This document shows, piece after piece, positions 1-64,000 of a stretch of 64,000 bases of DNA. Where the stretch lies: NCBI RefSeq assembly GCF_003719195.1, contig NZ_CP024996.1, forward strand, positions 4,340,001-4,404,000. The letters run 5' to 3'. Source of the DNA: Herbaspirillum rubrisubalbicans. Its GTDB lineage: Bacteria > Pseudomonadota > Gammaproteobacteria > Burkholderiales > Burkholderiaceae_D. A program made the translations under genes and the position numbers. The stretch's first letter is position 1. Each line of letters opens with the position of its first letter. The notes beneath the pieces were generated by a model. It was not told the origin of the DNA. It saw only the letters and a list, made by a program, of their open reading frames with translations, and searched no databases.

Positions 1-2856
1 GACATCTGGCTGGCGCCCAAGCAAGGCACCGACGCCGCCCTGGCTATGGCCATGGGCCACGTGGTGCTCAAGGAATTCCACCAGGCCCGGCCCTCGGCCT
101 ACTTCCGTTCCTACGTCAAGCAATACACCGACATGCCCATGCTGGTGCGGCTGGTACAGCGCGACGGCCACTACCTGCCGGATCACCTGCTGCGTGCCTC
201 GCAATTGCCGGACCAGCTTGAAGAAGCCAACAATGCCGACTGGAAGTCGCTGACCATCGATGCCAGCACCGGCCAGATCGTCGCCCCCAACGGCTCCATT
301 GGCTACCGCTGGGGCGAAGGCCAGGTCAATGACGGCGCCAAGGTCGGCCGCTGGAACCTGGAAAGCCGCGATGGCCATTCGGGCCGCGAGATCGACCCGC
401 TGCTCTCGCTGGTGGCGCAGCACGATGAAGTGGTCACGGTCGCCTTCAACTACTTCGGCGGCGACGATGCCCAGCCGCTGGCGCTGCGCCAAGTGCCGGT
501 GCGCCACGTGCGCCTGGCCGATGGCAGCACCGCGCTGGTGGCGACCGTGCATGACTTGATGATGGCCAACTACGGCGTCGACCAAGGCCTGGGCGGGGAG
601 ATTGCCCGCAGCTACGATGACGATGTGCCCTACACCCCGGCCTGGCAGGAAAAGCATACCGGCGTCAAACGCGAACTGGTGATTCAGGTGGCGCGCGAAT
701 TCGCCCAGAATGCCCACGACACCCAGGGCAAGAGCATGGTCATCGTCGGTGCGGCGCTGAACCACTGGTACCACAACGACATGATCTATCGCGGCATCAT
801 CAACCTGCTGATGATGTGCGGCTGCATCGGCAAGTCCGGTGGCGGTTGGGCGCATTACGTGGGACAGGAAAAGCTGCGTCCGCAGTTCGGCTGGGCACCG
901 CTGGCCTTCGCCACCGACTGGGTGCGCCCGCCGCGCCAGATGAATGGCACCAGCTTCTTCTATGCCCATACCAGCCAGTGGCGCCATGAAAAGCTGGGTA
1001 TCGATGAAATCGTCGCGCCCACGGCGGACAAGGACAAGCTGTCCTCCATGAGCATGATCGACATGAACGCCAAGTCCGAACGCATGGGCTGGCTGCCCTC
1101 GGCCCCGCAACTGGAAACCAATCCGCTGGACATCTGCGACAACGCCCGCGCCATGGGCCAGACGCCGCAGGATTACCTCAAGGAAGCGCTCAAGTCGGGC
1201 ACCGTCAACATGAGCTGCGACGACCCCGACAACCCGAAGAACTTCCCGCGCAACATGTTCGTCTGGCGCTCCAACATCCTGGGCAGTTCAGGCAAGGGAC
1301 ACGAGTATTTCCTGAAATATCTGCTGGGTACCCAGAACGCCCTGTTCGACAACCCCGACGAAGCCATCAAACCCAGTGAGGTCAAGTACCGCGAGCAAGC
1401 CGCCGAAGGCAAGCTGGACCTGCTGGTGACGCTGGACTTCCGCATGAGCACCACCTGCCTGTACGCCGACATCGTACTGCCCACCGCCACCTGGTATGAA
1501 AAGGATGACCTGAACACTTCCGACATGCATCCCTTCATCCATCCGTTGTCCGAAGCGGTGCAGCCGCTGTGGGAGAGCAAGACCGACTGGGAAATCTACA
1601 AGGGCATCGCCAAAAAATTCAGCGAGATCGGTGGTGACTATCTCGGCACCCGCAGCGACATCGTGCTGCAACCGCTGATGCACGACACTCCGGCCGAACT
1701 GGGCCAGCCCTTCGAACCCAAGGACTGGAAGAAGGGTGAATGCGACCTCATCCCTGGCAAGACCGCCCCCAACTTCGTGGTGGTGGAACGCAACTACAAG
1801 GATATCTACAAGAAATTCACCTCGATCGGTCCGCTGCTGGACAAGCTGGGCAACGGCGGCAAGGGCATCAACTGGCAGACCGGCCATGAAGTGGGCGAAC
1901 TGGCTGCCCTGAACAAGCGCGTCACCGAACCCGGCGTGAGCCAGGGCCGGCCGCGCCTAGACAGTGCGATCGATGCCTGCGAGATGATCCTTTCCTTCGC
2001 GCCGGAAACCAATGGTCACGTCGCCGTCAAGGCTTGGGAAGCGCTGGGCAAGATCACCGGGCGCGACCACACGCACCTGGCGGTCGGGCGCGAACACGAC
2101 AAGATCCGTTTCCGAGACGTACAGGCGCAGCCACGCAAGATCATCTCGGCGCCCACCTGGTCTGGCCTGGAATCGGAAGAAGTCAGCTACAACGCCGGCT
2201 ATACCAACGTGCATGAACTGATCCCCTGGCGCACCCTCACCGGCCGCCAGCAGTTCTACCAGGATCACCGCTGGATGCTGGATTTCGGCGAAGGCCTGTG
2301 CGTCTACAAGCCGGCCGTCGATACCAAGACGGTAGCGCCGATGCTCAACCGCCAGCCCAATGGCGAAAAGGAGATCGTGCTCAACTTCCTCACGCCGCAC
2401 CAGAAGTGGGGCATCCACTCCACCTATTCGGACAACCTGCGCATGTTGACCTTGAGTCGCGGCGGGCCGCACGTGTGGATCTCGGAAGACGATGCCAAAG
2501 CGGCCGGCCTGGTGGACAACGACTGGGTGGAAGTCTTCAACAGCAACGGCACGCTGACCGCGCGCGTGGTGGTGAGCCAGCGCATCCCGGGCGGCATGTG
2601 CCTGATGTATCACGCGCAGGAAAAGATCGTGAATACCCCCGGTGCGCAACTGAGCGGCAAGCGCGGCGGCATCCACAACTCGGTCACGCGGGCGGTGCTC
2701 AAACCCACCCACATGATCGGCGGCTATGCGCAACTGTCGTATGGCTTCAACTACTACGGCACGGTGGGCAGCAACCGCGATGAATTCATCGTATTGCGCA
2801 AGATGAACAAGGTGGACTGGCTGGATGGCCGCAAGCAAGAAAGGACTGCATCATGA
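1..2856 (+). CDS. narG: Respiratory nitrate reductase alpha subunit NarG, 5'-truncated by window edge
   Basis: This is the catalytic subunit of the membrane-bound NarGHI complex, which reduces nitrate to nitrite at a bis-MGD molybdenum site facing the cytoplasm. The reading frame is open from base 1, so the gene starts upstream of the window. About 951 C-terminal residues are present, against roughly 1240 in the family; the N-terminal [4Fe-4S] region is missing. The visible part includes the molybdopterin oxidoreductase body and the C-terminal molydopterin-dinucleotide-binding domain (around HMIGGYAQLSYGFNYYGT). The stop overlaps the narH start by 4 bp (ATGA), so translation is probably coupled. 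Narrow confusion with nxrA is possible in principle, but the narHJI-moaA-narXL neighbourhood makes nitrate reduction far more likely. Confidence 0.97.
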   Translation, partial: DIWLAPKQGTDAALAMAMGHVVLKEFHQARPSAYFRSYVKQYTDMPMLVRLVQRDGHYLPDHLLRASQLPDQLEEANNADWKSLTIDASTGQIVAPNGSIGYRWGEGQVNDGAKVGRWNLESRDGHSGREIDPLLSLVAQHDEVVTVAFNYFGGDDAQPLALRQVPVRHVRLADGSTALVATVHDLMMANYGVDQGLGGEIARSYDDDVPYTPAWQEKHTGVKRELVIQVAREFAQNAHDTQGKSMVIVGAALNHWYHNDMIYRGIINLLMMCGCIGKSGGGWAHYVGQEKLRPQFGWAPLAFATDWVRPPRQMNGTSFFYAHTSQWRHEKLGIDEIVAPTADKDKLSSMSMIDMNAKSERMGWLPSAPQLETNPLDICDNARAMGQTPQDYLKEALKSGTVNMSCDDPDNPKNFPRNMFVWRSNILGSSGKGHEYFLKYLLGTQNALFDNPDEAIKPSEVKYREQAAEGKLDLLVTLDFRMSTTCLYADIVLPTATWYEKDDLNTSDMHPFIHPLSEAVQPLWESKTDWEIYKGIAKKFSEIGGDYLGTRSDIVLQPLMHDTPAELGQPFEPKDWKKGECDLIPGKTAPNFVVVERNYKDIYKKFTSIGPLLDKLGNGGKGINWQTGHEVGELAALNKRVTEPGVSQGRPRLDSAIDACEMILSFAPETNGHVAVKAWEALGKITGRDHTHLAVGREHDKIRFRDVQAQPRKIISAPTWSGLESEEVSYNAGYTNVHELIPWRTLTGRQQFYQDHRWMLDFGEGLCVYKPAVDTKTVAPMLNRQPNGEKEIVLNFLTPHQKWGIHSTYSDNLRMLTLSRGGPHVWISEDDAKAAGLVDNDWVEVFNSNGTLTARVVVSQRIPGGMCLMYHAQEKIVNTPGAQLSGKRGGIHNSVTRAVLKPTHMIGGYAQLSYGFNYYGTVGSNRDEFIVLRKMNKVDWLDGRKQERTAS

Positions 2857-4406
2857 GAATTCGCGCACAAGTGGGCATGGTGCTCAACCTGGACAAGTGC
2901 ATCGGTTGCCACACCTGCTCGGTGACCTGCAAGAACGTCTGGACCAGCCGCGATGGCGTGGAATACGCCTGGTTCAACAATGTCGAGACCAAGCCTGGCA
3001 TCGGTTATCCAAAGCAATGGGAAAACCAGAAGAAGTGGAACGGCGGCTGGCTGCGCAATGCCAGCGGCAAGCTGGAACCGAAACAGGGTGGCCGCGTGCG
3101 CATCCTGGCCAATCTGTTCGCCAACCCCAACCTGCCGGCCATCGACGATTACTACGAACCCTTCACCTACGACTACGAGCACCTGCAAAAGGCCCCGCTA
3201 ATGGCCACCCCGCCGACGGCGCGGCCGGTGTCGGTACTGACCGGCAAGAAGATGGACAAGATCACCTGGGGCCCCAACTGGGAAGACGACCTCGGTGGCG
3301 AATTCAGCGCGCGCAGCAAGGATGCCCTCTTCGAAGGGGTGCAGAAGGAAATGCACAGCACCTTCGAATCGACCTTCATGATGTATCTGCCGCGCCTGTG
3401 CGAACACTGCCTGAATCCGGCCTGCGTGGCCTCCTGCCCCTCGGGTTCGATCTACAAGCGCGAGGATGACGGCATCGTGCTGGTGGACCAGGACAAGTGC
3501 CGTGGGTGGCGTATGTGCATCTCCGGCTGCCCCTACAAGAAGATTTATTACAACTGGAGCTCCGGCAAGGCCGAGAAATGCACCTTCTGCTATCCACGCA
3601 TCGAAGCCGGCCAACCTACCGTGTGCTCAGAAACCTGCGTGGGCCGTATCCGCTACCTCGGCGTGCTGCTCTACGACGCCGACAAGATCGAAGCCGCCGC
3701 CTCGGTGGCCGATGAGCAGAACCTGTACCAGGCGCAACTGGACTGCTTCCTCGATCCGCACGACCCGGCCGTGATCGCCGAGGCGCGGCGCCAGGGCATT
3801 GCCGAGAGCTGGCTGGAGTCGGCCCGCAGATCGCCGGTGTACAAGATGGCGCTGCAATGGAAGATCGCCTTCCCGCTGCACCCGGAATACCGCACCCTGC
3901 CGATGGTCTGGTACGTACCGCCGCTGTCACCCATCCAGAAGGCCGCCGAGGCCGGTCACATGGGCATGACCGGCATCATTCCCGATGTGAAGTCGCTGCG
4001 CATTCCGGTGCGCTACCTGGCCAACCTGCTGACCGCCGGCAAGGAGGCGCCGATCCTGAGCGCGCTCGAACGCCTGCTGGCCATGCGCGCCTACAAGCGT
4101 GCCGAGACCGTGCACGGCCAGAAAGATGAGGCCGTGCTGCAACAGGTCGGCTTGACCCCGGCCGAGGTCGAGGACATGTACCAGACCCTGGCCATCGCCA
4201 ACTATGAAGACCGCTTCGTGGTGCCGTCCTCGCACAAGGAAATGGTGGAAGACAGCTTCAACGACAAGGGCAGTTGCGGCTTCACCTTCGGCAATGGCTG
4301 CTCGGGCGGGGTCTCGGACGGCAGCCTGTTCGGCAAGAAACCGCAAGGCAGCGTGATCTTCGTGGATATGCCCAAGTCGCGCAAGAAGACCGCCCTCACC
4401 GAATGA
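2853..4406 (+). CDS. narH: Respiratory nitrate reductase beta subunit NarH
   Basis: This iron-sulfur subunit carries electrons from NarI heme to NarG. At 517 residues it has the usual length. Four ferredoxin-like cysteine groups are visible: CIGCHTCSVTC near residue 16, CEHC..CVASC near 184, CRGWRMCISGC near 217, and CTFC..CSETC near 243. In the third group a Trp replaces the second Cys, which in known NarH proteins gives one [3Fe-4S] cluster beside three [4Fe-4S]. The start overlaps the narG stop (ATGA). The narJ start follows 14 bp after the stop. Confidence 0.97.
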   Translation: MRIRAQVGMVLNLDKCIGCHTCSVTCKNVWTSRDGVEYAWFNNVETKPGIGYPKQWENQKKWNGGWLRNASGKLEPKQGGRVRILANLFANPNLPAIDDYYEPFTYDYEHLQKAPLMATPPTARPVSVLTGKKMDKITWGPNWEDDLGGEFSARSKDALFEGVQKEMHSTFESTFMMYLPRLCEHCLNPACVASCPSGSIYKREDDGIVLVDQDKCRGWRMCISGCPYKKIYYNWSSGKAEKCTFCYPRIEAGQPTVCSETCVGRIRYLGVLLYDADKIEAAASVADEQNLYQAQLDCFLDPHDPAVIAEARRQGIAESWLESARRSPVYKMALQWKIAFPLHPEYRTLPMVWYVPPLSPIQKAAEAGHMGMTGIIPDVKSLRIPVRYLANLLTAGKEAPILSALERLLAMRAYKRAETVHGQKDEAVLQQVGLTPAEVEDMYQTLAIANYEDRFVVPSSHKEMVEDSFNDKGSCGFTFGNGCSGGVSDGSLFGKKPQGSVIFVDMPKSRKKTALTE

Positions 4407-4420
4407 ACGGAGACCACACC

Positions 4421-5116
4421 ATGTCCAAGCAACTTCACCCGGCTGCCGAGACCGCCAAGCTGTATCGCATCCTCTCGGCGCTGATGAGCTATCCGCAAGC
4501 GGACCTGATTGCGGCCCTGCCCGAGATCGGCTTGGCAGTGCAAGCCGAACCGACCCACCGGAGCGCCTTGCAGCCGCTGCTGGATCATCTGGCCGGTACG
4601 CCCCTGATCGACTTGCAGGAAGCTTATGTCGATACCTTCGACCGTAGCCATGCGCTCTCGCTGCATCTGTTCGAGCACATCCATGGCGAAAGCCGCGACC
4701 GTGGCCAGGCCATGGTCGATCTGCTGGAGGAATATCGCGCCCATGGCATGGAACCGGCCGCGAACGAACTGCCCGATTACGTGCCGCTGTTCCTGGAATT
4801 CCTGAGCCTGCTGGAACCGGCCGCGGCCGAGAAACTGCTGGGCGAAGCCATTCACGTGCTGGCCGCCATCGGCCTGCGCTTGCAGAAGCGGGAGCACCCC
4901 TACTCCAGCCTGTTCCTGCTGCTGACCACCCTGACCGAGGTCGAACCCCGCGAACAGGACGAACCACCGGTGCGCGACATGGATGAAGCCATGGAAGTCT
5001 TCGGCCCTGGTGCCGATGGCGTGGAACCACTGCTCAAACCGGCCATGGGCGGGGTGCAGCCGCTGCATTTCCATCCCCGGCCAGCGGCCAGACCGGCCAG
5101 CCAGAGCAGTCATTGA
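4421..5116 (+). CDS. narJ: Nitrate reductase assembly chaperone NarJ
   Basis: NarJ is a cytoplasmic TorD-family chaperone that binds apo-NarG and helps insert the molybdenum cofactor before docking on NarI; it is not part of the final enzyme. The 231-residue helical protein contains the family pattern around DTFDRSHALSLHLFEHIHGE. An upstream in-frame ATG at 4403 overlaps the narH stop, but 4421 is preferred because GGAG lies about 8 bases before it. The C-terminus is Pro/Ala rich (HPRPAARPASQSS) and looks disordered. It lies between narH and narI, as in typical nar operons. Confidence 0.95.
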   Translation: MSKQLHPAAETAKLYRILSALMSYPQADLIAALPEIGLAVQAEPTHRSALQPLLDHLAGTPLIDLQEAYVDTFDRSHALSLHLFEHIHGESRDRGQAMVDLLEEYRAHGMEPAANELPDYVPLFLEFLSLLEPAAAEKLLGEAIHVLAAIGLRLQKREHPYSSLFLLLTTLTEVEPREQDEPPVRDMDEAMEVFGPGADGVEPLLKPAMGGVQPLHFHPRPAARPASQSSH

Positions 5117-5153
5117 GCCCAGTCCATCCAATCGCCTGAATCGGGAGATCATC

Positions 5154-5837
5154 ATGAATTACCTGCATCAATTCCTCTACGGAATCTATCCCTACATCGC
5201 GCTGGTCGTGTTCCTGCTGGGCAGCCTGGTGCGCTTCGAGCGCGAGCAGTACACCTGGAAGAGCGACTCTTCGCAACTGCTGCACGCCGGTCGTCTGCGG
5301 CTGGGCAATCTCCTGTTCCATGTGGGCGTACTGGGACTGTTCTTCGGTCACTTGGTGGGCTTGCTCACCCCGGTGGCGGTGTGGGATGCCATTGGTGTCA
5401 CGCACAGCTTCAAGCAAGCGGTAGCCATGCTCGCCGGCGGCGTGTTCGGCACGCTCTGCCTGCTGGGCTTGCTGATCCTGATCCACCGCCGCTGGACCGA
5501 TGCGCGCATCGCCGCCGTCACCCGTCCGTCCGACAAGCTCCTGCTGCTGTGGCTGCTGGTCACGCTGGGGCTGGGCTTGTCCACCATCGCCGAATCGGCC
5601 CAGCATCGCGATGGTCACATGATGGTGCTGCTGATGACCTGGGCCCAGCACATCATCACCCTGCGCGGCGATGCGGCCAGCTTCATCGAGGCAGCACCGC
5701 TGCTGTTCAAGCTACACCTCTTCATGGGACTCACGCTCTTCGTGATCTTCCCCTTCACGCGGCTGGTGCACGTTTGGAGCGGCTTTGCTTCGGTCACCTA
5801 TCTGGGCCGCGCCTGGCAACTGGTGCGTCCGCGCTGA
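5154..5837 (+). CDS. narI: Respiratory nitrate reductase gamma subunit NarI
   Basis: NarI is the membrane cytochrome b subunit that oxidises quinol and passes electrons to NarH. It has 227 residues with about five hydrophobic segments. His residues suited to two b-type hemes occur in the second segment (HVGVLGLFFGHLVG) and near the C-terminus (KLHLFMGLTLFVIFPFTRLVHVW). The start at 5154 is preceded by GGGAG about 8 bases upstream. It is the last structural gene of the complex; a parvulin gene starts 15 bp later, so that gene is probably co-transcribed. Confidence 0.96.
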   Translation: MNYLHQFLYGIYPYIALVVFLLGSLVRFEREQYTWKSDSSQLLHAGRLRLGNLLFHVGVLGLFFGHLVGLLTPVAVWDAIGVTHSFKQAVAMLAGGVFGTLCLLGLLILIHRRWTDARIAAVTRPSDKLLLLWLLVTLGLGLSTIAESAQHRDGHMMVLLMTWAQHIITLRGDAASFIEAAPLLFKLHLFMGLTLFVIFPFTRLVHVWSGFASVTYLGRAWQLVRPR

Positions 5838-5852
5838 ACCAGGAGAATCACC

Positions 5853-6599
5853 ATGCCCGTAATCGTCAACGAATACGAACTGAGCGACGCCGAGATGGCG
5901 CAGGAACTCGCTGCCCGCGCCGAAGAAGAAGCTGATCTGCACGCGGCCATGACCACGCTGGTGCTGCGCCGGCTGTTGCTGGAACAGGCACAGCAACTGG
6001 GCCTGGAACAAGACGACGAAGACGCCCGCATCGAAGCCCTGCTGCAACGCGAAGTCCATGCACCGCTGCCGGACGAGGAAGAATGCCGACGCCACTACCA
6101 GGCCGCGCCGGACCGCTTCCGTGTGGGCGCACTGGCTGAGGTCAGCCATATCCTGTTCCAGGTCACCGAAGGAGTGGACCTGGCGGCATTGCGCCTACAC
6201 GCCGAATCGGTCTTGGCCGAATCGCTGGCGCAACCGCAGCGCTTCGCGGAATTGGCTGTGATCAACTCCAACTGTCCCTCCGGCGCCCAGGGCGGCAGCC
6301 TGGGGCAGATCACGCGCGGCGCCTGCGTGCCTGAATTCGAGAAGGCCGTCTTCGCTGCCCAGGCCGGCGCCATCCTCCCGCGTCTGGTGGAAAGCCGCTT
6401 CGGCCTGCACATCGTCCAGCTTGGCCGCAAATTCGACGGCCAGGCTCTGCCCTTCGAGGCCGTGCGCGAGAACATCGCCCAGGCCCTGCAACGCGCCAGC
6501 TTCGACCGCGCCGTGCGTCAGTACCTGCAATTACTGGTCGGCCGCGCCCGCATCTCCGGCATCGACCTGCCGGGCACCGGTACGCCGCTGGTGCAATGA
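5853..6599 (+). CDS. Parvulin-type peptidyl-prolyl isomerase linked to nitrate reductase
   Basis: The 248-residue protein has a helical N-terminal half (about 1-90) and a parvulin/PpiC domain (about 95-205, with VSHILFQV, CPSGAQGGSLGQI and LVESRFGLHIVQL). There is no signal peptide or membrane segment, so it should be cytoplasmic, like NifM-type assistants rather than periplasmic SurA or PpiD. It sits 15 bp after narI and 16 bp before moaA. This placement suggests a role in folding or maturing the nitrate reductase subunits; that role is inference. Family assignment is firm, the exact substrate is not. Confidence 0.88.
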   Translation: MPVIVNEYELSDAEMAQELAARAEEEADLHAAMTTLVLRRLLLEQAQQLGLEQDDEDARIEALLQREVHAPLPDEEECRRHYQAAPDRFRVGALAEVSHILFQVTEGVDLAALRLHAESVLAESLAQPQRFAELAVINSNCPSGAQGGSLGQITRGACVPEFEKAVFAAQAGAILPRLVESRFGLHIVQLGRKFDGQALPFEAVRENIAQALQRASFDRAVRQYLQLLVGRARISGIDLPGTGTPLVQ

Positions 6600-6615
6600 C
6601 ACTGACTGAATCATC

Positions 6616-7623
6616 ATGTCCTTCCCCCCTTTACCTACCGACCGGCCGGCGCTGCAAGACCGCTTCGGCCGCCGCATCAGCTATGTCCGGCTGTCGGTCA
6701 CCGATCGCTGTGACCTGCGCTGCAGCTACTGTATGCCCAAGGGTTTTAACGGCTTCGAGGAGCCGGCCAATTGGCTCAGTTTCGATGAGATCAGCCGCGT
6801 CATCGGCGCCTTCGCCCGGCCGGGCGTGGGCCGGGTACGGCTGACCGGGGGCGAGCCGCTGTTGCGACGCCACTTGCCGATGCTGGCAGCGCAACTGTCG
6901 GCACTGCCAGGGGTGGAGGAATTATCCCTGTCCACCAATGCCACGCAGATGCACAAGCACGCCCAGGACTTGCGCGCGGCGGGCGTGACGCGCATCAACG
7001 TCAGCCTGGATAGCCTGGAGCGCGCCTGCGTCACCCGCATCACCGGGCGCGACAGCCTGGGGAACGTCATGGCCGGATTGGCTGCAGCCAAGGCGGCGGG
7101 CTTTGCACCCATCAAGGTCAACATGGTGGTACTGCGCGGCGTCAATGAAGCAGAAATCCCGCGCATGGCCGAGTTCTGCTTCGAACAAGGGTTCATCCTG
7201 CGCCTGATCGAGGCCATGCCCATGGGCCAGACCGGGCGCCACAGCGGCACCGTCGATATCGGCCCGATCCGCGAGCAACTGGTGGCGCGCTTCGGCCTGC
7301 AACCGCTGGCCGCCGAACTGGGCGGCGGGCCGGCGCGCTACTGGCAGCGCGCCGATGGTGACGGGGCCATCGGATTCATCTCGCCCATCAGCCAGCATTT
7401 CTGCGCCACTTGCAACCGCGTGCGCGTGTCGGTGGATGGCACGCTCTACCTCTGCCTGGGCCAGGAGGCGCGCGTCGAGCTGCGTCCCCTGCTGCGTGCC
7501 GGGATCGATGATGCGGGCCTGGAAGAGGCCATCCGCCTGGCCATCGAACTGAAACCGGAACGCCATGAATTCCAGGAACAGCCGCACAAGATCATTCGTT
7601 TCATGTCCCAGACCGGGGGCTGA
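6616..7623 (+). CDS. moaA: GTP 3',8-cyclase MoaA (radical SAM, molybdenum cofactor synthesis)
   Basis: MoaA carries out the first step of molybdopterin synthesis, converting GTP to 3',8-cyclo-GTP, which MoaC turns into cPMP. The 335-residue protein has the radical SAM motif CDLRCSYC near residue 33, a second C-terminal Fe-S site (CATCNRVRVS..CLG near 258-277), and ends in Gly-Gly as expected for active MoaA. Its position inside the nar cluster fits a need for Mo cofactor when nitrate reductase is made. Other moa genes are not in the window, so this may be an extra copy dedicated to nitrate respiration (inference). Confidence 0.95.
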   Translation: MSFPPLPTDRPALQDRFGRRISYVRLSVTDRCDLRCSYCMPKGFNGFEEPANWLSFDEISRVIGAFARPGVGRVRLTGGEPLLRRHLPMLAAQLSALPGVEELSLSTNATQMHKHAQDLRAAGVTRINVSLDSLERACVTRITGRDSLGNVMAGLAAAKAAGFAPIKVNMVVLRGVNEAEIPRMAEFCFEQGFILRLIEAMPMGQTGRHSGTVDIGPIREQLVARFGLQPLAAELGGGPARYWQRADGDGAIGFISPISQHFCATCNRVRVSVDGTLYLCLGQEARVELRPLLRAGIDDAGLEEAIRLAIELKPERHEFQEQPHKIIRFMSQTGG

Positions 7624-7731
7624 AGCGCAGGAGCAAGACCGCACAAAAAGTGCAGGAAAATTGACTTGCCCCCCGTGATTTTCACCCCGCGAAGGCATAG
7701 ACTGCCTGCTCGCCCGCCGCCCGGAACCGCC

Positions 7732-9666
7732 ATGCCCTCTCCTGCCGCCCCGCTGCTACCCTTGCCGCCCCACAAGCGGCTGACCTTCCGCATCCTGCTG
7801 ATGACCCTGGTCGGCCTGGGCCTGACCATGACGGCCATCGGCTATACCCTGCTACTGTCCTGGCAACTGGAAGGCGGCGGTACCGTCATCAACGAAGCCG
7901 GCAGCCTGCGGATGCGCTCCTACCAACTGGGACTGGCGCTGGAACACCAACAGGCGCGTGACACTGTGCAGCACGATATCGAGCGCTTCAGCCAGATCCT
8001 GGCGATGTTGCAGACCGGGCAAACCGGACAGCCCAGCTTCGTGCCATCACGCGGCCCCATCCATGAGCAATTGCTGCAGGTACAAGGCCAGTGGCAACAA
8101 CGTATGCAAGTCCACGCCAGGGATGTGTTGCAGGCGGACGATGCTCAGCAACGCCAGCAGGCGCTGGCGCAATACCTGCAGGAGCTGCCCGATTTCGTGG
8201 GCGAGATCAATCTGCTGGTGGCCCTAGTGGAAGCCGACCTGGCCGGCAAGACCACCTGGCTGCGGCTGTGCCAGACGGCGCTGATCTTCCTGGCGCTGGC
8301 CGCCAGCATCGCCGTGCTGTACCTGCTCTACCTGTGGATCGTCGGCCCCGTGCGGCGCTTGCAGGTGGGTATTGCACGCATGTCGCAAAACGACCTGGAC
8401 GTGCGGCTGGCCATCGACAGCGAAGATGAGTTCGGTCAACTGGCGCGCGGCTTCAACCAGATGGCCGATCACGTGCAGGGGGTACACCGCACGCTGGAAG
8501 AACGGGTGGCGGACAAAACCGCACGCCTGCGCGAGCAGAATGAAGAAGTCGGCACGCTCTATGAAATCACCGACTTCCTCTCCGGGGCGCATGCCATCGA
8601 GGCCCTGTGCAGCGGCTTCCTGCGCCGCATCATGCAACGCATCCAGGCCGATGGCGGCACGGTGCGCATCCTCGATGAACGCGGCAACCTGTATATCGCG
8701 GTGCATGAGGGCATTTCCGAACGCATCATCGATGAAGAACGTTGCCTCAAGGTCGGCGATTGCCTGTGCGGGACCGCGACCTCGCAGGGCATCATCCTGG
8801 TGCGCGACTTCCGCGAACTGGACCAGCAGCGCCGCTATCGCTGCCAGGAAGAAGGCGCGGTATCGCTGGGCATCTTCCAGATCCAGGTGCGCGAACAGGT
8901 CATCGGCAGCTTTTCGCTGCATTTCTCGCGCGAACGCCATATCAGCGAAGAAGAACGCCGGCTGTTGGAAACCCTGGGCCGGCACCTGGGCTCGGCCATC
9001 GAAAACCAGCGCCTGATTGCGCGCGAAAAGGAATTCGCGGTTTCCCACGAGCGCAACCTGATGGCCCAAGGCCTGCACGACAGCATTGCCCAGGGCTTGA
9101 ACTTCCTGAACCTGCAGGTGCAGATGCTGGAAGATTCGCTGGCCCGCGAAGACTTGGCCGAGATCCGCGACATCGCGCCCCTGCTGCGCGCCGGCGTGCA
9201 GGAAAACTATGAAGACGTGCGCGAGCTACTGTTGAACTTCCGCAGCCGCCTGCAGGACAGCGATCTGGAATCCGAGATGCGCAAAGCGGTCGAGAAACTG
9301 CAACGCCAGAGCGGCTTGCAGGGCGACATCGAGATTACCGGCGACGGCCCGCCGCTGGCGCCGGAGCAACAATTGCAGGTGCTGTTCATCCTGCAGGAAG
9401 CCCTGTCCAACATCCGCAAGCACGCCCAGGCCAGCCGGGTCAGGATCGAGGTCGACAATGGCCGCGACTTCTGCCTCACGGTCAGCGACGATGGCCACGG
9501 CTTCCAGCTCGACCAGGCGCGCGCAAAAGGTAGCGAACACGTGGGCTTGCGCATCATGCAGGAGCGCGCCGAACGGCTGGGCGCGCATCTGGACATCGCC
9601 AGCCAGCCCGGCGCCGGCACCCGCATCACCGTCAGGCTGATGCGTGAGGAACGCCTGGTAGCCTGA
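7732..9666 (+). CDS. narX: Nitrate/nitrite sensor histidine kinase NarX
   Basis: This is a membrane sensor kinase that binds periplasmic nitrate or nitrite and phosphorylates NarL. An N-terminal membrane segment (about 20-42) is followed by the ligand-binding P-box (NEAGSLRMRSYQL, about 52-64), a second segment (about 180-200), HAMP, a GAF-like region with several Cys, a HisKA_3 dimerisation domain with phosphoacceptor His in QGLHDSIAQGLNFL, and a C-terminal ATPase domain. It has 644 residues from ATG 7732. An in-frame TTG at 7666 would add 22 residues, but that extension is Pro/Arg rich and lacks a good ribosome site. narL follows 35 bp downstream. Confidence 0.94.
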   Translation: MPSPAAPLLPLPPHKRLTFRILLMTLVGLGLTMTAIGYTLLLSWQLEGGGTVINEAGSLRMRSYQLGLALEHQQARDTVQHDIERFSQILAMLQTGQTGQPSFVPSRGPIHEQLLQVQGQWQQRMQVHARDVLQADDAQQRQQALAQYLQELPDFVGEINLLVALVEADLAGKTTWLRLCQTALIFLALAASIAVLYLLYLWIVGPVRRLQVGIARMSQNDLDVRLAIDSEDEFGQLARGFNQMADHVQGVHRTLEERVADKTARLREQNEEVGTLYEITDFLSGAHAIEALCSGFLRRIMQRIQADGGTVRILDERGNLYIAVHEGISERIIDEERCLKVGDCLCGTATSQGIILVRDFRELDQQRRYRCQEEGAVSLGIFQIQVREQVIGSFSLHFSRERHISEEERRLLETLGRHLGSAIENQRLIAREKEFAVSHERNLMAQGLHDSIAQGLNFLNLQVQMLEDSLAREDLAEIRDIAPLLRAGVQENYEDVRELLLNFRSRLQDSDLESEMRKAVEKLQRQSGLQGDIEITGDGPPLAPEQQLQVLFILQEALSNIRKHAQASRVRIEVDNGRDFCLTVSDDGHGFQLDQARAKGSEHVGLRIMQERAERLGAHLDIASQPGAGTRITVRLMREERLVA

Positions 9667-9701
9667 GCGCAGTATCGAATTTTCAATGGAGCAGTCGCCG
9701 C

Positions 9702-10352
9702 ATGAGCATCCGCATTCTCCTGGTCGATGACCATACCCTGTTTCGCAGCGGCATCCGCCTGCTGCTGCAACGCCATCCCGAATTCGAGGTCGTGGGCGAG
9801 GCCGTCGATGGACTGGATGGCGTCAAGCGCGCCCGCCAGCTGCGTCCCGACGTGGTGCTGATGGATCTGAACATGCCCGGTCTGTCGGGCCTGGAAGCCA
9901 TGCAATTGATCGTGGAGGACTTGCCGGAGACGGCCGTACTGATGCTGTCGGTCTCGGAAGAAGCCGAAGACCTCAGCACCGCCCTGCACAATGGCGCGGC
10001 CGGCTATCTGCTCAAGAACATCGAAGCCGATTACCTGGTGCAGGCCATCAAGCGCGCTGCTGCTGGAGAGCCGGTCATCTCGGAGGCGATGACGGCCAAG
10101 CTGGTGATGCAATTCCGGGCCGCCAGGCCGGGGGTTGCAGGCGATATGAAGGAAAAATTGACCGCGCGCGAACGCGAAACGATGCGCTGCGTCGCACAGG
10201 GCCAGAGCAACAAGGAAATCGCCCGCAGCCTGGACGTGGCCGAGAGCACTGTGAAGATTCATGTACAGAACATCCTCAAGAAGCTCAACCTGAGCAGCCG
10301 GGTCCAGATTGCGGTGTATGCTGTGGAACACGGCCTGGACAAAACGCCCTGA
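9702..10352 (+). CDS. narL: Nitrate/nitrite response regulator NarL
   Basis: NarL is a DNA-binding response regulator activated by NarX that controls the nar operon and other anaerobic genes. The 216-residue protein has a receiver domain with acidic pair DD near residue 9, phosphoacceptor Asp in VVLMDLNMPG (near 54), and conserved Lys in YLLKNIEADY. The C-terminal LuxR-type helix-turn-helix contains LTARERETMRCVAQGQSNKEIA and STVKIHVQNILKKL. Length and motif order match NarL/NarP; pairing with the adjacent narX supports NarL. Confidence 0.94.
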   Translation: MSIRILLVDDHTLFRSGIRLLLQRHPEFEVVGEAVDGLDGVKRARQLRPDVVLMDLNMPGLSGLEAMQLIVEDLPETAVLMLSVSEEAEDLSTALHNGAAGYLLKNIEADYLVQAIKRAAAGEPVISEAMTAKLVMQFRAARPGVAGDMKEKLTARERETMRCVAQGQSNKEIARSLDVAESTVKIHVQNILKKLNLSSRVQIAVYAVEHGLDKTP

Positions 10353-10371
10353 GCGGCGTACCGTACCGCTC
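10351..10371 (+). terminator. Weak hairpin at the narL stop codon
   Basis: GAGCGG and CCGCTC form a 6-bp stem around a 9-base loop, beginning inside the narL stop codon. No T-run follows, so intrinsic termination is uncertain; it could be an mRNA 3'-end stabiliser. Confidence 0.3.
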
Positions 10372-10411
10372 CCCCGCGCCTGATGCGGGCGGCATTTCCG
10401 AAAGAAAGCAT

Positions 10412-10633
10412 ATGCAAAAGATCACCTTCCCGCTGCAAGGCCATCCCTACGTCGAGCTCAACCAATTGCTCAAACTCTGCGGCCTGTGCGACAGCGGCGG
10501 CGCCGGCAAGCAACTGGTGGCCGACGGCCAGGTCAAGGTCGATGGCAAGCCCGAGAGCCGCAAGACCTGCAAGATCAGCGCCGGGCAGAAGGTCAGCTTG
10601 GGCGATGTCCAGATCACGGTCACCGAACAATGA
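10412..10633 (+). CDS. S4-domain RNA-binding protein, YbcJ-like
   Basis: This 73-residue protein is almost entirely one S4 RNA-binding domain: Y-x-E-L-N-Q-L-L-K-L-C-G near the start, then SGGAGKQLVADGQVKVDG and a C-terminal strand. It resembles E. coli YbcJ, a small protein linked to ribosome-associated RNA binding; the precise role is unsettled. The stop overlaps the start of the following DUF924 gene by 4 bp (ATGA), so the two are probably translated together. Confidence 0.85.
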   Translation: MQKITFPLQGHPYVELNQLLKLCGLCDSGGAGKQLVADGQVKVDGKPESRKTCKISAGQKVSLGDVQITVTEQ

Positions 10634-11244
10634 GCCAGGCCGCCGTCGACGCCCTGCTGGACTTCTGGTTCGGCCCGCAGTGGGATACCCTGCCGGCGCA
10701 CCAGGTGGCCGAACGTCAGAAAAAACTCTGGTGGAGCAAGAACCCGGACATCGACGCCGAATGCCGCCAGCGTTTCGAGCCACTGCTCAAGCAAGCGGCC
10801 GCCAACCAACTGGACGACTGGACTGAAACGCCGCGCTCCATGCTGGCGCTGATCGTGTTGCTGGACCAGATTCCGCGCAACATCTACCGCGACACAGCAC
10901 AAGCCTTCGCCTTCGATGAACTGGCACACCAGTGCTGCCACCTGGCGCTGGCCATGGGACTGGACCAGGCCTTGCCGGCCATCGCCCGGGTGTTCATCTA
11001 CCTGCCGCTGGAACATACTGAAGACCTGGATGACCAGCAGTACGTGGTGCAATTGATGCGGACCCTGGCCAAAGCCGCCAGCGGCGAGGACAAACCGGCC
11101 TTCGATGGCTATGCCGACTACGCCAGGCGGCATCACGCGGTGATCGAACGCTTCGGCCGCTTCCCGCATCGCAACCGCATCCTGGGCCGCACATCCACCC
11201 CGGAAGAAACCGAATTCCTGACGCAACCGGGCTCCTCCTTCTGA
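10630..11244 (+). CDS. DUF924 family protein
   Basis: This 204-residue cytoplasmic helical protein belongs to DUF924. Family hallmarks are DFWFG near residue 10, the WW-SK motif near 34, LIVLLDQIPRNIYR near 76 and the FPHRNRILGR signature near 182. The fold is TPR-like by family knowledge, and no biochemical role is established that can be read from sequence. The start is fixed by the ATGA overlap with the S4-domain gene. Confidence 0.85.
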   Translation: MSQAAVDALLDFWFGPQWDTLPAHQVAERQKKLWWSKNPDIDAECRQRFEPLLKQAAANQLDDWTETPRSMLALIVLLDQIPRNIYRDTAQAFAFDELAHQCCHLALAMGLDQALPAIARVFIYLPLEHTEDLDDQQYVVQLMRTLAKAASGEDKPAFDGYADYARRHHAVIERFGRFPHRNRILGRTSTPEETEFLTQPGSSF

Positions 11245-11336
11245 AGTTTTCGAGAACTGCGGACTGATTCGGACTTTTGCTGGAGCGTCATTTTCTTTTG
11301 CCATAGACTCGCGGGCTTTCCTTTCCAGGAGCTCCC

Positions 11337-11852
11337 ATGCGTGGTCGCTGCCGTGGTTTCTCGATGATCGAAGTGCTGGTGGCCATGCTGGTCATCGGCA
11401 CGGGCGCCCTGGCCATGGTGATGCTGCAATTGCACGCCCTGCGCAGCAGCCAGGATAGCGGCCTGCACGCCCGCGCCACGCTGATGGCGCAAGAACTGGC
11501 CGAACTGCGCAGCGCCATGCCGCATCCTGTAGGCACATCTGATCCCTTCCTGTTTTCCTTAAGCCCCGGCAAGGCGCTGCCGGCCCAGGTCGATTGCGAA
11601 CTGGCCGCCTGCAGCCCCAGCGACTTCACCCGCGCCGCGTTGGCCGACTGGACCGGGCGCCTGGTCCGCGATTTCCCGCACGCGCGCGTGACGGTGTGCC
11701 GTGATGGCCGCAGCCGCACGCCGGAGGACTGGCAATGCGATGACCAAGGCAGTGCCCCGGTAGTACTCAAGCTGGGCTGGCGCCGCATCGGTGCAGCCAC
11801 GCCCTCCACCGTGGCCAGCGCCCCGCTGCTGACCCTGGTACTGGGCCACTGA
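11337..11852 (+). CDS. pilV: Type IV pilus minor pilin PilV
   Basis: The 171-residue protein begins with a short positively charged leader and the prepilin cleavage site G|FSMIEVLVAML, with Glu at mature position 5, followed by the conserved hydrophobic pilin helix. Minor pilins of this type prime pilus assembly in the inner membrane and stay at the fibre tip. It is first in a tight five-gene minor pilin cluster, with pilW starting 2 bp after its stop. A strong ribosome site (CAGGAG) precedes the ATG. Confidence 0.88.
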   Translation: MRGRCRGFSMIEVLVAMLVIGTGALAMVMLQLHALRSSQDSGLHARATLMAQELAELRSAMPHPVGTSDPFLFSLSPGKALPAQVDCELAACSPSDFTRAALADWTGRLVRDFPHARVTVCRDGRSRTPEDWQCDDQGSAPVVLKLGWRRIGAATPSTVASAPLLTLVLGH

Positions 11853-11854
11853 AC

Positions 11855-12766
11855 ATGAGCCCACTCCTGTCCCCCGCTCAACGCCATGGGATACCGCGCC
11901 AGGCTGGCCTGACGCTGGTCGAGCTGATGATCGCACTGGCCGTGGGTCTGCTGGTGGTACTGGTGGCCGGCAGCCTGCTGCAACAGGCGCGCAGCGCCTA
12001 CCAGGACATCGACGACGCCGGCCGCGTGCAAGAGACCGGTCGCCTGGCGCTGGATCACCTGCAACAGGCCTTGCGCCAGGCCGCTCACCTGCCCTGGGAA
12101 ACCTTGGACGGCAAAACCGCCCCCACCCTCGCAGCCGGCCTGCGCGGCCTGGATAACAGTGGCCAGGCCGAGTTGCTTGATCCTGCGACCGGCCTCTTCG
12201 GCAACAGTACCGGCGACGGCGTCAACCACAGTGATGTGCTGATGCTGGGCTTGTTCGGCACGCCACGCGGCAGCCTGGCACAGGTCGGCAACTGCAGCGG
12301 CGCCGAGGTCGCTGCCGGGCCGTTGGAAGAAAGCGCCCGCAGTTGGGTGATCTACTACATCGCCCCCGGCACGGGTGACGAAGCCGAATTGCGCTGCCGC
12401 TACCAGGGCAAGAATGGCGTCTGGACCTCGGACGCCATCGCCCGCGGCGTGGAAGCAATGCAACTGCGCTACGCCATCGATAGCGACGGCGATGGCGCGC
12501 CGGACCGCTGGCTGGATGCCACGGCCATGCCGGCTGCGGCTTGGCGCCAGGTGGTGCTGGTGCGCATCGCCTTGCTGGTGCGCGGCAGTCAGCGCCGTCC
12601 CGGTGCCAATGAGATCGCGCCGCGCAGCTACGATCTGTTCCTCCCCGGCAGACGCAGCGACGCGGCCTGGCGCGTTACCGAAACCGAAGGTGAACAACGG
12701 CGTCGCGCCGTGTTCCAGGGCACGGTAATGCTGCGCAACCTGGTGGCCACCGGAGCCGCCCCATGA
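11855..12766 (+). CDS. pilW: Type IV pilus minor pilin PilW
   Basis: The 303-residue protein has a prepilin leader ending G|LTLVELMIALAV and the long globular domain typical of PilW/GspJ-like minor pilins. Three Cys-containing loops are visible in the middle of the globular region. It follows pilV by 2 bp and overlaps pilX by 4 bp, which fits a single translated operon. PilW, PilX and PilV normally form a tip priming complex with PilY1; no pilY1 is present here. Confidence 0.87.
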   Translation: MSPLLSPAQRHGIPRQAGLTLVELMIALAVGLLVVLVAGSLLQQARSAYQDIDDAGRVQETGRLALDHLQQALRQAAHLPWETLDGKTAPTLAAGLRGLDNSGQAELLDPATGLFGNSTGDGVNHSDVLMLGLFGTPRGSLAQVGNCSGAEVAAGPLEESARSWVIYYIAPGTGDEAELRCRYQGKNGVWTSDAIARGVEAMQLRYAIDSDGDGAPDRWLDATAMPAAAWRQVVLVRIALLVRGSQRRPGANEIAPRSYDLFLPGRRSDAAWRVTETEGEQRRRAVFQGTVMLRNLVATGAAP

Positions 12767-13374
12767 ACCTTCTGGTCCAACAGCGCGGCGCCACCCTGAT
12801 GATCGCGCTGATGCTGTTAAGCGTGATCCTGCTGCTGGGTGCGGCGACGACCTCCTTGCTGCTGCTGGACGAACGCGCCGAGCGCAATCACCGCGAACAC
12901 ACCCAGGCCCACCTGGCCGCGCAAGCCGCGCTGGAAGACGCCTGCGAAGACATCCTGCGGCATCGCCGCATCGAACCCGAACAGTTCAACAGCACACTGG
13001 GTTGCCGCACCGATGCCGCGGGCGCCGGACTGTGCCTGGGACGGAACGAACGCAGCGGCTGGAACCCGGCGCAACTGCATGGCCCACTAGCCCTCTCGGC
13101 CAGCTATGGTCAGTTCACCGGACGCCGCTTTCGACCCGGCCTGGAGGCACCGCGCTACCTGATCGAACGTCTGCTGCCCACAGTGGACAAAAACAAATCC
13201 TACCCCGACCAGCCCCCAACCCTGCGCTATCGCCTCAACGCCATCGGCTACGGCCGCCAGGGCGCTGCGGTGGCCCTGCAAGCGGTACTGCAATTGCCGC
13301 CCCAGGGCCAAGCGCTGCCTAGCGCCTGCCCCTTGCGGGCCTGGCGTCCCCTTTATCTCCCTGTATTGGAATGA
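12763..13374 (+). CDS. pilX: Type IV pilus assembly protein PilX
   Basis: The 203-residue protein starts with QQRGATLMIALMLL, a prepilin-like leader whose mature position 5 is not Glu. Lack of that Glu is usual for PilX/GspK-type pilins, which cap the helical assembly. The hydrophobic helix runs to about residue 36. The rest is a soluble domain with several Cys. It overlaps pilW upstream and pilE downstream by 4 bp each. Confidence 0.82.
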   Translation: MNLLVQQRGATLMIALMLLSVILLLGAATTSLLLLDERAERNHREHTQAHLAAQAALEDACEDILRHRRIEPEQFNSTLGCRTDAAGAGLCLGRNERSGWNPAQLHGPLALSASYGQFTGRRFRPGLEAPRYLIERLLPTVDKNKSYPDQPPTLRYRLNAIGYGRQGAAVALQAVLQLPPQGQALPSACPLRAWRPLYLPVLE

Positions 13375-13826
13375 ACATGTCTCTTGTCCTCTCCCGCGCA
13401 CCAGCGCGCGGCTTCACCCTGCTGGAAATTCTGGTCAGCCTGGCCATCGTGATCCTGCTGGCTGGCCTGGGCTGGAACGGCTACCGCCACGTCGCCCAGA
13501 AAGCCAGCCGCGCCGAAGGGCGAGCGGCGATCCTGCAAGTGCTGCTGCAACAGGAACGCCACTACGCCTACCAGCATCGCTACAAGGCATTCCAGCCAGG
13601 GGGCGAGGCACACGGCTTCAAGTGGTATTCCGGCGCCACGCCGCAGACCAGCGCCTACGCTCTCTCGGCGCGCGCCTGCGAGGGTGAGGACTTGTCCAGT
13701 TGCGTGCTGGTCAGCGCCGCCCCGGGCGGAACCGGCGTCAATGCCGGCTACCAGGATGAAGCCTGCGGCGTACTTTACGCCGACAGCCGCGGCGCCCGGC
13801 GCGCCGATGGCAAGGATTGCTGGTGA
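13371..13826 (+). CDS. pilE: PilE-like minor pilin
   Basis: The 151-residue protein has the prepilin signature ARG|FTLLEILVSLAIV with Glu5, then the pilin helix and a short globular domain with two Cys pairs; the last Cys lies at the second-to-last residue (GKDCW), consistent with a C-terminal disulfide loop. It corresponds to the PilE/ComP-type gene that closes pilVWX(Y1)E clusters. It could be called a generic type IV pilin. The start overlaps the pilX stop (ATGA). Confidence 0.83.
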   Translation: MNMSLVLSRAPARGFTLLEILVSLAIVILLAGLGWNGYRHVAQKASRAEGRAAILQVLLQQERHYAYQHRYKAFQPGGEAHGFKWYSGATPQTSAYALSARACEGEDLSSCVLVSAAPGGTGVNAGYQDEACGVLYADSRGARRADGKDCW

Positions 13827-13830
13827 GATC

Positions 13831-14304
13831 ATGCGCAAACATGGATTTACGCTCATCGAGTTGCTGGTGGTGCTGCTGATCACCGCGCTGATCCTGGCCG
13901 CGGGTGTACCGGTCCTGCGCGACCTCTCCAGCGAACAGCAATTGGCCACGGTCGGCAATGATTTCTTCCACGCCGTCCAACTGACCCGCTCAGAAGCCCT
14001 GCGCGCCGGCCGCCGTGCCGAGATGCGGCCCGTCGAAGACGACGACTGGCAAACCGGCTGGCAGATCAGCGTCGGGCAGCAGGTGCTAGCACGCCATCCA
14101 CCCCTGGCACACGGCATCGCGGTGGCCTACACCAGCGGCGGCGAACTGGTGGCCTACCAGGCTAACGGACAGCCTGTGACGCGCGGCACCTGGTATTTCA
14201 GCGGCGGCACTCATGCACGTGCGGTGGCCATTAATTTCCTGGGGCGAGCCAGGATCTGCAATCCGATCACCGATACCCAGTGCAGCAAGACGCAAGCCGA
14301 GTAA
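13831..14304 (+). CDS. fimT: FimT/GspH-family pseudopilin
   Basis: The 157-residue protein starts MRKHG|FTLIELLVVLLITALIL, a perfect prepilin site, and continues with a GspH/FimT-type domain (QLTRSEALRAGRR near residue 49, then a C-terminal strand with a CNP..TQC pair). FimT proteins are minor pilins; some bind DNA during transformation. ATG 13831 is chosen because it lies directly before the leader and only 4 bp after the pilE stop. It ends the minor pilin cluster. Confidence 0.83.
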   Translation: MRKHGFTLIELLVVLLITALILAAGVPVLRDLSSEQQLATVGNDFFHAVQLTRSEALRAGRRAEMRPVEDDDWQTGWQISVGQQVLARHPPLAHGIAVAYTSGGELVAYQANGQPVTRGTWYFSGGTHARAVAINFLGRARICNPITDTQCSKTQAE

Positions 14305-14402
14305 GGCCGACACGCAGGCACATCAAGGGGGGATGCTGCAAAGCCGTGTATATTGACGGGCATCCGGTCGCCCCTGGGCGACCTCATCCGTCTTTGACCG
14401 CC

Positions 14403-15524
14403 ATGACATCCACTGCAGAACCGCTCTACCAGTTCGACATCGAAAACGACCAGCAAGCCATGGCCCTGGCCTTGATCCAGGCCGGCTTCGGCATCCTCGA
14501 CACCACGCCCAACCCACGCGTAGGCTGCGTCATCGTCAAGGACCGGCGCGTCATCGGCGCCGGTTTCACCCAGCCGCCCGGCGGCAACCACGCCGAGATC
14601 CAGGCCATGGCCGACGCTGCCGCCCGCGGCAACGATGTGCGCGGCGCCACTGTCTACGTCACGCTGGAACCCTGCAGCCATTTCGGTCGCACGCCCCCCT
14701 GCGCCGATGCCCTCATCCGCGCCGGCGTAGCCCGGGTGGTGGCGGCCATCGCCGACCCCAATCCGCTGGTAGCCGGCCAAGGCCTGGCGCGCCTGGAGGC
14801 AGCCGGCATTGACGTCGCGTGCGGAATGCTGGAAGAGGAAGCGCGCGACATCAACATCGGCTTCTTGCACCGGATGCGCACCGGTCGTCCGTGGGTACGC
14901 ATGAAAAGCGCCGCCAGCCTGGATGGCAAGACCGCCCTGCACAATGGCGTGAGCCAATGGATCACCAGCCAGGCCGCGCGCGACGATGGCCACATCTGGC
15001 GCGCCCGCGCCTGCGCCATCATGGCCGGCATCGGCACCATCCAGAAGGATGACGCGCAACTGAACGTGCGCGCCATCGAGACCCCGCGCCAACCGCGTCG
15101 CATCGTGGTCGACAGCAAGCTGGCCGTCTCGCCCGAGGCACGCGTGATCCAGGGCGGCAATACCTGGGTCTTCACCGCCACCGACGCCCCTGAAAAACGC
15201 GCCGCCCTGGAAGCCGAAGGGGCCGAGGTGATCCTGCTGGCCAATGCCCAAGGCAAGGTCGACCTGCCCGGCCTGCTACGCGAACTGGGCCAGCGCCAGA
15301 TCAACGAACTGCACGTGGAAGCCGGCGCCAAGCTCAACGGTGCGCTCCTGCGCGAAGGCTGCGTGGATGAATTGCTGGTCTACCTGGCCCCGGCGCTCAT
15401 CGGCGATGGCCGCAACATGTTCGAATTGCCGCCGCTGGAGGATTTGTCGGGCAAGATCGGTATCCGCTTCCACGAGGTCAAGCAGGTCGGCCCGGATTTG
15501 CGTATCCTTGCTCGCTTCGAATAA
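14403..15524 (+). CDS. ribD: Bifunctional riboflavin biosynthesis deaminase/reductase RibD
   Basis: RibD deaminates the GTP-derived pyrimidine and then reduces its ribosyl chain in riboflavin synthesis. The 373-residue protein has an N-terminal deaminase with zinc ligands in NHAEIQAM and the LEPCSHFGRTPPCADALI motif, then a C-terminal reductase domain (RPWVRMKSAASLDGKTAL, and LHVEAGAKLNGALL near 303). The ATG at 14403 aligns with the family start. Riboflavin synthase follows 34 bp downstream. The 98-bp upstream gap shows no recognisable FMN riboswitch. Confidence 0.95.
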   Translation: MTSTAEPLYQFDIENDQQAMALALIQAGFGILDTTPNPRVGCVIVKDRRVIGAGFTQPPGGNHAEIQAMADAAARGNDVRGATVYVTLEPCSHFGRTPPCADALIRAGVARVVAAIADPNPLVAGQGLARLEAAGIDVACGMLEEEARDINIGFLHRMRTGRPWVRMKSAASLDGKTALHNGVSQWITSQAARDDGHIWRARACAIMAGIGTIQKDDAQLNVRAIETPRQPRRIVVDSKLAVSPEARVIQGGNTWVFTATDAPEKRAALEAEGAEVILLANAQGKVDLPGLLRELGQRQINELHVEAGAKLNGALLREGCVDELLVYLAPALIGDGRNMFELPPLEDLSGKIGIRFHEVKQVGPDLRILARFE

Positions 15525-15558
15525 TTTTTCTTCAGATTTTTCGTATCAGGACTGAACC

Positions 15559-16185
15559 ATGTTTACAGGTATCGTCGCCGCCATCGGCACCATCACTTCC
15601 GTCACTCCCCTGGCGGCCGGCCCTGATGCCGGCGTGCGCCTGAACATCGACGCCGGCACCCTGCCCATGGCCGACGTCAGCCTGGGCGATTCAATCGCCT
15701 TGAATGGCGCCTGCATGACCGTGGTCGAAAAGACCGCGCAGGGCTTCACCGTCGATGTCTCGCGTGAAAGCCTGCGCCTGACCGCAGGCCTGGACGCGCC
15801 CGGCGAAGTCAATCTGGAAAAGGCCCTGACCCTGGCCGAACGCCTCGGTGGCCACCTGGTCTCGGGCCACGTCGATGGCCTAGGCCAGGTGCATTCCTTC
15901 GAGCCGGTGGGAGAATCGCGCGAGCTGATCGTGGACGCCCCCAAGGCGCTGGGCAAGTACCTGGCCTACAAGGGGTCCATCGTGGTCAATGGCGTCTCGC
16001 TGACGGTCAACCGCGTGGAAGACCTGGCCGATGCCTGCCGCTTCTCAATCAACCTGATCCCGCATACGGTGGAAGTGACCACCTTGAAGCATTTGCAGGC
16101 GGGCAGCAAGGTCAATCTGGAGATCGACCTCATTGCGCGGTATGTGGAACGGATGCTCAGTAGTTCGGCCATGCAACAGCAGTAA
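15559..16185 (+). CDS. ribE: Riboflavin synthase alpha chain RibE
   Basis: This enzyme converts two molecules of 6,7-dimethyl-8-ribityllumazine into riboflavin and the pyrimidine precursor. The 208-residue protein shows the two internally repeated lumazine-binding modules: MFTGIVAAIGTI..LNGACMTVV in the first half and GHLVSGHVDGLG..VNGVSLTV in the second. It is linked to ribD. The symbol ribC is used for the same enzyme in E. coli. Its stop faces a convergent small gene 8 bp away. Confidence 0.95.
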   Translation: MFTGIVAAIGTITSVTPLAAGPDAGVRLNIDAGTLPMADVSLGDSIALNGACMTVVEKTAQGFTVDVSRESLRLTAGLDAPGEVNLEKALTLAERLGGHLVSGHVDGLGQVHSFEPVGESRELIVDAPKALGKYLAYKGSIVVNGVSLTVNRVEDLADACRFSINLIPHTVEVTTLKHLQAGSKVNLEIDLIARYVERMLSSSAMQQQ

Positions 16186-16193
16186 GCCCAGGC

Positions 16194-16400
16194 TTAACCC
16201 ATCCGGCGCAACTTCTCCAACAGCGCCGCTGCTTGCCGTTGCAGTGGCGCCCCATTGGCCGTCTTGCAAGCCAGTTCGATATCTTCCAGCTCAAGTGCGA
16301 GGTGCTCGAGGAAACTGGCGGTGTGCAGCAAGGCGCCGTAGATCGCATCCAGGGAGGGATCGACCAAGGGCTTGGGCTGTTTTTCTTCATCTGCGGACAT
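16194..16400 (-). CDS. Small conserved-looking hypothetical protein, 68 residues
   Basis: I do not recognise this gene. It encodes an acidic, helical, soluble 68-residue protein starting MSADEEKQPKPLVDPSLDAI and ending AAALLEKLRRMG. The start at 16400 is supported by a strong GGAGGAG site about 6 bases upstream. The reading frame could extend upstream but that part is Arg-rich and lacks a ribosome site. It converges on ribE with an 8-bp gap. No domain or signal peptide is visible. Confidence 0.6.
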   Translation of the reverse strand: MSADEEKQPKPLVDPSLDAIYGALLHTASFLEHLALELEDIELACKTANGAPLQRQAAALLEKLRRMG

Positions 16401-16682
16401 CTGCGGGCTCCTCCATACCGGTCTGTCAACCCTGGAGCCAGCACTGCGCATCTTCGGTGCGCAAGCACAGCGCTTGCCACCGGGTTCACCACTCTCATTG
16501 TTTCCTGCCCCAGTGGCGATGAGACTACCCGGTCTTGTCGCGGAAGTTCACACGGCTTCTGGAAAGTCTGCGTTTTATTGGATTTTCTGCGTTTTTTTGC
16601 GCCAGAGAATTTTTGATGATGGCCCTGCGGTGGACGCCGACATGACACACCTGACGCCTGTCATCCATCGTCGTCATGGCCC
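16401..16682. other. Gap between small hypothetical gene and the type VI island
   Basis: No convincing gene is seen. The stretch is more T-rich than its surroundings (several TTTT runs near 16560-16615) and contains a short ATGACA/TGTCAT inverted pair near 16643-16665. Any promoter of the small minus-strand gene should lie in its left part. Confidence 0.4.
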
Positions 16683-16720
16683 TAGAACGCATTTCATCAA
16701 TAGACGTGAGATGCGTTCTA
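16683..16720. repeat. 13-bp inverted repeat overlapping the immunity gene stop
   Basis: TAGAACGCATTTC (16683-16695) pairs with GAGATGCGTTCTA (16708-16720) around a 12-base loop, with a single G-T wobble. The right arm contains the TAG stop of the Sel1 protein gene. No T-run follows on the minus strand, so this is not a standard intrinsic terminator. Confidence 0.7.
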
Positions 16721-18349
16721 ATCAGCATCCACGTCATCGCCCCCGGGCGTAAGACTGATCCGTTCCAATCCATCGCGCTTTTCGTTCGCATTACCCAACC
16801 ATTGCCACAGGAGCTCATGCGGCTCGATGCCGGGACGCTGTTTGATCACATCCGGGAAGGGCATTCCCTTTCGCACATAAGTCTGGCGATCCCAGCGATT
16901 GAAGGATTCATGCAAGGGATGTTCATCGGGCAAATAGGGTCGCCATATACCGCTGCGCGGGCAGGGTGAGTGGCTGCGATATCTGCGCTCGATCTGAGGA
17001 AACTCGACATAACGCGCCGCTCGACGCGTGACTCGTGGATCGTCCTTCACCGTTACTGGTGGAAGCAGGTCGACAGGCTCGCCCAGGTAATGAAACTGGA
17101 TGCGCCCGTCTTCGTCTTGCAAGCCACTGCGGCTGCGATCAAAGAGTTCTCCCTGTTGATAACGCAACGGTAATTGCTCTGCATTCCATGCATGATGACG
17201 ATCACTAACGGGACGCATCAACCTGGCAATCCAGTAGCCGGTTTGTGGAGCGGCGGTACTTTCGTATTGGGGCAAGACCTGAATTTGCGGTTCAGCAGGT
17301 AACTGACGGCCCGGCGGAATATGGGCACGGCCAGTACGCAGCCACGCCGGATTCGGTTCGGGCGGCGGCGGAGCATCAGGTTTCTGCAAGACTGGCTTGG
17401 CGGCGTCCAACAAGGTATTGCGGTCGCCGTTCCACATCGGCAGGTTGACCGGGGGAAGTGGCAGGATTTTATCGAGGTTGGGGAAGCGCAGGTCGGGATT
17501 GCGTTGTAGGGCATCGGAAATAATAAAATATCGCTCTGCCCTACTTTTGTCCTTGCCGACACCCGACAATGGTTCGCCATCATCAAAAGCACCAAATAAG
17601 AAAGTAGCAGACATGTAACTTCCCAGCCTTACTCCCTCCTGCAAGACAAGTCGAGCACGTTCATTATCCTGCTCAAACTCTTCTTTTTCACCTGCGATGG
17701 TTCCTCCAAGGTTGAACGCAGCATCAGCATTTCCCTGGTTAAGTCCGCATTCCAACATCTGGAGCGCGATCTTTCGGTTACCCCAGAATGCCGGCGGGCT
17801 GTCATAGATAGCATCCGTTTTGGAGCCTAAATAGGCCATTGCACTGGGACTGCCCATCTCAGCAGCCAATTGCCAAAAGGCATAGGCTCTGCTCACATCC
17901 TGCTTCACGCCTATCCCTCTCATGTGATAAGTACCCATGACATCGAAGGCAGCTGGAATTCTAAGTTGCATAGCCTTTTCCAAGATCAATACTGCGCGCT
18001 CGGTATCTCTTCTCACTCCCTCTCCGTGAGCATACGAATTAGCCAGATTGAGCATTGCCTTCCAGTGGTTTCTGTCAGCCGCCTGCTGCCAGAGTTGTGC
18101 TGCCTTGACATAGTCCCGTTGGTTCGGCCACAAGGTATGGCTAGTGAGTGCAAGTCCCTCCTGAAACCATCGTTCGGCTTCTTCATCAAGTCGGGGAAGA
18201 ATATTCTCCTGGTATTTGCAGACGAATTCTTTGCGATGAGGATCAAATGCTCTCAAGGACATATTACGTGGCAGATTTTTCATAGCGTAGGAGTGATGAC
18301 TAATAAAGAACAAAAAAAGAATCAAAGTTTTGATAAGTAACTTCATCAT
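16718..18349 (-). CDS. Sel1-repeat exported protein, probable Tle5 immunity protein
   Basis: The 543-residue protein has a signal peptide (about 1-22, hydrophobic core LLIKTLILFLFFI, end SYA), Sel1-type TPR repeats (about 78-255, e.g. NLANSYAHGEGV and MGTYHMRGIGV), a DUF6396-like segment (about 288-320, NLDKILPLPPVNLP), a Pro-rich linker (323-336), and a C-terminal half with two similar GxW modules (from TGYW at 370 and SGIW at 466). Sel1 proteins are known partners of Tle5 phospholipases in type VI loci and protect the periplasm. The gene begins 4 bp after the effector stop. Base composition is clearly AT-richer than neighbours, suggesting transfer. Immunity function is inferred from context. 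Confidence 0.8.
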   Translation of the reverse strand: MMKLLIKTLILFLFFISHHSYAMKNLPRNMSLRAFDPHRKEFVCKYQENILPRLDEEAERWFQEGLALTSHTLWPNQRDYVKAAQLWQQAADRNHWKAMLNLANSYAHGEGVRRDTERAVLILEKAMQLRIPAAFDVMGTYHMRGIGVKQDVSRAYAFWQLAAEMGSPSAMAYLGSKTDAIYDSPPAFWGNRKIALQMLECGLNQGNADAAFNLGGTIAGEKEEFEQDNERARLVLQEGVRLGSYMSATFLFGAFDDGEPLSGVGKDKSRAERYFIISDALQRNPDLRFPNLDKILPLPPVNLPMWNGDRNTLLDAAKPVLQKPDAPPPPEPNPAWLRTGRAHIPPGRQLPAEPQIQVLPQYESTAAPQTGYWIARLMRPVSDRHHAWNAEQLPLRYQQGELFDRSRSGLQDEDGRIQFHYLGEPVDLLPPVTVKDDPRVTRRAARYVEFPQIERRYRSHSPCPRSGIWRPYLPDEHPLHESFNRWDRQTYVRKGMPFPDVIKQRPGIEPHELLWQWLGNANEKRDGLERISLTPGGDDVDAD

Positions 18350-18353
18350 TTAC

Positions 18354-20264
18354 TTATGCCAGCCTGGTTGTACTTACGCGTTCATCCTTGAACGAAAAAA
18401 GGAAACCAACGGGTGGCTCCCCTATTTTTCTTTCAAAATCATTTATATCCATCAGCTTTTTCCATTTGAAAAATGCATTAGAAATTTCCTCCCGACTCCC
18501 CCCACCCCCATCCTGCATCCCCCCCGTATGCCTCCCCCAAACATGCCGCCTGATCTCCCTGCTCAACACCGGATCATCACAAGCCACATTCATCTCCGCA
18601 TCCCCCGCCATCGACCTCAGGTTCAAGTTCGCACTCCCCACCGTAAACATCGCATCATCGATAATCATCAACTTGCTGTGGATATAGATTTCGCGATACC
18701 GCTCTTCCATCTTCGGCGCCGCATCCTGCTGCAACGACGCACGTCCACGCCACGCATGGTCGTAGGTCCACAAAGTGCCGATCAAGGTGCGGATGCCGAG
18801 CATGTTCAACTGCCTGACGACTTCATCCTTGCTGCCGCCGGCTGCGGCGCTCTTGGCCAATTCGCTTGGCTCACCTGACGGACCGGAGGCTTTCAGTGCA
18901 TCTTCAATGAGCTTGTCCTGGTTCGGCATCGAATCCCCCTGCCCCAGCGAACGCACGGCGTCATAGGTGCGCGGCACCATCTGCTTCAACTCCGGCAGCG
19001 GCATCACCACCATCACATGCAGGTTCGGCAGCGCATCCATGCTCTGCCCCGCAAGCTGCCACCACTCCACGAAGTTGCGCCGGTCTTCCTTGAACTGCTG
19101 GACCCAGGGCTCATACTGGAAATACTGGTTTTCCACATACAGATAATTGCGCGCAAAGCTGCTGGCCTGTCGATACAAGCGCTTGATGCTCTTGTCTCCC
19201 TCTTCCGGCTGGGTGCGCACGATCTGCGCATTGACGGTGCGTTGGCCCTCGAGCGATGCGCACAGGTCCGCTGGCGGTTGATAGAGATCGTGCGTGCGCT
19301 CCAGCGCTGCACCTTTGCCCTTGGCGCGATTCCACGCATCCGTAAAATTCTTGCTGACACTGACCAGCGCTTCACCTTCGATGCGGCAGGCGTAATCCTG
19401 GTAGGGCTTCAGTCCAGGCCGACCATCTTCGGTACGTCCCTCCCACAGTTCTCCACGTCGTTGGTCGTGGTACAGGTGGTCTTCGGTATCCCAATAATCC
19501 GTGACCGAATTGAGGCCCATCACATAAGCTACGGCATTAACCCCACCTTCATGTTCGTAATCGATCAGGATGCTCTTCTGGTGATCGGTAGCAACCAGTA
19601 CCATGCCGGCCGTCTCCAGCAGGCTGCGCTTGCCGGCTTCCTGGCTCAGGCTGCCCCAGACGGCGCTGATGTCGCCATCGCGTACACGCAAGCTCAGGTT
19701 GGGCATCAATCCTTGCTCGGCATCCCGATACCAGTGTGCGTTGAAGACTTCGCGGCGGTCGCGTACTTCCACGGGATCAGCAATGCTGCCATTGCCGCCC
19801 GGTTGGATCACACTGGCATGACCGTGCGTCAACGCCTGTTTGAGCTCGTAGTCGGCCTCTTTTCCATAGCCCGGCATGTTGTGCGCCAGTGCGCTACCAA
19901 TGACGCCATACCAGGACAGCAGACGCACCTGCACCGGCTTGCCGCCGTTGTAGCGGCCGGCGGCCACGTCCCGCAACAGGCCGCCCCAGGTATCGCCACG
20001 CGGCCAGCTTGTTGCTTCGCGTACCAGTTCCATCGCCGGGTCGAAGCCCCAGCAGATGATTTCCACGCTGTCCTTGGCTTGCTTGATGTCGGCCAGGATC
20101 TGCTGGAATGCCTGCTCGCCGCAGTAGAGCATCCTCAAGCGGTTGCAGCGATGGATGGGCGTGGCTTTGTCATGTTCGCTCTCCAGCAGCCACTGGGCAC
20201 TGCCTTCGCTGTGGGGCTGTGCTTCGCTCAAAGGGACAATGGATTTCTTGTGGGTGGTCAACAC
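18354..20264 (-). CDS. tle5: Type VI secretion phospholipase D effector, Tle5 family
   Basis: The 636-residue protein has two HxKx4D catalytic motifs: HQKSILID (H228, K230, D235) and HSKLMIID (H529, K531, D536), the two half-sites of a phospholipase D active site. No signal peptide is present, as expected for delivery by the type VI machine. The proposed GTG start at 20264 has GGAGA about 7 bases upstream and lies 58 bp after the vgrG stop; a longer frame reaches back into vgrG but has no ribosome site. Tle5 enzymes (such as P. aeruginosa PldA) attack phospholipids of target cells. Order vgrG-effector-Sel1 gene supports this assignment; a general cardiolipin synthase is unlikely given its length. 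Confidence 0.88.
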   Translation of the reverse strand: MLTTHKKSIVPLSEAQPHSEGSAQWLLESEHDKATPIHRCNRLRMLYCGEQAFQQILADIKQAKDSVEIICWGFDPAMELVREATSWPRGDTWGGLLRDVAAGRYNGGKPVQVRLLSWYGVIGSALAHNMPGYGKEADYELKQALTHGHASVIQPGGNGSIADPVEVRDRREVFNAHWYRDAEQGLMPNLSLRVRDGDISAVWGSLSQEAGKRSLLETAGMVLVATDHQKSILIDYEHEGGVNAVAYVMGLNSVTDYWDTEDHLYHDQRRGELWEGRTEDGRPGLKPYQDYACRIEGEALVSVSKNFTDAWNRAKGKGAALERTHDLYQPPADLCASLEGQRTVNAQIVRTQPEEGDKSIKRLYRQASSFARNYLYVENQYFQYEPWVQQFKEDRRNFVEWWQLAGQSMDALPNLHVMVVMPLPELKQMVPRTYDAVRSLGQGDSMPNQDKLIEDALKASGPSGEPSELAKSAAAGGSKDEVVRQLNMLGIRTLIGTLWTYDHAWRGRASLQQDAAPKMEERYREIYIHSKLMIIDDAMFTVGSANLNLRSMAGDAEMNVACDDPVLSREIRRHVWGRHTGGMQDGGGGSREEISNAFFKWKKLMDINDFERKIGEPPVGFLFSFKDERVSTTRLA

Positions 20265-20322
20265 GGGGCATCTCCAGGCAAGAAGAAAATCAATATCAAT
20301 GGGGGAGCAAGACCGGCAGCAA

Positions 20323-23028
20323 CTAGCCTTCCCTGAGCGCACGATGGCGCTGGAGATCTTGGGCATCGTCATACAGCGCGCGGTAGCCGCGGGCAACCAG
20401 TCGTTCGTCGTCGCTCTCGAAACCGGGCTTGGCTGGCAATTCAAATTCGCAGCCATTGCTCAACTTGACGGCATAACGTGCCGGGCCCGGCGTATGTCCT
20501 TCGATCACCACCAGGCCATGGGCATCGCTCACGCCCATGGCGATCTGCACGCCATCCTTGAAGAGAACATAGGGTTCGTGCATGAAGCCCCGTCCTTGCG
20601 CGCAATGCGTCTTGAGCTGGAAGCTCAGGCGCTGTTGCTGCTTCAGCTCGGACATGGCCGGTGGATCCGGCAGTGCGGGAACGGCTTCATTGGCTGGCCC
20701 ATCGTGGTCGTACTGGGCGGCATGGGCGTGCCAGTGACCGCTGGTGCACTGATGGATGCCGGCTTGGCTCAGGCGTAAGGTGCTGCCACCGCCATTGATG
20801 AAGATTTCTTCCTTGGCGGTGATACTGATGCGGTTGGCGGTGTGGGTGATGTTCAGGCGGGCGAAGATATTGACGCTTTGGCGCAAGGCCGAGATGTCGA
20901 TGTCGGCGGCCACGGCCAGCAGTTTCATGCCGGCCTTGTAAGCGAAGATGCGTACCGCTTCGCGCACGCTCACCAGCAGGCTCTTGCCGGCACTGATGCT
21001 GGCATGGGCAGCGCTGCTCAAGGCCATGTGCTGCTGGCTGCTCACATGGATGGAGCCGCCGCTGGCTGCTGCTATCCCCACCGGGCTGGCCAGTGTGAGA
21101 TGGGCCTGCTCGAATTCGGGAAAGCCTGCGTCCGCCAGCTTGCGCTGCCCCCGGATGGCATCGTTCTGCTGGCGTAAGGCCGCAGCGACCACATCCTGGT
21201 CGCCCGCTTGCTGTGCCCCCGCCTGCTGCGCGGCGTGCGCCAGTTCCGCGTGCCACTGGCCACTCTGCTCCAGCCGTGCCGTGGTCTCTTCCATGGCGGT
21301 GATATGGCCCTGGGCATCGGGCCGGCCTTCGGTGGTGATCAGCAAACCATGTTGGGCACGCAACGCGCCCTGGCCGTCGGTACGCAGTTCAAACCCTTGT
21401 CCACGCCCGTCCTTGCGACCGGCATGGTCGTCGATGCGGGTGATATGGCCCAGACTGAGTTGACTGGACTGGTGGTCGCTCCTGATCTGCACCTGCATCC
21501 GTTCCCAACTGTCATCCAGGATCACATGATTGCTGCGACCACCGGCAGCGTTGCCACCTTCGGGCGTCAGTTCCCTGCTGCGCAAGCCGCTCAAGGCCTG
21601 CTGTTGCGGCAGTTCCCAGGGCGGCATGTTGGCTTCATTGTGGACACACCCGGTCACCAGTGGATGATCCGGGTTACCGTCCAGCCACTGCACCACCACC
21701 TCCGCGCCCACGCGCGGATGGCTGCTCAGGCCACTCTGGGCGCCAGCCCAATTGGTCGCCACGCGCACCCAGCAACTGCTGCTGGGCTGGCGGTCCCAAT
21801 GAAACCGTAACTGGACGCGTCCGTATTGATCGACATGCAGGCTCCCCTTGGCCTGCGGGCCGACCACCACCGCCGTCTGCGGAGCCAGTATCCGGGTCTG
21901 GATGCTGTCGAAACCGCACCCTGGTCGCCACGGCACAGGCAAGGGCTGGCAACGCATCCGGTTGCGGTAGGTGGCGGGCACGTCGGCGCCTTGCAGGTAA
22001 TTGTTGCTGGCTTCGTGCTCGACTTCCAGGATCAGGAACTGCTCTTCGTCGGCGGCCACCTGGAAATGATCCTGCAAGCGAAAGTGCCTGCCCGCAGCCA
22101 CCTGCCGATGGTTTCCCTGCGCCTCGTAGTGCAGGCCGCGGGCTTCGATCTCTTCCATTCTCTGCCGCGCCAGTTGGTCGGCATGGACGAAGTTGCGCAA
22201 GCCGTAATGTCCCGCATAGCTGTGCACTTCCATGCGCGCGATATCGCCCTGCTGGTTGATGGTGGCGATGTCGACATGGCGTGGGTAGGGATGCTTGAAA
22301 TCGAATCCGCTGACAGCGACCTGAGACGATGCCCACTGCCGTATCGCCTGCCATTGCGCAATGGCGTCTTCTTCCTGGGCGCCATCCTTGCTGTGGAAAC
22401 GAATGGCGTCGGACAGTCCATCGATGGCCTGCGCAGCCGTACTGTCATCGGCCACCACCAGGGTGTGGCCCTGCTCGGTGTGTTCGTACCAGTAGCAATA
22501 ACCTTCTGCTTCCCAGCGGCGCGAGAGATAGTTGTGGTCGCTCTCTTCCCATTGGGTGCACATGGTGTACTGATGGGGTTCGGCTGCGACTTGCCAGCGC
22601 CAGCGCGGCAGGATGCCGTAATCCTTCAGGATGGACTCGGTTTGCTGTTCTATGCTCTGCTCGTGGAACAGCCGATTGTTCTGGCGCAGGCGCGCATAGT
22701 GCAGCCAGGGAACCAATACGGCTTCATAGAAAACGATGCCGCCATCGGTCCTGACGAAACGAAAGGACGACACATAACCGCTGAAGGGACGCAAGCCACC
22801 ATCGCTCAGTGCCAAAGAAACGCACACCAGTTTTCCCATCAGGCTTTCCAGGGAAATGGCGGCATCGTCACTGAGCAACTCCAGCGTGAAGCGGAAATCG
22901 CGCGACATCGATTCCGTGCCATGGAAGCGATTGATCATCAACGTCGAAGACGGCGCGTCATCGTGCGGGAAAGACAAACGCAGTAGCCGGTTGTGCTGGT
23001 GCTGCAGCAGTGCTTGGGGAAGAGACAT
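20323..23028 (-). CDS. vgrG: Type VI secretion spike protein VgrG with C-terminal extension
   Basis: VgrG trimers form the spike on the Hcp tube. The 901-residue protein has the gp27-like N-terminal region (about 1-370), gp5 OB region (about 400-480, with GRVQLRFHWDR and SCWVRVATNWAG), the DUF2345 beta-helix (about 570-770), and a C-terminal domain (about 793-880) with short beta strands resembling transthyretin-like folds that recruit effectors (YVLFKDGVQIAMGVSDAHG). Start 23028 matches the usual VgrG beginning; no strong ribosome site is visible. The gene lies directly before tle5. No PAAR, DUF4123 or DUF1795 adaptor gene accompanies it, nor do core type VI genes. Confidence 0.93.
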   Translation of the reverse strand: MSLPQALLQHQHNRLLRLSFPHDDAPSSTLMINRFHGTESMSRDFRFTLELLSDDAAISLESLMGKLVCVSLALSDGGLRPFSGYVSSFRFVRTDGGIVFYEAVLVPWLHYARLRQNNRLFHEQSIEQQTESILKDYGILPRWRWQVAAEPHQYTMCTQWEESDHNYLSRRWEAEGYCYWYEHTEQGHTLVVADDSTAAQAIDGLSDAIRFHSKDGAQEEDAIAQWQAIRQWASSQVAVSGFDFKHPYPRHVDIATINQQGDIARMEVHSYAGHYGLRNFVHADQLARQRMEEIEARGLHYEAQGNHRQVAAGRHFRLQDHFQVAADEEQFLILEVEHEASNNYLQGADVPATYRNRMRCQPLPVPWRPGCGFDSIQTRILAPQTAVVVGPQAKGSLHVDQYGRVQLRFHWDRQPSSSCWVRVATNWAGAQSGLSSHPRVGAEVVVQWLDGNPDHPLVTGCVHNEANMPPWELPQQQALSGLRSRELTPEGGNAAGGRSNHVILDDSWERMQVQIRSDHQSSQLSLGHITRIDDHAGRKDGRGQGFELRTDGQGALRAQHGLLITTEGRPDAQGHITAMEETTARLEQSGQWHAELAHAAQQAGAQQAGDQDVVAAALRQQNDAIRGQRKLADAGFPEFEQAHLTLASPVGIAAASGGSIHVSSQQHMALSSAAHASISAGKSLLVSVREAVRIFAYKAGMKLLAVAADIDISALRQSVNIFARLNITHTANRISITAKEEIFINGGGSTLRLSQAGIHQCTSGHWHAHAAQYDHDGPANEAVPALPDPPAMSELKQQQRLSFQLKTHCAQGRGFMHEPYVLFKDGVQIAMGVSDAHGLVVIEGHTPGPARYAVKLSNGCEFELPAKPGFESDDERLVARGYRALYDDAQDLQRHRALREG

Positions 23029-23328
23029 GATGGAATGGGATGAGCTGTCGGTCGTGCGCCGCAGTATCGTCTTGCAGCGCACGCTCTTCTACCGGCATCG
23101 GCGATCTAGGCGGCGCTTCTCAAAGATATTCGTGCGCCTGACAACGGCACCATGGGTTGCATGTCATCGCGCAAAACCCCGCCTACATGGTGTTTTCGGC
23201 GTGCATCTTCCGTTGCCGCATATGCTTATGAGAAATCATTTCTTGGTGCCTGCCGCCCCTCGCGCTAGCTTGTCTGGATCGCGTAACTTGCGCTGACCGA
23301 CATCGACCAACGACAAGAAAGAGACAAC
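23029..23328. other. Divergent intergenic region between vgrG and metY
   Basis: Three hundred bases hold the promoters of both divergent genes. No gene is supported. A 6-1-6 palindrome lies near 23237; otherwise no clear -10/-35 pair could be fixed by eye. Confidence 0.5.
23231..23243. promoter_or_regulatory. Perfect palindrome upstream of metY
   Basis: AGAAAT-C-ATTTCT is a perfect 6-1-6 palindrome 85 bp upstream of the metY start. Position and symmetry suit an operator for a dimeric regulator, but no specific regulator is identified. Confidence 0.35.
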
Positions 23329-24618
23329 ATGGCAGACAACCCGCAATGGAAATTCGAAACCGTCTCGGTACATGGCGGCTATGATCCCGACCCCACCACG
23401 CGCGCCGTGGCCGTGCCGATCTACCAGACGGTGGCCTTCGCCTTCGACGATACCCAGCATGGCGCCGACCTGTTCGATCTAAAGGTGCAGGGCAATATCT
23501 ATTCGCGCATCATGAACCCGACCCAGGACGTGCTGGAAAAACGCCTGGCTGCACTCGAAGGCGGTATCGCCGCGCTGGCACTGGCTTCCGGCCAAGCCGC
23601 CGTGACCTATGCCATCCAGACCATTGCCGAAGCCGGTGACAACATCGTCTCCGCCTCCACCCTCTATGGCGGCACCTACAACCTGTTCGCCCATACCCTG
23701 CCGCAGTTCGGCATCCAGACCCGCTTTGCCGACCCGCGCCAGCCAGCTTCGTTCGAACCCTTGATCGATGCGCGCACCAAGGCCATCTACATCGAATCCA
23801 TCGGCAACCCGCTGGGCAACGTCACCGACATTGCCGCCGTGGCCGAGATCGCGCATCGTCATGGCGTGCCGCTGATCGTGGATAACACGGTGGCCACGCC
23901 CTATCTGCTGCGCCCCTTCGAACATGGCGCCGACATCGTGGTGCATTCGCTGACCAAATATCTGGGTGGCCATGGCACCACGCTGGGAGGCGCCATCGTG
24001 GACTCGGGCAAGTTCCCCTGGGCCCAGCACAAGGAACGCTTCAAGCGCCTCAACGAACCGGACGTCAGCTATCACGGCGTGGTCTATACCGAAGCGCTGG
24101 GCGAGGCCGCCTACATCGGCCGCGCGCGCGTAGTACCGCTGCGCAATACCGGCGCGGCGCTCTCCCCCTTCAATGCCTTCCAGATCCTGCAGGGTATCGA
24201 GACACTGGCGCTGCGCCTGGACCGCATCACCGCCAATACCCTGGCCGTGGCGCAATACCTGAAGCGCCATCCCAAGGTGCGCTGGGTCAACTATGCGGGG
24301 CTGGAAGATCACCCGGATCACGCGCTGGCGCAAAAGTATTTCAAGGGCCGCGCCTCGGGCGTGCTGACCTTTGGCGTAGCCAATGGCCGCGACGGCGGTG
24401 CGCGCTTCCAGGATGCGCTGCAGCTCTTCACGCGCCTGGTCAATATCGGCGATGCCAAGTCGCTGGCCACTCACCCAGCCTCGACCACGCACCGTCAGTT
24501 ATCACCAGGGGAACTGGAGAAGGCTGGCGTGACCGAGGATACGGTGCGCCTGTCCATCGGCATCGAGCATATCGATGACTTGCTGGCCGATCTGGAACAG
24601 GCCTTGCAGTCGGCTTGA
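23329..24618 (+). CDS. metY: O-acetylhomoserine aminocarboxypropyltransferase MetY
   Basis: MetY is a PLP enzyme that makes homocysteine from O-acetylhomoserine and sulfide (direct sulfhydrylation). The 429-residue length and the motifs [28 protein letters not shown] start, [21 protein letters not shown] and the PLP lysine in [13 protein letters not shown] match the family. The C-terminal [19 protein letters not shown] region is conserved in Cys/Met metabolism PLP enzymes. AAGAAAGAGA serves as ribosome site. A strong terminator follows, so it is probably monocistronic. Confidence 0.95.
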
Positions 24619-24636
24619 GTCTCTCCGTTCTCGCAG

Positions 24637-24670
24637 AAAAAAATGGCTCCGCGATGGAGCCATTTTTCTT
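24637..24670 (+). terminator. Intrinsic terminator after metY
   Basis: AAAAATGGCTCC and GGAGCCATTTTT form a perfect 12-bp stem with a small loop, ending in a T-run. The flanking A-run means it could also act on the minus strand. Confidence 0.9.
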
Positions 24671-24762
24671 GATCTTGTGATGGGATATGCGTTTGCCCCC
24701 CTGGCGTATCGCATCGGATCAGCTTGCTGAACACGATGGTGGTGCAATTGCTGGTGAGCTTG

Positions 24763-24786
24763 TTGCTTCACTTTTTGCTTCACTTT
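24763..24786. repeat. Two tandem copies of a 12-bp unit
   Basis: TTGCTTCACTTT occurs twice head to tail. It is noncoding, between the metY terminator and the sirtuin gene. Confidence 0.7.
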
Positions 24787-24801
24787 TTTCATTAAGCAGT
24801 C

Positions 24802-24829
24802 ATTAATGCTCAAAGATTAGTGCATTAAT
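24802..24829. repeat. Inverted repeat after the sirtuin gene
   Basis: ATTAATGC (24802-24809) and GCATTAAT (24822-24829) are a perfect 8-bp inverted pair with a 12-base loop. A second pair, GATTA (24815-24819) and TAATC (24826-24830), shares its right part, so the two stems exclude each other. It lies 19 bp past the sirtuin stop; no T-run follows on the minus strand. Confidence 0.5.
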
Positions 24830-24847
24830 CCATGCTAACAGCGCCAC

Positions 24848-25735
24848 CTACACTGCAGCAGGAGCTGCGTGCGCCAACACCCACTCTGCCAAGCGCGGCA
24901 ACACCAGCTCAGCATCCTCGCGCAGCTTGAAGGCCAGCAGGTCGTCGGCGCGCGTGACGCCCCGATTGATCGCCACCACCGGTTTGCCAGCCGCCGCCAC
25001 CATCCGGGCAAAGCGGAAACCGGACAACACCATCAACGAGGAACCCACCACCAGCATGGCATCGCAAGCCTGCGCGGCGGCCTCGGCCTGGGCGCTGCGC
25101 TCGGCTGGCACGCCATCGCCGAAGAACACCACGTCGGGTTGCAATAGGCCACCGCAGGCGAGGCAGTCCGGCACGTGGAAGCGGGCATGAGCCTGCGGTT
25201 CGAGTTCTGCATCGCCATCCGGCAAGGCCTTGGCCTGCCATTGCGTGAAGGCGGGATTGCAGCGTGCCAGCTCCTGCTGGATCTGGGCACGCGGATAGAC
25301 CGTGGCGCAGGACAGGCAACGCACCGCATGGATGCTGCCATGCAGTTCCAGCACCTCGGTACTGCCGGCCAGTTGATGCAGGCCATCCACGTTCTGGGTC
25401 AGGATGCTGCCCAGATGGCCGGCCCGCTGCAATTGCGCCAGCGCGCGATGGGCGGCATTGGGCGCGGCTTGTGCCAGGCGCGGCCAGCCCAGCATACTGC
25501 GCGCCCAGTAGCGTTGGCGGGCCGCCTCGGACTGGCGGAACTGGCTGCCCTGGATCGGCAGTCGGCCACGGCGCACGCCGCTGTCATCACGGTAATCGGG
25601 AATGCCGGAGGCGGTACTGATGCCAGCACCGGTGAGCACCAGGACCTGGCGATGCGATAACAGCAGTTGCGCCAGGGCCAGCAGCAGGTCGCCGGTGATG
25701 GCATCGGGAGCGAATGCAGTCAGGCTCTGGCTCAT
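24848..25735 (-). CDS. Sir2-family NAD-dependent protein deacylase
   Basis: This sirtuin removes acyl groups from protein lysines using NAD. The 295-residue protein has the NAD-binding GAGIS motif (LVLTGAGISTASGIPDYR), TQNVDGLH, catalytic His in LELHGSIH, and two zinc Cys pairs (CLSC near 171, CLACGG near 225), followed by FFGDGVP and GSSLMV. Start MSQSLT at 25735 is chosen because the longer frame has low-quality leader sequence. It is divergent from the DUF3311/symporter pair. Confidence 0.9.
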   Translation of the reverse strand: MSQSLTAFAPDAITGDLLLALAQLLLSHRQVLVLTGAGISTASGIPDYRDDSGVRRGRLPIQGSQFRQSEAARQRYWARSMLGWPRLAQAAPNAAHRALAQLQRAGHLGSILTQNVDGLHQLAGSTEVLELHGSIHAVRCLSCATVYPRAQIQQELARCNPAFTQWQAKALPDGDAELEPQAHARFHVPDCLACGGLLQPDVVFFGDGVPAERSAQAEAAAQACDAMLVVGSSLMVLSGFRFARMVAAAGKPVVAINRGVTRADDLLAFKLREDAELVLPRLAEWVLAHAAPAAV

Positions 25736-25783
25736 GGAAGAACTCGCTGGACAATGACAGCCAGAAGAGTACGCCAATTCGGG

Positions 25784-25813
25784 CCGACGCGGATCGAGGA
25801 ATATCCCTATAAT
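25784..25813 (+). promoter_or_regulatory. Probable promoter of the DUF3311-symporter pair
   Basis: A perfect TATAAT at 25808-25813 lies about 93 bp before the first gene. An upstream CCGACG at 25784-25789 with an 18-bp spacer is a weak -35 match. Confidence 0.5.
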
Positions 25814-25905
25814 CGGCCTGCAACTTTCACGGCGCATTCGGCCCGCAAGGCCGCCACTGCGTCGATATAAAAATTCTTCCGCCAAAAGTTCGAGGAGCAT
25901 CAATC

Positions 25906-26085
25906 ATGCGGCTATTACTTCTGCTGCCTTTCATCGGCCTGCTCTGGGTCCCGTTCTACAACGCCGAATTGCCCAGCCTGTTCGGTTTCCCCTTCTTCTA
26001 CTGGTACCAGTTCGCTTGGGTGCCGCTGACTTCGCTGATTGTCTGGCTGGTCTATCGTGATGGCCTCAAGAAGGGAGTCCAATGA
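25906..26085 (+). CDS. DUF3311 small membrane protein, symporter partner
   Basis: This 59-residue protein, starting MRLLLLLPFIGLLWVPFYN and ending RDGLKKGVQ, has two hydrophobic segments (about 2-16 and 34-49) joined by a Phe/Tyr-rich loop. DUF3311 proteins are typically encoded just before sodium:solute symporters and are thought to be small accessory subunits. A good AGGAG site precedes the ATG. The stop overlaps the symporter start by 4 bp. Confidence 0.88.
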   Translation: MRLLLLLPFIGLLWVPFYNAELPSLFGFPFFYWYQFAWVPLTSLIVWLVYRDGLKKGVQ

Positions 26086-27578
26086 TGGACGCGTCCAACA
26101 TCCACTGGACCGCACTGTGGGTCTTCCTGTTCTTCTTCGTCCTGGTCACCGTGCTGGGTTTCATGGCCTCCAAATGGATGGCCGGCCCCAGCAACAAGGG
26201 CGCCCATCTCGATGAGTGGGGCCTGGGAGGCCGCAATTTCGGTACCTGGATCACCTGGTTCCTGGTGGGCGGCGACTTCTATACCGCCTACACCGTCATC
26301 GCCGTGCCGGCGCTGGTGTATGCGGTCGGGGCCTATGGCTTCTTCGCCCTGCCCTATACCATCCTGGTCTATCCCATCGTGTTCGTGATCATGCCCAAGC
26401 TGTGGCACGCCGCGCACAAGGCTGGTCACGTCACCGCCGCTGATGTGGTGTGGGGGCGCTATCAATCGCGTCCGCTGGAGTTTGCCGTCGCCCTGACCGG
26501 GGTCGTGGCCACCATGCCCTACATCGCCTTGCAACTGATCGGCATGGAAGTGGTGATCAAGGCGCTGGGCATGAGCGGTGAACTGCCGTTGCTGGCCGCG
26601 TTCGTGATCCTGGCGCTCTATACCTACTCGGCCGGCCTGCGGGCACCGGCGCTGATCGCCTTCGTCAAGGACATCATGATCTACATCGTGGTGCTGGTGG
26701 CGGTGGTGGTGGTGCCGGCCAAGCTGGGTGGCTATGGGGCGGTGTTCAATTCAGCCCGTGACGCCTTTGCGCTCAAGGGTGGCGCCACCGGCCTGACCTT
26801 GAAGCCCACCCAGTTCCTGCCCTTCGCCACGCTGGCGCTGGGTTCGGCACTGGCGGCCTTCATGTATCCGCACACCCTGACCGGCATCTTTGCCGCCAAG
26901 GACGCCAACACCATCCGCAAGAACGCGGTGTTCCTGCCGGCCTACACGGTCCTGCTGGGCTTGATCGCGCTGCTGGGCTACATGGCCTACGCGGCTGGCA
27001 TCAAGGTGCAGGCCAACAATGATGTGGTGCCGGCGCTGTTCAATACGCTGTTCCCGGGCTGGTTTGCCGGCTTCGCGTTTGCGGCCATTGCCATCGGTGC
27101 GCTGGTGCCGGCGGCGGTGATGTCCATTGGTGCCTCCAACCTCTTCACCCGCAACTTCTGGAAGCCTTACGTCAGTCCTGGCATCAGCCACGAGGGCGAA
27201 GCCAAGGTGGCCAAGGTAGTATCGCTGGTGGTCAAGTTCGGAGCGCTGATCTTCATCCTGTTCCTGCCCACCAAGTTCGCGCTGGACCTGCAACTGCTGG
27301 GCGGGGTATGGATCCTGCAGACCTTCCCGGCGCTGGTGTTCGGTCTGTTCGTGGGCTGGTTCGGTGCACGGGCGCTGCTGTGCGGCTGGGCGGTAGGTAT
27401 TGTCGGCGGTAGCTGGCTGGCCTTTATCGATGGTATCAAGCCGGTGCACAGCTTCATCGTCGGCGACCAGACCTATACCCTCTACACCGGCCTGATCGCA
27501 CTGGCCCTCAATGTGGTGGTGGCAGTGCTGGCCAACCTGGTGCTGGGCAAGGGGTCGCAACCAGCACTGAAGCGTTGA
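26082..27578 (+). CDS. Sodium:solute symporter, monocarboxylate-type (MctP-like)
   Basis: The 498-residue protein has about 13 hydrophobic segments and the SSS-family pattern GGRNFGTWITWFLVGGDFYTAYT near residue 47. Together with the upstream DUF3311 gene it resembles MctP-type permeases for lactate, pyruvate and related monocarboxylates; substrate is inferred. Two adjacent ATGs (26082 and 26085) are possible starts; the first overlaps the DUF3311 stop (ATGA). An intrinsic terminator lies 175 bp downstream. Confidence 0.88.
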   Translation: MMDASNIHWTALWVFLFFFVLVTVLGFMASKWMAGPSNKGAHLDEWGLGGRNFGTWITWFLVGGDFYTAYTVIAVPALVYAVGAYGFFALPYTILVYPIVFVIMPKLWHAAHKAGHVTAADVVWGRYQSRPLEFAVALTGVVATMPYIALQLIGMEVVIKALGMSGELPLLAAFVILALYTYSAGLRAPALIAFVKDIMIYIVVLVAVVVVPAKLGGYGAVFNSARDAFALKGGATGLTLKPTQFLPFATLALGSALAAFMYPHTLTGIFAAKDANTIRKNAVFLPAYTVLLGLIALLGYMAYAAGIKVQANNDVVPALFNTLFPGWFAGFAFAAIAIGALVPAAVMSIGASNLFTRNFWKPYVSPGISHEGEAKVAKVVSLVVKFGALIFILFLPTKFALDLQLLGGVWILQTFPALVFGLFVGWFGARALLCGWAVGIVGGSWLAFIDGIKPVHSFIVGDQTYTLYTGLIALALNVVVAVLANLVLGKGSQPALKR

Positions 27579-28033
27579 TGGCTTGAACCCATGTACCTTG
27601 CCCGATCGCCGTTCTGGTCTGGCGTTATCCGGAAAGTTGCAACGACCGGCAGACAACGACGAGGGGCAAGGTCATGCGGACATGCGGACATGCTGTGGCG
27701 TGACCGCCACACGAACCGATCCTTCATTCGGTTGACGAACGATGTCCTCTGACATGCTCCTTTTCCAAGGAGCATTTTTTTCGGCATTACTCGGTGCATC
27801 CATGAGCACCAGCCCCTTCGCGGTGCTTGCATACGCACCGTGACAGGGCAATTTCAGGCAGTCTCTGGTGCAAGGCCAGTCAGTGTCGCCACGTATGGCG
27901 GCATTGCGCCGTTTATCTGAATACATCCATTAATCCACACTGGCTAATCAAAGCCCCGCTTTTGAACTAGAGTGCCTCCTTTGTCCGATCCGGGGCAGAC
28001 ACTCACAATCACAATAATCCGACGGAGTATTTC
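27579..28033. other. Intergenic region between symporter and chemoreceptor
   Basis: This 455-bp stretch holds one intrinsic terminator (27754-27782) and the leader of the chemoreceptor gene, with GGAG before its ATG. Minus-strand open frames here cross the terminator hairpin and are not credible. Confidence 0.6.
27754..27782 (+). terminator. Intrinsic terminator downstream of symporter
   Basis: ATGCTCC and GGAGCAT pair around TTTTCCAA, followed by a run of T residues. Confidence 0.85.
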
Positions 28034-29605
28034 ATGGATTTCAGGCGGCTCAAGGTTTCTTCACGACTCATGCTGGGCTTTGGCAGCGTGCTCTTGTTGC
28101 TGTTGATTATCATCTCAATGGCCTTGCTGAAGATGGACCAGATCGATCAGCAGTTGAGCAGTATTACCGACGTCAACAATGCCGAGGTGCAACAACTCTC
28201 CATCATGCGTGCAGCCGTCTTTGAACAGTCGCTGGCATCGCGCGGCATCCTGATGAGCACCACGAGTGAAGAGCTGAAACAATACGCCGACCTGCTGCCG
28301 CAACAGATTTCCATCTACAGCGAAGCAGAAAAAACCCTGGCCAAGATGTTTGCCGAGGCGCCTGATACTACCGATACCGAGAAAAAAGCCATCATCCTCA
28401 TCCAGCAACAATCGGCCGAGGTATTGCCTCGGCTACAGCAGTTGATCAAGGCAGTCCGGGATAACGACAGCGACGCCATCAAGGCCGTCCTGGCTGCTAG
28501 CCCCCTGAGCCGGCTGCAGGCGCAACGTCGCGCGACGCTGGCCGAACTCGCACGCTTCGAAGACAAACTCAACGGCGAGGCCAGGGACGACGCCAAGGCG
28601 CTCTACAAGACGGCGCGCCGATTGATCGTCACATTGGGGGTGCTGGCCTTGCTGCTGGGCATGGTCAGCGCCATCCTCATCATCAGGAGCGTGGTGAAGC
28701 AACTCGGCGGTGAACCCGCCGACGCGGCCGAACTGGCGTCCCTGATCGCCAAGGGCGACCTGCGTCGGGAAGTCAACGTCGCCAGCGCCGATCCGGCCAG
28801 CCTGATGATGTCGATGAAAAGCATGAACACAGCGCTGCGAGACATCGTGCGCGAGGTGCGCGCAGGAACCGATGCCATCACCACCGCCAGCACCGAGATT
28901 GCCGCCGGCAACCTGGACCTATCTTCCCGTACCGAGGAACAAGCCAGTTCCCTGGAGCAAACCGCCTCGGCCATGGAACAACTGGTGGCCACCGTCAAGA
29001 ACAATGCCGATAGCGCCGGCCAGGCCAATCAGCTGGCCGAGCAAGCCTCTGCGGTGGCCTCCGAAAGCGGCCAGCTGGTGCAGGAAGTGGTGAGCACCAT
29101 GGCGGCCATCGATGCCTCCTCGAAGAAAATCGTCGACATCATCAGCGTGATCGATGGCATTTCCTTCCAGACCAATATCCTGGCGCTCAATGCGGCCGTG
29201 GAAGCCGCACGTGCCGGTGAACAGGGACGCGGTTTTGCCGTGGTGGCCTCGGAAGTGCGCAGCCTGGCCCAGCGCAGTTCTACCGCCGCGCGGGAAATCA
29301 AGGCGCTCATCGACGACTCGGTGGACAAGGTTGCCACTGGCAGCGCTCTGGTCAATCAGGCTGGCCAGACCATGCACGAGGTCGTCACCAGCGTGGAGCG
29401 CGTGGTCTCGGTGATCGGTGCCATCAGTGCAGCCAGCAGCGAGCAGAGCAAGGGCATTGATGAAATCAACCATGCCATCGCCCAGATGGATCAGGTCACG
29501 CAGCAGAATGCGGCCTTGGTGGAACAGGCTGCGGCGGCTTCGCAATCCCTGCAGGCACAGGCGCGCAAGCTCAGTGGCGTAGTGGAAGTGTTCGTGGTGG
29601 CATAA
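28034..29605 (+). CDS. Methyl-accepting chemotaxis protein
   Basis: This 523-residue chemoreceptor has TM1 at about 10-32, a periplasmic four-helix-bundle-type sensor (about 33-196), TM2 at about 197-218, HAMP (about 220-275) and a cytoplasmic signalling domain with the conserved hairpin tip [30 protein letters not shown]. Heptad-rich helices flank the tip. There is no C-terminal NWETF-type methyltransferase tether. Ligand cannot be told from sequence. It is followed 178 bp later on the same strand by a CheW-domain sensor protein, which suggests they work in one signalling array (inference). Confidence 0.93.
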
Positions 29606-29783
29606 ATCTTGGGGTAATCCCTCTGCTGGTCGGGAGCAGGGGCAATGGCGTTCGTTTCTTCAATGCATGAGATTGACCCATCTTGCGAGAATCGGAATAC
29701 CTTGCGCTCCCGGGGTCGGCACTGGCTTGCTCTTTGCTTATCTGTCTTGAGTAATCCCGCACCTCGCCTGCCCTCACCCGACT

Positions 29784-32327
29784 ATGAATAAGAATAAACA
29801 GAGCCAGCATTTCCTGCGCCATATGCCCGCCATCGTCGACTGCGAACGCGCGTTGCGGGAACTCAGTGGGGCATGGCGCCTGATCGAGTCCACCACCAAG
29901 ATGGTATGTCCAGCAGAAGCCAAGAGCATCTTGCCGACCATCAAGATCACGCGGGAAGGTTTCAACCAACTGGAAAAGCGGCTCATTGCCAACCTGGTTG
30001 AGCAGAACATCAGCAAGGTGGTACAGGAGTTCGACTTCAAGGCCAGGGTCATCATCGACATCGTGGTGCGCAATCTCTTCGAGCGCACTGCCGATGTCGG
30101 CTTCCTGGCCATGGATGACGCCATCCGCAGCTTCATCCTGGAGGGACCGGAGGCGGACTCGCGCGAGATCGTCGAGCGCTTGCAGGCCTATCGACAGAAA
30201 TACACCGTCTACGATGAAATCTTCATACTCGATACAGAAGGCCGCGTGCTGGCCCATCTGGATCAGGACAACGCGGTCGAATGTTCATATGATCCCCTGG
30301 TGGCGCGTACCCTGGCCGCAGCGGGCTATGTGGAGACCTTTGCCGTATCCGATCTGCGCGGCGGCCAGCGCGCGCTGATCTATTCCCACAAGATCGTCGA
30401 TCCGGCCGATGGCCAACCTATCGGCGTACTGTGCCTGTGTTTCCCGGTGGCCGTGGAGATGAATGACATCTTCAGCGGCTTGCGCAAACCCCATGACCGC
30501 AGTGTCATGCTCATGCTCGATGGCGAAGGTCGGGTCATTGCCAGCAGCGATAGCCAACACGTACCCGTCGGGTGCATCGTGCCCCTGGCGCTGGAGGACT
30601 CCTATCAGATCGTCAGCCATGCCGGCCGCGAGTACCTGGCGCGCACCTGCGCCGCGCGCAATTATCAGGGCTACAGTGGCCCGGGTTGGTTCGGCCATGT
30701 GATGGTGGCCTGCGATCTGGCTTTCCGCCAACCCAACCAGGACATGCTGGCGCAATATGATCCGCAGTTGCTGGCCGGGGTGATGTCCCATGCCAAGTCA
30801 TTCTGCCCGCCGCTGCACGATGTCACCACCATGGCAGACGCCATCAATCATTCGCTGCGACGGGTGGTATGGAATGGCAAGATCATGGCTTCGGGCGAGG
30901 CCGGTGACCTGTTGCGGCTCAAGGCCATCCTGCAGGAAATCAGCCAGACCGGCGATGAGACCAATGAGGTATTCCGCAAATCGATCCTGGACTTGTACGC
31001 CACCGCCCTGTCTGCCAACTTGCAGGATGGGCAGTACATCTCGCGCCTGATGGTCGACATCATGGATCGCAATCTCTATGAGCGCGCCAATGATTGTCGA
31101 TGGTGGTCGCTCACGCCGCGTCTGCGGCAAATTATGGCCAAGGAAGTGCGCAGTGCCGCCGAGCTGGCGGAGATGACCGCCATCCTCAGTGCCATCAACG
31201 CGCTCTACACAGTCTATGCCAGGCTGGTGGTATTCGATGCCCAGGGGCGCATCGTGGCCACCAGCTCACCGTTGGCAGATGGCAGCGAGCTCATTGGCAC
31301 CTACGTCGAGCCACAGTTGCTGCGCGATACGCTACACCTCACCGACGCCAGCCAATACTGCGTCTCGCCCTTCGCGCCCACGCCGCTGTATGACGGTGCG
31401 GCCACCTATCTCTACTGTGCCGCCCTGTTCCATCCAGAGCGCGCCCAGGCTATGGGCGGCATCGCCGTGGTCTTCGACGCCACCCCGGAGTTCGCCAACA
31501 TGCTGGCCGGGGCACTGCCGGAGCACCCTGGGGCATTCGCCGCCTACACCGATCGCCACGGCCAGGTGATTTCCAGTACCCATGCCGATTACCCACCGGG
31601 CAGCGTGCTGCCACTGGGCAGCAAGGCCAGTGCCGGTGCCAATGGCAGCAGTACTGCGGATATCAGGATTCACGAAGGCAGCTACATGGTGGTGGGACAC
31701 ACCACCTCGTTCGGTTATCGCGAATACAAGAACGATGGGCAGTACGTCAATGATGTGATCGCCAGTGTCTTCGTGCCGATTGGCCAGCAGAGCGATGCCG
31801 AGCCCGCACTGGAAAGCTCGAGCGTGGAAGCCACACCCTGCACCGGCCCCAAGCGCGAATTTGCCAGTATCCGGCTCGATGGCGCAACCTTTGCGCTGCC
31901 CGCCGCTCAGGTGGTCGAATCCATCGAAGCCGAACGTATGCTCTCCACCTCGACCTTCAAGCCGGTGCTGGCCGGCGCCCTGGATTACCAGGACGGCAGC
32001 GGTGCGGCCTCGGTCTTCGTGCCGGTGGTGGATATGCGCCAGCTATTGATGGGCAGCAGCACTGCGCAGCACCAGGGCAAGGAAATCATCATCGTTCGTC
32101 ATGCCGGAAGAACGGTGGGGCTGCTGGTCGATAGCCTGCATGATGTCCTGGAGTTCGGCGAGATCCATATCGATGCCGCCTTCCGGATTCCCGGCTCCGA
32201 ACACAACTATATCTGCAACCTGATTCGCACCGCCGACGCCGGCAGCACGATCCAGGTAATCGACGTGGAGCGCATCGTCACGCTCTTCTTCGCACCGCGC
32301 AAGAAAGAATTGTCGACGATGTCGTAA
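29784..32327 (+). CDS. CheW-domain protein with two PDC/Cache-like sensor modules
   Basis: The 847-residue protein ends in a CheW domain (about 690-840: REFASIRLDGATFALPAAQVVE.., GLLVDSLHDVLEF), which couples receptors to CheA. The rest contains two related sensor modules: module 1 about 88-310 (RNLFERTADVGFLAMDDAIR, YTVYDEIFILDTEGRVLAHLD) and module 2 about 422-665 (RNLYERANDCRWWSLTPRLR, YTVYARLVVFDAQGRIVATSS). The paired strings show duplication and are PDC/Cache-like. No signal peptide or clear membrane helix is visible, so the sensors should be cytoplasmic. The start lacks an obvious ribosome site. Ligand unknown. Confidence 0.78.
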   Translation: MNKNKQSQHFLRHMPAIVDCERALRELSGAWRLIESTTKMVCPAEAKSILPTIKITREGFNQLEKRLIANLVEQNISKVVQEFDFKARVIIDIVVRNLFERTADVGFLAMDDAIRSFILEGPEADSREIVERLQAYRQKYTVYDEIFILDTEGRVLAHLDQDNAVECSYDPLVARTLAAAGYVETFAVSDLRGGQRALIYSHKIVDPADGQPIGVLCLCFPVAVEMNDIFSGLRKPHDRSVMLMLDGEGRVIASSDSQHVPVGCIVPLALEDSYQIVSHAGREYLARTCAARNYQGYSGPGWFGHVMVACDLAFRQPNQDMLAQYDPQLLAGVMSHAKSFCPPLHDVTTMADAINHSLRRVVWNGKIMASGEAGDLLRLKAILQEISQTGDETNEVFRKSILDLYATALSANLQDGQYISRLMVDIMDRNLYERANDCRWWSLTPRLRQIMAKEVRSAAELAEMTAILSAINALYTVYARLVVFDAQGRIVATSSPLADGSELIGTYVEPQLLRDTLHLTDASQYCVSPFAPTPLYDGAATYLYCAALFHPERAQAMGGIAVVFDATPEFANMLAGALPEHPGAFAAYTDRHGQVISSTHADYPPGSVLPLGSKASAGANGSSTADIRIHEGSYMVVGHTTSFGYREYKNDGQYVNDVIASVFVPIGQQSDAEPALESSSVEATPCTGPKREFASIRLDGATFALPAAQVVESIEAERMLSTSTFKPVLAGALDYQDGSGAASVFVPVVDMRQLLMGSSTAQHQGKEIIIVRHAGRTVGLLVDSLHDVLEFGEIHIDAAFRIPGSEHNYICNLIRTADAGSTIQVIDVERIVTLFFAPRKKELSTMS

Positions 32328-32337
32328 GCAGGCGGGC

Positions 32338-33189
32338 TCAAAGCTTTTCGGTTTCGCCACTCTTGGGCTGCCACTTCATCAGGCGCTTCTCGATCACGCC
32401 CACGGCCAGGTCCAGCACCAGCGCAAAGACGGTCAGCACAACGATGCCGGCAAAGACGGTGTTGATGTCGAAGCTGCCTTCGGCCTGCAAAATCAGGTAG
32501 CCGACACCGCGCGCCGACCCCAGATACTCACCCACCACGGCGCCCACGAAGGCCAGGCCGATGGAGGTATGCAAGCTGGAAAACACCCACGAGGTGGCCG
32601 AGGGCAGGTAGACCGTGCGCAGCAACTGGCGCGCATTGGCGCCCAACATACGGGCATTGGCCAAGACCACCGGGCTGACTTCCTTGACGCCCTGATAGAC
32701 GTTGAAGAAGACGATGAAAAACACCAGCGTGACCGCCAGCGCGACCTTGGACCAGATGCCCAGGCCGAACCACATGGCGAAGATCGGCGCCAGGATCACG
32801 CGCGGCATGGAGTTGGCCGCCTTGACATAGGGATCGAGAATGGCCGAGGCCGTCGGCGAGAGGGCTAGCCACAGACCGATGCCCAGGCCGAAGACGGTGC
32901 CGATGATGAAGGCCAGCACGGTTTCGGTGAGCGTGATCAAGAGGTGCGAATAGATCTCGGCGGGGAAATTGAGTGTGAAGAAAGTGGTATCACCGAAGCC
33001 CACTTCCAGCGAGCCGCTGCCCACCGTGAACCACTCCCAGATACGCTGCGCCACCTTCAGCGGCTCGCCGAAGAAAAACGCCGTCTGCGGGTTGCGAGTG
33101 GCCACATGCCATACCAGCAGCACGATGGCCAGGACCATCAATTGCCAGAAGCGGATGTTCTTGTGATTCGGTTTCAGTAATTTCCACAT
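32338..33189 (-). CDS. ABC transporter permease, SsuC/TauC type
   Basis: This 283-residue membrane permease has about six hydrophobic helices and the EAA loop for contact with the ATPase (ANARMLGANARQLLRTVYLP, near 180-200). Family members import sulfonates, taurine, nitrate, or pyrimidine precursors. It is last in a minus-strand set: CoA-transferase, binding protein, ATPase, permease. It converges with the CheW-domain gene, leaving only 10 bp, and no terminator is evident there. Confidence 0.9.
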   Translation of the reverse strand: MWKLLKPNHKNIRFWQLMVLAIVLLVWHVATRNPQTAFFFGEPLKVAQRIWEWFTVGSGSLEVGFGDTTFFTLNFPAEIYSHLLITLTETVLAFIIGTVFGLGIGLWLALSPTASAILDPYVKAANSMPRVILAPIFAMWFGLGIWSKVALAVTLVFFIVFFNVYQGVKEVSPVVLANARMLGANARQLLRTVYLPSATSWVFSSLHTSIGLAFVGAVVGEYLGSARGVGYLILQAEGSFDINTVFAGIVVLTVFALVLDLAVGVIEKRLMKWQPKSGETEKL

Positions 33190-33234
33190 GGTTCTGATTC
33201 TCTTCCCTGATCCTTGCTTCTGATGGCTTACGGC

Positions 33235-34044
33235 TTACGCGGCACGCTTCTGTTGTTGGTAACCCTTGAGGACTTCATCGCGCAGCACATCCCAGATCTG
33301 CTGGTGCAATTCGACGAAGCGCGGGTGCATACGGATTTCGGCCACGTCGCGCGGGCGCGGCAGGTCGATCCTGAATTCGCCAATGGGGTGCGTGCCGGGT
33401 CCGGCCGCCAGCACGATCACGCGGTCGGACATGGCGATGGCTTCATCCAGATCGTGGGTGATGAAGAGCACGGCCTTCTTCTTGGCATTCCATAATTCCA
33501 GCACTTCGTTTTCCATCAGTTGCCGGGTCTGGATGTCCAGGGCAGAGAAGGGTTCATCCATCAGGATGATGTCCGGGTCCAGGATCAGGGTCTGCGCCAG
33601 CGCCACGCGCTTGCGCATCCCGCCGGAGAGCTGGTGCGGGTAGCGGTCGCCAAAGCCTTGCAGGCCGACGCGCGCCAGCCATTGCTGTCCCAGTTCTTCG
33701 GCGGACTTTTCATCATGGCCACGATACTGCAGGCCGGCGATCACGTTTTGCAGGGCGCTGCGCCAGGGCATGAGCGCTTCGGCCTGGAACATGTAGCCGG
33801 CGCGACGGTTGATGCCTTGCAACGGTTCACCGAAGACCTTGACGCTGCCCGAGGAGGGTTGCAACAGGCCAGCGCCGACATTGAGCAAGGTCGACTTGCC
33901 GCAACCGGTGGGGCCGACCACGGAAACGAATTCGCCGGGGGCAATCGCCAGATCGGTATTGGCCACTGCCGTGTAGCGCTGGGAGCGGTCGTCCTTGGAG
34001 ACGAAGGTGCAGGTAATGTTGTCGAACTGGAGGGCTGGCGTCAT
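33235..34044 (-). CDS. ABC transporter ATP-binding protein, SsuB/TauB type
   Basis: This 269-residue ATPase powers the adjacent importer. It has Walker A VGPTGCGKST, signature LSGGMRKRVALAQ, Walker B IILMDEPFSAL and switch His in LFITHDLDEA. An in-frame GTG at 34068 could add eight residues; ATG 34044 is preferred because the family similarity begins there. Neither start has a strong ribosome site. Confidence 0.92.
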   Translation of the reverse strand: MTPALQFDNITCTFVSKDDRSQRYTAVANTDLAIAPGEFVSVVGPTGCGKSTLLNVGAGLLQPSSGSVKVFGEPLQGINRRAGYMFQAEALMPWRSALQNVIAGLQYRGHDEKSAEELGQQWLARVGLQGFGDRYPHQLSGGMRKRVALAQTLILDPDIILMDEPFSALDIQTRQLMENEVLELWNAKKKAVLFITHDLDEAIAMSDRVIVLAAGPGTHPIGEFRIDLPRPRDVAEIRMHPRFVELHQQIWDVLRDEVLKGYQQQKRAA

Positions 34045-34114
34045 GGCAATGCGGGCCGGTAGGGCCACGGTGGGTGGTACGGAGGCAGGGACATCGACTC
34101 CACTGTGCAGAAGT

Positions 34115-34140
34115 GCAAATGCCCGTTGCCGGGCATTTGC
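34115..34140 (-). repeat. Intra-operon hairpin between binding protein and ATPase genes
   Basis: GCAAATGCCCG and CGGGCATTTGC form a perfect 11-bp stem with a 4-base loop, about 50 bp past the binding-protein stop. No T-run follows on the minus strand. Such hairpins often protect the upstream mRNA so that binding protein is made in excess. Confidence 0.75.
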
Positions 34141-34188
34141 GATACATTCGCGTCAACGGGAGCCGAGCTTGCGGAACCTTGGATCGAC

Positions 34189-35226
34189 TTACTTGTACTT
34201 GGCGTTGGCCTTCTGGACGAAGGCATTGGTGAAGGTCTTGGACAGATCGATCTGCTTGTCGGCCAGCGCCGGCTCGAAGGCCTTGAGCGTGCGCAGCGCT
34301 GTATCCGGGCCACCCGGCGGGAAGTAGCCGTCCGGCGAGATGGCCTGGCGCACCTTCATGAAGGCATCGATATAGAGCGAGCGGTCGCCCAGCAGATAGC
34401 TTTCCGGCACGGCCTTGATGATGTCGGAGGGGCCGGCCTTCTGAATCCACTTCAGCGCGCGCACCATGGCATTGGTCAGGGCTTGCGTGGTGTTGGGATA
34501 CTTCTGGATGAAGGCGGCCGGCGCATACAGCGTCGCTGCCGGCATCGGTCCACCGAAGACATCGTTGGTGTCCTTCAGGGTGCGGGTGTCGGCGATGATC
34601 TTGATCTCGTTGTGCTGCTCCAGCATGGAAATGACCGGATCGAGGTTGGCAATCGCATCGATCTGACCCGAGCGGATCGCCGAGATGGCGCCGGCAGCGG
34701 CCCCCACGCCGATGAAGGACACATCGGTGGGCTTCAGACCCGCCTTGGCCAGCACGTAGCTGGCCATGATGCTGGTGGAGGAGCCCGGTGCGGTGACTCC
34801 GATCTTCTTGCCCTTCAGATCAGCCACGCTCTTGTAGTTGGGCATGGTCTTGTTGTTGACCGCCAGCACGATCTGCGGAGCGCGGCCCTGCAGTACGAAG
34901 GCGACGATGGGCTGGTTCTTGGCCTGCATGTTGATGGTGTGCTCGTAAGCCCCAGAGACCACGTCGGCACTGCCGCCGACCATGGCCTGCAACGCCTTGG
35001 CGCCGCCAGCGAAGTCGGAAATCTCGACCTGCAAGCCTTCATCCTTGAAATAGCCGAGCTGTTCGGCAATGGTCAGGGGCAGATAGTAGAACAGGTTCTT
35101 GCCACCCACGGCGATGGAGACCTTGGGTTTTTCCAGTGCCTGTGCATCGGCGCTGCCGTTGAAGGAAAAGTAACCGGCCAGGAACAGGCCAGTGGCGATC
35201 AGCAATTGCTTCCAGCTCAATTTCAT
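34189..35226 (-). CDS. ABC transporter periplasmic substrate-binding protein (SsuA/NMT1 type)
   Basis: The 345-residue protein starts with a signal peptide (about 1-29, ending SADAQA) and has the NMT1/SsuA-like two-lobed fold: LPLTIAEQLGYFKDEGLQVE near residue 49 and GKKIGVTAPGSSTSIMASYVL near 130. A strong GGAGGAG precedes the start. Ligand is not evident; neighbours with a CoA-transferase hint at an organic acid rather than a sulfonate (inference). Confidence 0.9.
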   Translation of the reverse strand: MKLSWKQLLIATGLFLAGYFSFNGSADAQALEKPKVSIAVGGKNLFYYLPLTIAEQLGYFKDEGLQVEISDFAGGAKALQAMVGGSADVVSGAYEHTINMQAKNQPIVAFVLQGRAPQIVLAVNNKTMPNYKSVADLKGKKIGVTAPGSSTSIMASYVLAKAGLKPTDVSFIGVGAAAGAISAIRSGQIDAIANLDPVISMLEQHNEIKIIADTRTLKDTNDVFGGPMPAATLYAPAAFIQKYPNTTQALTNAMVRALKWIQKAGPSDIIKAVPESYLLGDRSLYIDAFMKVRQAISPDGYFPPGGPDTALRTLKAFEPALADKQIDLSKTFTNAFVQKANAKYK

Positions 35227-35318
35227 TATGTCTCCTCCGAGTGTGGATGGGGGGTACCGCTTCTTGTCCAGCTTGTTGCAGGCAACCCCGTGCAGGCGCC
35301 CGCCTTTGTCAGGCTGCT

Positions 35319-36569
35319 TCAGACCACGCCTTGGTCCCGCAGCTTCTTGATGTGGGCCTCATCATACCCCAGCGATTGCAGGATTTCATCGCTGTGCGCG
35401 CCCAGCTCCGGGCCCAGCCATTTGGTTTGGCCCGGTGTCTCGGAGAGCTTGGGCGTGATGGCGGGCAGCTTGACCGGCGTGCCATCGGCAAACTGGTGCT
35501 GCTCGAACATGTCGCGCGCCAGGAATTGCGCATCGTTCATCATGTCCTTGACCGAATAGATCTTGCCCACCGGGACATCGGCAGCCTGCAAGCGCGCCAG
35601 TGCCGACTCGATGGTCTGGGTGCTGCACCACTGCTGGATGGCGTCATCGATTTCCTGCGTGCGCGGCACGCGACCATCGTTGCGCGCCAGGCCGGGATCG
35701 TTGGCCATGTCGTGGCGACCGATGGCGCTCATCAGGCGTTTGAAGATGGCATCACCATTGCCGGCGATGACGATGTTAATGCCATCGCCAGTGGTATAGG
35801 TATTGGAGGGCACGATGCCCGGCAGCGCGCCACCGGTACGCTCGCGGACCACACCGGCAAAATCGAACTCGGGCACCATCGATTCCATCATGTTGAACAC
35901 AGCTTCATACAAGGCCACATCCACCATCTGCCCCTGCCCGGCCACACAGTCTGCGCCGCTCTTGCCGTTCCAGCGACCGCCGGTAACGTCACGGTGGCGC
36001 AAGGCCATCATGGCGCCGATCACGCCATGCAGGGCGGCGATGGAGTCTCCAATGGAAATGCCGATGCGTACCGGCGGCCGGTCCGGGTGGCCGGATACAT
36101 AGCGGATGCCGCCCATCGATTCGCCGATGGCGCCAAAGCCCGGCAGGTCGCGCAACGGGCCGGTCTGACCATAACCGGACAGGCGCACCATGATGGTGGC
36201 AGGGTTCAGATGTCTGAGGTCTTCATAGCCGAGCTTCCACTTCTCCAGCACGCCGGGGCGGTAGTTCTCGATGATGACGTCGGCGTCCAGGGCGAGCTGG
36301 CGGGCGATTTCCTGGGCCCGCTCATCCTTCATGTTGAGCGTGATGCTCTTCTTGTTGCGCGCCTGGACCGACCACCACAGCGAGGTGCCGTCCTTGAGCA
36401 CACGCCAGTGACGCAATGGATCGCCATCGCCGGGGGCTTCGATCTTGATCACGTCGGCGCCGAACTCGGCCAACATGCGCGAGCAGAATGGCCCGGCGAT
36501 GAGTGTACCCAGTTCGAGTACCTTGATGCCGGCCAGCGGGCCGGGCTTGGATGTGGCTGTGGTCATCAT
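35319..36569 (-). CDS. Class III CoA-transferase, CaiB/BaiF family
   Basis: The 416-residue protein moves CoA between carboxylic acids, in the manner of formyl-CoA:oxalate or succinyl-CoA-dependent transferases. Motifs include LAGIKVLELGTLIAGPFCSRML, ADVIKIEAP, RNKKSITLN, IENYRPGVLEKWKLGYEDL and the catalytic Asp candidate in ISIGDSIAALHGV. It is first in a minus-strand group with an ABC importer (92-bp gap). The two genes together suggest uptake and activation of a carboxylate. The exact acids cannot be read from sequence. Confidence 0.9.
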   Translation of the reverse strand: MMTTATSKPGPLAGIKVLELGTLIAGPFCSRMLAEFGADVIKIEAPGDGDPLRHWRVLKDGTSLWWSVQARNKKSITLNMKDERAQEIARQLALDADVIIENYRPGVLEKWKLGYEDLRHLNPATIMVRLSGYGQTGPLRDLPGFGAIGESMGGIRYVSGHPDRPPVRIGISIGDSIAALHGVIGAMMALRHRDVTGGRWNGKSGADCVAGQGQMVDVALYEAVFNMMESMVPEFDFAGVVRERTGGALPGIVPSNTYTTGDGINIVIAGNGDAIFKRLMSAIGRHDMANDPGLARNDGRVPRTQEIDDAIQQWCSTQTIESALARLQAADVPVGKIYSVKDMMNDAQFLARDMFEQHQFADGTPVKLPAITPKLSETPGQTKWLGPELGAHSDEILQSLGYDEAHIKKLRDQGVV

Positions 36570-36740
36570 GCTTGCACCGGATGCCTGGCGCGGCGTGCGA
36601 CGTGCGAGGTGCCGTGGGGCGACTCCGGTGTTCTCCTTTTCTTCGGGGACTCCATGCTATGGCCGGACATCAGAGGTGCAAGCCGGCAGGCGACATTCTA
36701 TTGCAGCGTGCGCGGGATGTCGCGCATTTCAGACACAAGC

Positions 36741-37337
36741 TCAGGTAGTGCGACGATCCAGCATGGCGCGCGCGATGGTGCCGGCATCCACGTACTCCAG
36801 CTCGCCGCCCACCGGCACGCCACGCGCCAGGCGGCTGACCTTCAGGCCACGCGCCTTGAGGGTCTCGCTGATGTAGTGGGCTGTGGCTTCGCCCTCGTTG
36901 GTGAAATTGGTGGCCAGGACCACTTCGGTGACCACGCCATCGGTGGCGCGGGTGATGAGCTTTTCCAGGTGGATGTCACGCGGGCCGATGCCGTCCAGCG
37001 GCGAGAGGCGGCCCATCAAGACGAAGTAAAGGCCCTTGAAGGTCAGGGTCTGTTCGATCATCACCTGGTCCGAAGGCGACTCCACCACGCACAGTTGGGT
37101 GTGGTCACGCTGGCTGTCCTGGCAGGTGTCGCAGATGACTTGCTCGGTGAAGGTATTGCACAGCGCGCAGTGGCGGATGGTGTCCAGCGCCTTGGCTAGC
37201 GAACGGCTCAGGTCGGCGGCCGCATCGCGGTCGTGCTGCAACAGGTGGTACGCCATGCGCTGCGCGGTCTTGGGGCCGATGCCGGGGAGCCGGCGCAGCG
37301 ATTCGGTCAGGAGGGTGAGACTGGAAGGCGTTTTCAA
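36741..37337 (-). CDS. recR: Recombination mediator RecR
   Basis: RecR works with RecO/RecF to load RecA at gaps. The 198-residue protein has the N-terminal helix-hairpin-helix ([19 protein letters not shown]), a C4 zinc motif ([16 protein letters not shown]) and a Toprim domain. Its start overlaps the stop of the upstream YciI-like gene (ATGA). The dnaX-ybaB-recR order is widely conserved. Confidence 0.96.
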
Positions 37338-37636
37338 TTGCGGTCTACGGAATAGCGGAAGGCTTCGAGCGCCTCGGCCGTCATGGAGGGGACGAATTCG
37401 ATGATCTCGTATTCGGCCACGCCACCGATGAAGAAGGGGTCCGATTCCATGATGGCTTCGATCTCGGCACGGTCGGCGCAGTCGGCCAGGATGATGCCGC
37501 CAGTGCGTGGCACCTTGCGGCCCGACATCAGGAATACGCCTTCGGCATATTGCTGGTTGAGGAATTTCTTGTGCGCGGTCAGCAAGGCGTCGATGTCGCT
37601 TGCTGGCTTGGTGTACGTGATCGAGACGATGAACAT
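37334..37636 (-). CDS. YciI-like protein
   Basis: This 100-residue YCII-domain protein (ferredoxin-like fold) contains the family features: [23 protein letters not shown] near the start, the [13 protein letters not shown] loop, and the [17 protein letters not shown] ending. Such proteins may be small enzymes; the function is unknown. ATG 37636 is preferred over 37654 because TGGAGG lies just upstream. It sits between ybaB and recR and overlaps recR by 4 bp. Confidence 0.88.
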
Positions 37637-37745
37637 GAAGCCTCCACTAAGCAATCCTGCATTCCACCAGAATCATGAACCATGAAGTTCTGCACTACCG
37701 CAACGCCTGGCAGCGGCCGCGGGTTTACCGCGGACCGCAGCGACA

Positions 37746-38072
37746 TCAGAACGGCATCTTGAAGCCCGGGGGCAGCGGCATCCCGGCGGTGACACCCGAC
37801 ATCTTTTCCTGGGCGGTGGCTTCGGCCTTGCGCACGGCGTCGTTGAAGGCAGCGGCCACCAGGTCTTCCAGCATGTCCTTGTCGTCAGCCAGCAGCGACG
37901 GGTCGATCGAGACGCGCTTGACATCGTTCTTGCAGGTCATCACGACCTTCACCAGGCCGGCACCGGACTGGCCTTCGACTTCGATGTTGGCCAGTTGCTC
38001 CTGGGCCTTCTTCATGTTGTCCTGCATGGCCTGTGCTTGCTTCATCAGACCTGCCAGTTGACCTTTCATCAT
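37746..38072 (-). CDS. ybaB: Nucleoid-associated protein YbaB/EbfC
   Basis: The 108-residue protein forms a DNA-binding dimer. It starts [20 protein letters not shown], then [23 protein letters not shown], and ends PPGFKMPF, all typical of YbaB. AAGGAG lies about 8 bases before 38072. It is downstream of dnaX as in most proteobacteria. Confidence 0.95.
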
Positions 38073-38164
38073 GCTATTTGCTCCTTGTTTCGATTCTCGG
38101 AATTCTATCGTGTTTATGGATGAGCCCGGCAAGGGCGCCTACTCTTGACTCTTGCATCGCTGCT

Positions 38165-40300
38165 TCATAAAGCCTGGATCGATCCCGGCACGATGGTGGC
38201 GCCGAACTCGCGCATCATGCTCACCACGAAGGGATCGCTCTTCATCTTCTGTTCTGCCTTGCGCTGGCGCTCGGCGCGCTCGGCCTCGGCCACGGCATTG
38301 GCGGTGTCGGAGACGGCACCGATTTCGGTCTCGACCCGGATCTCCTTGCCGAAGCGTTCGGACAGTACCGCCACCAGTTTATCCACGCTGCCCGAAGAAC
38401 GCAGGGTTTCCAGCGGGATACGCAGATGGAAGCAGACATTGCCGCCATTGAGAGCTTCGCAGCGTACCAGCTCGCTCTGGAAGGCCATCTGGTGCGCCAC
38501 GCCGCGCAGCGCGCTGAGGCTGGCCGCCAGGGTGGGCCAATGACCGTCCCAGCCCAGTTCGGCAGCGATACGGGCAGTTTCCTGCTGTTGCGCAGGCGTG
38601 GCGGACGGGCGCTGGGGTGCAGGCGGCTCTACGGCTGCCGCAGGGGCAATGACAGGTTCAGCTTTTTTTTCAGTCGCCTCGGCCATCGGCACGGACGGTG
38701 GCATAGCGGCGCTACCGGTTTCTTCTTCCCATGGCGGGATGGCGTCGAAGGGCGGCGGCTCGGGCATGTCCGGCGGCATCGGGCTGGCTGCACGCACGCT
38801 GCGAGTGGCGGCACTGGGCGCGGCATTTACAGCAGGCGTAGCGGCGGCCGGTGCCGCCGGTTCTGCAGCGGGAACCGGTGCGACCGGACGGGCTGCGGCC
38901 TTGCCGCCCTTGCCACCACGCAGCGCCATCAGGGCGGCTTCGCGGGCAGAGGTGGGGGCAGCAGCCGGCGGTGCAACAGCGGCAACGGGATCGGCGGGCG
39001 CGGCAGCAGGCGCAGCAACAGGTACCGGCGCCACTGCGGCAGCCGCTTGCACACGGCTGACCGGCGCACTGGTGACGGCGGCCTGCGGCGCCATGAGCGG
39101 TGCGGCCTGGCGTGGCGTGGCGGTGCGGGGGCCAGTGGCCCCGGTTGCCCCGGCTGCAGGGGCCACCGGGGCAGCGGGCACCGGCGCAGTTGCGCTGGCG
39201 CTGACCGGGCGGAAGGCCAACATGCGCAACAGCGTCATGCTGAAACCGGCATATTCGTCCGGGGCCAGGCCCAGTTCGTTGCGACCGTGCACGACGATCT
39301 GATAGAACAGTTGCACATGTTCCGCACTGAACTGGGCGGACAGGCGCAGGATATCTTCGCGGTTGGGCAGGTCATCGGCCAGCGCGGCCGGCACCGCCTG
39401 CGCCAGCGCGATCTGGTGCAGCAGCGTGCCCAGGTCTTGCAGGGCGGCGTTGTAGGACAGGCTGCGGGTGGCCATGTCGTCGGCCACGCCCAGCAGCGCG
39501 GCGCCATCCTGCACGGCCAGCGCATCGAGCACGCGGATCAGGTAGGACTGGTCAAGTGCCCCCAGCATCCCTTGCACCGCTTCCAGCGTGACCTTGCCGG
39601 CGGCATAGGCGATGGCCTGGTCGGTCAGCGAGAGCGCATCGCGCATGGAACCGGATGCTCCTTGGGCCAGCAGGCGCAGCGCCGGAGGGTCGAATTCGAT
39701 GCCCTCCTGGTGCAGGATGTTGTCGAGGTGGCTGATGATGTGGCCGGGCGGCATCTGCTTGAGGTTGAACTGCAGGCAGCGCGAGAGCACGGTCACGGGA
39801 ATCTTTTGCGGATCGGTGGTGGCCAGGATGAACTTGATGTGCTCCGGCGGCTCTTCCAGCGTCTTCAGCATGGCGTTGAAGGCGTGGTTGGTGAGCATGT
39901 GCACTTCGTCGATCATGTAGACCTTGAAACGCGCGTTCGAAGGGGCATAGATGGCCTGCTCCAGCAGTTGCGCCATCTCGTCCACGCCACGGTTGGAGGC
40001 GGCATCCATCTCGATGTAGTCGACGAAGCGGCCGGCATCGATGGCTACGCAAGCTTCGCACACACCACAGGGGGCGGCAGTGATGCCACCGGTACCGTCA
40101 GGGCCGACGCAATTGAGCGACTTGGCCAGGATACGCGAGAGCGTGGTCTTGCCCACGCCGCGGGTACCGGTGAAGAGGTAGGCGTGGTGCAGCCGCTGCT
40201 GTTCCAGCGCGTGCATCAGCGCGCGCACGACGTGTTCCTGGCCGACCAGGGTGTCGAAGCTGCGGGGACGGTATTTACGGGCGAGAACTTGATAAGACAT
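38165..40300 (-). CDS. dnaX: DNA polymerase III subunits tau/gamma DnaX
   Basis: DnaX is the clamp-loader ATPase; full-length tau also ties the polymerase and helicase together. The 711-residue protein has Walker A GTRGVGKTT (45-53), a four-Cys zinc module (CGVCEAC near 79-85), MIDEVHML and sensor LSRCLQFNL, then a long Ala/Pro-rich linker (about 370-580) and a C-terminal tau domain (about 590-711). An A8 run at codons 544-546 would, on slippage of -1, yield a stop two codons later (see separate entry). A TAAAAT hexamer about 37 bp upstream may be the -10 box. Confidence 0.96.
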   Translation of the reverse strand: MSYQVLARKYRPRSFDTLVGQEHVVRALMHALEQQRLHHAYLFTGTRGVGKTTLSRILAKSLNCVGPDGTGGITAAPCGVCEACVAIDAGRFVDYIEMDAASNRGVDEMAQLLEQAIYAPSNARFKVYMIDEVHMLTNHAFNAMLKTLEEPPEHIKFILATTDPQKIPVTVLSRCLQFNLKQMPPGHIISHLDNILHQEGIEFDPPALRLLAQGASGSMRDALSLTDQAIAYAAGKVTLEAVQGMLGALDQSYLIRVLDALAVQDGAALLGVADDMATRSLSYNAALQDLGTLLHQIALAQAVPAALADDLPNREDILRLSAQFSAEHVQLFYQIVVHGRNELGLAPDEYAGFSMTLLRMLAFRPVSASATAPVPAAPVAPAAGATGATGPRTATPRQAAPLMAPQAAVTSAPVSRVQAAAAVAPVPVAAPAAAPADPVAAVAPPAAAPTSAREAALMALRGGKGGKAAARPVAPVPAAEPAAPAAATPAVNAAPSAATRSVRAASPMPPDMPEPPPFDAIPPWEEETGSAAMPPSVPMAEATEKKAEPVIAPAAAVEPPAPQRPSATPAQQQETARIAAELGWDGHWPTLAASLSALRGVAHQMAFQSELVRCEALNGGNVCFHLRIPLETLRSSGSVDKLVAVLSERFGKEIRVETEIGAVSDTANAVAEAERAERQRKAEQKMKSDPFVVSMMREFGATIVPGSIQAL
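38658..38671 (-). promoter_or_regulatory. Candidate slippage site in dnaX producing a gamma-like product
   Basis: On the minus strand the codons read GAA AAA AAA GCT GA, an A8 run at 38670-38663. If polymerase adds one A or the ribosome slips back one base, reading becomes GAA AAA AAA AGC TGA, stopping after residue 547 of 711. Loss of one A also stops within about a dozen codons. A GAGG sits 6 bases upstream and a weak 5-bp GC stem about 20 bases downstream. Confidence 0.6.
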
Positions 40301-40397
40301 GGGGTGGCTGCTGTCGGCTTTTTGGCTCAGGGGGGCATTTTAAGCTATTTCACCGCCGCCATCGCCTTTGCCTGCATGGCACTACCGCGCCAGTCGC

Positions 40398-41369
40398 TCA
40401 GGCCAGCACGCGACTGGCCTTCTTGCGCTCGTACATGGCGGCATCAGCACTGCCGAGCAGGGCCGACAGGTCCGGGTGGCGAGCCGGGTCGTACTGCGCT
40501 ACGCCCACGCAATAATCCAGTTGGTAGGGCCGTTGGCCGTTGCGGTTGAAGTCCTGCACGGCAGCTTGCAGGTGGGCCAGCACCACGGTCGAATCGGCCA
40601 GGGCGGTATTGGTCAGGAACACCACGAATTCATCGCCACCCAGGCGACCGATGACGTCGGACTCACGCAGGTTGTCCATCAACAGGCGGGCAAAATCGGT
40701 CAGCGCCCTATCCCCTTCGAGATGGCCGAAGCGATCATTGATCTGCTTGAAATGATTGAGATCGAAATACAGCAGACTGGCCGCACGCGCGCTGCGCTTG
40801 CTGGCAGCCATGGCGTGCTGCGCCAGCGTCGTGAAGCCACGCCGGTTGGAGACCCCGGTGAGCTCGTCGATGGTGGCCATCCTCACCGCGACCAACTCCT
40901 GCTCGACCATGGCCGCCAGGTCTTTCAACAAGGCCTGTTGCTCGGCATCGAAGCTGCGCGGCACGATATCGACCAGGCATAAAGTGCCCAGGTTGAAGCC
41001 GCCCTCGCTCTTGATCGGACAGCCGGCATAAAAGCGCAGGAAGGGCTCGCCGGTGACTTGCGGATTGTCGGCAAAGCGCACATCGAGCCGGGCATCGGGC
41101 ACGATGGTCAGTTCTTCGTTGAGAATGGCGTGGGCACAGAAGGAAATGTCACGCGAGGTTTCGCTGGCATCGCCCAGGCCGACGCAGGACTTGAACCATT
41201 GCCGATGCACGTCGATCAGGGTCACCACGGCCATGGGCACGTCGAACAGACGACGCGCCAGCCGGGTCAGGCGATCGAAACGTTCTTCGCGCGGCGTATC
41301 GAGAATGCGCAAGGAATGCAAGGCCTCGATACGGGCAGACTCATTGGCGGGCAGCTCGGCGATTGGCAT
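40398..41369 (-). CDS. GAF-GGDEF diguanylate cyclase
   Basis: The 323-residue soluble protein has an N-terminal GAF domain (about 20-160, FDVPMAVVTLIDVHRQWFKS, DISFCAHAIL) and a GGDEF domain (about 165-323). The active motif GGDEF is intact, with an RESD inhibitory site five residues before it, so it should make cyclic di-GMP with product feedback. No membrane segment is seen. It is not tightly linked to either neighbour. Confidence 0.93.
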   Translation of the reverse strand: MPIAELPANESARIEALHSLRILDTPREERFDRLTRLARRLFDVPMAVVTLIDVHRQWFKSCVGLGDASETSRDISFCAHAILNEELTIVPDARLDVRFADNPQVTGEPFLRFYAGCPIKSEGGFNLGTLCLVDIVPRSFDAEQQALLKDLAAMVEQELVAVRMATIDELTGVSNRRGFTTLAQHAMAASKRSARAASLLYFDLNHFKQINDRFGHLEGDRALTDFARLLMDNLRESDVIGRLGGDEFVVFLTNTALADSTVVLAHLQAAVQDFNRNGQRPYQLDYCVGVAQYDPARHPDLSALLGSADAAMYERKKASRVLA

Positions 41370-41623
41370 GGTTCATCAGCGCATGGTGGGACGTGGTTGC
41401 CGACGTTTGCGACAAGATGCGCCTCACTTTAACCGCAATTTTTTCGAGAAACAAGAATTAGTTAAGCACAAAACCGGGCTCTCTCGACAACCTCACCCAT
41501 CCCTCTGAAGCGACCGAACGACAGGTTCCCATGCACCCTGACCTGCCGTCGATCCAACCTTGGCGGCTGGACTCATGATATGGGGCATCCGCCCGAAACG
41601 CCCGTCCTGGGCGGCTCTCCTTT

Positions 41624-41656
41624 AGAAAATTTCACCTGATGAGAGATGAAGGTGAA
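41624..41656 (-). terminator. Probable terminator after comEA
   Basis: On the minus strand TTCACCT and AGGTGAA pair around a 12-base loop just beyond the comEA stop, followed by ATTTTCT. Confidence 0.5.
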
Positions 41657-41658
41657 GA

Positions 41659-42069
41659 TCATTTCCCAGCAGCAGCGGGCTGCTCGCCCTTGGCCGGTGG
41701 GGCGGCGGTTTGCTTGTCCTGGCTCTCGCTGCGCGGGGTCTTGGGCGATTTGGCCGGTTTGGCAGACGAAGCCGCCGGAGTCGCTGCGGCATCGGCCGAG
41801 CGGGACTGGCCGTTGACCGTCAAGCCATTGGTGGAGAGCCTGACGGCAGACTTGTCCTTGATGCCCTTGACGCGCTTTTCCAGGTCGTCCCAGCTCTTGA
41901 AGGCGCCCTCTTTGGTGCGCGCTTCCAGGATGCGCTTGGACAGCGCCGGCCCGATACCGCGCACGCCATCCAGCGCGGCCTGGTCGGCCTTGTTGACGTC
42001 CACTTCGGCCCAGGCCAAGCCGGTGGCGACGAAGAAGCTGAGAATGAACAACAGGGTGTGCTTCAACAT
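41659..42069 (-). CDS. comEA: ComEA-like helix-hairpin-helix DNA-binding protein
   Basis: The 136-residue protein has a signal peptide (about 1-21, ending GLAWA), then a ComEA helix-hairpin-helix domain (VDVNKADQAALDGVRGIGP..ILEAR) and a long Ala/Pro/Lys-rich disordered tail from about residue 88. ComEA binds incoming DNA in the periplasm during natural transformation. With pilV-fimT in the window, part of a DNA-uptake set is present, although competence itself is not shown. Similar exported HhH proteins also occur in non-competent species. Confidence 0.85.
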   Translation of the reverse strand: MLKHTLLFILSFFVATGLAWAEVDVNKADQAALDGVRGIGPALSKRILEARTKEGAFKSWDDLEKRVKGIKDKSAVRLSTNGLTVNGQSRSADAAATPAASSAKPAKSPKTPRSESQDKQTAAPPAKGEQPAAAGK

Positions 42070-42095
42070 GATGCTTCCTTTCGACTTTTGGTTGA

Positions 42096-42137
42096 GGAAA
42101 AAACAAAGGGCAGCCCACCATGCGGTGGACTGCCCTT
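42096..42137 (-). terminator. Intrinsic terminator after hldA
   Basis: AAGGGCAG-C-CCACC pairs with GGTGG-A-CTGCCCTT (one mismatch, ATGC loop); on the minus strand the stem is followed by TTTGTTTTTT. It separates hldA from comEA. Confidence 0.85.
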
Positions 42138-42196
42138 GCTCAACGACAAGCCAGGCTGCCTGTTGACCGTAAAGCGACTAGAAATGCTCGCTTAAA

Positions 42197-43144
42197 TCAT
42201 CCTGCCAATAATTCCTCGCGGGTGACGGTGGCCGTCCCCAGTTTGCCGACCACGATGCCACCTGCACGATTGGCCATGGTGACCGCATCGACCAGCGAGG
42301 CGCCCGCTCCCAGCATCACGGCCAGGGTGCCGATGACGGTGTCACCGGCGCCGGAGACGTCATAGACTTCCCGCGCCATGGTCGGGAAATGCGTGACCTC
42401 GCCTTCGCGGTACAGGCTCATGCCTTCTTCCGAACGGGTCAGCAACAGCGCTTCCAGCTTCAGTTCGGTACGCAATTGCTGGGCGCGCGCGGTGAGGTCT
42501 GCTTCGTTCTTCCACTGGCCGACGATGCGTACCAGCTCCGACTTGTTGGGGGTGAGGATGGACGCACCGGCATAGCGGGAAAAATCCTCGCCCTTGGGAT
42601 CAACCAGGATGCGCTTGCCCAGCTTGCTGGCGGTGGCGATCATCTCGGCTACGTTGACCAGGCTGCCCTTGGCGTAGTCGGAAAAGATGATGACGTCGTA
42701 ATCGGCCACCAGCGAATTGAACTGCGTGAGCTTGTCGCGCAGCACAGTATCGGTGGGGGCTTCTTCGAAGTCGATGCGCACCAGTTGCTGCTGGCGACCG
42801 ATCACGCGCAGCTTGACGATGGTGGAGATACTGGGGTCGCGATTGAGATGGCTGTGGATGCCCATCTCGCCCAGCATGTGGTCCATCACGCGGGCCGGTT
42901 CATCGTCGCCGGTCACGCCCAGCAGTGCGGTCTGGGCACCCAGGCTGGCGGTATTGCGCGCCACGTTGGCCGCGCCACCCAGGCGCTCTTCCTTGCGCTC
43001 GACCCGCACCACCGGCACCGGAGCTTCGGGCGAGATGCGGTTGACTTCGCCGAACCAGTAACGGTCCAGCATGACGTCACCGACGATGAGGATACGGGCG
43101 GCGTCCCAGGCCGATGCGATATTCTTGTCCACGATTTGGCCCAC
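42197..43144 (-). CDS. hldA: D-glycero-beta-D-manno-heptose-7-phosphate kinase
   Basis: This PfkB-family kinase phosphorylates heptose-7-phosphate at O1 for LPS inner-core heptose. The 315-residue protein has ILIVGDVMLDRYWFG near the start, VERKEERLGGAANVARNTASLG, and the catalytic GAGDTVIGTLA motif. It corresponds to only the first half of E. coli HldE; the separate hldC half is not here, as usual in beta-proteobacteria. It starts 25 bp after ugd. Confidence 0.93.
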   Translation of the reverse strand: MGQIVDKNIASAWDAARILIVGDVMLDRYWFGEVNRISPEAPVPVVRVERKEERLGGAANVARNTASLGAQTALLGVTGDDEPARVMDHMLGEMGIHSHLNRDPSISTIVKLRVIGRQQQLVRIDFEEAPTDTVLRDKLTQFNSLVADYDVIIFSDYAKGSLVNVAEMIATASKLGKRILVDPKGEDFSRYAGASILTPNKSELVRIVGQWKNEADLTARAQQLRTELKLEALLLTRSEEGMSLYREGEVTHFPTMAREVYDVSGAGDTVIGTLAVMLGAGASLVDAVTMANRAGGIVVGKLGTATVTREELLAG

Positions 43145-43169
43145 CTTGTTGTCCTGTTTTTTCTATCGC

Positions 43170-44549
43170 TTATTGCACACGCGCTGGCAGCGAACGACCG
43201 ATACCGTAGTATTCGACGCCGCTGTCGGCCATCACCTGGGGATCGAACAGATTGCGACCATCGAAGATGACCGGATTGTTCAAGGCTGCCTTGACGCGCT
43301 CCAGGTCGGGGCTGCGGAAGGCTTTCCATTCGGTGACGATGGCCAGGGCATCGGCACCCTGCAAGGTATCCATGGGCGAAGTGGCGAAACGGATGCGTTG
43401 CAGCAGGCTGGCGTCGTCAGCGAAATCCAGCTCCAGCACACGTGCCGCTTCCTTCATGGCCACCGGATCATAGACCGCTACACTGGCGCCGCGCCGCACC
43501 AGTTCGCCGATCAGCACGCGCGAAGATGCTTCGCGCATGTCGTCGGTATTGGGCTTGAAGGCCAGCCCCCAAATAGCGAAGTGCTTGCCGGAAAGATCGT
43601 CGCCGAAGCGGTTCACCACCTTCTTGCCCAGCACATGTTTCTGCAAATCGTTGACCTGTTCCACCGCGCGCAGGATCAGCAGCGACTGGTCATAGTCGCG
43701 CGCGGTACGTTCCAGTGCCTGCACATCCTTGGGGAAGCAGGAGCCGCCATAGCCGCAGCCGGCATAGAGGAAGCTGTGACCGATGCGCGGGTCCGAACCG
43801 ATGCCGTGACGCACCGACTCGATATCGGCACCGACACGATCGGCCAGGTTGGCCAGTTCGTTCATGAAGGAAATGCGCGTGGCCAGCATGGCGTTGGCAG
43901 CGTACTTGGTGAATTCGGCCGAGCGCACGTCCATCCAGTAGGTGCGTTCGTGATTACGGTTGAAGGGCGCGTAGAGCTTTTTCATCTGTGCCTGCGCGCG
44001 CTGGCCTTCGGGGCTCTGGTCGTGACCGATGACGATGCGATCAGGACGCATGAAGTCTTCGACCGCCGCGCCTTCCTTGAGGAATTCCGGGTTGGAGACG
44101 ACCGAAAAACTCAAGTCGGTCTTGCCGCGCGTTGCCAGTTCGGCGGCGATGGCAGCCTTGACGCGGTCGGCGGTTCCTACCGGCACGGTGGACTTGTCGA
44201 CCACCACCTTGAAGCCTTCCATGTGGCGACCGATGTTGCGTGCTGCAGCCAGCACATATTGCAGGTCGGCCGAGCCGTCTTCGTCGGGCGGGGTGCCCAC
44301 GGCGATGAACTGGATGTCACCATGCGCCACGCTGGCGGCCACGTCGGTGGAGAACTGCAGGCGACCAGCGGCACGGTTGCGCGCCACCACTTCTTCCAGG
44401 CCGGGTTCATGGATAGGGATGCCACCGTTGTTGAGGATATCGACCTTGCGCTGGTCGACGTCCAGGCAGAACACGTCGTTACCGAGTTCGGCCAGGCAGG
44501 CGCCGGTCACCAGGCCAACGTAGCCGGTGCCGATGATGGTGATTTTCAT
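43170..44549 (-). CDS. ugd: UDP-glucose 6-dehydrogenase
   Basis: This enzyme oxidises UDP-glucose to UDP-glucuronate with NAD, for polysaccharide and lipid A modifications. The 459-residue protein has a Rossmann motif [19 protein letters not shown], the catalytic Cys in [15 protein letters not shown], and a C-terminal UDP-binding domain ending GIGRSL. Start 44549 is preferred over an in-frame upstream ATG because MKITIIG is the family start. It follows lapB by 36 bp and precedes hldA. Confidence 0.95.
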
Positions 44550-44585
44550 GGTAGATCCAGGTTCCAAGTACGGCCGTTGCAGGCC

Positions 44586-45761
44586 TCAATTCATGACATT
44601 CAATTCTTCGGTGCGACGCGGCGGATAGGTCTCCCATTGGCTGCAGCCAGGGCATTGCCAGTAGAACTGGCGCGCCTTGAAGCCGCAATGGCTGCACTGG
44701 TAGCGCGCCAGCTTCTGCGTATAGCCATGCACCAGGGTCTTGACCACGGCCAGCTCGGGACGCACGCTCTGGGGCGCGCTCATCATGCGCGCTTCCAGGA
44801 ACTTGTCCAGGCCCAGCAGCGTGGGAGTACGACGCAATTCGTCGCTCACCAGCACGTTGGCGGCATCGATGCCATCGGCGTCCAGCACGGCCTTGAAGGC
44901 CACTTCCAGCAGGTCGATGGAAGGGGCTTCGGCCAAGTAGGCGCGCAGCAGGTTGATCCCTTCCTGCGGACGCCCCACGGCGATGTAGCCATCCATCAGG
45001 CGCTGCGCCACCAAGGCGGTATGCGGCACGCTCTGGTGCTCGACGCGACGCCAGGTTTCCAGTGCGCCTTCGATGTCGCCCTTGGCGCGCAAGGCGTCGC
45101 CCATCAACATGGTGGCGCGCACGCTCTTGCGGTCGGCAGCCAGGGCTTTCTCCAGCAAGGCCATGGCGGCCTCGGTATTGGTGCGCACCAGTTCATCGGC
45201 GGCCAGTTCGCAATAGAACTGGGCGATCTCGCGCTGGCGGCCGCCGGCGCCGGTGGCTTGCAGGATCTCGGCGGCGGAGATGGCGCGTTCCCATTCCTTC
45301 TCGCGCTGGTAGATTTCCAGCAGGGCACGGCCGGCCTGGGCGCTGTAAGGGGTGTCGATCAACTTGTTGAAGGTTTCTTCAGCGCGGTCCAACAGGCCAG
45401 CCTTCAGATAATCCTGGCCCAGTTCGTAGAGCGCATGGCCTTGATGCTCGGCCGGCAGGTCGGGACGCGCCAGCAGGTTCTGGTGCACGCGGATGGCACG
45501 CTCGGTTTCGCCGCGCCGGCGGAACAGGTTACCCAGGGCAAAATGCAGCTCTACCGTTTCGGGATCCAACTTGACGATTTCGATGAAGGCATCGATGGCC
45601 TTGTCGGGCTGCTCGTTCAACAGGAAATTCAGGCCCTTGAAGTAACCACGCGGCAGGGTGCGCGACTCCGAGAGCAACTGGTTGATATCCACCCGCGCCG
45701 CGATCCATCCCAGGCCGAAGAAGACCGGAATGCCGAGCAACCACCAAAATTCAAATTCCAT
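44586..45761 (-). CDS. lapB: Lipopolysaccharide assembly protein LapB
   Basis: LapB (YciM) balances LPS synthesis by directing LpxC for FtsH proteolysis. The 391-residue protein has one N-terminal membrane helix (WWLLGIPVFFGLGWIAARV), TPR repeats (about 40-345) and a C-terminal rubredoxin-like metal site (CSHC..CPGC), all typical. lapA lies 16 bp upstream, and ugd and hldA downstream, so several envelope-sugar genes are together. Confidence 0.95.
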   Translation of the reverse strand: MEFEFWWLLGIPVFFGLGWIAARVDINQLLSESRTLPRGYFKGLNFLLNEQPDKAIDAFIEIVKLDPETVELHFALGNLFRRRGETERAIRVHQNLLARPDLPAEHQGHALYELGQDYLKAGLLDRAEETFNKLIDTPYSAQAGRALLEIYQREKEWERAISAAEILQATGAGGRQREIAQFYCELAADELVRTNTEAAMALLEKALAADRKSVRATMLMGDALRAKGDIEGALETWRRVEHQSVPHTALVAQRLMDGYIAVGRPQEGINLLRAYLAEAPSIDLLEVAFKAVLDADGIDAANVLVSDELRRTPTLLGLDKFLEARMMSAPQSVRPELAVVKTLVHGYTQKLARYQCSHCGFKARQFYWQCPGCSQWETYPPRRTEELNVMN

Positions 45762-45777
45762 AAAGAGAGAGGGACAA

Positions 45778-46104
45778 TTAGAGGATGTGCTGGGCGGTAA
45801 TCACGCTGTCAGGCTGGGGCGGCTGGGCCTGCGCCTGGGCGATTTCTTCCTGCTGCTTCTGGATTTGCGACAGCGCCTTCCTGTAGCGCGCAGCTTCCCG
45901 GCGGTGACGCAGCACCAGCGGTGCCATGGCCAGTACACCCAATACGGCGCCGATCACGAAGAAGGCCAGCAGCACCAGCACCAGCGGGTCGCTGCGCTCA
46001 TAGCCGAGGAAGAAATGCAGGGTCACTTCCTGGGTATTGCGCAGCGCGAAGAAAAAGAAGAACACGAACAGGATGGCCGCGATCAATCGGGAGAGTATTT
46101 TCAT
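45778..46104 (-). CDS. lapA: Lipopolysaccharide assembly protein LapA (DUF1049)
   Basis: The 108-residue membrane protein has two helices (about 5-22 and 41-63) with RNTQEVTLHFFLG between them, as in the LapA/YciS family, then a cytoplasmic coiled-coil tail. ATG 46104 is preceded by AAGGA about 9 bases upstream; a longer frame covers a terminator and is rejected. It is paired with lapB. Confidence 0.93.
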   Translation of the reverse strand: MKILSRLIAAILFVFFFFFALRNTQEVTLHFFLGYERSDPLVLVLLAFFVIGAVLGVLAMAPLVLRHRREAARYRKALSQIQKQQEEIAQAQAQPPQPDSVITAQHIL

Positions 46105-46436
46105 GGCGTAATCCTTTCTGGCGGGTCGTGGTATTGCCCGATGGCGAAGCTGTGCACTGAGCACGAGCGAGCTTGGGTACCGGTTCGCAGCATTATTGCG
46201 CTGGCCGGAAAAATCGCGTCTATTTTGCGCGCTTTCCCGTTCATTCCAGGGCAAATCGGGATTGTACGTGAAAAAAAAACGGCATCCAAAGATGCCGTTC
46301 ATTTTGTTGATCTGCCTTTACACCCGTTCACCTCGCAGTGTGCGAGTGTGCAGCTTTCAACGATTGTTACTGCTCGCGAGCGCAGAAAACTTCATCTGCG
46401 CCCGGCAAGAACTATCTGGTCACAGGCCTAGCCGGG
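46105..46436. other. Gap between ihfB and lapA
   Basis: This 332-bp stretch holds the ihfB terminator (46270-46299) and presumably the lapA promoter. No gene is supported. Confidence 0.6.
46270..46299 (-). terminator. Intrinsic terminator after ihfB
   Basis: On the minus strand ACGGCATC and GATGCCGT pair around a 4-base TTTG loop and are followed by about nine T residues. It lies 138 bp past the ihfB stop. Confidence 0.92.
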
Positions 46437-46742
46437 TCAATCCTCGCGGATTGGCTGGCCGACCATCGCATCCACGCGCTCGCGCAATTCCTTGCCAGGC
46501 TTGAAGTGGGGCACCCGTTTTTCGGGGACCATCACCTTGTCGCCGGACTTGGGATTGCGGCCGATACGCGGCGGACGGCGGTTGAGCGCGAAGCTGCCAA
46601 AGCCACGGATCTCGATGCGCTGGCCGGTCGCGAGAGCGTCGACCATGGCATCGAGGATGGTTTTGACCGCGTAATCCGCATCCTTGGCAACAAGTTGCGG
46701 ATAACGCTCAGCCAGACGGGCGATCAGCTCCGACTTTGTCAT
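46437..46742 (-). CDS. ihfB: Integration host factor beta subunit
   Basis: IHF bends DNA in recombination and transcription. The 101-residue protein has the HU/IHF fold: [48 protein letters not shown] and the [11 protein letters not shown] ending. The [18 protein letters not shown] DNA arm with its Pro residue is intact. It is 13 bp after rpsA, the usual order. Confidence 0.96.
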
Positions 46743-46755
46743 CGTGACCGGAAGA

Positions 46756-48471
46756 TCAGTTCTTGTTGTCGAGCTTGGCCTTCAGCAGCGCGCCCAGGCT
46801 GGTGGTGCCCGAAGCAGCGTTGGAGTCAGCCGACATCTTCTGCATGGCTTCCTGGGTCTCGGCGTTGTCCTTGGCCTTGATCGACAGCTGGATGCTGCGT
46901 GCCTTGCGGTCGATGTTGATGACCAGGGCTTCGACGGAGTCGCCAACCTTCAGGTGGGTACCGGCATCTTCCACGCGGTCGCGGGAGATTTCGGAAGCGC
47001 GCAGGTAGCCTTCGACTTCGTCGGTCAGCTGGATCACGGCGCCCTTGGGCTCAACCGACTTGACGGTACCGGTCACGATCGCACCCTTGTCGTTCAGGGC
47101 AGCGAAGTTGTTGAACGGGTCGCCTTCCAGTTGCTTCACGCCCAGGGAGACGCGCTCGCGTTCCACATCGATGGCCAGCACAACGGCTTCCAGCTCGTCG
47201 CCCTTCTTGAACTTGCGCACGGCTTCTTCGCCAGCTTCGGTCCAGGACAGGTCGGACAGGTGCACCAGGCCGTCGATGTTGCCCGGCAGGCCGATGAACA
47301 CGCCGAAGTCGGTGATCGACTTGATCGAACCCTTGACCTTGTCGCCCTTCTTGTGGCTCATGGCGAAGTCGTCCCACGGGTTCGGCTTGCACTGCTTCAT
47401 GCCCAGGGAGATACGACGACGCTCTTCGTCGATTTCCAGAACCATGACTTCGACTTCGTCGCCCAGCTGGACAACCTTGTTCGGGGCCACGTTCTTGTTG
47501 GTCCAGTCCATTTCGGAGACGTGCACCAGGCCTTCGATGCCTTGTTCGACTTCCACGAATGCACCGTAGTCGGTCAGGTTGGTGACCTTGCCGAACAGGC
47601 GGGTGCCTTGCGGGTAGCGACGCGACAGACCGGTCCACGGATCGTCGCCCAGTTGCTTCACGCCCAGGGAGACGCGGTTCTTCTCTTGATCGTACTTCAA
47701 GACCTTGGCGGTGATCTCTTGGCCAACCGACAGCACTTCCGACGGGTGACGCACGCGACGCCATGCCAGATCGGTGATGTGCAGCAGGCCGTCGATGCCA
47801 CCCAGGTCAACGAACGCACCGTAGTCGGTGATGTTCTTGACGACACCGGTGACGACGGTGCCTTCCTTCAGGGTTTCCATCAGCTTGGCGCGCTCTTCGC
47901 CCATCGAGGCTTCGATCACGGCGCGGCGCGACAGCACCACGTTGTTGCGCTTGCGGTCCAGCTTGATGACCTTGAATTCCAGGGTCTTGCCTTCGAACGG
48001 GGTGGTGTCCTTGACCGGACGGGTGTCGACCAGCGAACCCGGCAGGAAGGCACGGATGCCGTTGGTCAGCACGGTCAGGCCGCCCTTGACCTTGCCATTG
48101 ACGGTACCGGTGACGATCTCGCCGGACTCCATCGCCTTTTCCAGCGAGAGCCACGATGCCAGACGCTTGGCCTTGTCGCGCGACAGGATGGTGTCGCCGA
48201 AACCGTTTTCCAGGGATTCGATCGCAACGGAGATGAAGTCGCCGACGTTGACTTCGACTTCGCCGTTGTCGTTCTTGAATTCTTCAACAGGGATGAAGGC
48301 TTCGGACTTCAGGCCGGCGTTGACGATCACGAAGTTGTGATCCAGGCGCACGACTTCTGCCGAGATGACTTCACCCGAACGCATGTCCTGACGCGACAGC
48401 GATTCTTCGAACAGAGCAGCAAATTCGCTGGAGGTATCAACACCTGCAGCGATAACGGTAGTGGTAGACAT
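46756..48471 (-). CDS. rpsA: 30S ribosomal protein S1
   Basis: S1 brings mRNA to the ribosome. The 571-residue protein has six S1 RNA-binding repeats; near-identical motifs such as [37 protein letters not shown] and [19 protein letters not shown] mark them. Start [10 protein letters not shown] at 48471 has little Shine-Dalgarno sequence, typical of rpsA, which is translated with help of leader structure. A 216-bp leader region separates it from cmk. Confidence 0.97.
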
Positions 48472-48687
48472 AAAAGAAAGTAAGAAAGATTGGCCGGTAT
48501 CCGTGTGATGCAATCAGGCTGACTTGCACTGCCGTCTTCGTTGCCGCCGACGACATGGGTACTGGGTTAGGTTTATCAACACCCGTCAGACTTTGCATCT
48601 GCCGGGCACCAATGGCACTACGGGTACAACAAGGACTTGCCCATGATGGGTGCTGAAAGTGCCGTTTCAAGCAGCTTGCAACGGATT

Positions 48688-49356
48688 TCAGTGCCCCAGG
48701 GCAGCGTACCAGCTGAGTACCTGCTGCACCGCTTCGTCAGCGGTCATGTCGGATGTATCCAGGTGATATGCGCCCTCCGCAGCCTTCAAGGGGGCCGACG
48801 AGCGATTCATGTCGCGTTCGTCGCGCTCCTTCAAATCTCTGGAGAGGTCTTCGATATTAGCAGAAAAACCCTTGTCAATCAATTGCTTATAGCGCCTTGT
48901 GGCGCGTGCTTCCACACTGGCGGTCAAAAACACCTTCAAACGGGCAGTCGGGAAGATGACCGTACCCATGTCGCGGCCATCGGCCACCAGCCCGGGAGGT
49001 TTCCTGAATGACAACTGCAAGCCATACAAGGCCTGACGCACGGTGATCAGGGCGGCGATCTTGGAGGCGGTATTGCCGACCTCTTCGGCGCGGATGGCCT
49101 GGGTCACGTCTTCATTGGCCAGGAAGATATGGGCACCATCGAAGTGGCAATGCAGGTGCTCGGCCGCCTTGGCCAGGGCGTGCTCATCATTGAGCGCGAT
49201 GCCGCGCCGCAACACGGACAACGCCGTCAAGCGGTACAGCGCGCCCGAATCCAGGTAATGGAAACCCAGTTCGCGGGCCACCTTCTGCGCCACGGTGCCC
49301 TTGCCGGAGGCGGTCGGGCCATCGATGGTGATGACCGGTATCTTTGCTTTTTCCAT
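48688..49356 (-). CDS. cmk: Cytidylate kinase
   Basis: This enzyme phosphorylates CMP and dCMP. The 222-residue protein has P-loop [10 protein letters not shown], then [14 protein letters not shown], and the RDMGTVIFP and [14 protein letters not shown] motifs. It lies between aroA and rpsA as in most proteobacteria. Confidence 0.96.
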
Positions 49357-49413
49357 GGCCTGAACCCTTTATCTGTGAATAATTTAGCGTAATTCCGTTA
49401 AACACAGGGTTTA

Positions 49414-50745
49414 TCAGATCAAGGTTTGTTCGGCAATCTTTTTGAAAACGTCGAAGTAATCCGGGAAGGTCTTGGCCACGCATTTGGGGTCGTTGATGCG
49501 GATACGGTTGCCACGCCGCAATGCACCATCGAGCGCCGCCAGCGAGAAGCACATGGCCATGCGGTGGTCGTCGTAGGTATCGATGGCTGCCGTGCCGATC
49601 TCGGCCGGCGGGGTCACCGTCAAGTAGTCGGCGCCCTCCTCCACTTGCGCCCCGAGCTTGCGCAATTCGGTGGCCATGGCCGCCAGGCGGTCGGTTTCCT
49701 TGACGCGCCAGCTGGCGATATTGCGCAGGGTGCTGGGACCATCGGCATAGAGCGCGGCCACGGCGATGGTCATGGCGGCGTCGGGGATGTGGTTGAAGTC
49801 GGCATCGATGGCTTTGAGGGGCCCATTGGAGGAGGCCTCGATCCAGTTTTCGCCCATGGTGATGGTGGCGCCCATCTTTTCCAGCGCCTCCACGAAACGC
49901 ACGTCGCCCTGGATGCTGTCGCGCCCCACGCCCTCGACCCGCAGCGGGCCACCGGTGATGGCACCGGCCGCCAGGAAATAGGACGCCGACGAAGCATCGC
50001 CCTCGACGTGGATGCTGCCGGGGCTACGGTAATGCTGGCCCGGCTTGATGGTGAACTGTTGCCAGCCATCACGTTCGACCTCGACGCCAAAGCGGCGCAT
50101 CAGGTTCAGGGTGATCTCGATGTAGGGCTTGGAAATGAGCTCACCGACCACCTCGATCTGCATGGCCTCGTCGCGTGCCATCAGCGGGGCGGCCATCAGC
50201 AAGGCGGTCAGGAACTGGCTGGAGACATTGCCGCGCACCTTCATGCGCGAAGACGTCAATTGGCCACGGCGGATATGCAGCGGCGGGTAGCCGGGATTGC
50301 CGGTGTAATCGATGCGCATCCCCACTGCATTCAAGGCATCGACCAGGTCGCCGATGGGCCGCTCATGCATCCGCGGCACGCCATGCAGCGTGTAGTCGCC
50401 GCCCAGCACGGCCAGGGCCGCCGTCAAGGGACGGATGGCAGTACCGGCATTACCCATGAAGAGGTCGGCCTGGTGCACCGGCAGCACGCCGTTGACGCCA
50501 TGCACGATGTAATCCTGGGTGCCTTCGATCTGTTCCCACTTCACGCCCAGGGTCTGCAGGGCCATCAGCATGACCAGAGTATCGTCGGAAGCCAGCAGGT
50601 CGAAGATGCGGGTGGTGCCGCCCGAGAGCGCCGCCAGCAGCAGGATGCGGTTGGAGATGCTCTTGGAACCGGGCAGCTTGACCGTGCCTTGCACATGATG
50701 CACCGGGGCCAGGTCGATATGACGGGGGTAGGAAGCTTGTTTCAT
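49414..50745 (-). CDS. aroA: 3-phosphoshikimate 1-carboxyvinyltransferase (EPSP synthase)
   Basis: AroA condenses PEP with shikimate-3-phosphate on the way to chorismate. The 443-residue protein has [17 protein letters not shown] near residue 23, the [15 protein letters not shown] motif of class I enzymes, and the C-terminal [17 protein letters not shown]. Start 50745 is chosen over 50805 because the family starts there. It lies with tyrA, pheA and serC in an aromatic amino acid block. Confidence 0.96.
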
Positions 50746-50826
50746 CTTGGTTGCTTTTCTGTGGATGATTCGGTGGAGCGATCCGGCCGCCCAGGCGGCC
50801 CTCACATCATTGCCGGGAATAAGGGT

Positions 50827-51714
50827 TCAGCAAGCCTTGCGCTCGGCCGCTTCGATGGCCGCCGCCCATTGCAGCCTGGCGTGCTGGGCATTGGCATATA
50901 CCTGCTCGATGGCCGCGCCGTCGCCAGCGGCAATCATCTCCCGGATGCCCTGCAATTGCACCAGGTAAGCGTCGACTTCGGTGAGCAGCGCAGCGCGGTT
51001 GGCCAGGGTGATGTCGCGCCACATCTCCGGCGAGGACGCGGCAATCCGGGTGAAGTCACGAAAACCGCTGGCCGCATACTGGAACAGTGTCTCGGCATGG
51101 GGCTTGGCGGCGATGTCGTCCACCAGCGCAAAGGCCAGCACGTGCGGCAGATGGCTCACCGAGGCGAACACCGCATCATGCTGCTGCGCCGAAAGACGAT
51201 GGATGACCGCACCGCAGGCCCGCCAAGCCGCGGCCACGGTTTCCACATCGGCCTCCGTGTTCTCGGGCAAGGCGGTGATGACCACCTTCTTGCCTTCATA
51301 CAGTTCGGCCAGAGCCGCTTCCGGCCCGTGCTTTTCGCGCCCGGCAATCGGATGGGCCGGAACGAATTGGGCAATGCGTGCACCCAGCGCCTTGCGGGCG
51401 GCGGCCACCACGTCGCTCTTGGTGCTGCCGGCATCGGTGACGATGGCTTGCTCGCCCAGGTGCGGCGCGATCGAGGCGAGGATGGATTCGGTCTGCGCCA
51501 CGGGCGCGGCCACCAGGATCAGGTCGGCGCCGGCCACGGCCGCGGCCACATCGGTGGCGAAGGCATCAATGATGCCCAGTTCGCGTGCCCGCTCCAGGCT
51601 CTGCACGGAACGACCCACGCCGACGATGTGCGCAACCTGACCGGCGCGACGCAGCGCCAGGGCGAACGAGCCGCCGATCAGACCCACACCGAAGATGACG
51701 ACTTTCTTGAACAC
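50827..51714 (-). CDS. tyrA: Prephenate dehydrogenase TyrA
   Basis: TyrA oxidises prephenate for tyrosine synthesis. The 295-residue protein has NAD-binding VVIFGVGLIGGSFALAL, then TDAGSTKSDV, FVPAHPIAGREKHGPE and SHLPHVLAFALV. It lacks a chorismate mutase domain. GTG 51714 begins the family-like FKKVVIF sequence; another GTG at 51747 would add 11 residues. Spacing to pheA is 39 bp from the preferred start. Confidence 0.92.
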   Translation of the reverse strand: MFKKVVIFGVGLIGGSFALALRRAGQVAHIVGVGRSVQSLERARELGIIDAFATDVAAAVAGADLILVAAPVAQTESILASIAPHLGEQAIVTDAGSTKSDVVAAARKALGARIAQFVPAHPIAGREKHGPEAALAELYEGKKVVITALPENTEADVETVAAAWRACGAVIHRLSAQQHDAVFASVSHLPHVLAFALVDDIAAKPHAETLFQYAASGFRDFTRIAASSPEMWRDITLANRAALLTEVDAYLVQLQGIREMIAAGDGAAIEQVYANAQHARLQWAAAIEAAERKAC

Positions 51715-51753
51715 GTTGGACTCTGCCTTGAAGGATGTCAGGACCACGGGCGC

Positions 51754-52827
51754 TTACAGGCCCAGCGGATAAGAGCCCAGCAGCTTGAAGAAGGCAGCGT
51801 TCTGGCGCAGTTCTTCCAGCGCCTTGGCGACCTTTTCATCTTGCTCATGGCCTTCGAGGTCGACGTAGAAATAGTATTCCCACGCCCCCATGCGGGCCGG
51901 GCGCGATTCGAAGCGCGTCATCGACACCCCATGGCGCGCCAGCGGCGCCAGCAGATTATAGACCGCACCGGCCTTGTTGGGCACCGACAGCACGATGGAA
52001 GTCTGGTCGCGGCCTGAAGGCGCCGTGCGCAGACGGCCGATCACGGCAAAGCGGGTGCGGTTGTGCGGGTCGTCCTGGATGTGGGCATTGACGGTTTGCA
52101 GGCTGTACTTCTGGCCGGCGATCTCGCCGGCTATGGCTGCCACACTATTATCTTCACCTGCCATGCGGGCTGCCTCGGCGTTGGAGGCCACCGCCTGGCG
52201 TTCGATGGCAGGATAATTCATATTGAGCCATGCATTGCACTGAGCCAGGGCCTGCGAGTGGGCACAGATGCGGGTGATGCCCTCCATCTTGCCGCTGGCG
52301 GTCATCAAGCTGTGATGCACTGGAATGGCCACTTCGCCGCTGATGGTCAGGGTGGTCTGCAGCAGCAGGTCCAGGGTGCGATTGATCACGCCTTCGGACG
52401 AATTCTCGATGGGCACCACGCCGAAATCGGCGGTACCGGCTTCGGCATCGCGGAACACTTCATCAATCGAAACGCAGGGCAAGCCCGAGATGGCATGGCC
52501 GAACTGCTGGTACACCGCCTGTTCGCTGAAGGTGCCTTCGGGGCCGAGGTAGGCCACCGTCACGCGCTTTTCCAGCGCACGGCAGGCCGACATCACTTCG
52601 CGGAAGATGGTCTGGATATCGGTGCCCAGCAAGGGACCGGGATTGCGGTCGGCAGCACGGCGCAGCACCTGGGCTTCGCGCTCGGGGCGGAACACCGGGG
52701 CATTGGTCTCGGCCTTGACGTGGCCCACTTCCTGCGCGACGCGGGCGCGCTGGTTCAGCAGGTCGAGGATCTGCGCATCGATAGCATCGATCTTCTGGCG
52801 CAGGGGCAGCAACTTGTCGTCACTCAT
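51754..52827 (-). CDS. pheA: Bifunctional chorismate mutase/prephenate dehydratase PheA
   Basis: This is the P-protein for phenylalanine synthesis. The 357-residue protein has an AroQ chorismate mutase domain (about 1-90, LRQKIDAIDAQILDLLNQRA), a prephenate dehydratase domain (about 92-270, VAYLGPEGTFSEQA, NRTLDLLLQ, RFAVIGR) and a C-terminal ACT regulatory domain (GRDQTSIVLSVPNKAGAVYN, SRPARMGAWEYYFYVD). The ACT motif suggests feedback control by phenylalanine. Confidence 0.96.
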   Translation of the reverse strand: MSDDKLLPLRQKIDAIDAQILDLLNQRARVAQEVGHVKAETNAPVFRPEREAQVLRRAADRNPGPLLGTDIQTIFREVMSACRALEKRVTVAYLGPEGTFSEQAVYQQFGHAISGLPCVSIDEVFRDAEAGTADFGVVPIENSSEGVINRTLDLLLQTTLTISGEVAIPVHHSLMTASGKMEGITRICAHSQALAQCNAWLNMNYPAIERQAVASNAEAARMAGEDNSVAAIAGEIAGQKYSLQTVNAHIQDDPHNRTRFAVIGRLRTAPSGRDQTSIVLSVPNKAGAVYNLLAPLARHGVSMTRFESRPARMGAWEYYFYVDLEGHEQDEKVAKALEELRQNAAFFKLLGSYPLGL

Positions 52828-52957
52828 CTTGCTCTTTCAGTATCTGCACGCCGCAGCCCGGCGCAAAGACCGGCCTGCGGCGCTGTTTGGCGTGGCGTTG
52901 GCAGGGCGTGGCAGAAGACCAGCACCGCACGGGCAACGCGCCCGGGGAGGTACAGCC

Positions 52958-54085
52958 TCAGCCGTGCTGCCGTTCGAAGTCTTTCAGGTAATCGACCAGG
53001 GCCTGTACGCCCTCGATCGGCATCGCGTTGTAGATCGATGCTCGCATACCGCCGACCGACTTGTGGCCTTTCAGCTGCAGCAGGCCGCGCTCTTTGGCGC
53101 CGGCCAGGAAGGTGTCATTGAGCGACTCGTCGCGCAGGAAGAACGGCACGTTCATGCGGGAACGGCAATCCGCTGCGATCCGGTTGCTGTAGAAATCGGT
53201 GCTGTCCAGGTAGCCGTAGAGCAGCTCGGCCTTGGCGATGTTGCGCGCTTCCAGCGCAGCCACGCCACCCTGGCGCTTGATCCACTGGAACACCAGGCCG
53301 GCGATGTAGATCGCATAGGTCGGCGGGGTGTTGTACATGGAGTCGTGGTCGGCCACGGTCTTCCAGTCGAAGGCCGAGGGGCAGAACGGCAGTGCGTGAC
53401 CCAGCAGGTCTTCGCGCACGATGACGATAGTCACACCGGCCGGGCCGATGTTCTTCTGGGCGCCGCCGTAGATGACGCCATATTTCGACACATCCACCTC
53501 GCGTGAGAGGATGTGCGAGGACATGTCGGCCACCAGCGGTGCGCCGTCGGTGTCGGCAGCGACCTCGGGGGTGTACTGGTATTCGACGCCGTCGATGGTC
53601 TCGTTGCTGCAGATATGCACATAGGCCGCATTGCGCGAGAGCTTCCAGTCAGCGCGCGCCGGGATGCTGGCGAACTTGCGGTCGGCCGAGGAGGCCGCCA
53701 CGTTCACAGTGCAGTAGCGCCCCGCTTCCTTGATCGACTTGGTCGACCAGGAACCGGTGTTGATGTAGTCGGCCACACCGGCTTCATGCTTTCCTGCGGG
53801 CGAACGCAACGCCGCCAGGTTCATCGGGATGATGGCGTTCTCGGCGATGGCCCCGCCCTGCAGGAACAGCACCTTGTAGTTGGAAGGAATGTTCATCAGC
53901 GCGCGCACGTCAGCCAGCGCGGCCTCGATGATGGACATGTATTCCTTGCCGCGATGGCTCATCTCCATGACCGACATGCCACTGCCATGCCAGTCCAGCA
54001 TCTCGTCGGCTGCCTGTTGCAGCACTTCCTTGGGCAATACCGCCGGACCGGCGGAAAAGTTATAGACCATTTCTGCGTTCGCCAT
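52958..54085 (-). CDS. serC: Phosphoserine aminotransferase SerC
   Basis: SerC makes phosphoserine and takes part in pyridoxal phosphate synthesis. The 375-residue protein starts near [12 protein letters not shown] and has the PLP lysine in [14 protein letters not shown] and the [16 protein letters not shown] ending. ATG 54085 is used; ATG 54070 is an alternative. It follows gyrA by 43 bp and precedes pheA, the usual order. Confidence 0.95.
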
Positions 54086-54128
54086 CAAAAAAGGCGGCAG
54101 GCGCGTTGCCCACCGCCCTGGACTTGCT

Positions 54129-56774
<2,646 letters not shown>

Positions 56775-57532
56775 TGGAGAGTCGAAAGATGTTTCCCGGC
56801 CAGAAAAGCGTGCCGGGCGGGCGTGGCCCTTGGACTGATCAGAACGGTGCATTCTAGCACGCCAAGAAGGTCAAAAGCCCGTCAAACGCCCTCATCGCCC
56901 CGGCAACGGCTCGCTTCGGGCTGCAGCAGCATCGCGACAAAGGCTGGCAATGCAGTCCCAGCATGTGAGAGTGGCAGGCCGTGCGCGACGACTCGCTATA
57001 TATATTAGAGGCGACAAGCTGCCAGCCCGAGAGGACAAGCTGCACATGGGCAACTAAGGCGCGCACTGTCCGGCATCGATTTCCCGAGCTCTCGGAGCGA
57101 TAACAAAGTGCAAATGAGTGGAAATTTTTATGCACGGCATTTTCTTTTCTCCGCCATCAGGAAAAACATGAGGCCAGTGCAACGCACAATGCCGCAGAGA
57201 AAATGGCAACTACTTGCCGACGTGAAAATGAGCGAACCGTATGAAATATAAGGATTTTCTTGAAAAAACCCGGCTTTTTTCTGCTGCAACGGAACAAAAA
57301 CAGCCCGAAAATATCCCGTTGCGAAGAAACAACACAGTCCCAAAAACGTTGTCTGGACCAATTGGCAAGCATCGCTGAAGGGCAATCCGTGTGGCAGAAT
57401 GGCGGCTAAGTTCATTACTAGCCCCATGGAACAAGGGCCAGTGACGACCTGAACACATGATATTATTCATTTTTTGATGTCGTAATCTTGTAGCGCAGTT
57501 TATCTGCGGATATCTCACCCGAGAGGAGAAAC
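56775..57532. other. Long divergent region between gyrA and ompA
   Basis: This 758-bp gap is the longest in the window. It has a probable gyrA promoter (56851-56859 minus), an AT-rich part from about 57060 to 57530, a GAAAAAA/TTTTTTC inverted pair (57262-57281, loop CCCGGC) and a CGCAG/CTGCG hairpin (57494-57508) in the ompA leader. Minus-strand open frames here have poor codon use and no ribosome sites. A small RNA gene cannot be excluded. Confidence 0.5.
56851..56859 (-). promoter_or_regulatory. Extended -10 promoter candidate for gyrA
   Basis: On the minus strand TGCTAGAAT fits an extended -10 box about 77 bp before the gyrA ATG. A TTGACC lies only 12 bp upstream, too close to act as the standard -35. 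Confidence 0.45.
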
Positions 57533-58147
57533 ATGAACAAATTAGCAAAACTCGTCTTCGCTGCTGCGTCCGCAGCCATCGCTCTGTCTGCCACCGCTCA
57601 GGAAACCAAGGACATCAAGGTTCGTCCGGGCAGCCTGTACCTGCAAGATGGTCGTGACGTCGTTACCCGCAGCGGTTACGGTCTGTGCTGGCAAACCGCC
57701 TTCGCCAACGGTCCTTGCGAAGAACCGCCGGCCCCGGCTCCGGTTGCCGCTGCTGCTCCCGCTCCTGCTCCGGCTCCTGTCGCTGCTCCGACCTCCGAAA
57801 AGGTCACCTACGCTGCTGACGCTTTCTTCGATTTCGACAAGGCAACCCTGAAGCCGGCTGGCAAGGCCAAGCTGGATGAACTGGTTGGCAACCTGAAGTC
57901 GATCAACCTGGAAGTCATCATCGCCGTCGGCCACACCGACTCGATCGGCTCCGTCGCCTACAACCAGAAGCTGTCGGTTCGTCGTGCTGAATCCGTCAAG
58001 GCTTACCTGGTCTCCAAGGGCGTTGAAGCCAACCGCGTCTACACCGAAGGCAAGGGCAAGTCGCAACCGGTCGCTGACAACAAGACCGCTGCTGGCCGCG
58101 CCAAGAACCGTCGCGTGGAAATCGAAGTTGTGGGCACCCGCAAGTAA
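57533..58147 (+). CDS. ompA: OmpA-domain outer membrane-peptidoglycan anchor protein
   Basis: The 204-residue protein has a signal peptide (about 1-22, ending SATAQ), a short region with a Cys pair (GLCWQTAFANGPC), a Pro/Ala-rich linker (about 64-88) and a C-terminal OmpA peptidoglycan-binding domain (FFDFDKATLKPAGKAKLDEL, GHTDSIGS, NQKLSVRRAESVKAYL). It lacks a beta-barrel, so it is the RmpM-like type rather than E. coli OmpA. Codon use is strongly biased (GCT, CGT) as for an abundant protein. A strong AGGAG site precedes the ATG. Confidence 0.92.
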   Translation: MNKLAKLVFAAASAAIALSATAQETKDIKVRPGSLYLQDGRDVVTRSGYGLCWQTAFANGPCEEPPAPAPVAAAAPAPAPAPVAAPTSEKVTYAADAFFDFDKATLKPAGKAKLDELVGNLKSINLEVIIAVGHTDSIGSVAYNQKLSVRRAESVKAYLVSKGVEANRVYTEGKGKSQPVADNKTAAGRAKNRRVEIEVVGTRK

Positions 58148-58175
58148 TCGATTGACGCTACAAGGCTCTACCAAG

Positions 58176-58200
58176 AACCCCGCTTCGGCGGGGTTTTTTT
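58176..58200 (+). terminator. Intrinsic terminator after ompA
   Basis: AACCCCGC-TTCG-GCGGGGTT followed by a T-run. Confidence 0.95.
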
Positions 58201-58257
58201 ATTGTCGATGCGTTTGCGCCTCAGCGCTCTTTTGCACTGCGTATTGATCTGGCGCGC

Positions 58258-58287
58258 CTGACCGCCCCTGCCGGTTTGGGCTATCAT
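58258..58287 (+). promoter_or_regulatory. Promoter candidate for ubiG
   Basis: CTGACC (58258-58263) and TATCAT (58282-58287) with an 18-bp spacer. The -10 box ends only 8 bp before the first ATG of ubiG. Confidence 0.5.
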
Positions 58288-58295
58288 TAGGCCCC

Positions 58296-59021
58296 ATGAA
58301 TATGACCAACGCGACCAATGCGACCATGAACGCCGATCCCCAAGAGATCCAGAAATTCAGTGAACTGGCCCATCGCTGGTGGGACCCGGGTTCCGAATTC
58401 CGTCCCCTGCACGAAATCAACCCGCTGCGCCTGGAGTGGATCAATGCCCGTGCCCCGCTGGCCGGCAAGAAGGTGATCGACATCGGCTGCGGCGGCGGCA
58501 TCCTGGCCGAATCCATGGCCAGGAAAGGCGCGGATGTTACCGGCATCGACCTCTCCGACAAGGCCCTGAAAGTGGCCGACCTGCACAGCATGGAGTCGGG
58601 CGTACAGGTGCGCTACGAAAAGATCGCCGCCGAAGACATGGCCGCGCGCGAAGCCGGCCAGTATGACGTGGTGACCTGCATGGAAATGCTGGAACACGTA
58701 CCCGATCCGGCCGCCATCGTGCGCGCCGCTGCCACCCTGGCCAAGCCGGGCGGCAAGCTGTTCTTCTCGACCCTGAACCGCAACATGAAGTCCTACCTGA
58801 TGGCCATCATCGGCGCCGAATACGTGCTGCGCCTGCTGCCCAAGGGTACGCACGATTACGCCAAGTTCATCACCCCGGCCGAGCTGGCGCACTACACCCG
58901 TGAGGCCGGCCTGCAGATCGATGCCTTCAAGGGCATGGGCTACAACCCGCTGACCAAGATCTATTCACTCAACGAAGACACCAGCGTCAATTACCTGGTG
59001 GCCTGTACCAAGCTGGCCTGA
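58296..59021 (+). CDS. ubiG: Ubiquinone biosynthesis O-methyltransferase UbiG
   Basis: UbiG carries out both O-methylations in ubiquinone synthesis with SAM. The 241-residue protein has SAM motif [16 protein letters not shown], the ITGIDLS-like acidic loop (GIDLSDKAL), [15 protein letters not shown] and [17 protein letters not shown]. The first ATG (58296) has no ribosome site and nearly abuts a promoter; ATGs at 58302 and 58326 are alternatives. It is followed by its own terminator. Confidence 0.94.
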
Positions 59022-59061
59022 GCCTGCGCCCAGCCCGACCGCCGAGGCCCCTACCGCTCGC

Positions 59062-59089
59062 CGCCGCAGCCCCGCGCTGCGGCGTTTTT
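59062..59089 (+). terminator. Intrinsic terminator after ubiG
   Basis: CGCCGCAGC-cccgc-GCTGCGGCG is a perfect 9-bp stem followed by TTTTT. Confidence 0.93.
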
Positions 59090-59109
59090 CTCCACAGCAC
59101 TGACACACC

Positions 59110-59766
59110 ATGCCACTACGCCCTCCGCGCGCAATCCTGTTCGACCTCGACGGCACCCTTGCCGATACCGCCCCCGACCTGGCGGCCGCCGCCAACTTCC
59201 TGCGCCACGAACGGGGCCTGGAAAATGCCCCCTATGAAAACTTACGCCCGGTCGCCTCGGCCGGTGCCCGTGGGCTGATCGGTGCAGCGCTGGGCATCCA
59301 TCCGGGCGACGAAGAATATGAAGCTTTGCGCGTGCGTTTCCTGGACCGCTACCAAGCCAACATGACCACCCACAGCCGCCTCTTCGACGGCATCCCGGAA
59401 CTGCTGGCGCAACTGGAAGCACGCGGCATCGCCTGGGGCATCGTCACCAATAAGGCGGCGCGCTTCACTGATGTGCTGGCGCCGCAGATCGGCCTGGGAC
59501 ATGCCGGCTGCATCGTCTCCGGCGACACCACCCCGCATTCCAAGCCGCACCCAGCGCCCCTGCTGGAAGCCGCGCGACGCCTGCAACTGCCTGCCGCAGA
59601 CTGCTGGTACGTCGGCGACGACCTGCGCGACATCCAGGCCGGACGCGCCGCCGACATGCCCACCATCGCCGCCGCCTGGGGCTATTGCGGCCACACCGAG
59701 CCGGCCGGCTGGCAAGCCGATGCGCTGCTGCATGAGCCGCTGCAGATCCTGACGCTGCTGGCCTGA
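59110..59766 (+). CDS. gph: Phosphoglycolate phosphatase Gph, HAD family
   Basis: This HAD hydrolase removes phosphate from 2-phosphoglycolate. The 218-residue protein has motif I FDLDGTLADTAPDLAAA, motif II (IVTNKA), motif III Lys in HSKPHPAPLLEA and motif IV GDDLRDIQAG. Genes of this type often follow ubiG. Other HAD phosphatases are similar, so the exact substrate is inferred from context. Confidence 0.88.
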   Translation: MPLRPPRAILFDLDGTLADTAPDLAAAANFLRHERGLENAPYENLRPVASAGARGLIGAALGIHPGDEEYEALRVRFLDRYQANMTTHSRLFDGIPELLAQLEARGIAWGIVTNKAARFTDVLAPQIGLGHAGCIVSGDTTPHSKPHPAPLLEAARRLQLPAADCWYVGDDLRDIQAGRAADMPTIAAAWGYCGHTEPAGWQADALLHEPLQILTLLA

Positions 59767-59836
59767 TTGCCCTCTGCGCGCACCCTCGTGGAAACTTGAG
59801 CGCGACTTTCCCCTCCTACTCCCGCGCAGCCCGGCG

Positions 59837-59864
59837 TTACAGCCAAGGCGCTGCGCATTAGAAT
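59837..59864 (+). promoter_or_regulatory. Promoter candidate for the DUF748 gene
   Basis: TTACAG (59837-59842) and TAGAAT (59859-59864) with a 16-bp spacer, about 125 bp before the gene. Confidence 0.4.
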
Positions 59865-59989
59865 GGCGGCAGACCGGCATCCATCCGCCAGGATAGGCGT
59901 GCCACCGCCCCACCTACCATCACAATCAGAACCGGCCACCTGCGCAGCCATTGCGCCAGGACGGACCGGCACCGACAAGGGAAACCATA

Positions 59990-62900
59990 ATGAGCAAGCC
60001 GGGCATCGCCGCACTGACCCAACACCCCACATGGCAACGCCTGCGTCGACCGCTGCGCTGGCTGGCCTGGACCGTGGCAGTCCTGCTGACCCTGGCCGCA
60101 TTGAGTTGGGCCGCGCTGCCGGCGCTGGTGCGCAAGATCGCCATCGACCAGACCCAGGCCCAGATCGGCCGCAAGCTGGAGATCGGCCAGATCAGCTTCA
60201 ACCCCTTCAAGCTGGCCCTGCGCGCCTCCGACATCACACTCTACGAAGCCGATGGCAAGCGCCCCTTCTTCAGCACCCAGGGCTTGCTGGCCGACCTGTC
60301 CTCGGCCTCGCTGCTGCGCCTGGCACCGGTGCTGGATGAAATCAAGCTGACCACACCGCAACTGCACCTGGTGCGGCTCGATGCCGATGGCATCGGCCAC
60401 TACAATTTCTCCGACATCCTCGACCGCCTGGCCGCGCAACCCAAGAGCGAAGGCCAGGCGCGCTTCTCGCTGGCCAATGTGCAATTGCAAGATGGCGCAA
60501 TCCATTTCGAAGACAAGGTCAGCGGCAAGAACATCGACATCGCCGCACTGCAAGTGGGCCTGCCCTTCATCTCCAACCTGCCCGGCAATATCGACAGCTA
60601 TGTCCAGCCGCAACTGTCGGCCATCATCAATGGCACGCCGCTACACCTGAAAGGCCGCAGCAAACCCTTCACTGCCTCGCAGGAATCGGCCTTTGCCATC
60701 GATATCGATCAACTGGACCTGGTGAGCTACCTGCCCTTCGTCCCGGCCGAGCTGCCGGTGGCGATCCAGAGCGCCAAGCTGAGCACCCGACTGGACCTGG
60801 GTTTCACGCGCAAGGATGCCAAGCCCACCGTGACCCTGGCCGGCGACATCCGCCTGGATGACATCGCCCTGCAAGACAAGACCCGCGCCCCCCTGCTCAA
60901 GGCCAAGTCGCTGGCCCTGCAGTTGAAGCAATTCGACCTGCTGGCCGCCAGCGGTGAAGTCAGCCAGCTCACGCTGGAGCAACCGCAAGTCTGGGCCAGC
61001 ATGAATGCCCGTGGCGAGCTCAACTGGGTGCGCGCCTTTGCCAGCCCCACCAAACCCGCTAGCAAGCGCGCCAGCAGTGCTCCCTCCAAGGCCACCACCC
61101 CTGCCGCAACAACGCCAGCCGCGGCCATCGTCCTGCAACAACTGAACCTGCACGGTGGTGAAATCAACTGGCGCGACGAAGCCAATGCCGCCCCCGCGCA
61201 AACCATCAAGCTCAGCAAGGTCGAACTCAACGCCGCCCAACTTTCCACCGCCGCCGATGCACAGCCGGCGCGCCTGACCCTGTCGGCCGTGGAAAACGGC
61301 CACGGCAAGCTGGGCTTCGATGGTCAACTGCAACCCCTCAAACCGACGCTGGCAGGCAAGATCACGCTGGACGGCGTGGACCTGGCGGGCTACCAGAACT
61401 ACCTGGCGCGTGCGCCCATCACCGACCTGTCCGGCAAGCTCTCCGGCAAGACCACCCTGCAACTGCGTGAAGACCATCTCAAGCTCGACGACAGCAGCGT
61501 GCAACTGGCCGACCTGCGCCTGAACCCGCCCGGCCAGGGCGCCCAACCCTTGAGCCTGTCATCGCTGTCGCTGCAGGCCCCCACGCTCAGCGATACGCTG
61601 GACCAGGCCATCCCCTTCAAGCTGCAGGCGCGCTTCGACCAGAACGGCAGCGCCGAACTGAGCGGCCACGCCGCCCCGCACTTCAAGAACGTGGAGCTGG
61701 AGCTGGACATCAAGGACTTGCCCATCACACCCTTCCAGCATTACTTCAGCAACGTGCTCAACGTCACCATCAGCAGCGGCCTGGCCAGTGCCAAGGGCAA
61801 GCTGGCCATCACACCGCCACTGCAAGAACGCAAGCTGGCGCTGGACTACAAGGGCAGCGCCGCCGTCACCAACCTGCGAATGCAGGACAAGCGCACCGGC
61901 ACCGACTTCCTGCGCTGGCGCACGCTGGAGCTGGCCGGCATCCAGGCGCGCCTGGGCGGACGGCCCCAGGTATCGCTGGAGAAAGTCACGCTAGCCAACT
62001 TCTACGCGCGCGCCATCCTCTCCGAGCAGGGTCGCCTGAACCTGCAAGACATCGTGGTGGCCGATGCCCAGCAACAGGGTTCGATCACGGACGACAAGAA
62101 GGGGAGCAAGGAAGCGCCGGCGAATACCGCCAGCAACACGCGCAAGACCACCTCGACCGCAGCGCTCACCAGCGCGGCACCAACGGCCGACACCCCCATC
62201 GTGCAAGTCGGCCAGGTCGTACTGCAAGGCGGCAACATCAACTACACCGACAACTTCGTCAAACCCAACTACACGGCCAACATGACGGGCCTGGCCGGCA
62301 CCATCGGCCAGATTTCCTCGGAAAAACCGCAACCGGCACCGGTCAACATCAGCGGCAAGATCGACAACGACGCCCCGCTACAGATCTCGGGTGCGCTCAA
62401 CCCCCTGTTCAAGCCCATGTACCTGGACCTGAAGGCCAGCGCCAATGGCGTACAGCTGCCGCGCCTGACGCCCTACTCGGCCAAGTACGCCGGCTATCCG
62501 ATCACCAAGGGCAAGCTGTCCATGGACGTGCAATACAAGATCGAAAACGACAAGCTGGTCGCCCAGAACGACCTGCGCATCGAACAGCTCACCTTCGGTG
62601 AACGCGTGGATAGCCCCAACGCCACCAATCTACCGGTGATGTTGGCGGTATCGCTGCTCAAGGACAGGGAGGGCAACATCAACCTGAACCTGCCGATCTC
62701 GGGCTCGCTCTCCGACCCGGAGTTTTCGGTGGGCGGCATCATCGTGCGCGTATTCGTCAACCTCATCGTCAAGGCCGTCACCTCGCCCTTCGCCTTGATC
62801 GGCTCGATGTTCCGCGCTGACGAACACATTGGCGACCTGCATTACATCGCCTTCGCCCCCGGCTCTTCCGAGATCGACGACGAGGTGCGCAAGAAGCTCG

Positions 62901-63391
62901 ACGCACTCGGTTACGCCCTGCATGAACGCCCCGGCATCAAGCTCGACATCACTGGCCGCGTCGATCCGCAGGTCGACGACCAGGGTCTGCGTCGTGAAGC
63001 GCTGGAGCGCAAGATGCGCGGCTTGAAGCGCGCCGACCTGATCGCCAAGGAAGGTCAGCCCTCCGGCCCGGTACGCATCTCCGCGGCCGAGCGCGGCAAG
63101 TACCTGGAGCGGGTCTACAAGGACAGCACGTTCGACAAGCCGCGCAACATGATCGGCCTGACCAAGTCGCTGCCTGAGGCCGAGATGGAAAAGATGATCC
63201 TGGAGCACACCGACATCACCCAGGACGACCTGCGCAACCTGGCCCAGCGGCGTGCCGACCAGGTGCGAAATTATTTACAGGAACAAAGCATCATCGAACC
63301 GGCGCGTATCTTCCTGATCGCGCCCAAGCTGGATGGCGCTGGCCTGCCGGCCCAGGAGCCGAAGGCACGGGTCGATCTGACGATACAGTGA
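59990..63391 (+). CDS. DUF748/AsmA-like large envelope protein
   Basis: The 1133-residue protein has one N-terminal membrane helix (about 23-45, TVAVLLTLAALSWAALPALV) and a long beta-rich AsmA/DUF748 body (repeated patterns such as LSGKLSGKTTLQL and GTIGQISSEKPQPAPV). AsmA-like proteins are thought to span the periplasm and move lipids between membranes. The C-terminus from about residue 949 looks OmpA-like (LHYIAFAPGSSEIDDEVRKKLDAL..DITGR..LAQRRADQVRNYLQE) with a long insertion. ATG 59990 lies after AAGGGA. It ends before the ssrA promoter. Confidence 0.85.
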   Translation: MSKPGIAALTQHPTWQRLRRPLRWLAWTVAVLLTLAALSWAALPALVRKIAIDQTQAQIGRKLEIGQISFNPFKLALRASDITLYEADGKRPFFSTQGLLADLSSASLLRLAPVLDEIKLTTPQLHLVRLDADGIGHYNFSDILDRLAAQPKSEGQARFSLANVQLQDGAIHFEDKVSGKNIDIAALQVGLPFISNLPGNIDSYVQPQLSAIINGTPLHLKGRSKPFTASQESAFAIDIDQLDLVSYLPFVPAELPVAIQSAKLSTRLDLGFTRKDAKPTVTLAGDIRLDDIALQDKTRAPLLKAKSLALQLKQFDLLAASGEVSQLTLEQPQVWASMNARGELNWVRAFASPTKPASKRASSAPSKATTPAATTPAAAIVLQQLNLHGGEINWRDEANAAPAQTIKLSKVELNAAQLSTAADAQPARLTLSAVENGHGKLGFDGQLQPLKPTLAGKITLDGVDLAGYQNYLARAPITDLSGKLSGKTTLQLREDHLKLDDSSVQLADLRLNPPGQGAQPLSLSSLSLQAPTLSDTLDQAIPFKLQARFDQNGSAELSGHAAPHFKNVELELDIKDLPITPFQHYFSNVLNVTISSGLASAKGKLAITPPLQERKLALDYKGSAAVTNLRMQDKRTGTDFLRWRTLELAGIQARLGGRPQVSLEKVTLANFYARAILSEQGRLNLQDIVVADAQQQGSITDDKKGSKEAPANTASNTRKTTSTAALTSAAPTADTPIVQVGQVVLQGGNINYTDNFVKPNYTANMTGLAGTIGQISSEKPQPAPVNISGKIDNDAPLQISGALNPLFKPMYLDLKASANGVQLPRLTPYSAKYAGYPITKGKLSMDVQYKIENDKLVAQNDLRIEQLTFGERVDSPNATNLPVMLAVSLLKDREGNINLNLPISGSLSDPEFSVGGIIVRVFVNLIVKAVTSPFALIGSMFRADEHIGDLHYIAFAPGSSEIDDEVRKKLDALGYALHERPGIKLDITGRVDPQVDDQGLRREALERKMRGLKRADLIAKEGQPSGPVRISAAERGKYLERVYKDSTFDKPRNMIGLTKSLPEAEMEKMILEHTDITQDDLRNLAQRRADQVRNYLQEQSIIEPARIFLIAPKLDGAGLPAQEPKARVDLTIQ

Positions 63392-63430
63392 GGCAAAGGC
63401 CGCACAGGCCAGCCTTGAAAAGCCAGGCGC

Positions 63431-63459
63431 TGCCCATACAGTAGGGAGTAGGTTATAAT
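63431..63459 (+). promoter_or_regulatory. Promoter of ssrA
   Basis: A perfect TATAAT (63454-63459) lies with a 17-bp spacer from a weak -35 TGCCCA (63431-63436). The predicted transcript would begin about 100 bases before the mature tmRNA end, as expected for a precursor. Confidence 0.6.
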
Positions 63460-63565
63460 CGACCTCCCGCCGATCAAGCGGGCGCCTCTTCAGGAAGCTC
63501 TGCGAGAGGCCAGCGTAATACGCAAGTTCACGCGCCCAGCGGGATTTGCGAAGCTTCAACACCAC

Positions 63566-63946
63566 GGGGCCGACTTGGTTTCGACAGGGGTTGCAAAGCG
63601 GAACAGGGCATGCCGAGGACTGGTTACCTCGTTAATCCATCCGGAACTGCTTAAATGCAAACGACGAATCTTACGCTCTCGCAGCGTAAATCGCACCTAG
63701 AAACCTAAGAAACTTCTAGCTCTACAGCACTTCTTCCCTGGGGTGTGCTGGCAACAGCGGTAGAGTCATTTACAGGGAATCGTGGCGTATGGGGTTACTT
63801 CATACGTCATTAAATCCAAGGTAACTCGTCCTGTCGAAGCGTGTGCGTCCGCGTCGCCAGGATTAAAACCAATTGGCTGCACTACGCATGTAGAACTGTC
63901 TGTAGAGTGCTTCTGGACGCGGGTTCGATTCCCGCCGGCTCCACCA
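63566..63946 (+). ncRNA. ssrA: Transfer-messenger RNA (tmRNA)
   Basis: tmRNA frees stalled ribosomes and tags the unfinished protein for proteolysis. The 5' GGGGCCG pairs with CGGCTCC before the ACCA end (63941-63946), and the T-arm GGGTTCGATTCCCGC is intact. The resume codon GCA at 63657 begins the tag ANDESYALAA, ended by TAA at 63687-63689. Pseudoknot-forming segments fill the middle. Minus-strand open frames over this gene are false. Confidence 0.97.
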
Positions 63947-64000
63947 AATATCTGTCCTTTGAAGTCCAGGGACATCTAGAAAACCCGCTTTTCTCCCAGG

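Follow-up and report, generated by a model that had tools for sequence, protein, structure and literature searches.

The dnaX gene of Herbaspirillum rubrisubalbicans carries a run of eight adenines (A8), which is probably what is left here, in a weakened form, of a nine-A site (A9) kept by selection on its nucleotides; in the relatives harboring A9, RNA polymerase probably slips on the run, leading to a gamma-like DnaX. According to this reading, which we hold with reasonable though not full confidence, the nine-A site would be retained in many dnaX genes of the family and in some of those of other families of the order; slippage of RNA polymerase on A9 would probably yield mRNAs with As gained or lost, whose ordinary translation would reach an early stop; and the resulting gamma-like DnaX would lack the alpha-binding domain V but retain domains I-III together with most of the linker. 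The occurrence of slippage, its assignment to the polymerase and not to the ribosome, and a role for the short protein are what we infer from the sequences analyzed. In the genome under study, slippage would probably be weak, since the run is A8.

The dnaX gene and its A8 run

The window, i.e., the whole stretch of 64,000 nucleotides analyzed, harbors on its minus strand (38165..40300) a dnaX gene coding for the gamma/tau subunit of DNA polymerase III (711 aa), which was taken from the ORF list and matches NCBIfam NF008975 and TIGR02397 above the cut-offs. Tau is encoded by this one ORF, which extends through domain V. According to Pfam, the ATPase part with its lid and the third domain fall within residues 20-362, the clamp-loader domain III (PF12169) spanning residues 237-362 (39215..39592, minus strand); domain V, the tau C-terminal alpha-binding domain (PF12170), covers residues 586-707 (38180..38545, minus strand), and an alanine- and proline-rich linker lies between the two parts.

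The run of eight As that the preliminary description had reported at codons 544-546 (GAA AAA AAA) was confirmed at 38663..38670 (minus strand); in the zero frame, it is followed by GCT GAA. If one A is added, or if the ribosome slips by -1, a TGA one codon past the run (38658..38660, minus strand) comes into frame and the product, of 547 aa, ends with ...EKKS-stop; if one A is lost, a TAG is met 10 codons past the run (38629..38631, minus strand; position counted by hand), giving a product of 556 aa. Both outcomes agree with what had been predicted, namely a 547-residue product lacking the tau C-terminal domain in the former case and a stop within about a dozen codons in the latter. Domain III is retained in both short products and domain V, lying past both stops, is missing from both; the proposal that a slip at this run would lead to a gamma-like DnaX deprived only of the polymerase-binding domain, at a place unlike that of E. 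coli, holds for this gene.

When the codons of the window's dnaX were shuffled 20,000 times, a run of at least eight As was obtained 27 times; the lysine codons of the gene are 4 AAA and 14 AAG. Moreover, the 64-kb window contains two A/T runs of at least eight nucleotides, i.e., the dnaX A8 and a run at 46271-46279; the latter is followed by an inverted repeat which, on visual inspection, resembles an intrinsic terminator. The window also harbors a tmRNA gene at 63566-63946, with the tag ANDESYALAA.

Distribution and conservation of the nine-A site

A scan of named genomes retrieved 80 dnaX loci, 69 of which with a complete ORF; nine As followed by CTGA and read in frame were found in 29 of the 80, the genera involved including Herbaspirillum, Collimonas, Oxalicibacterium, Noviherbaspirillum, Solimicrobium, and Sapientia. 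The A9 of the relatives, in the same place, is the strongest evidence against a chance origin of the window's A8.

The domain-V search carried out on the family of the window's genome gave a match in 190 out of 195 genomes. A9 together with an insertion-frame stop was found in 71 of the 131 dnaX loci examined among these 190 genomes, representing 19 out of 33 genera; this is an uneven share, as some genomes with the gene near a contig end and those with its place unlisted were omitted. The site is present in every genome examined from the genera g28 (11/11) and g24 (10/10) and in none of those from g32 (0/10) and g40 (0/8). On the whole, 14 of the 33 family genera examined lack it; therefore, a short DnaX would be either dispensable there or made otherwise. 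In six assemblies (G005, G058, G082, G146, G155, and G190), the domain-V match begins 196-503 bases from the contig start, which implies that the contig breaks inside dnaX; the GC-rich repetitive linker is perhaps the cause of these breaks.

The analysis of the linkers revealed a near-fixed core, GCT-(C/G)AA-AAA-AAA-ACT-GA (A9), in an otherwise diverged region whose flanks share little. The leading GCT occurs in 74 of 85 A9 sites, and the core is absent from one (L017) of the 88 distinct contexts with an in-phase run of at least eight As. Probing the 190 family genomes with SAAAAAAAAACTGA retrieved 89 matches, versus 11 for the reversed control; 70 of them precede a listed domain V by no more than 400 nt and are therefore in dnaX by coordinates, and two further matches (G009 and G047) are in dnaX via loci L084 and L107. 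The other 17 fall elsewhere or were unplaced, the dnaX positions of G069 and G156 being unlisted. The 17-mer that includes the leading GCT gave five matches in 399 genomes of the order, four of which in dnaX, and none with the control. The A9 site is specific to dnaX. Two matches were rejected as dnaX sites, their positions falling outside the gene: the one from G006 and the 17-mer match from the f19 genome G657.

All of the 79 distinct [QE]KKT[ED] contexts preceding domain V (loci L001-L237) are spelled [CG]AAAAAAAAACTGAN, that is, nine As with ACT. Outside the site, the 85 site-bearing genes harbor 524 AAA and 769 AAG lysine codons, while ACT accounts for 231 of the 2560 threonine codons in the rest of the same genes; the codons of the site having been chosen by A9 itself, counting them would be circular for lysine, and these figures serve for background usage only. 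Conservation of QKKTE at the peptide level was rejected, since no synonymous spelling occurs in any of the 79 contexts; judging from these spellings, the nucleotides are what is kept at the dnaX A9 site. Three near variants were found, in the window (A8 GCTGA), in L020 (A8 CCTGA), and in L134 (A9 GTGA), and substitutions retain a stop, i.e., GTGA in L134 and CTAA in five out of seven complete f50 loci.

Decay of the site in the window's clade

A9 and the stop are present in 8 out of 12 genomes of the genus Herbaspirillum. The three distinct sequences closest to the window in domain V, however, have lost the run, and harbor GAA GAA AGA or GAG CAA GGC in its place. At the site, the window differs from the A9 relatives in a single base (ACT to GCT); L020 has eight As as well, each of the two being one base from A9. 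Conservation of the A run and of the out-of-frame TGA among close relatives, by which the preliminary description had proposed to judge the site, is thus split: it fails in the three closest sequences, but it stands, in the A9 form, for most of the genus and for many other genera. This, in turn, implies that the feature is real at the family level and degraded in the window's genome (A8 versus A9). By comparison with these relatives, the A8 of the window is derived, within a clade that is losing the site; given the loss in the three nearest sequences and the A8 shared with L020, it would be either a remnant that has weakened or the last form still able to work.

For the window alone, and compatibly with any of the readings of the site in its relatives, we lean slightly towards the A8 being a functionless vestige on its way to loss. 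The single base separating it from A9 and the replacement of the run in the three close relatives agree with this; on the other hand, AAA is retained for the two lysines in a gene preferring AAG, both shifted-frame stops remain, and slippage on A8 has been inferred for certain bacteria, in IS elements of Deinococcus and Nostoc (passages of PMC1088944).

RNA polymerase or ribosome

The stops in the shifted frames and the surroundings of the run were analyzed on 88 distinct sites, which include three sites of f50, the A8 sites of the window and of L020, and a further A8, that of L331, which belongs to another order; near-identical species among them are not independent. A deletion-frame stop within 15 codons is present in 66 of the 88, versus 32 ± 4 in codon shuffles (0 out of 1000 as high) and about 35% at other linker places. 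Counting by family genome, such a stop occurs in 53/71, versus a fraction of 0.37 for the 840 equivalent places of 60 genomes lacking the site; counting by genus, the majority of genomes have it in 17 out of 19 genera, with g28 (Collimonas) at 1/11. In the site-less genera, deletion-frame stops within 15 codons are found at 0.33 of the equivalent places on average, with a range from 0 to 1.0, and the f50 loci L252 and L259 have none within 15 codons. The enrichment supports polymerase slippage, since ribosomes only slipping back by one would need a stop in that frame only; the test is supportive, not decisive, because of the 1/11 of g28 and of the value of 1.0 reached among site-less genera. 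Furthermore, the f1 and f50 sites have their stop directly in the -1 frame, whereas in f49, f12, f42, f47, and the f19 genus g269 the deletion frame is the one with the nearest stop.

No stem-loop signal emerged from folding the 55 nt after and the 45 nt before the 88 sites, the mean z of the downstream fold being -0.27 versus -0.24 at control places, and 0.6 for the window. Shine-Dalgarno (SD)-like words precede 7 of the 88 sites (0.08) versus 0.03 at control places; the window belongs to these seven, with a GAGG beginning 10 nt before the run. The heptamer A_AAA_AAA is in phase at the site, and in the window it is followed by GCT, the slip site not being A_AAA_AAG; the latter heptamer occurs in phase in 5 out of 149 linkers of the order, in three of them inside runs of at least nine As. 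Four anticodon-loop pattern matches were found in the window's genome, among which tRNA-Lys(UUU) occurs once and tRNA-Lys(CUU) twice. Separate tRNA-Lys for AAA and AAG are stated for Thermus, and the same review gives the two kinds of tRNA-Lys as a possible reason for polymerase slippage in that genus (PMC5009743, in part).

On the basis of the stops in both frames, the immediate stops in the deletion frame, the lack of a structure signal around the 88 sites, the rarity of SD-like words, and the two kinds of tRNA-Lys, the sequence data favour a transcriptional slippage of the Thermus type over a ribosomal frameshifting of the E. coli type. The preliminary description had admitted both an extra A in the transcript and a -1 slip of the ribosome, and the second mechanism comes out as the less likely of the two. 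Programmed -1 frameshifting on A_AAA_AAA, as in the E. coli dnaX but elsewhere in the gene, is in our opinion unlikely, although it would account for the stop directly in the -1 frame at the f1 and f50 sites, for the in-phase heptamer, and for the SD-like words, with the GAGG of the window; the grouping of Neisseria dnaX, along with those of Salmonella and Vibrio, with the E. coli type in a database (excerpt of PMC3711429) counts against polymerase slippage. Against it stand the downstream structure, no higher than the background, the presence of two kinds of tRNA-Lys, the in-phase A_AAA_AAG limited to five linkers, and the deletion-frame stops, both their enrichment and their being the nearest ones in five families or genera; in addition, nine As are retained, while the heptamer needs seven.

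A sliding of ribosomes in either direction on the A run, without stimulators and with short products arising from a homogeneous mRNA, would explain the stops in both frames too, and it has been reported on lysine-coding poly-A (part of PMC4363877); we consider it very improbable, as the run holds two AAA codons only and nine As is a length for which efficient polymerase slippage in vivo has been reported (passages of PMC5009743). Equally hard to sustain is the idea that the run is no recoding site, being kept for the QKKTE peptide, for a DNA/RNA motif or by chance, with the stops limiting the damage from accidental slips: the absence of the site from 14 genera and the similar deletion-frame stops of some site-less ones would suit it, but it is countered by the A9 spelling in 79 out of 79 peptide contexts, by the substitutions preserving a stop, and by the expectation that slippage-prone runs are counter-selected in coding regions, in which they are under-represented in some genomes (according to parts of PMC1088944).

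The site in the order at large

Runs of at least nine As were found in 31 of 149 complete linkers from the order, versus 2.1 expected from codon shuffles; the 149 linkers comprise 132 from a draw of 150 genomes and 17 from a draw aimed at f12, f19, f47, f49, and f50. In the even draw alone, such runs occur in 20/132 linkers and in 10 out of 50 families, most families of the order being represented by one to four genomes. As for the single families, f49 harbors A9 in eight out of nine complete linkers, with an immediate stop in the deletion frame in 6/9 runs (five CTCTGA and one CACTGA); A10 with an immediate stop in the deletion frame is found in f12 (2/2) and in the f19 genus g269 (2/2). A9 lies in other phases of dnaX in f36 (L290, L412, and L413) and in f42 (L296 and L425), alike within each family and with both shifted-frame stops within 13 codons. 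In f47 (L301 and L362), A9 is followed by CTCCAGCC in both of the genomes seen, with shifted-frame stops 5 and 10 codons on. Counted from where the domain I-III match ends, the run begins 0-37 codons further in f36, f42, f47, f49, and f50, and 124-175 codons further in three f1 loci, whose linkers are longer. The tree of 97 rows, in which many branches are weak, requires seven changes of site state. Outside the order, among the best 28 class-level loci (114 genomes searched), 26 have complete linkers, one of which (L323) with a run of at least nine As.

A different arrangement was observed in five f19 loci, L306, L307, L352, and L358 (genus g62) and L267 (genus g131), where dnaX stops 76-108 codons after domains I-III as matched, while the sequence of domain V resumes in the +1 frame across an overlap, the poly-A run being absent. 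The last zero-frame codons are CGG GGA GAG TGA in L306, L307, and L352, whereas L358 and L267 differ. A production of tau by +1 frameshifting appears possible in these loci.

Tentatively, and with a confidence that stops just short of even, poly-A transcriptional slippage could be an old and common route to a gamma-like DnaX in the order. According to this scenario, the run would have been kept while the linker grew or shrank, the frame of the immediate stop would have switched between families, passing from insertion to deletion, and repeated losses of the site would have occurred, one of them still under way in the clade of the window; the f19 lineage may be a reversed case, with tau needing a +1 shift.

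Comparison with known systems

Neisseria, mentioned above for its dnaX, is a betaproteobacterium. We found no report of such a dnaX site in the lineages considered here in the openly licensed literature, although a report elsewhere is possible. According to a part of a 2012 review, most bacteria other than enterobacteria and Thermus lack the dnaX frameshift signature and may make no gamma (PMC3290774); the purpose of gamma is disputed (PMC5009743, in part). If the present reading is true, a slippage site conserved in many genera would mean that the short DnaX is under selection there, and it would provide natural pairs of genera with and without short DnaX, with a role testable by two synonymous codon changes. 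Screens for disrupted ORFs overlook sites of this kind, where the shift makes the product shorter (excerpt of PMC4066793).

Outside dnaX, poly-A slippage leads to a shorter protein in the tssM3 of Yersinia pseudotuberculosis (part of PMC4256274); this gene is unrelated to dnaX, and the likeness lies in a truncated second product arising from a poly-A shift. Chlorobium and others have a dnaX made of two ORFs, in which tau depends on recoding (passages of PMC3711429); poly-A in dnaX as the recoding site, here putative, is shared with the case described here, where, however, tau is in frame, while there it needs the shift. The f19 loci represent a possible reversed case in which tau would need a shift, though without poly-A.

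The dnaX of E. coli makes use of A_AAA_AAG, an upstream SD, and a 3' stem-loop (parts of PMC5009743 and PMC3711429), and its gamma consists of the first three of the five domains only (part of PMC3290774). The window resembles it in the predicted shorter DnaX without domain V, in the -1-frame stop right after the slip, and in the GAGG before the run; it differs in lacking A_AAA_AAG, a stem-loop signal, and a single tRNA-Lys for both AAA and AAG. Moreover, while the E. coli gamma is cut after three domains, the cut in the window would fall just before domain V.

The sites described here resemble the dnaX of Thermus thermophilus in sequence. Thermus dnaX harbors nine As with stops in both frames, and about half of its product is short (passages of PMC1088944 and PMC5009743). 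As in the A9 sites described here, the nine As lie late in the gene, tau is a single full-length ORF, both shifted frames have near stops, and separate tRNA-Lys exist for AAA and AAG. The differences are that Thermus belongs to another phylum and that mRNAs of mixed length are its defining observation, whereas the sites reported here are known from sequence; in addition, the distance from the run to domain III and the frame of the immediate stop vary by family here. The window itself, with its A8, departs from the Thermus type in the length of the run, and shares with it the early stops in both frames and the tau encoded by one ORF.
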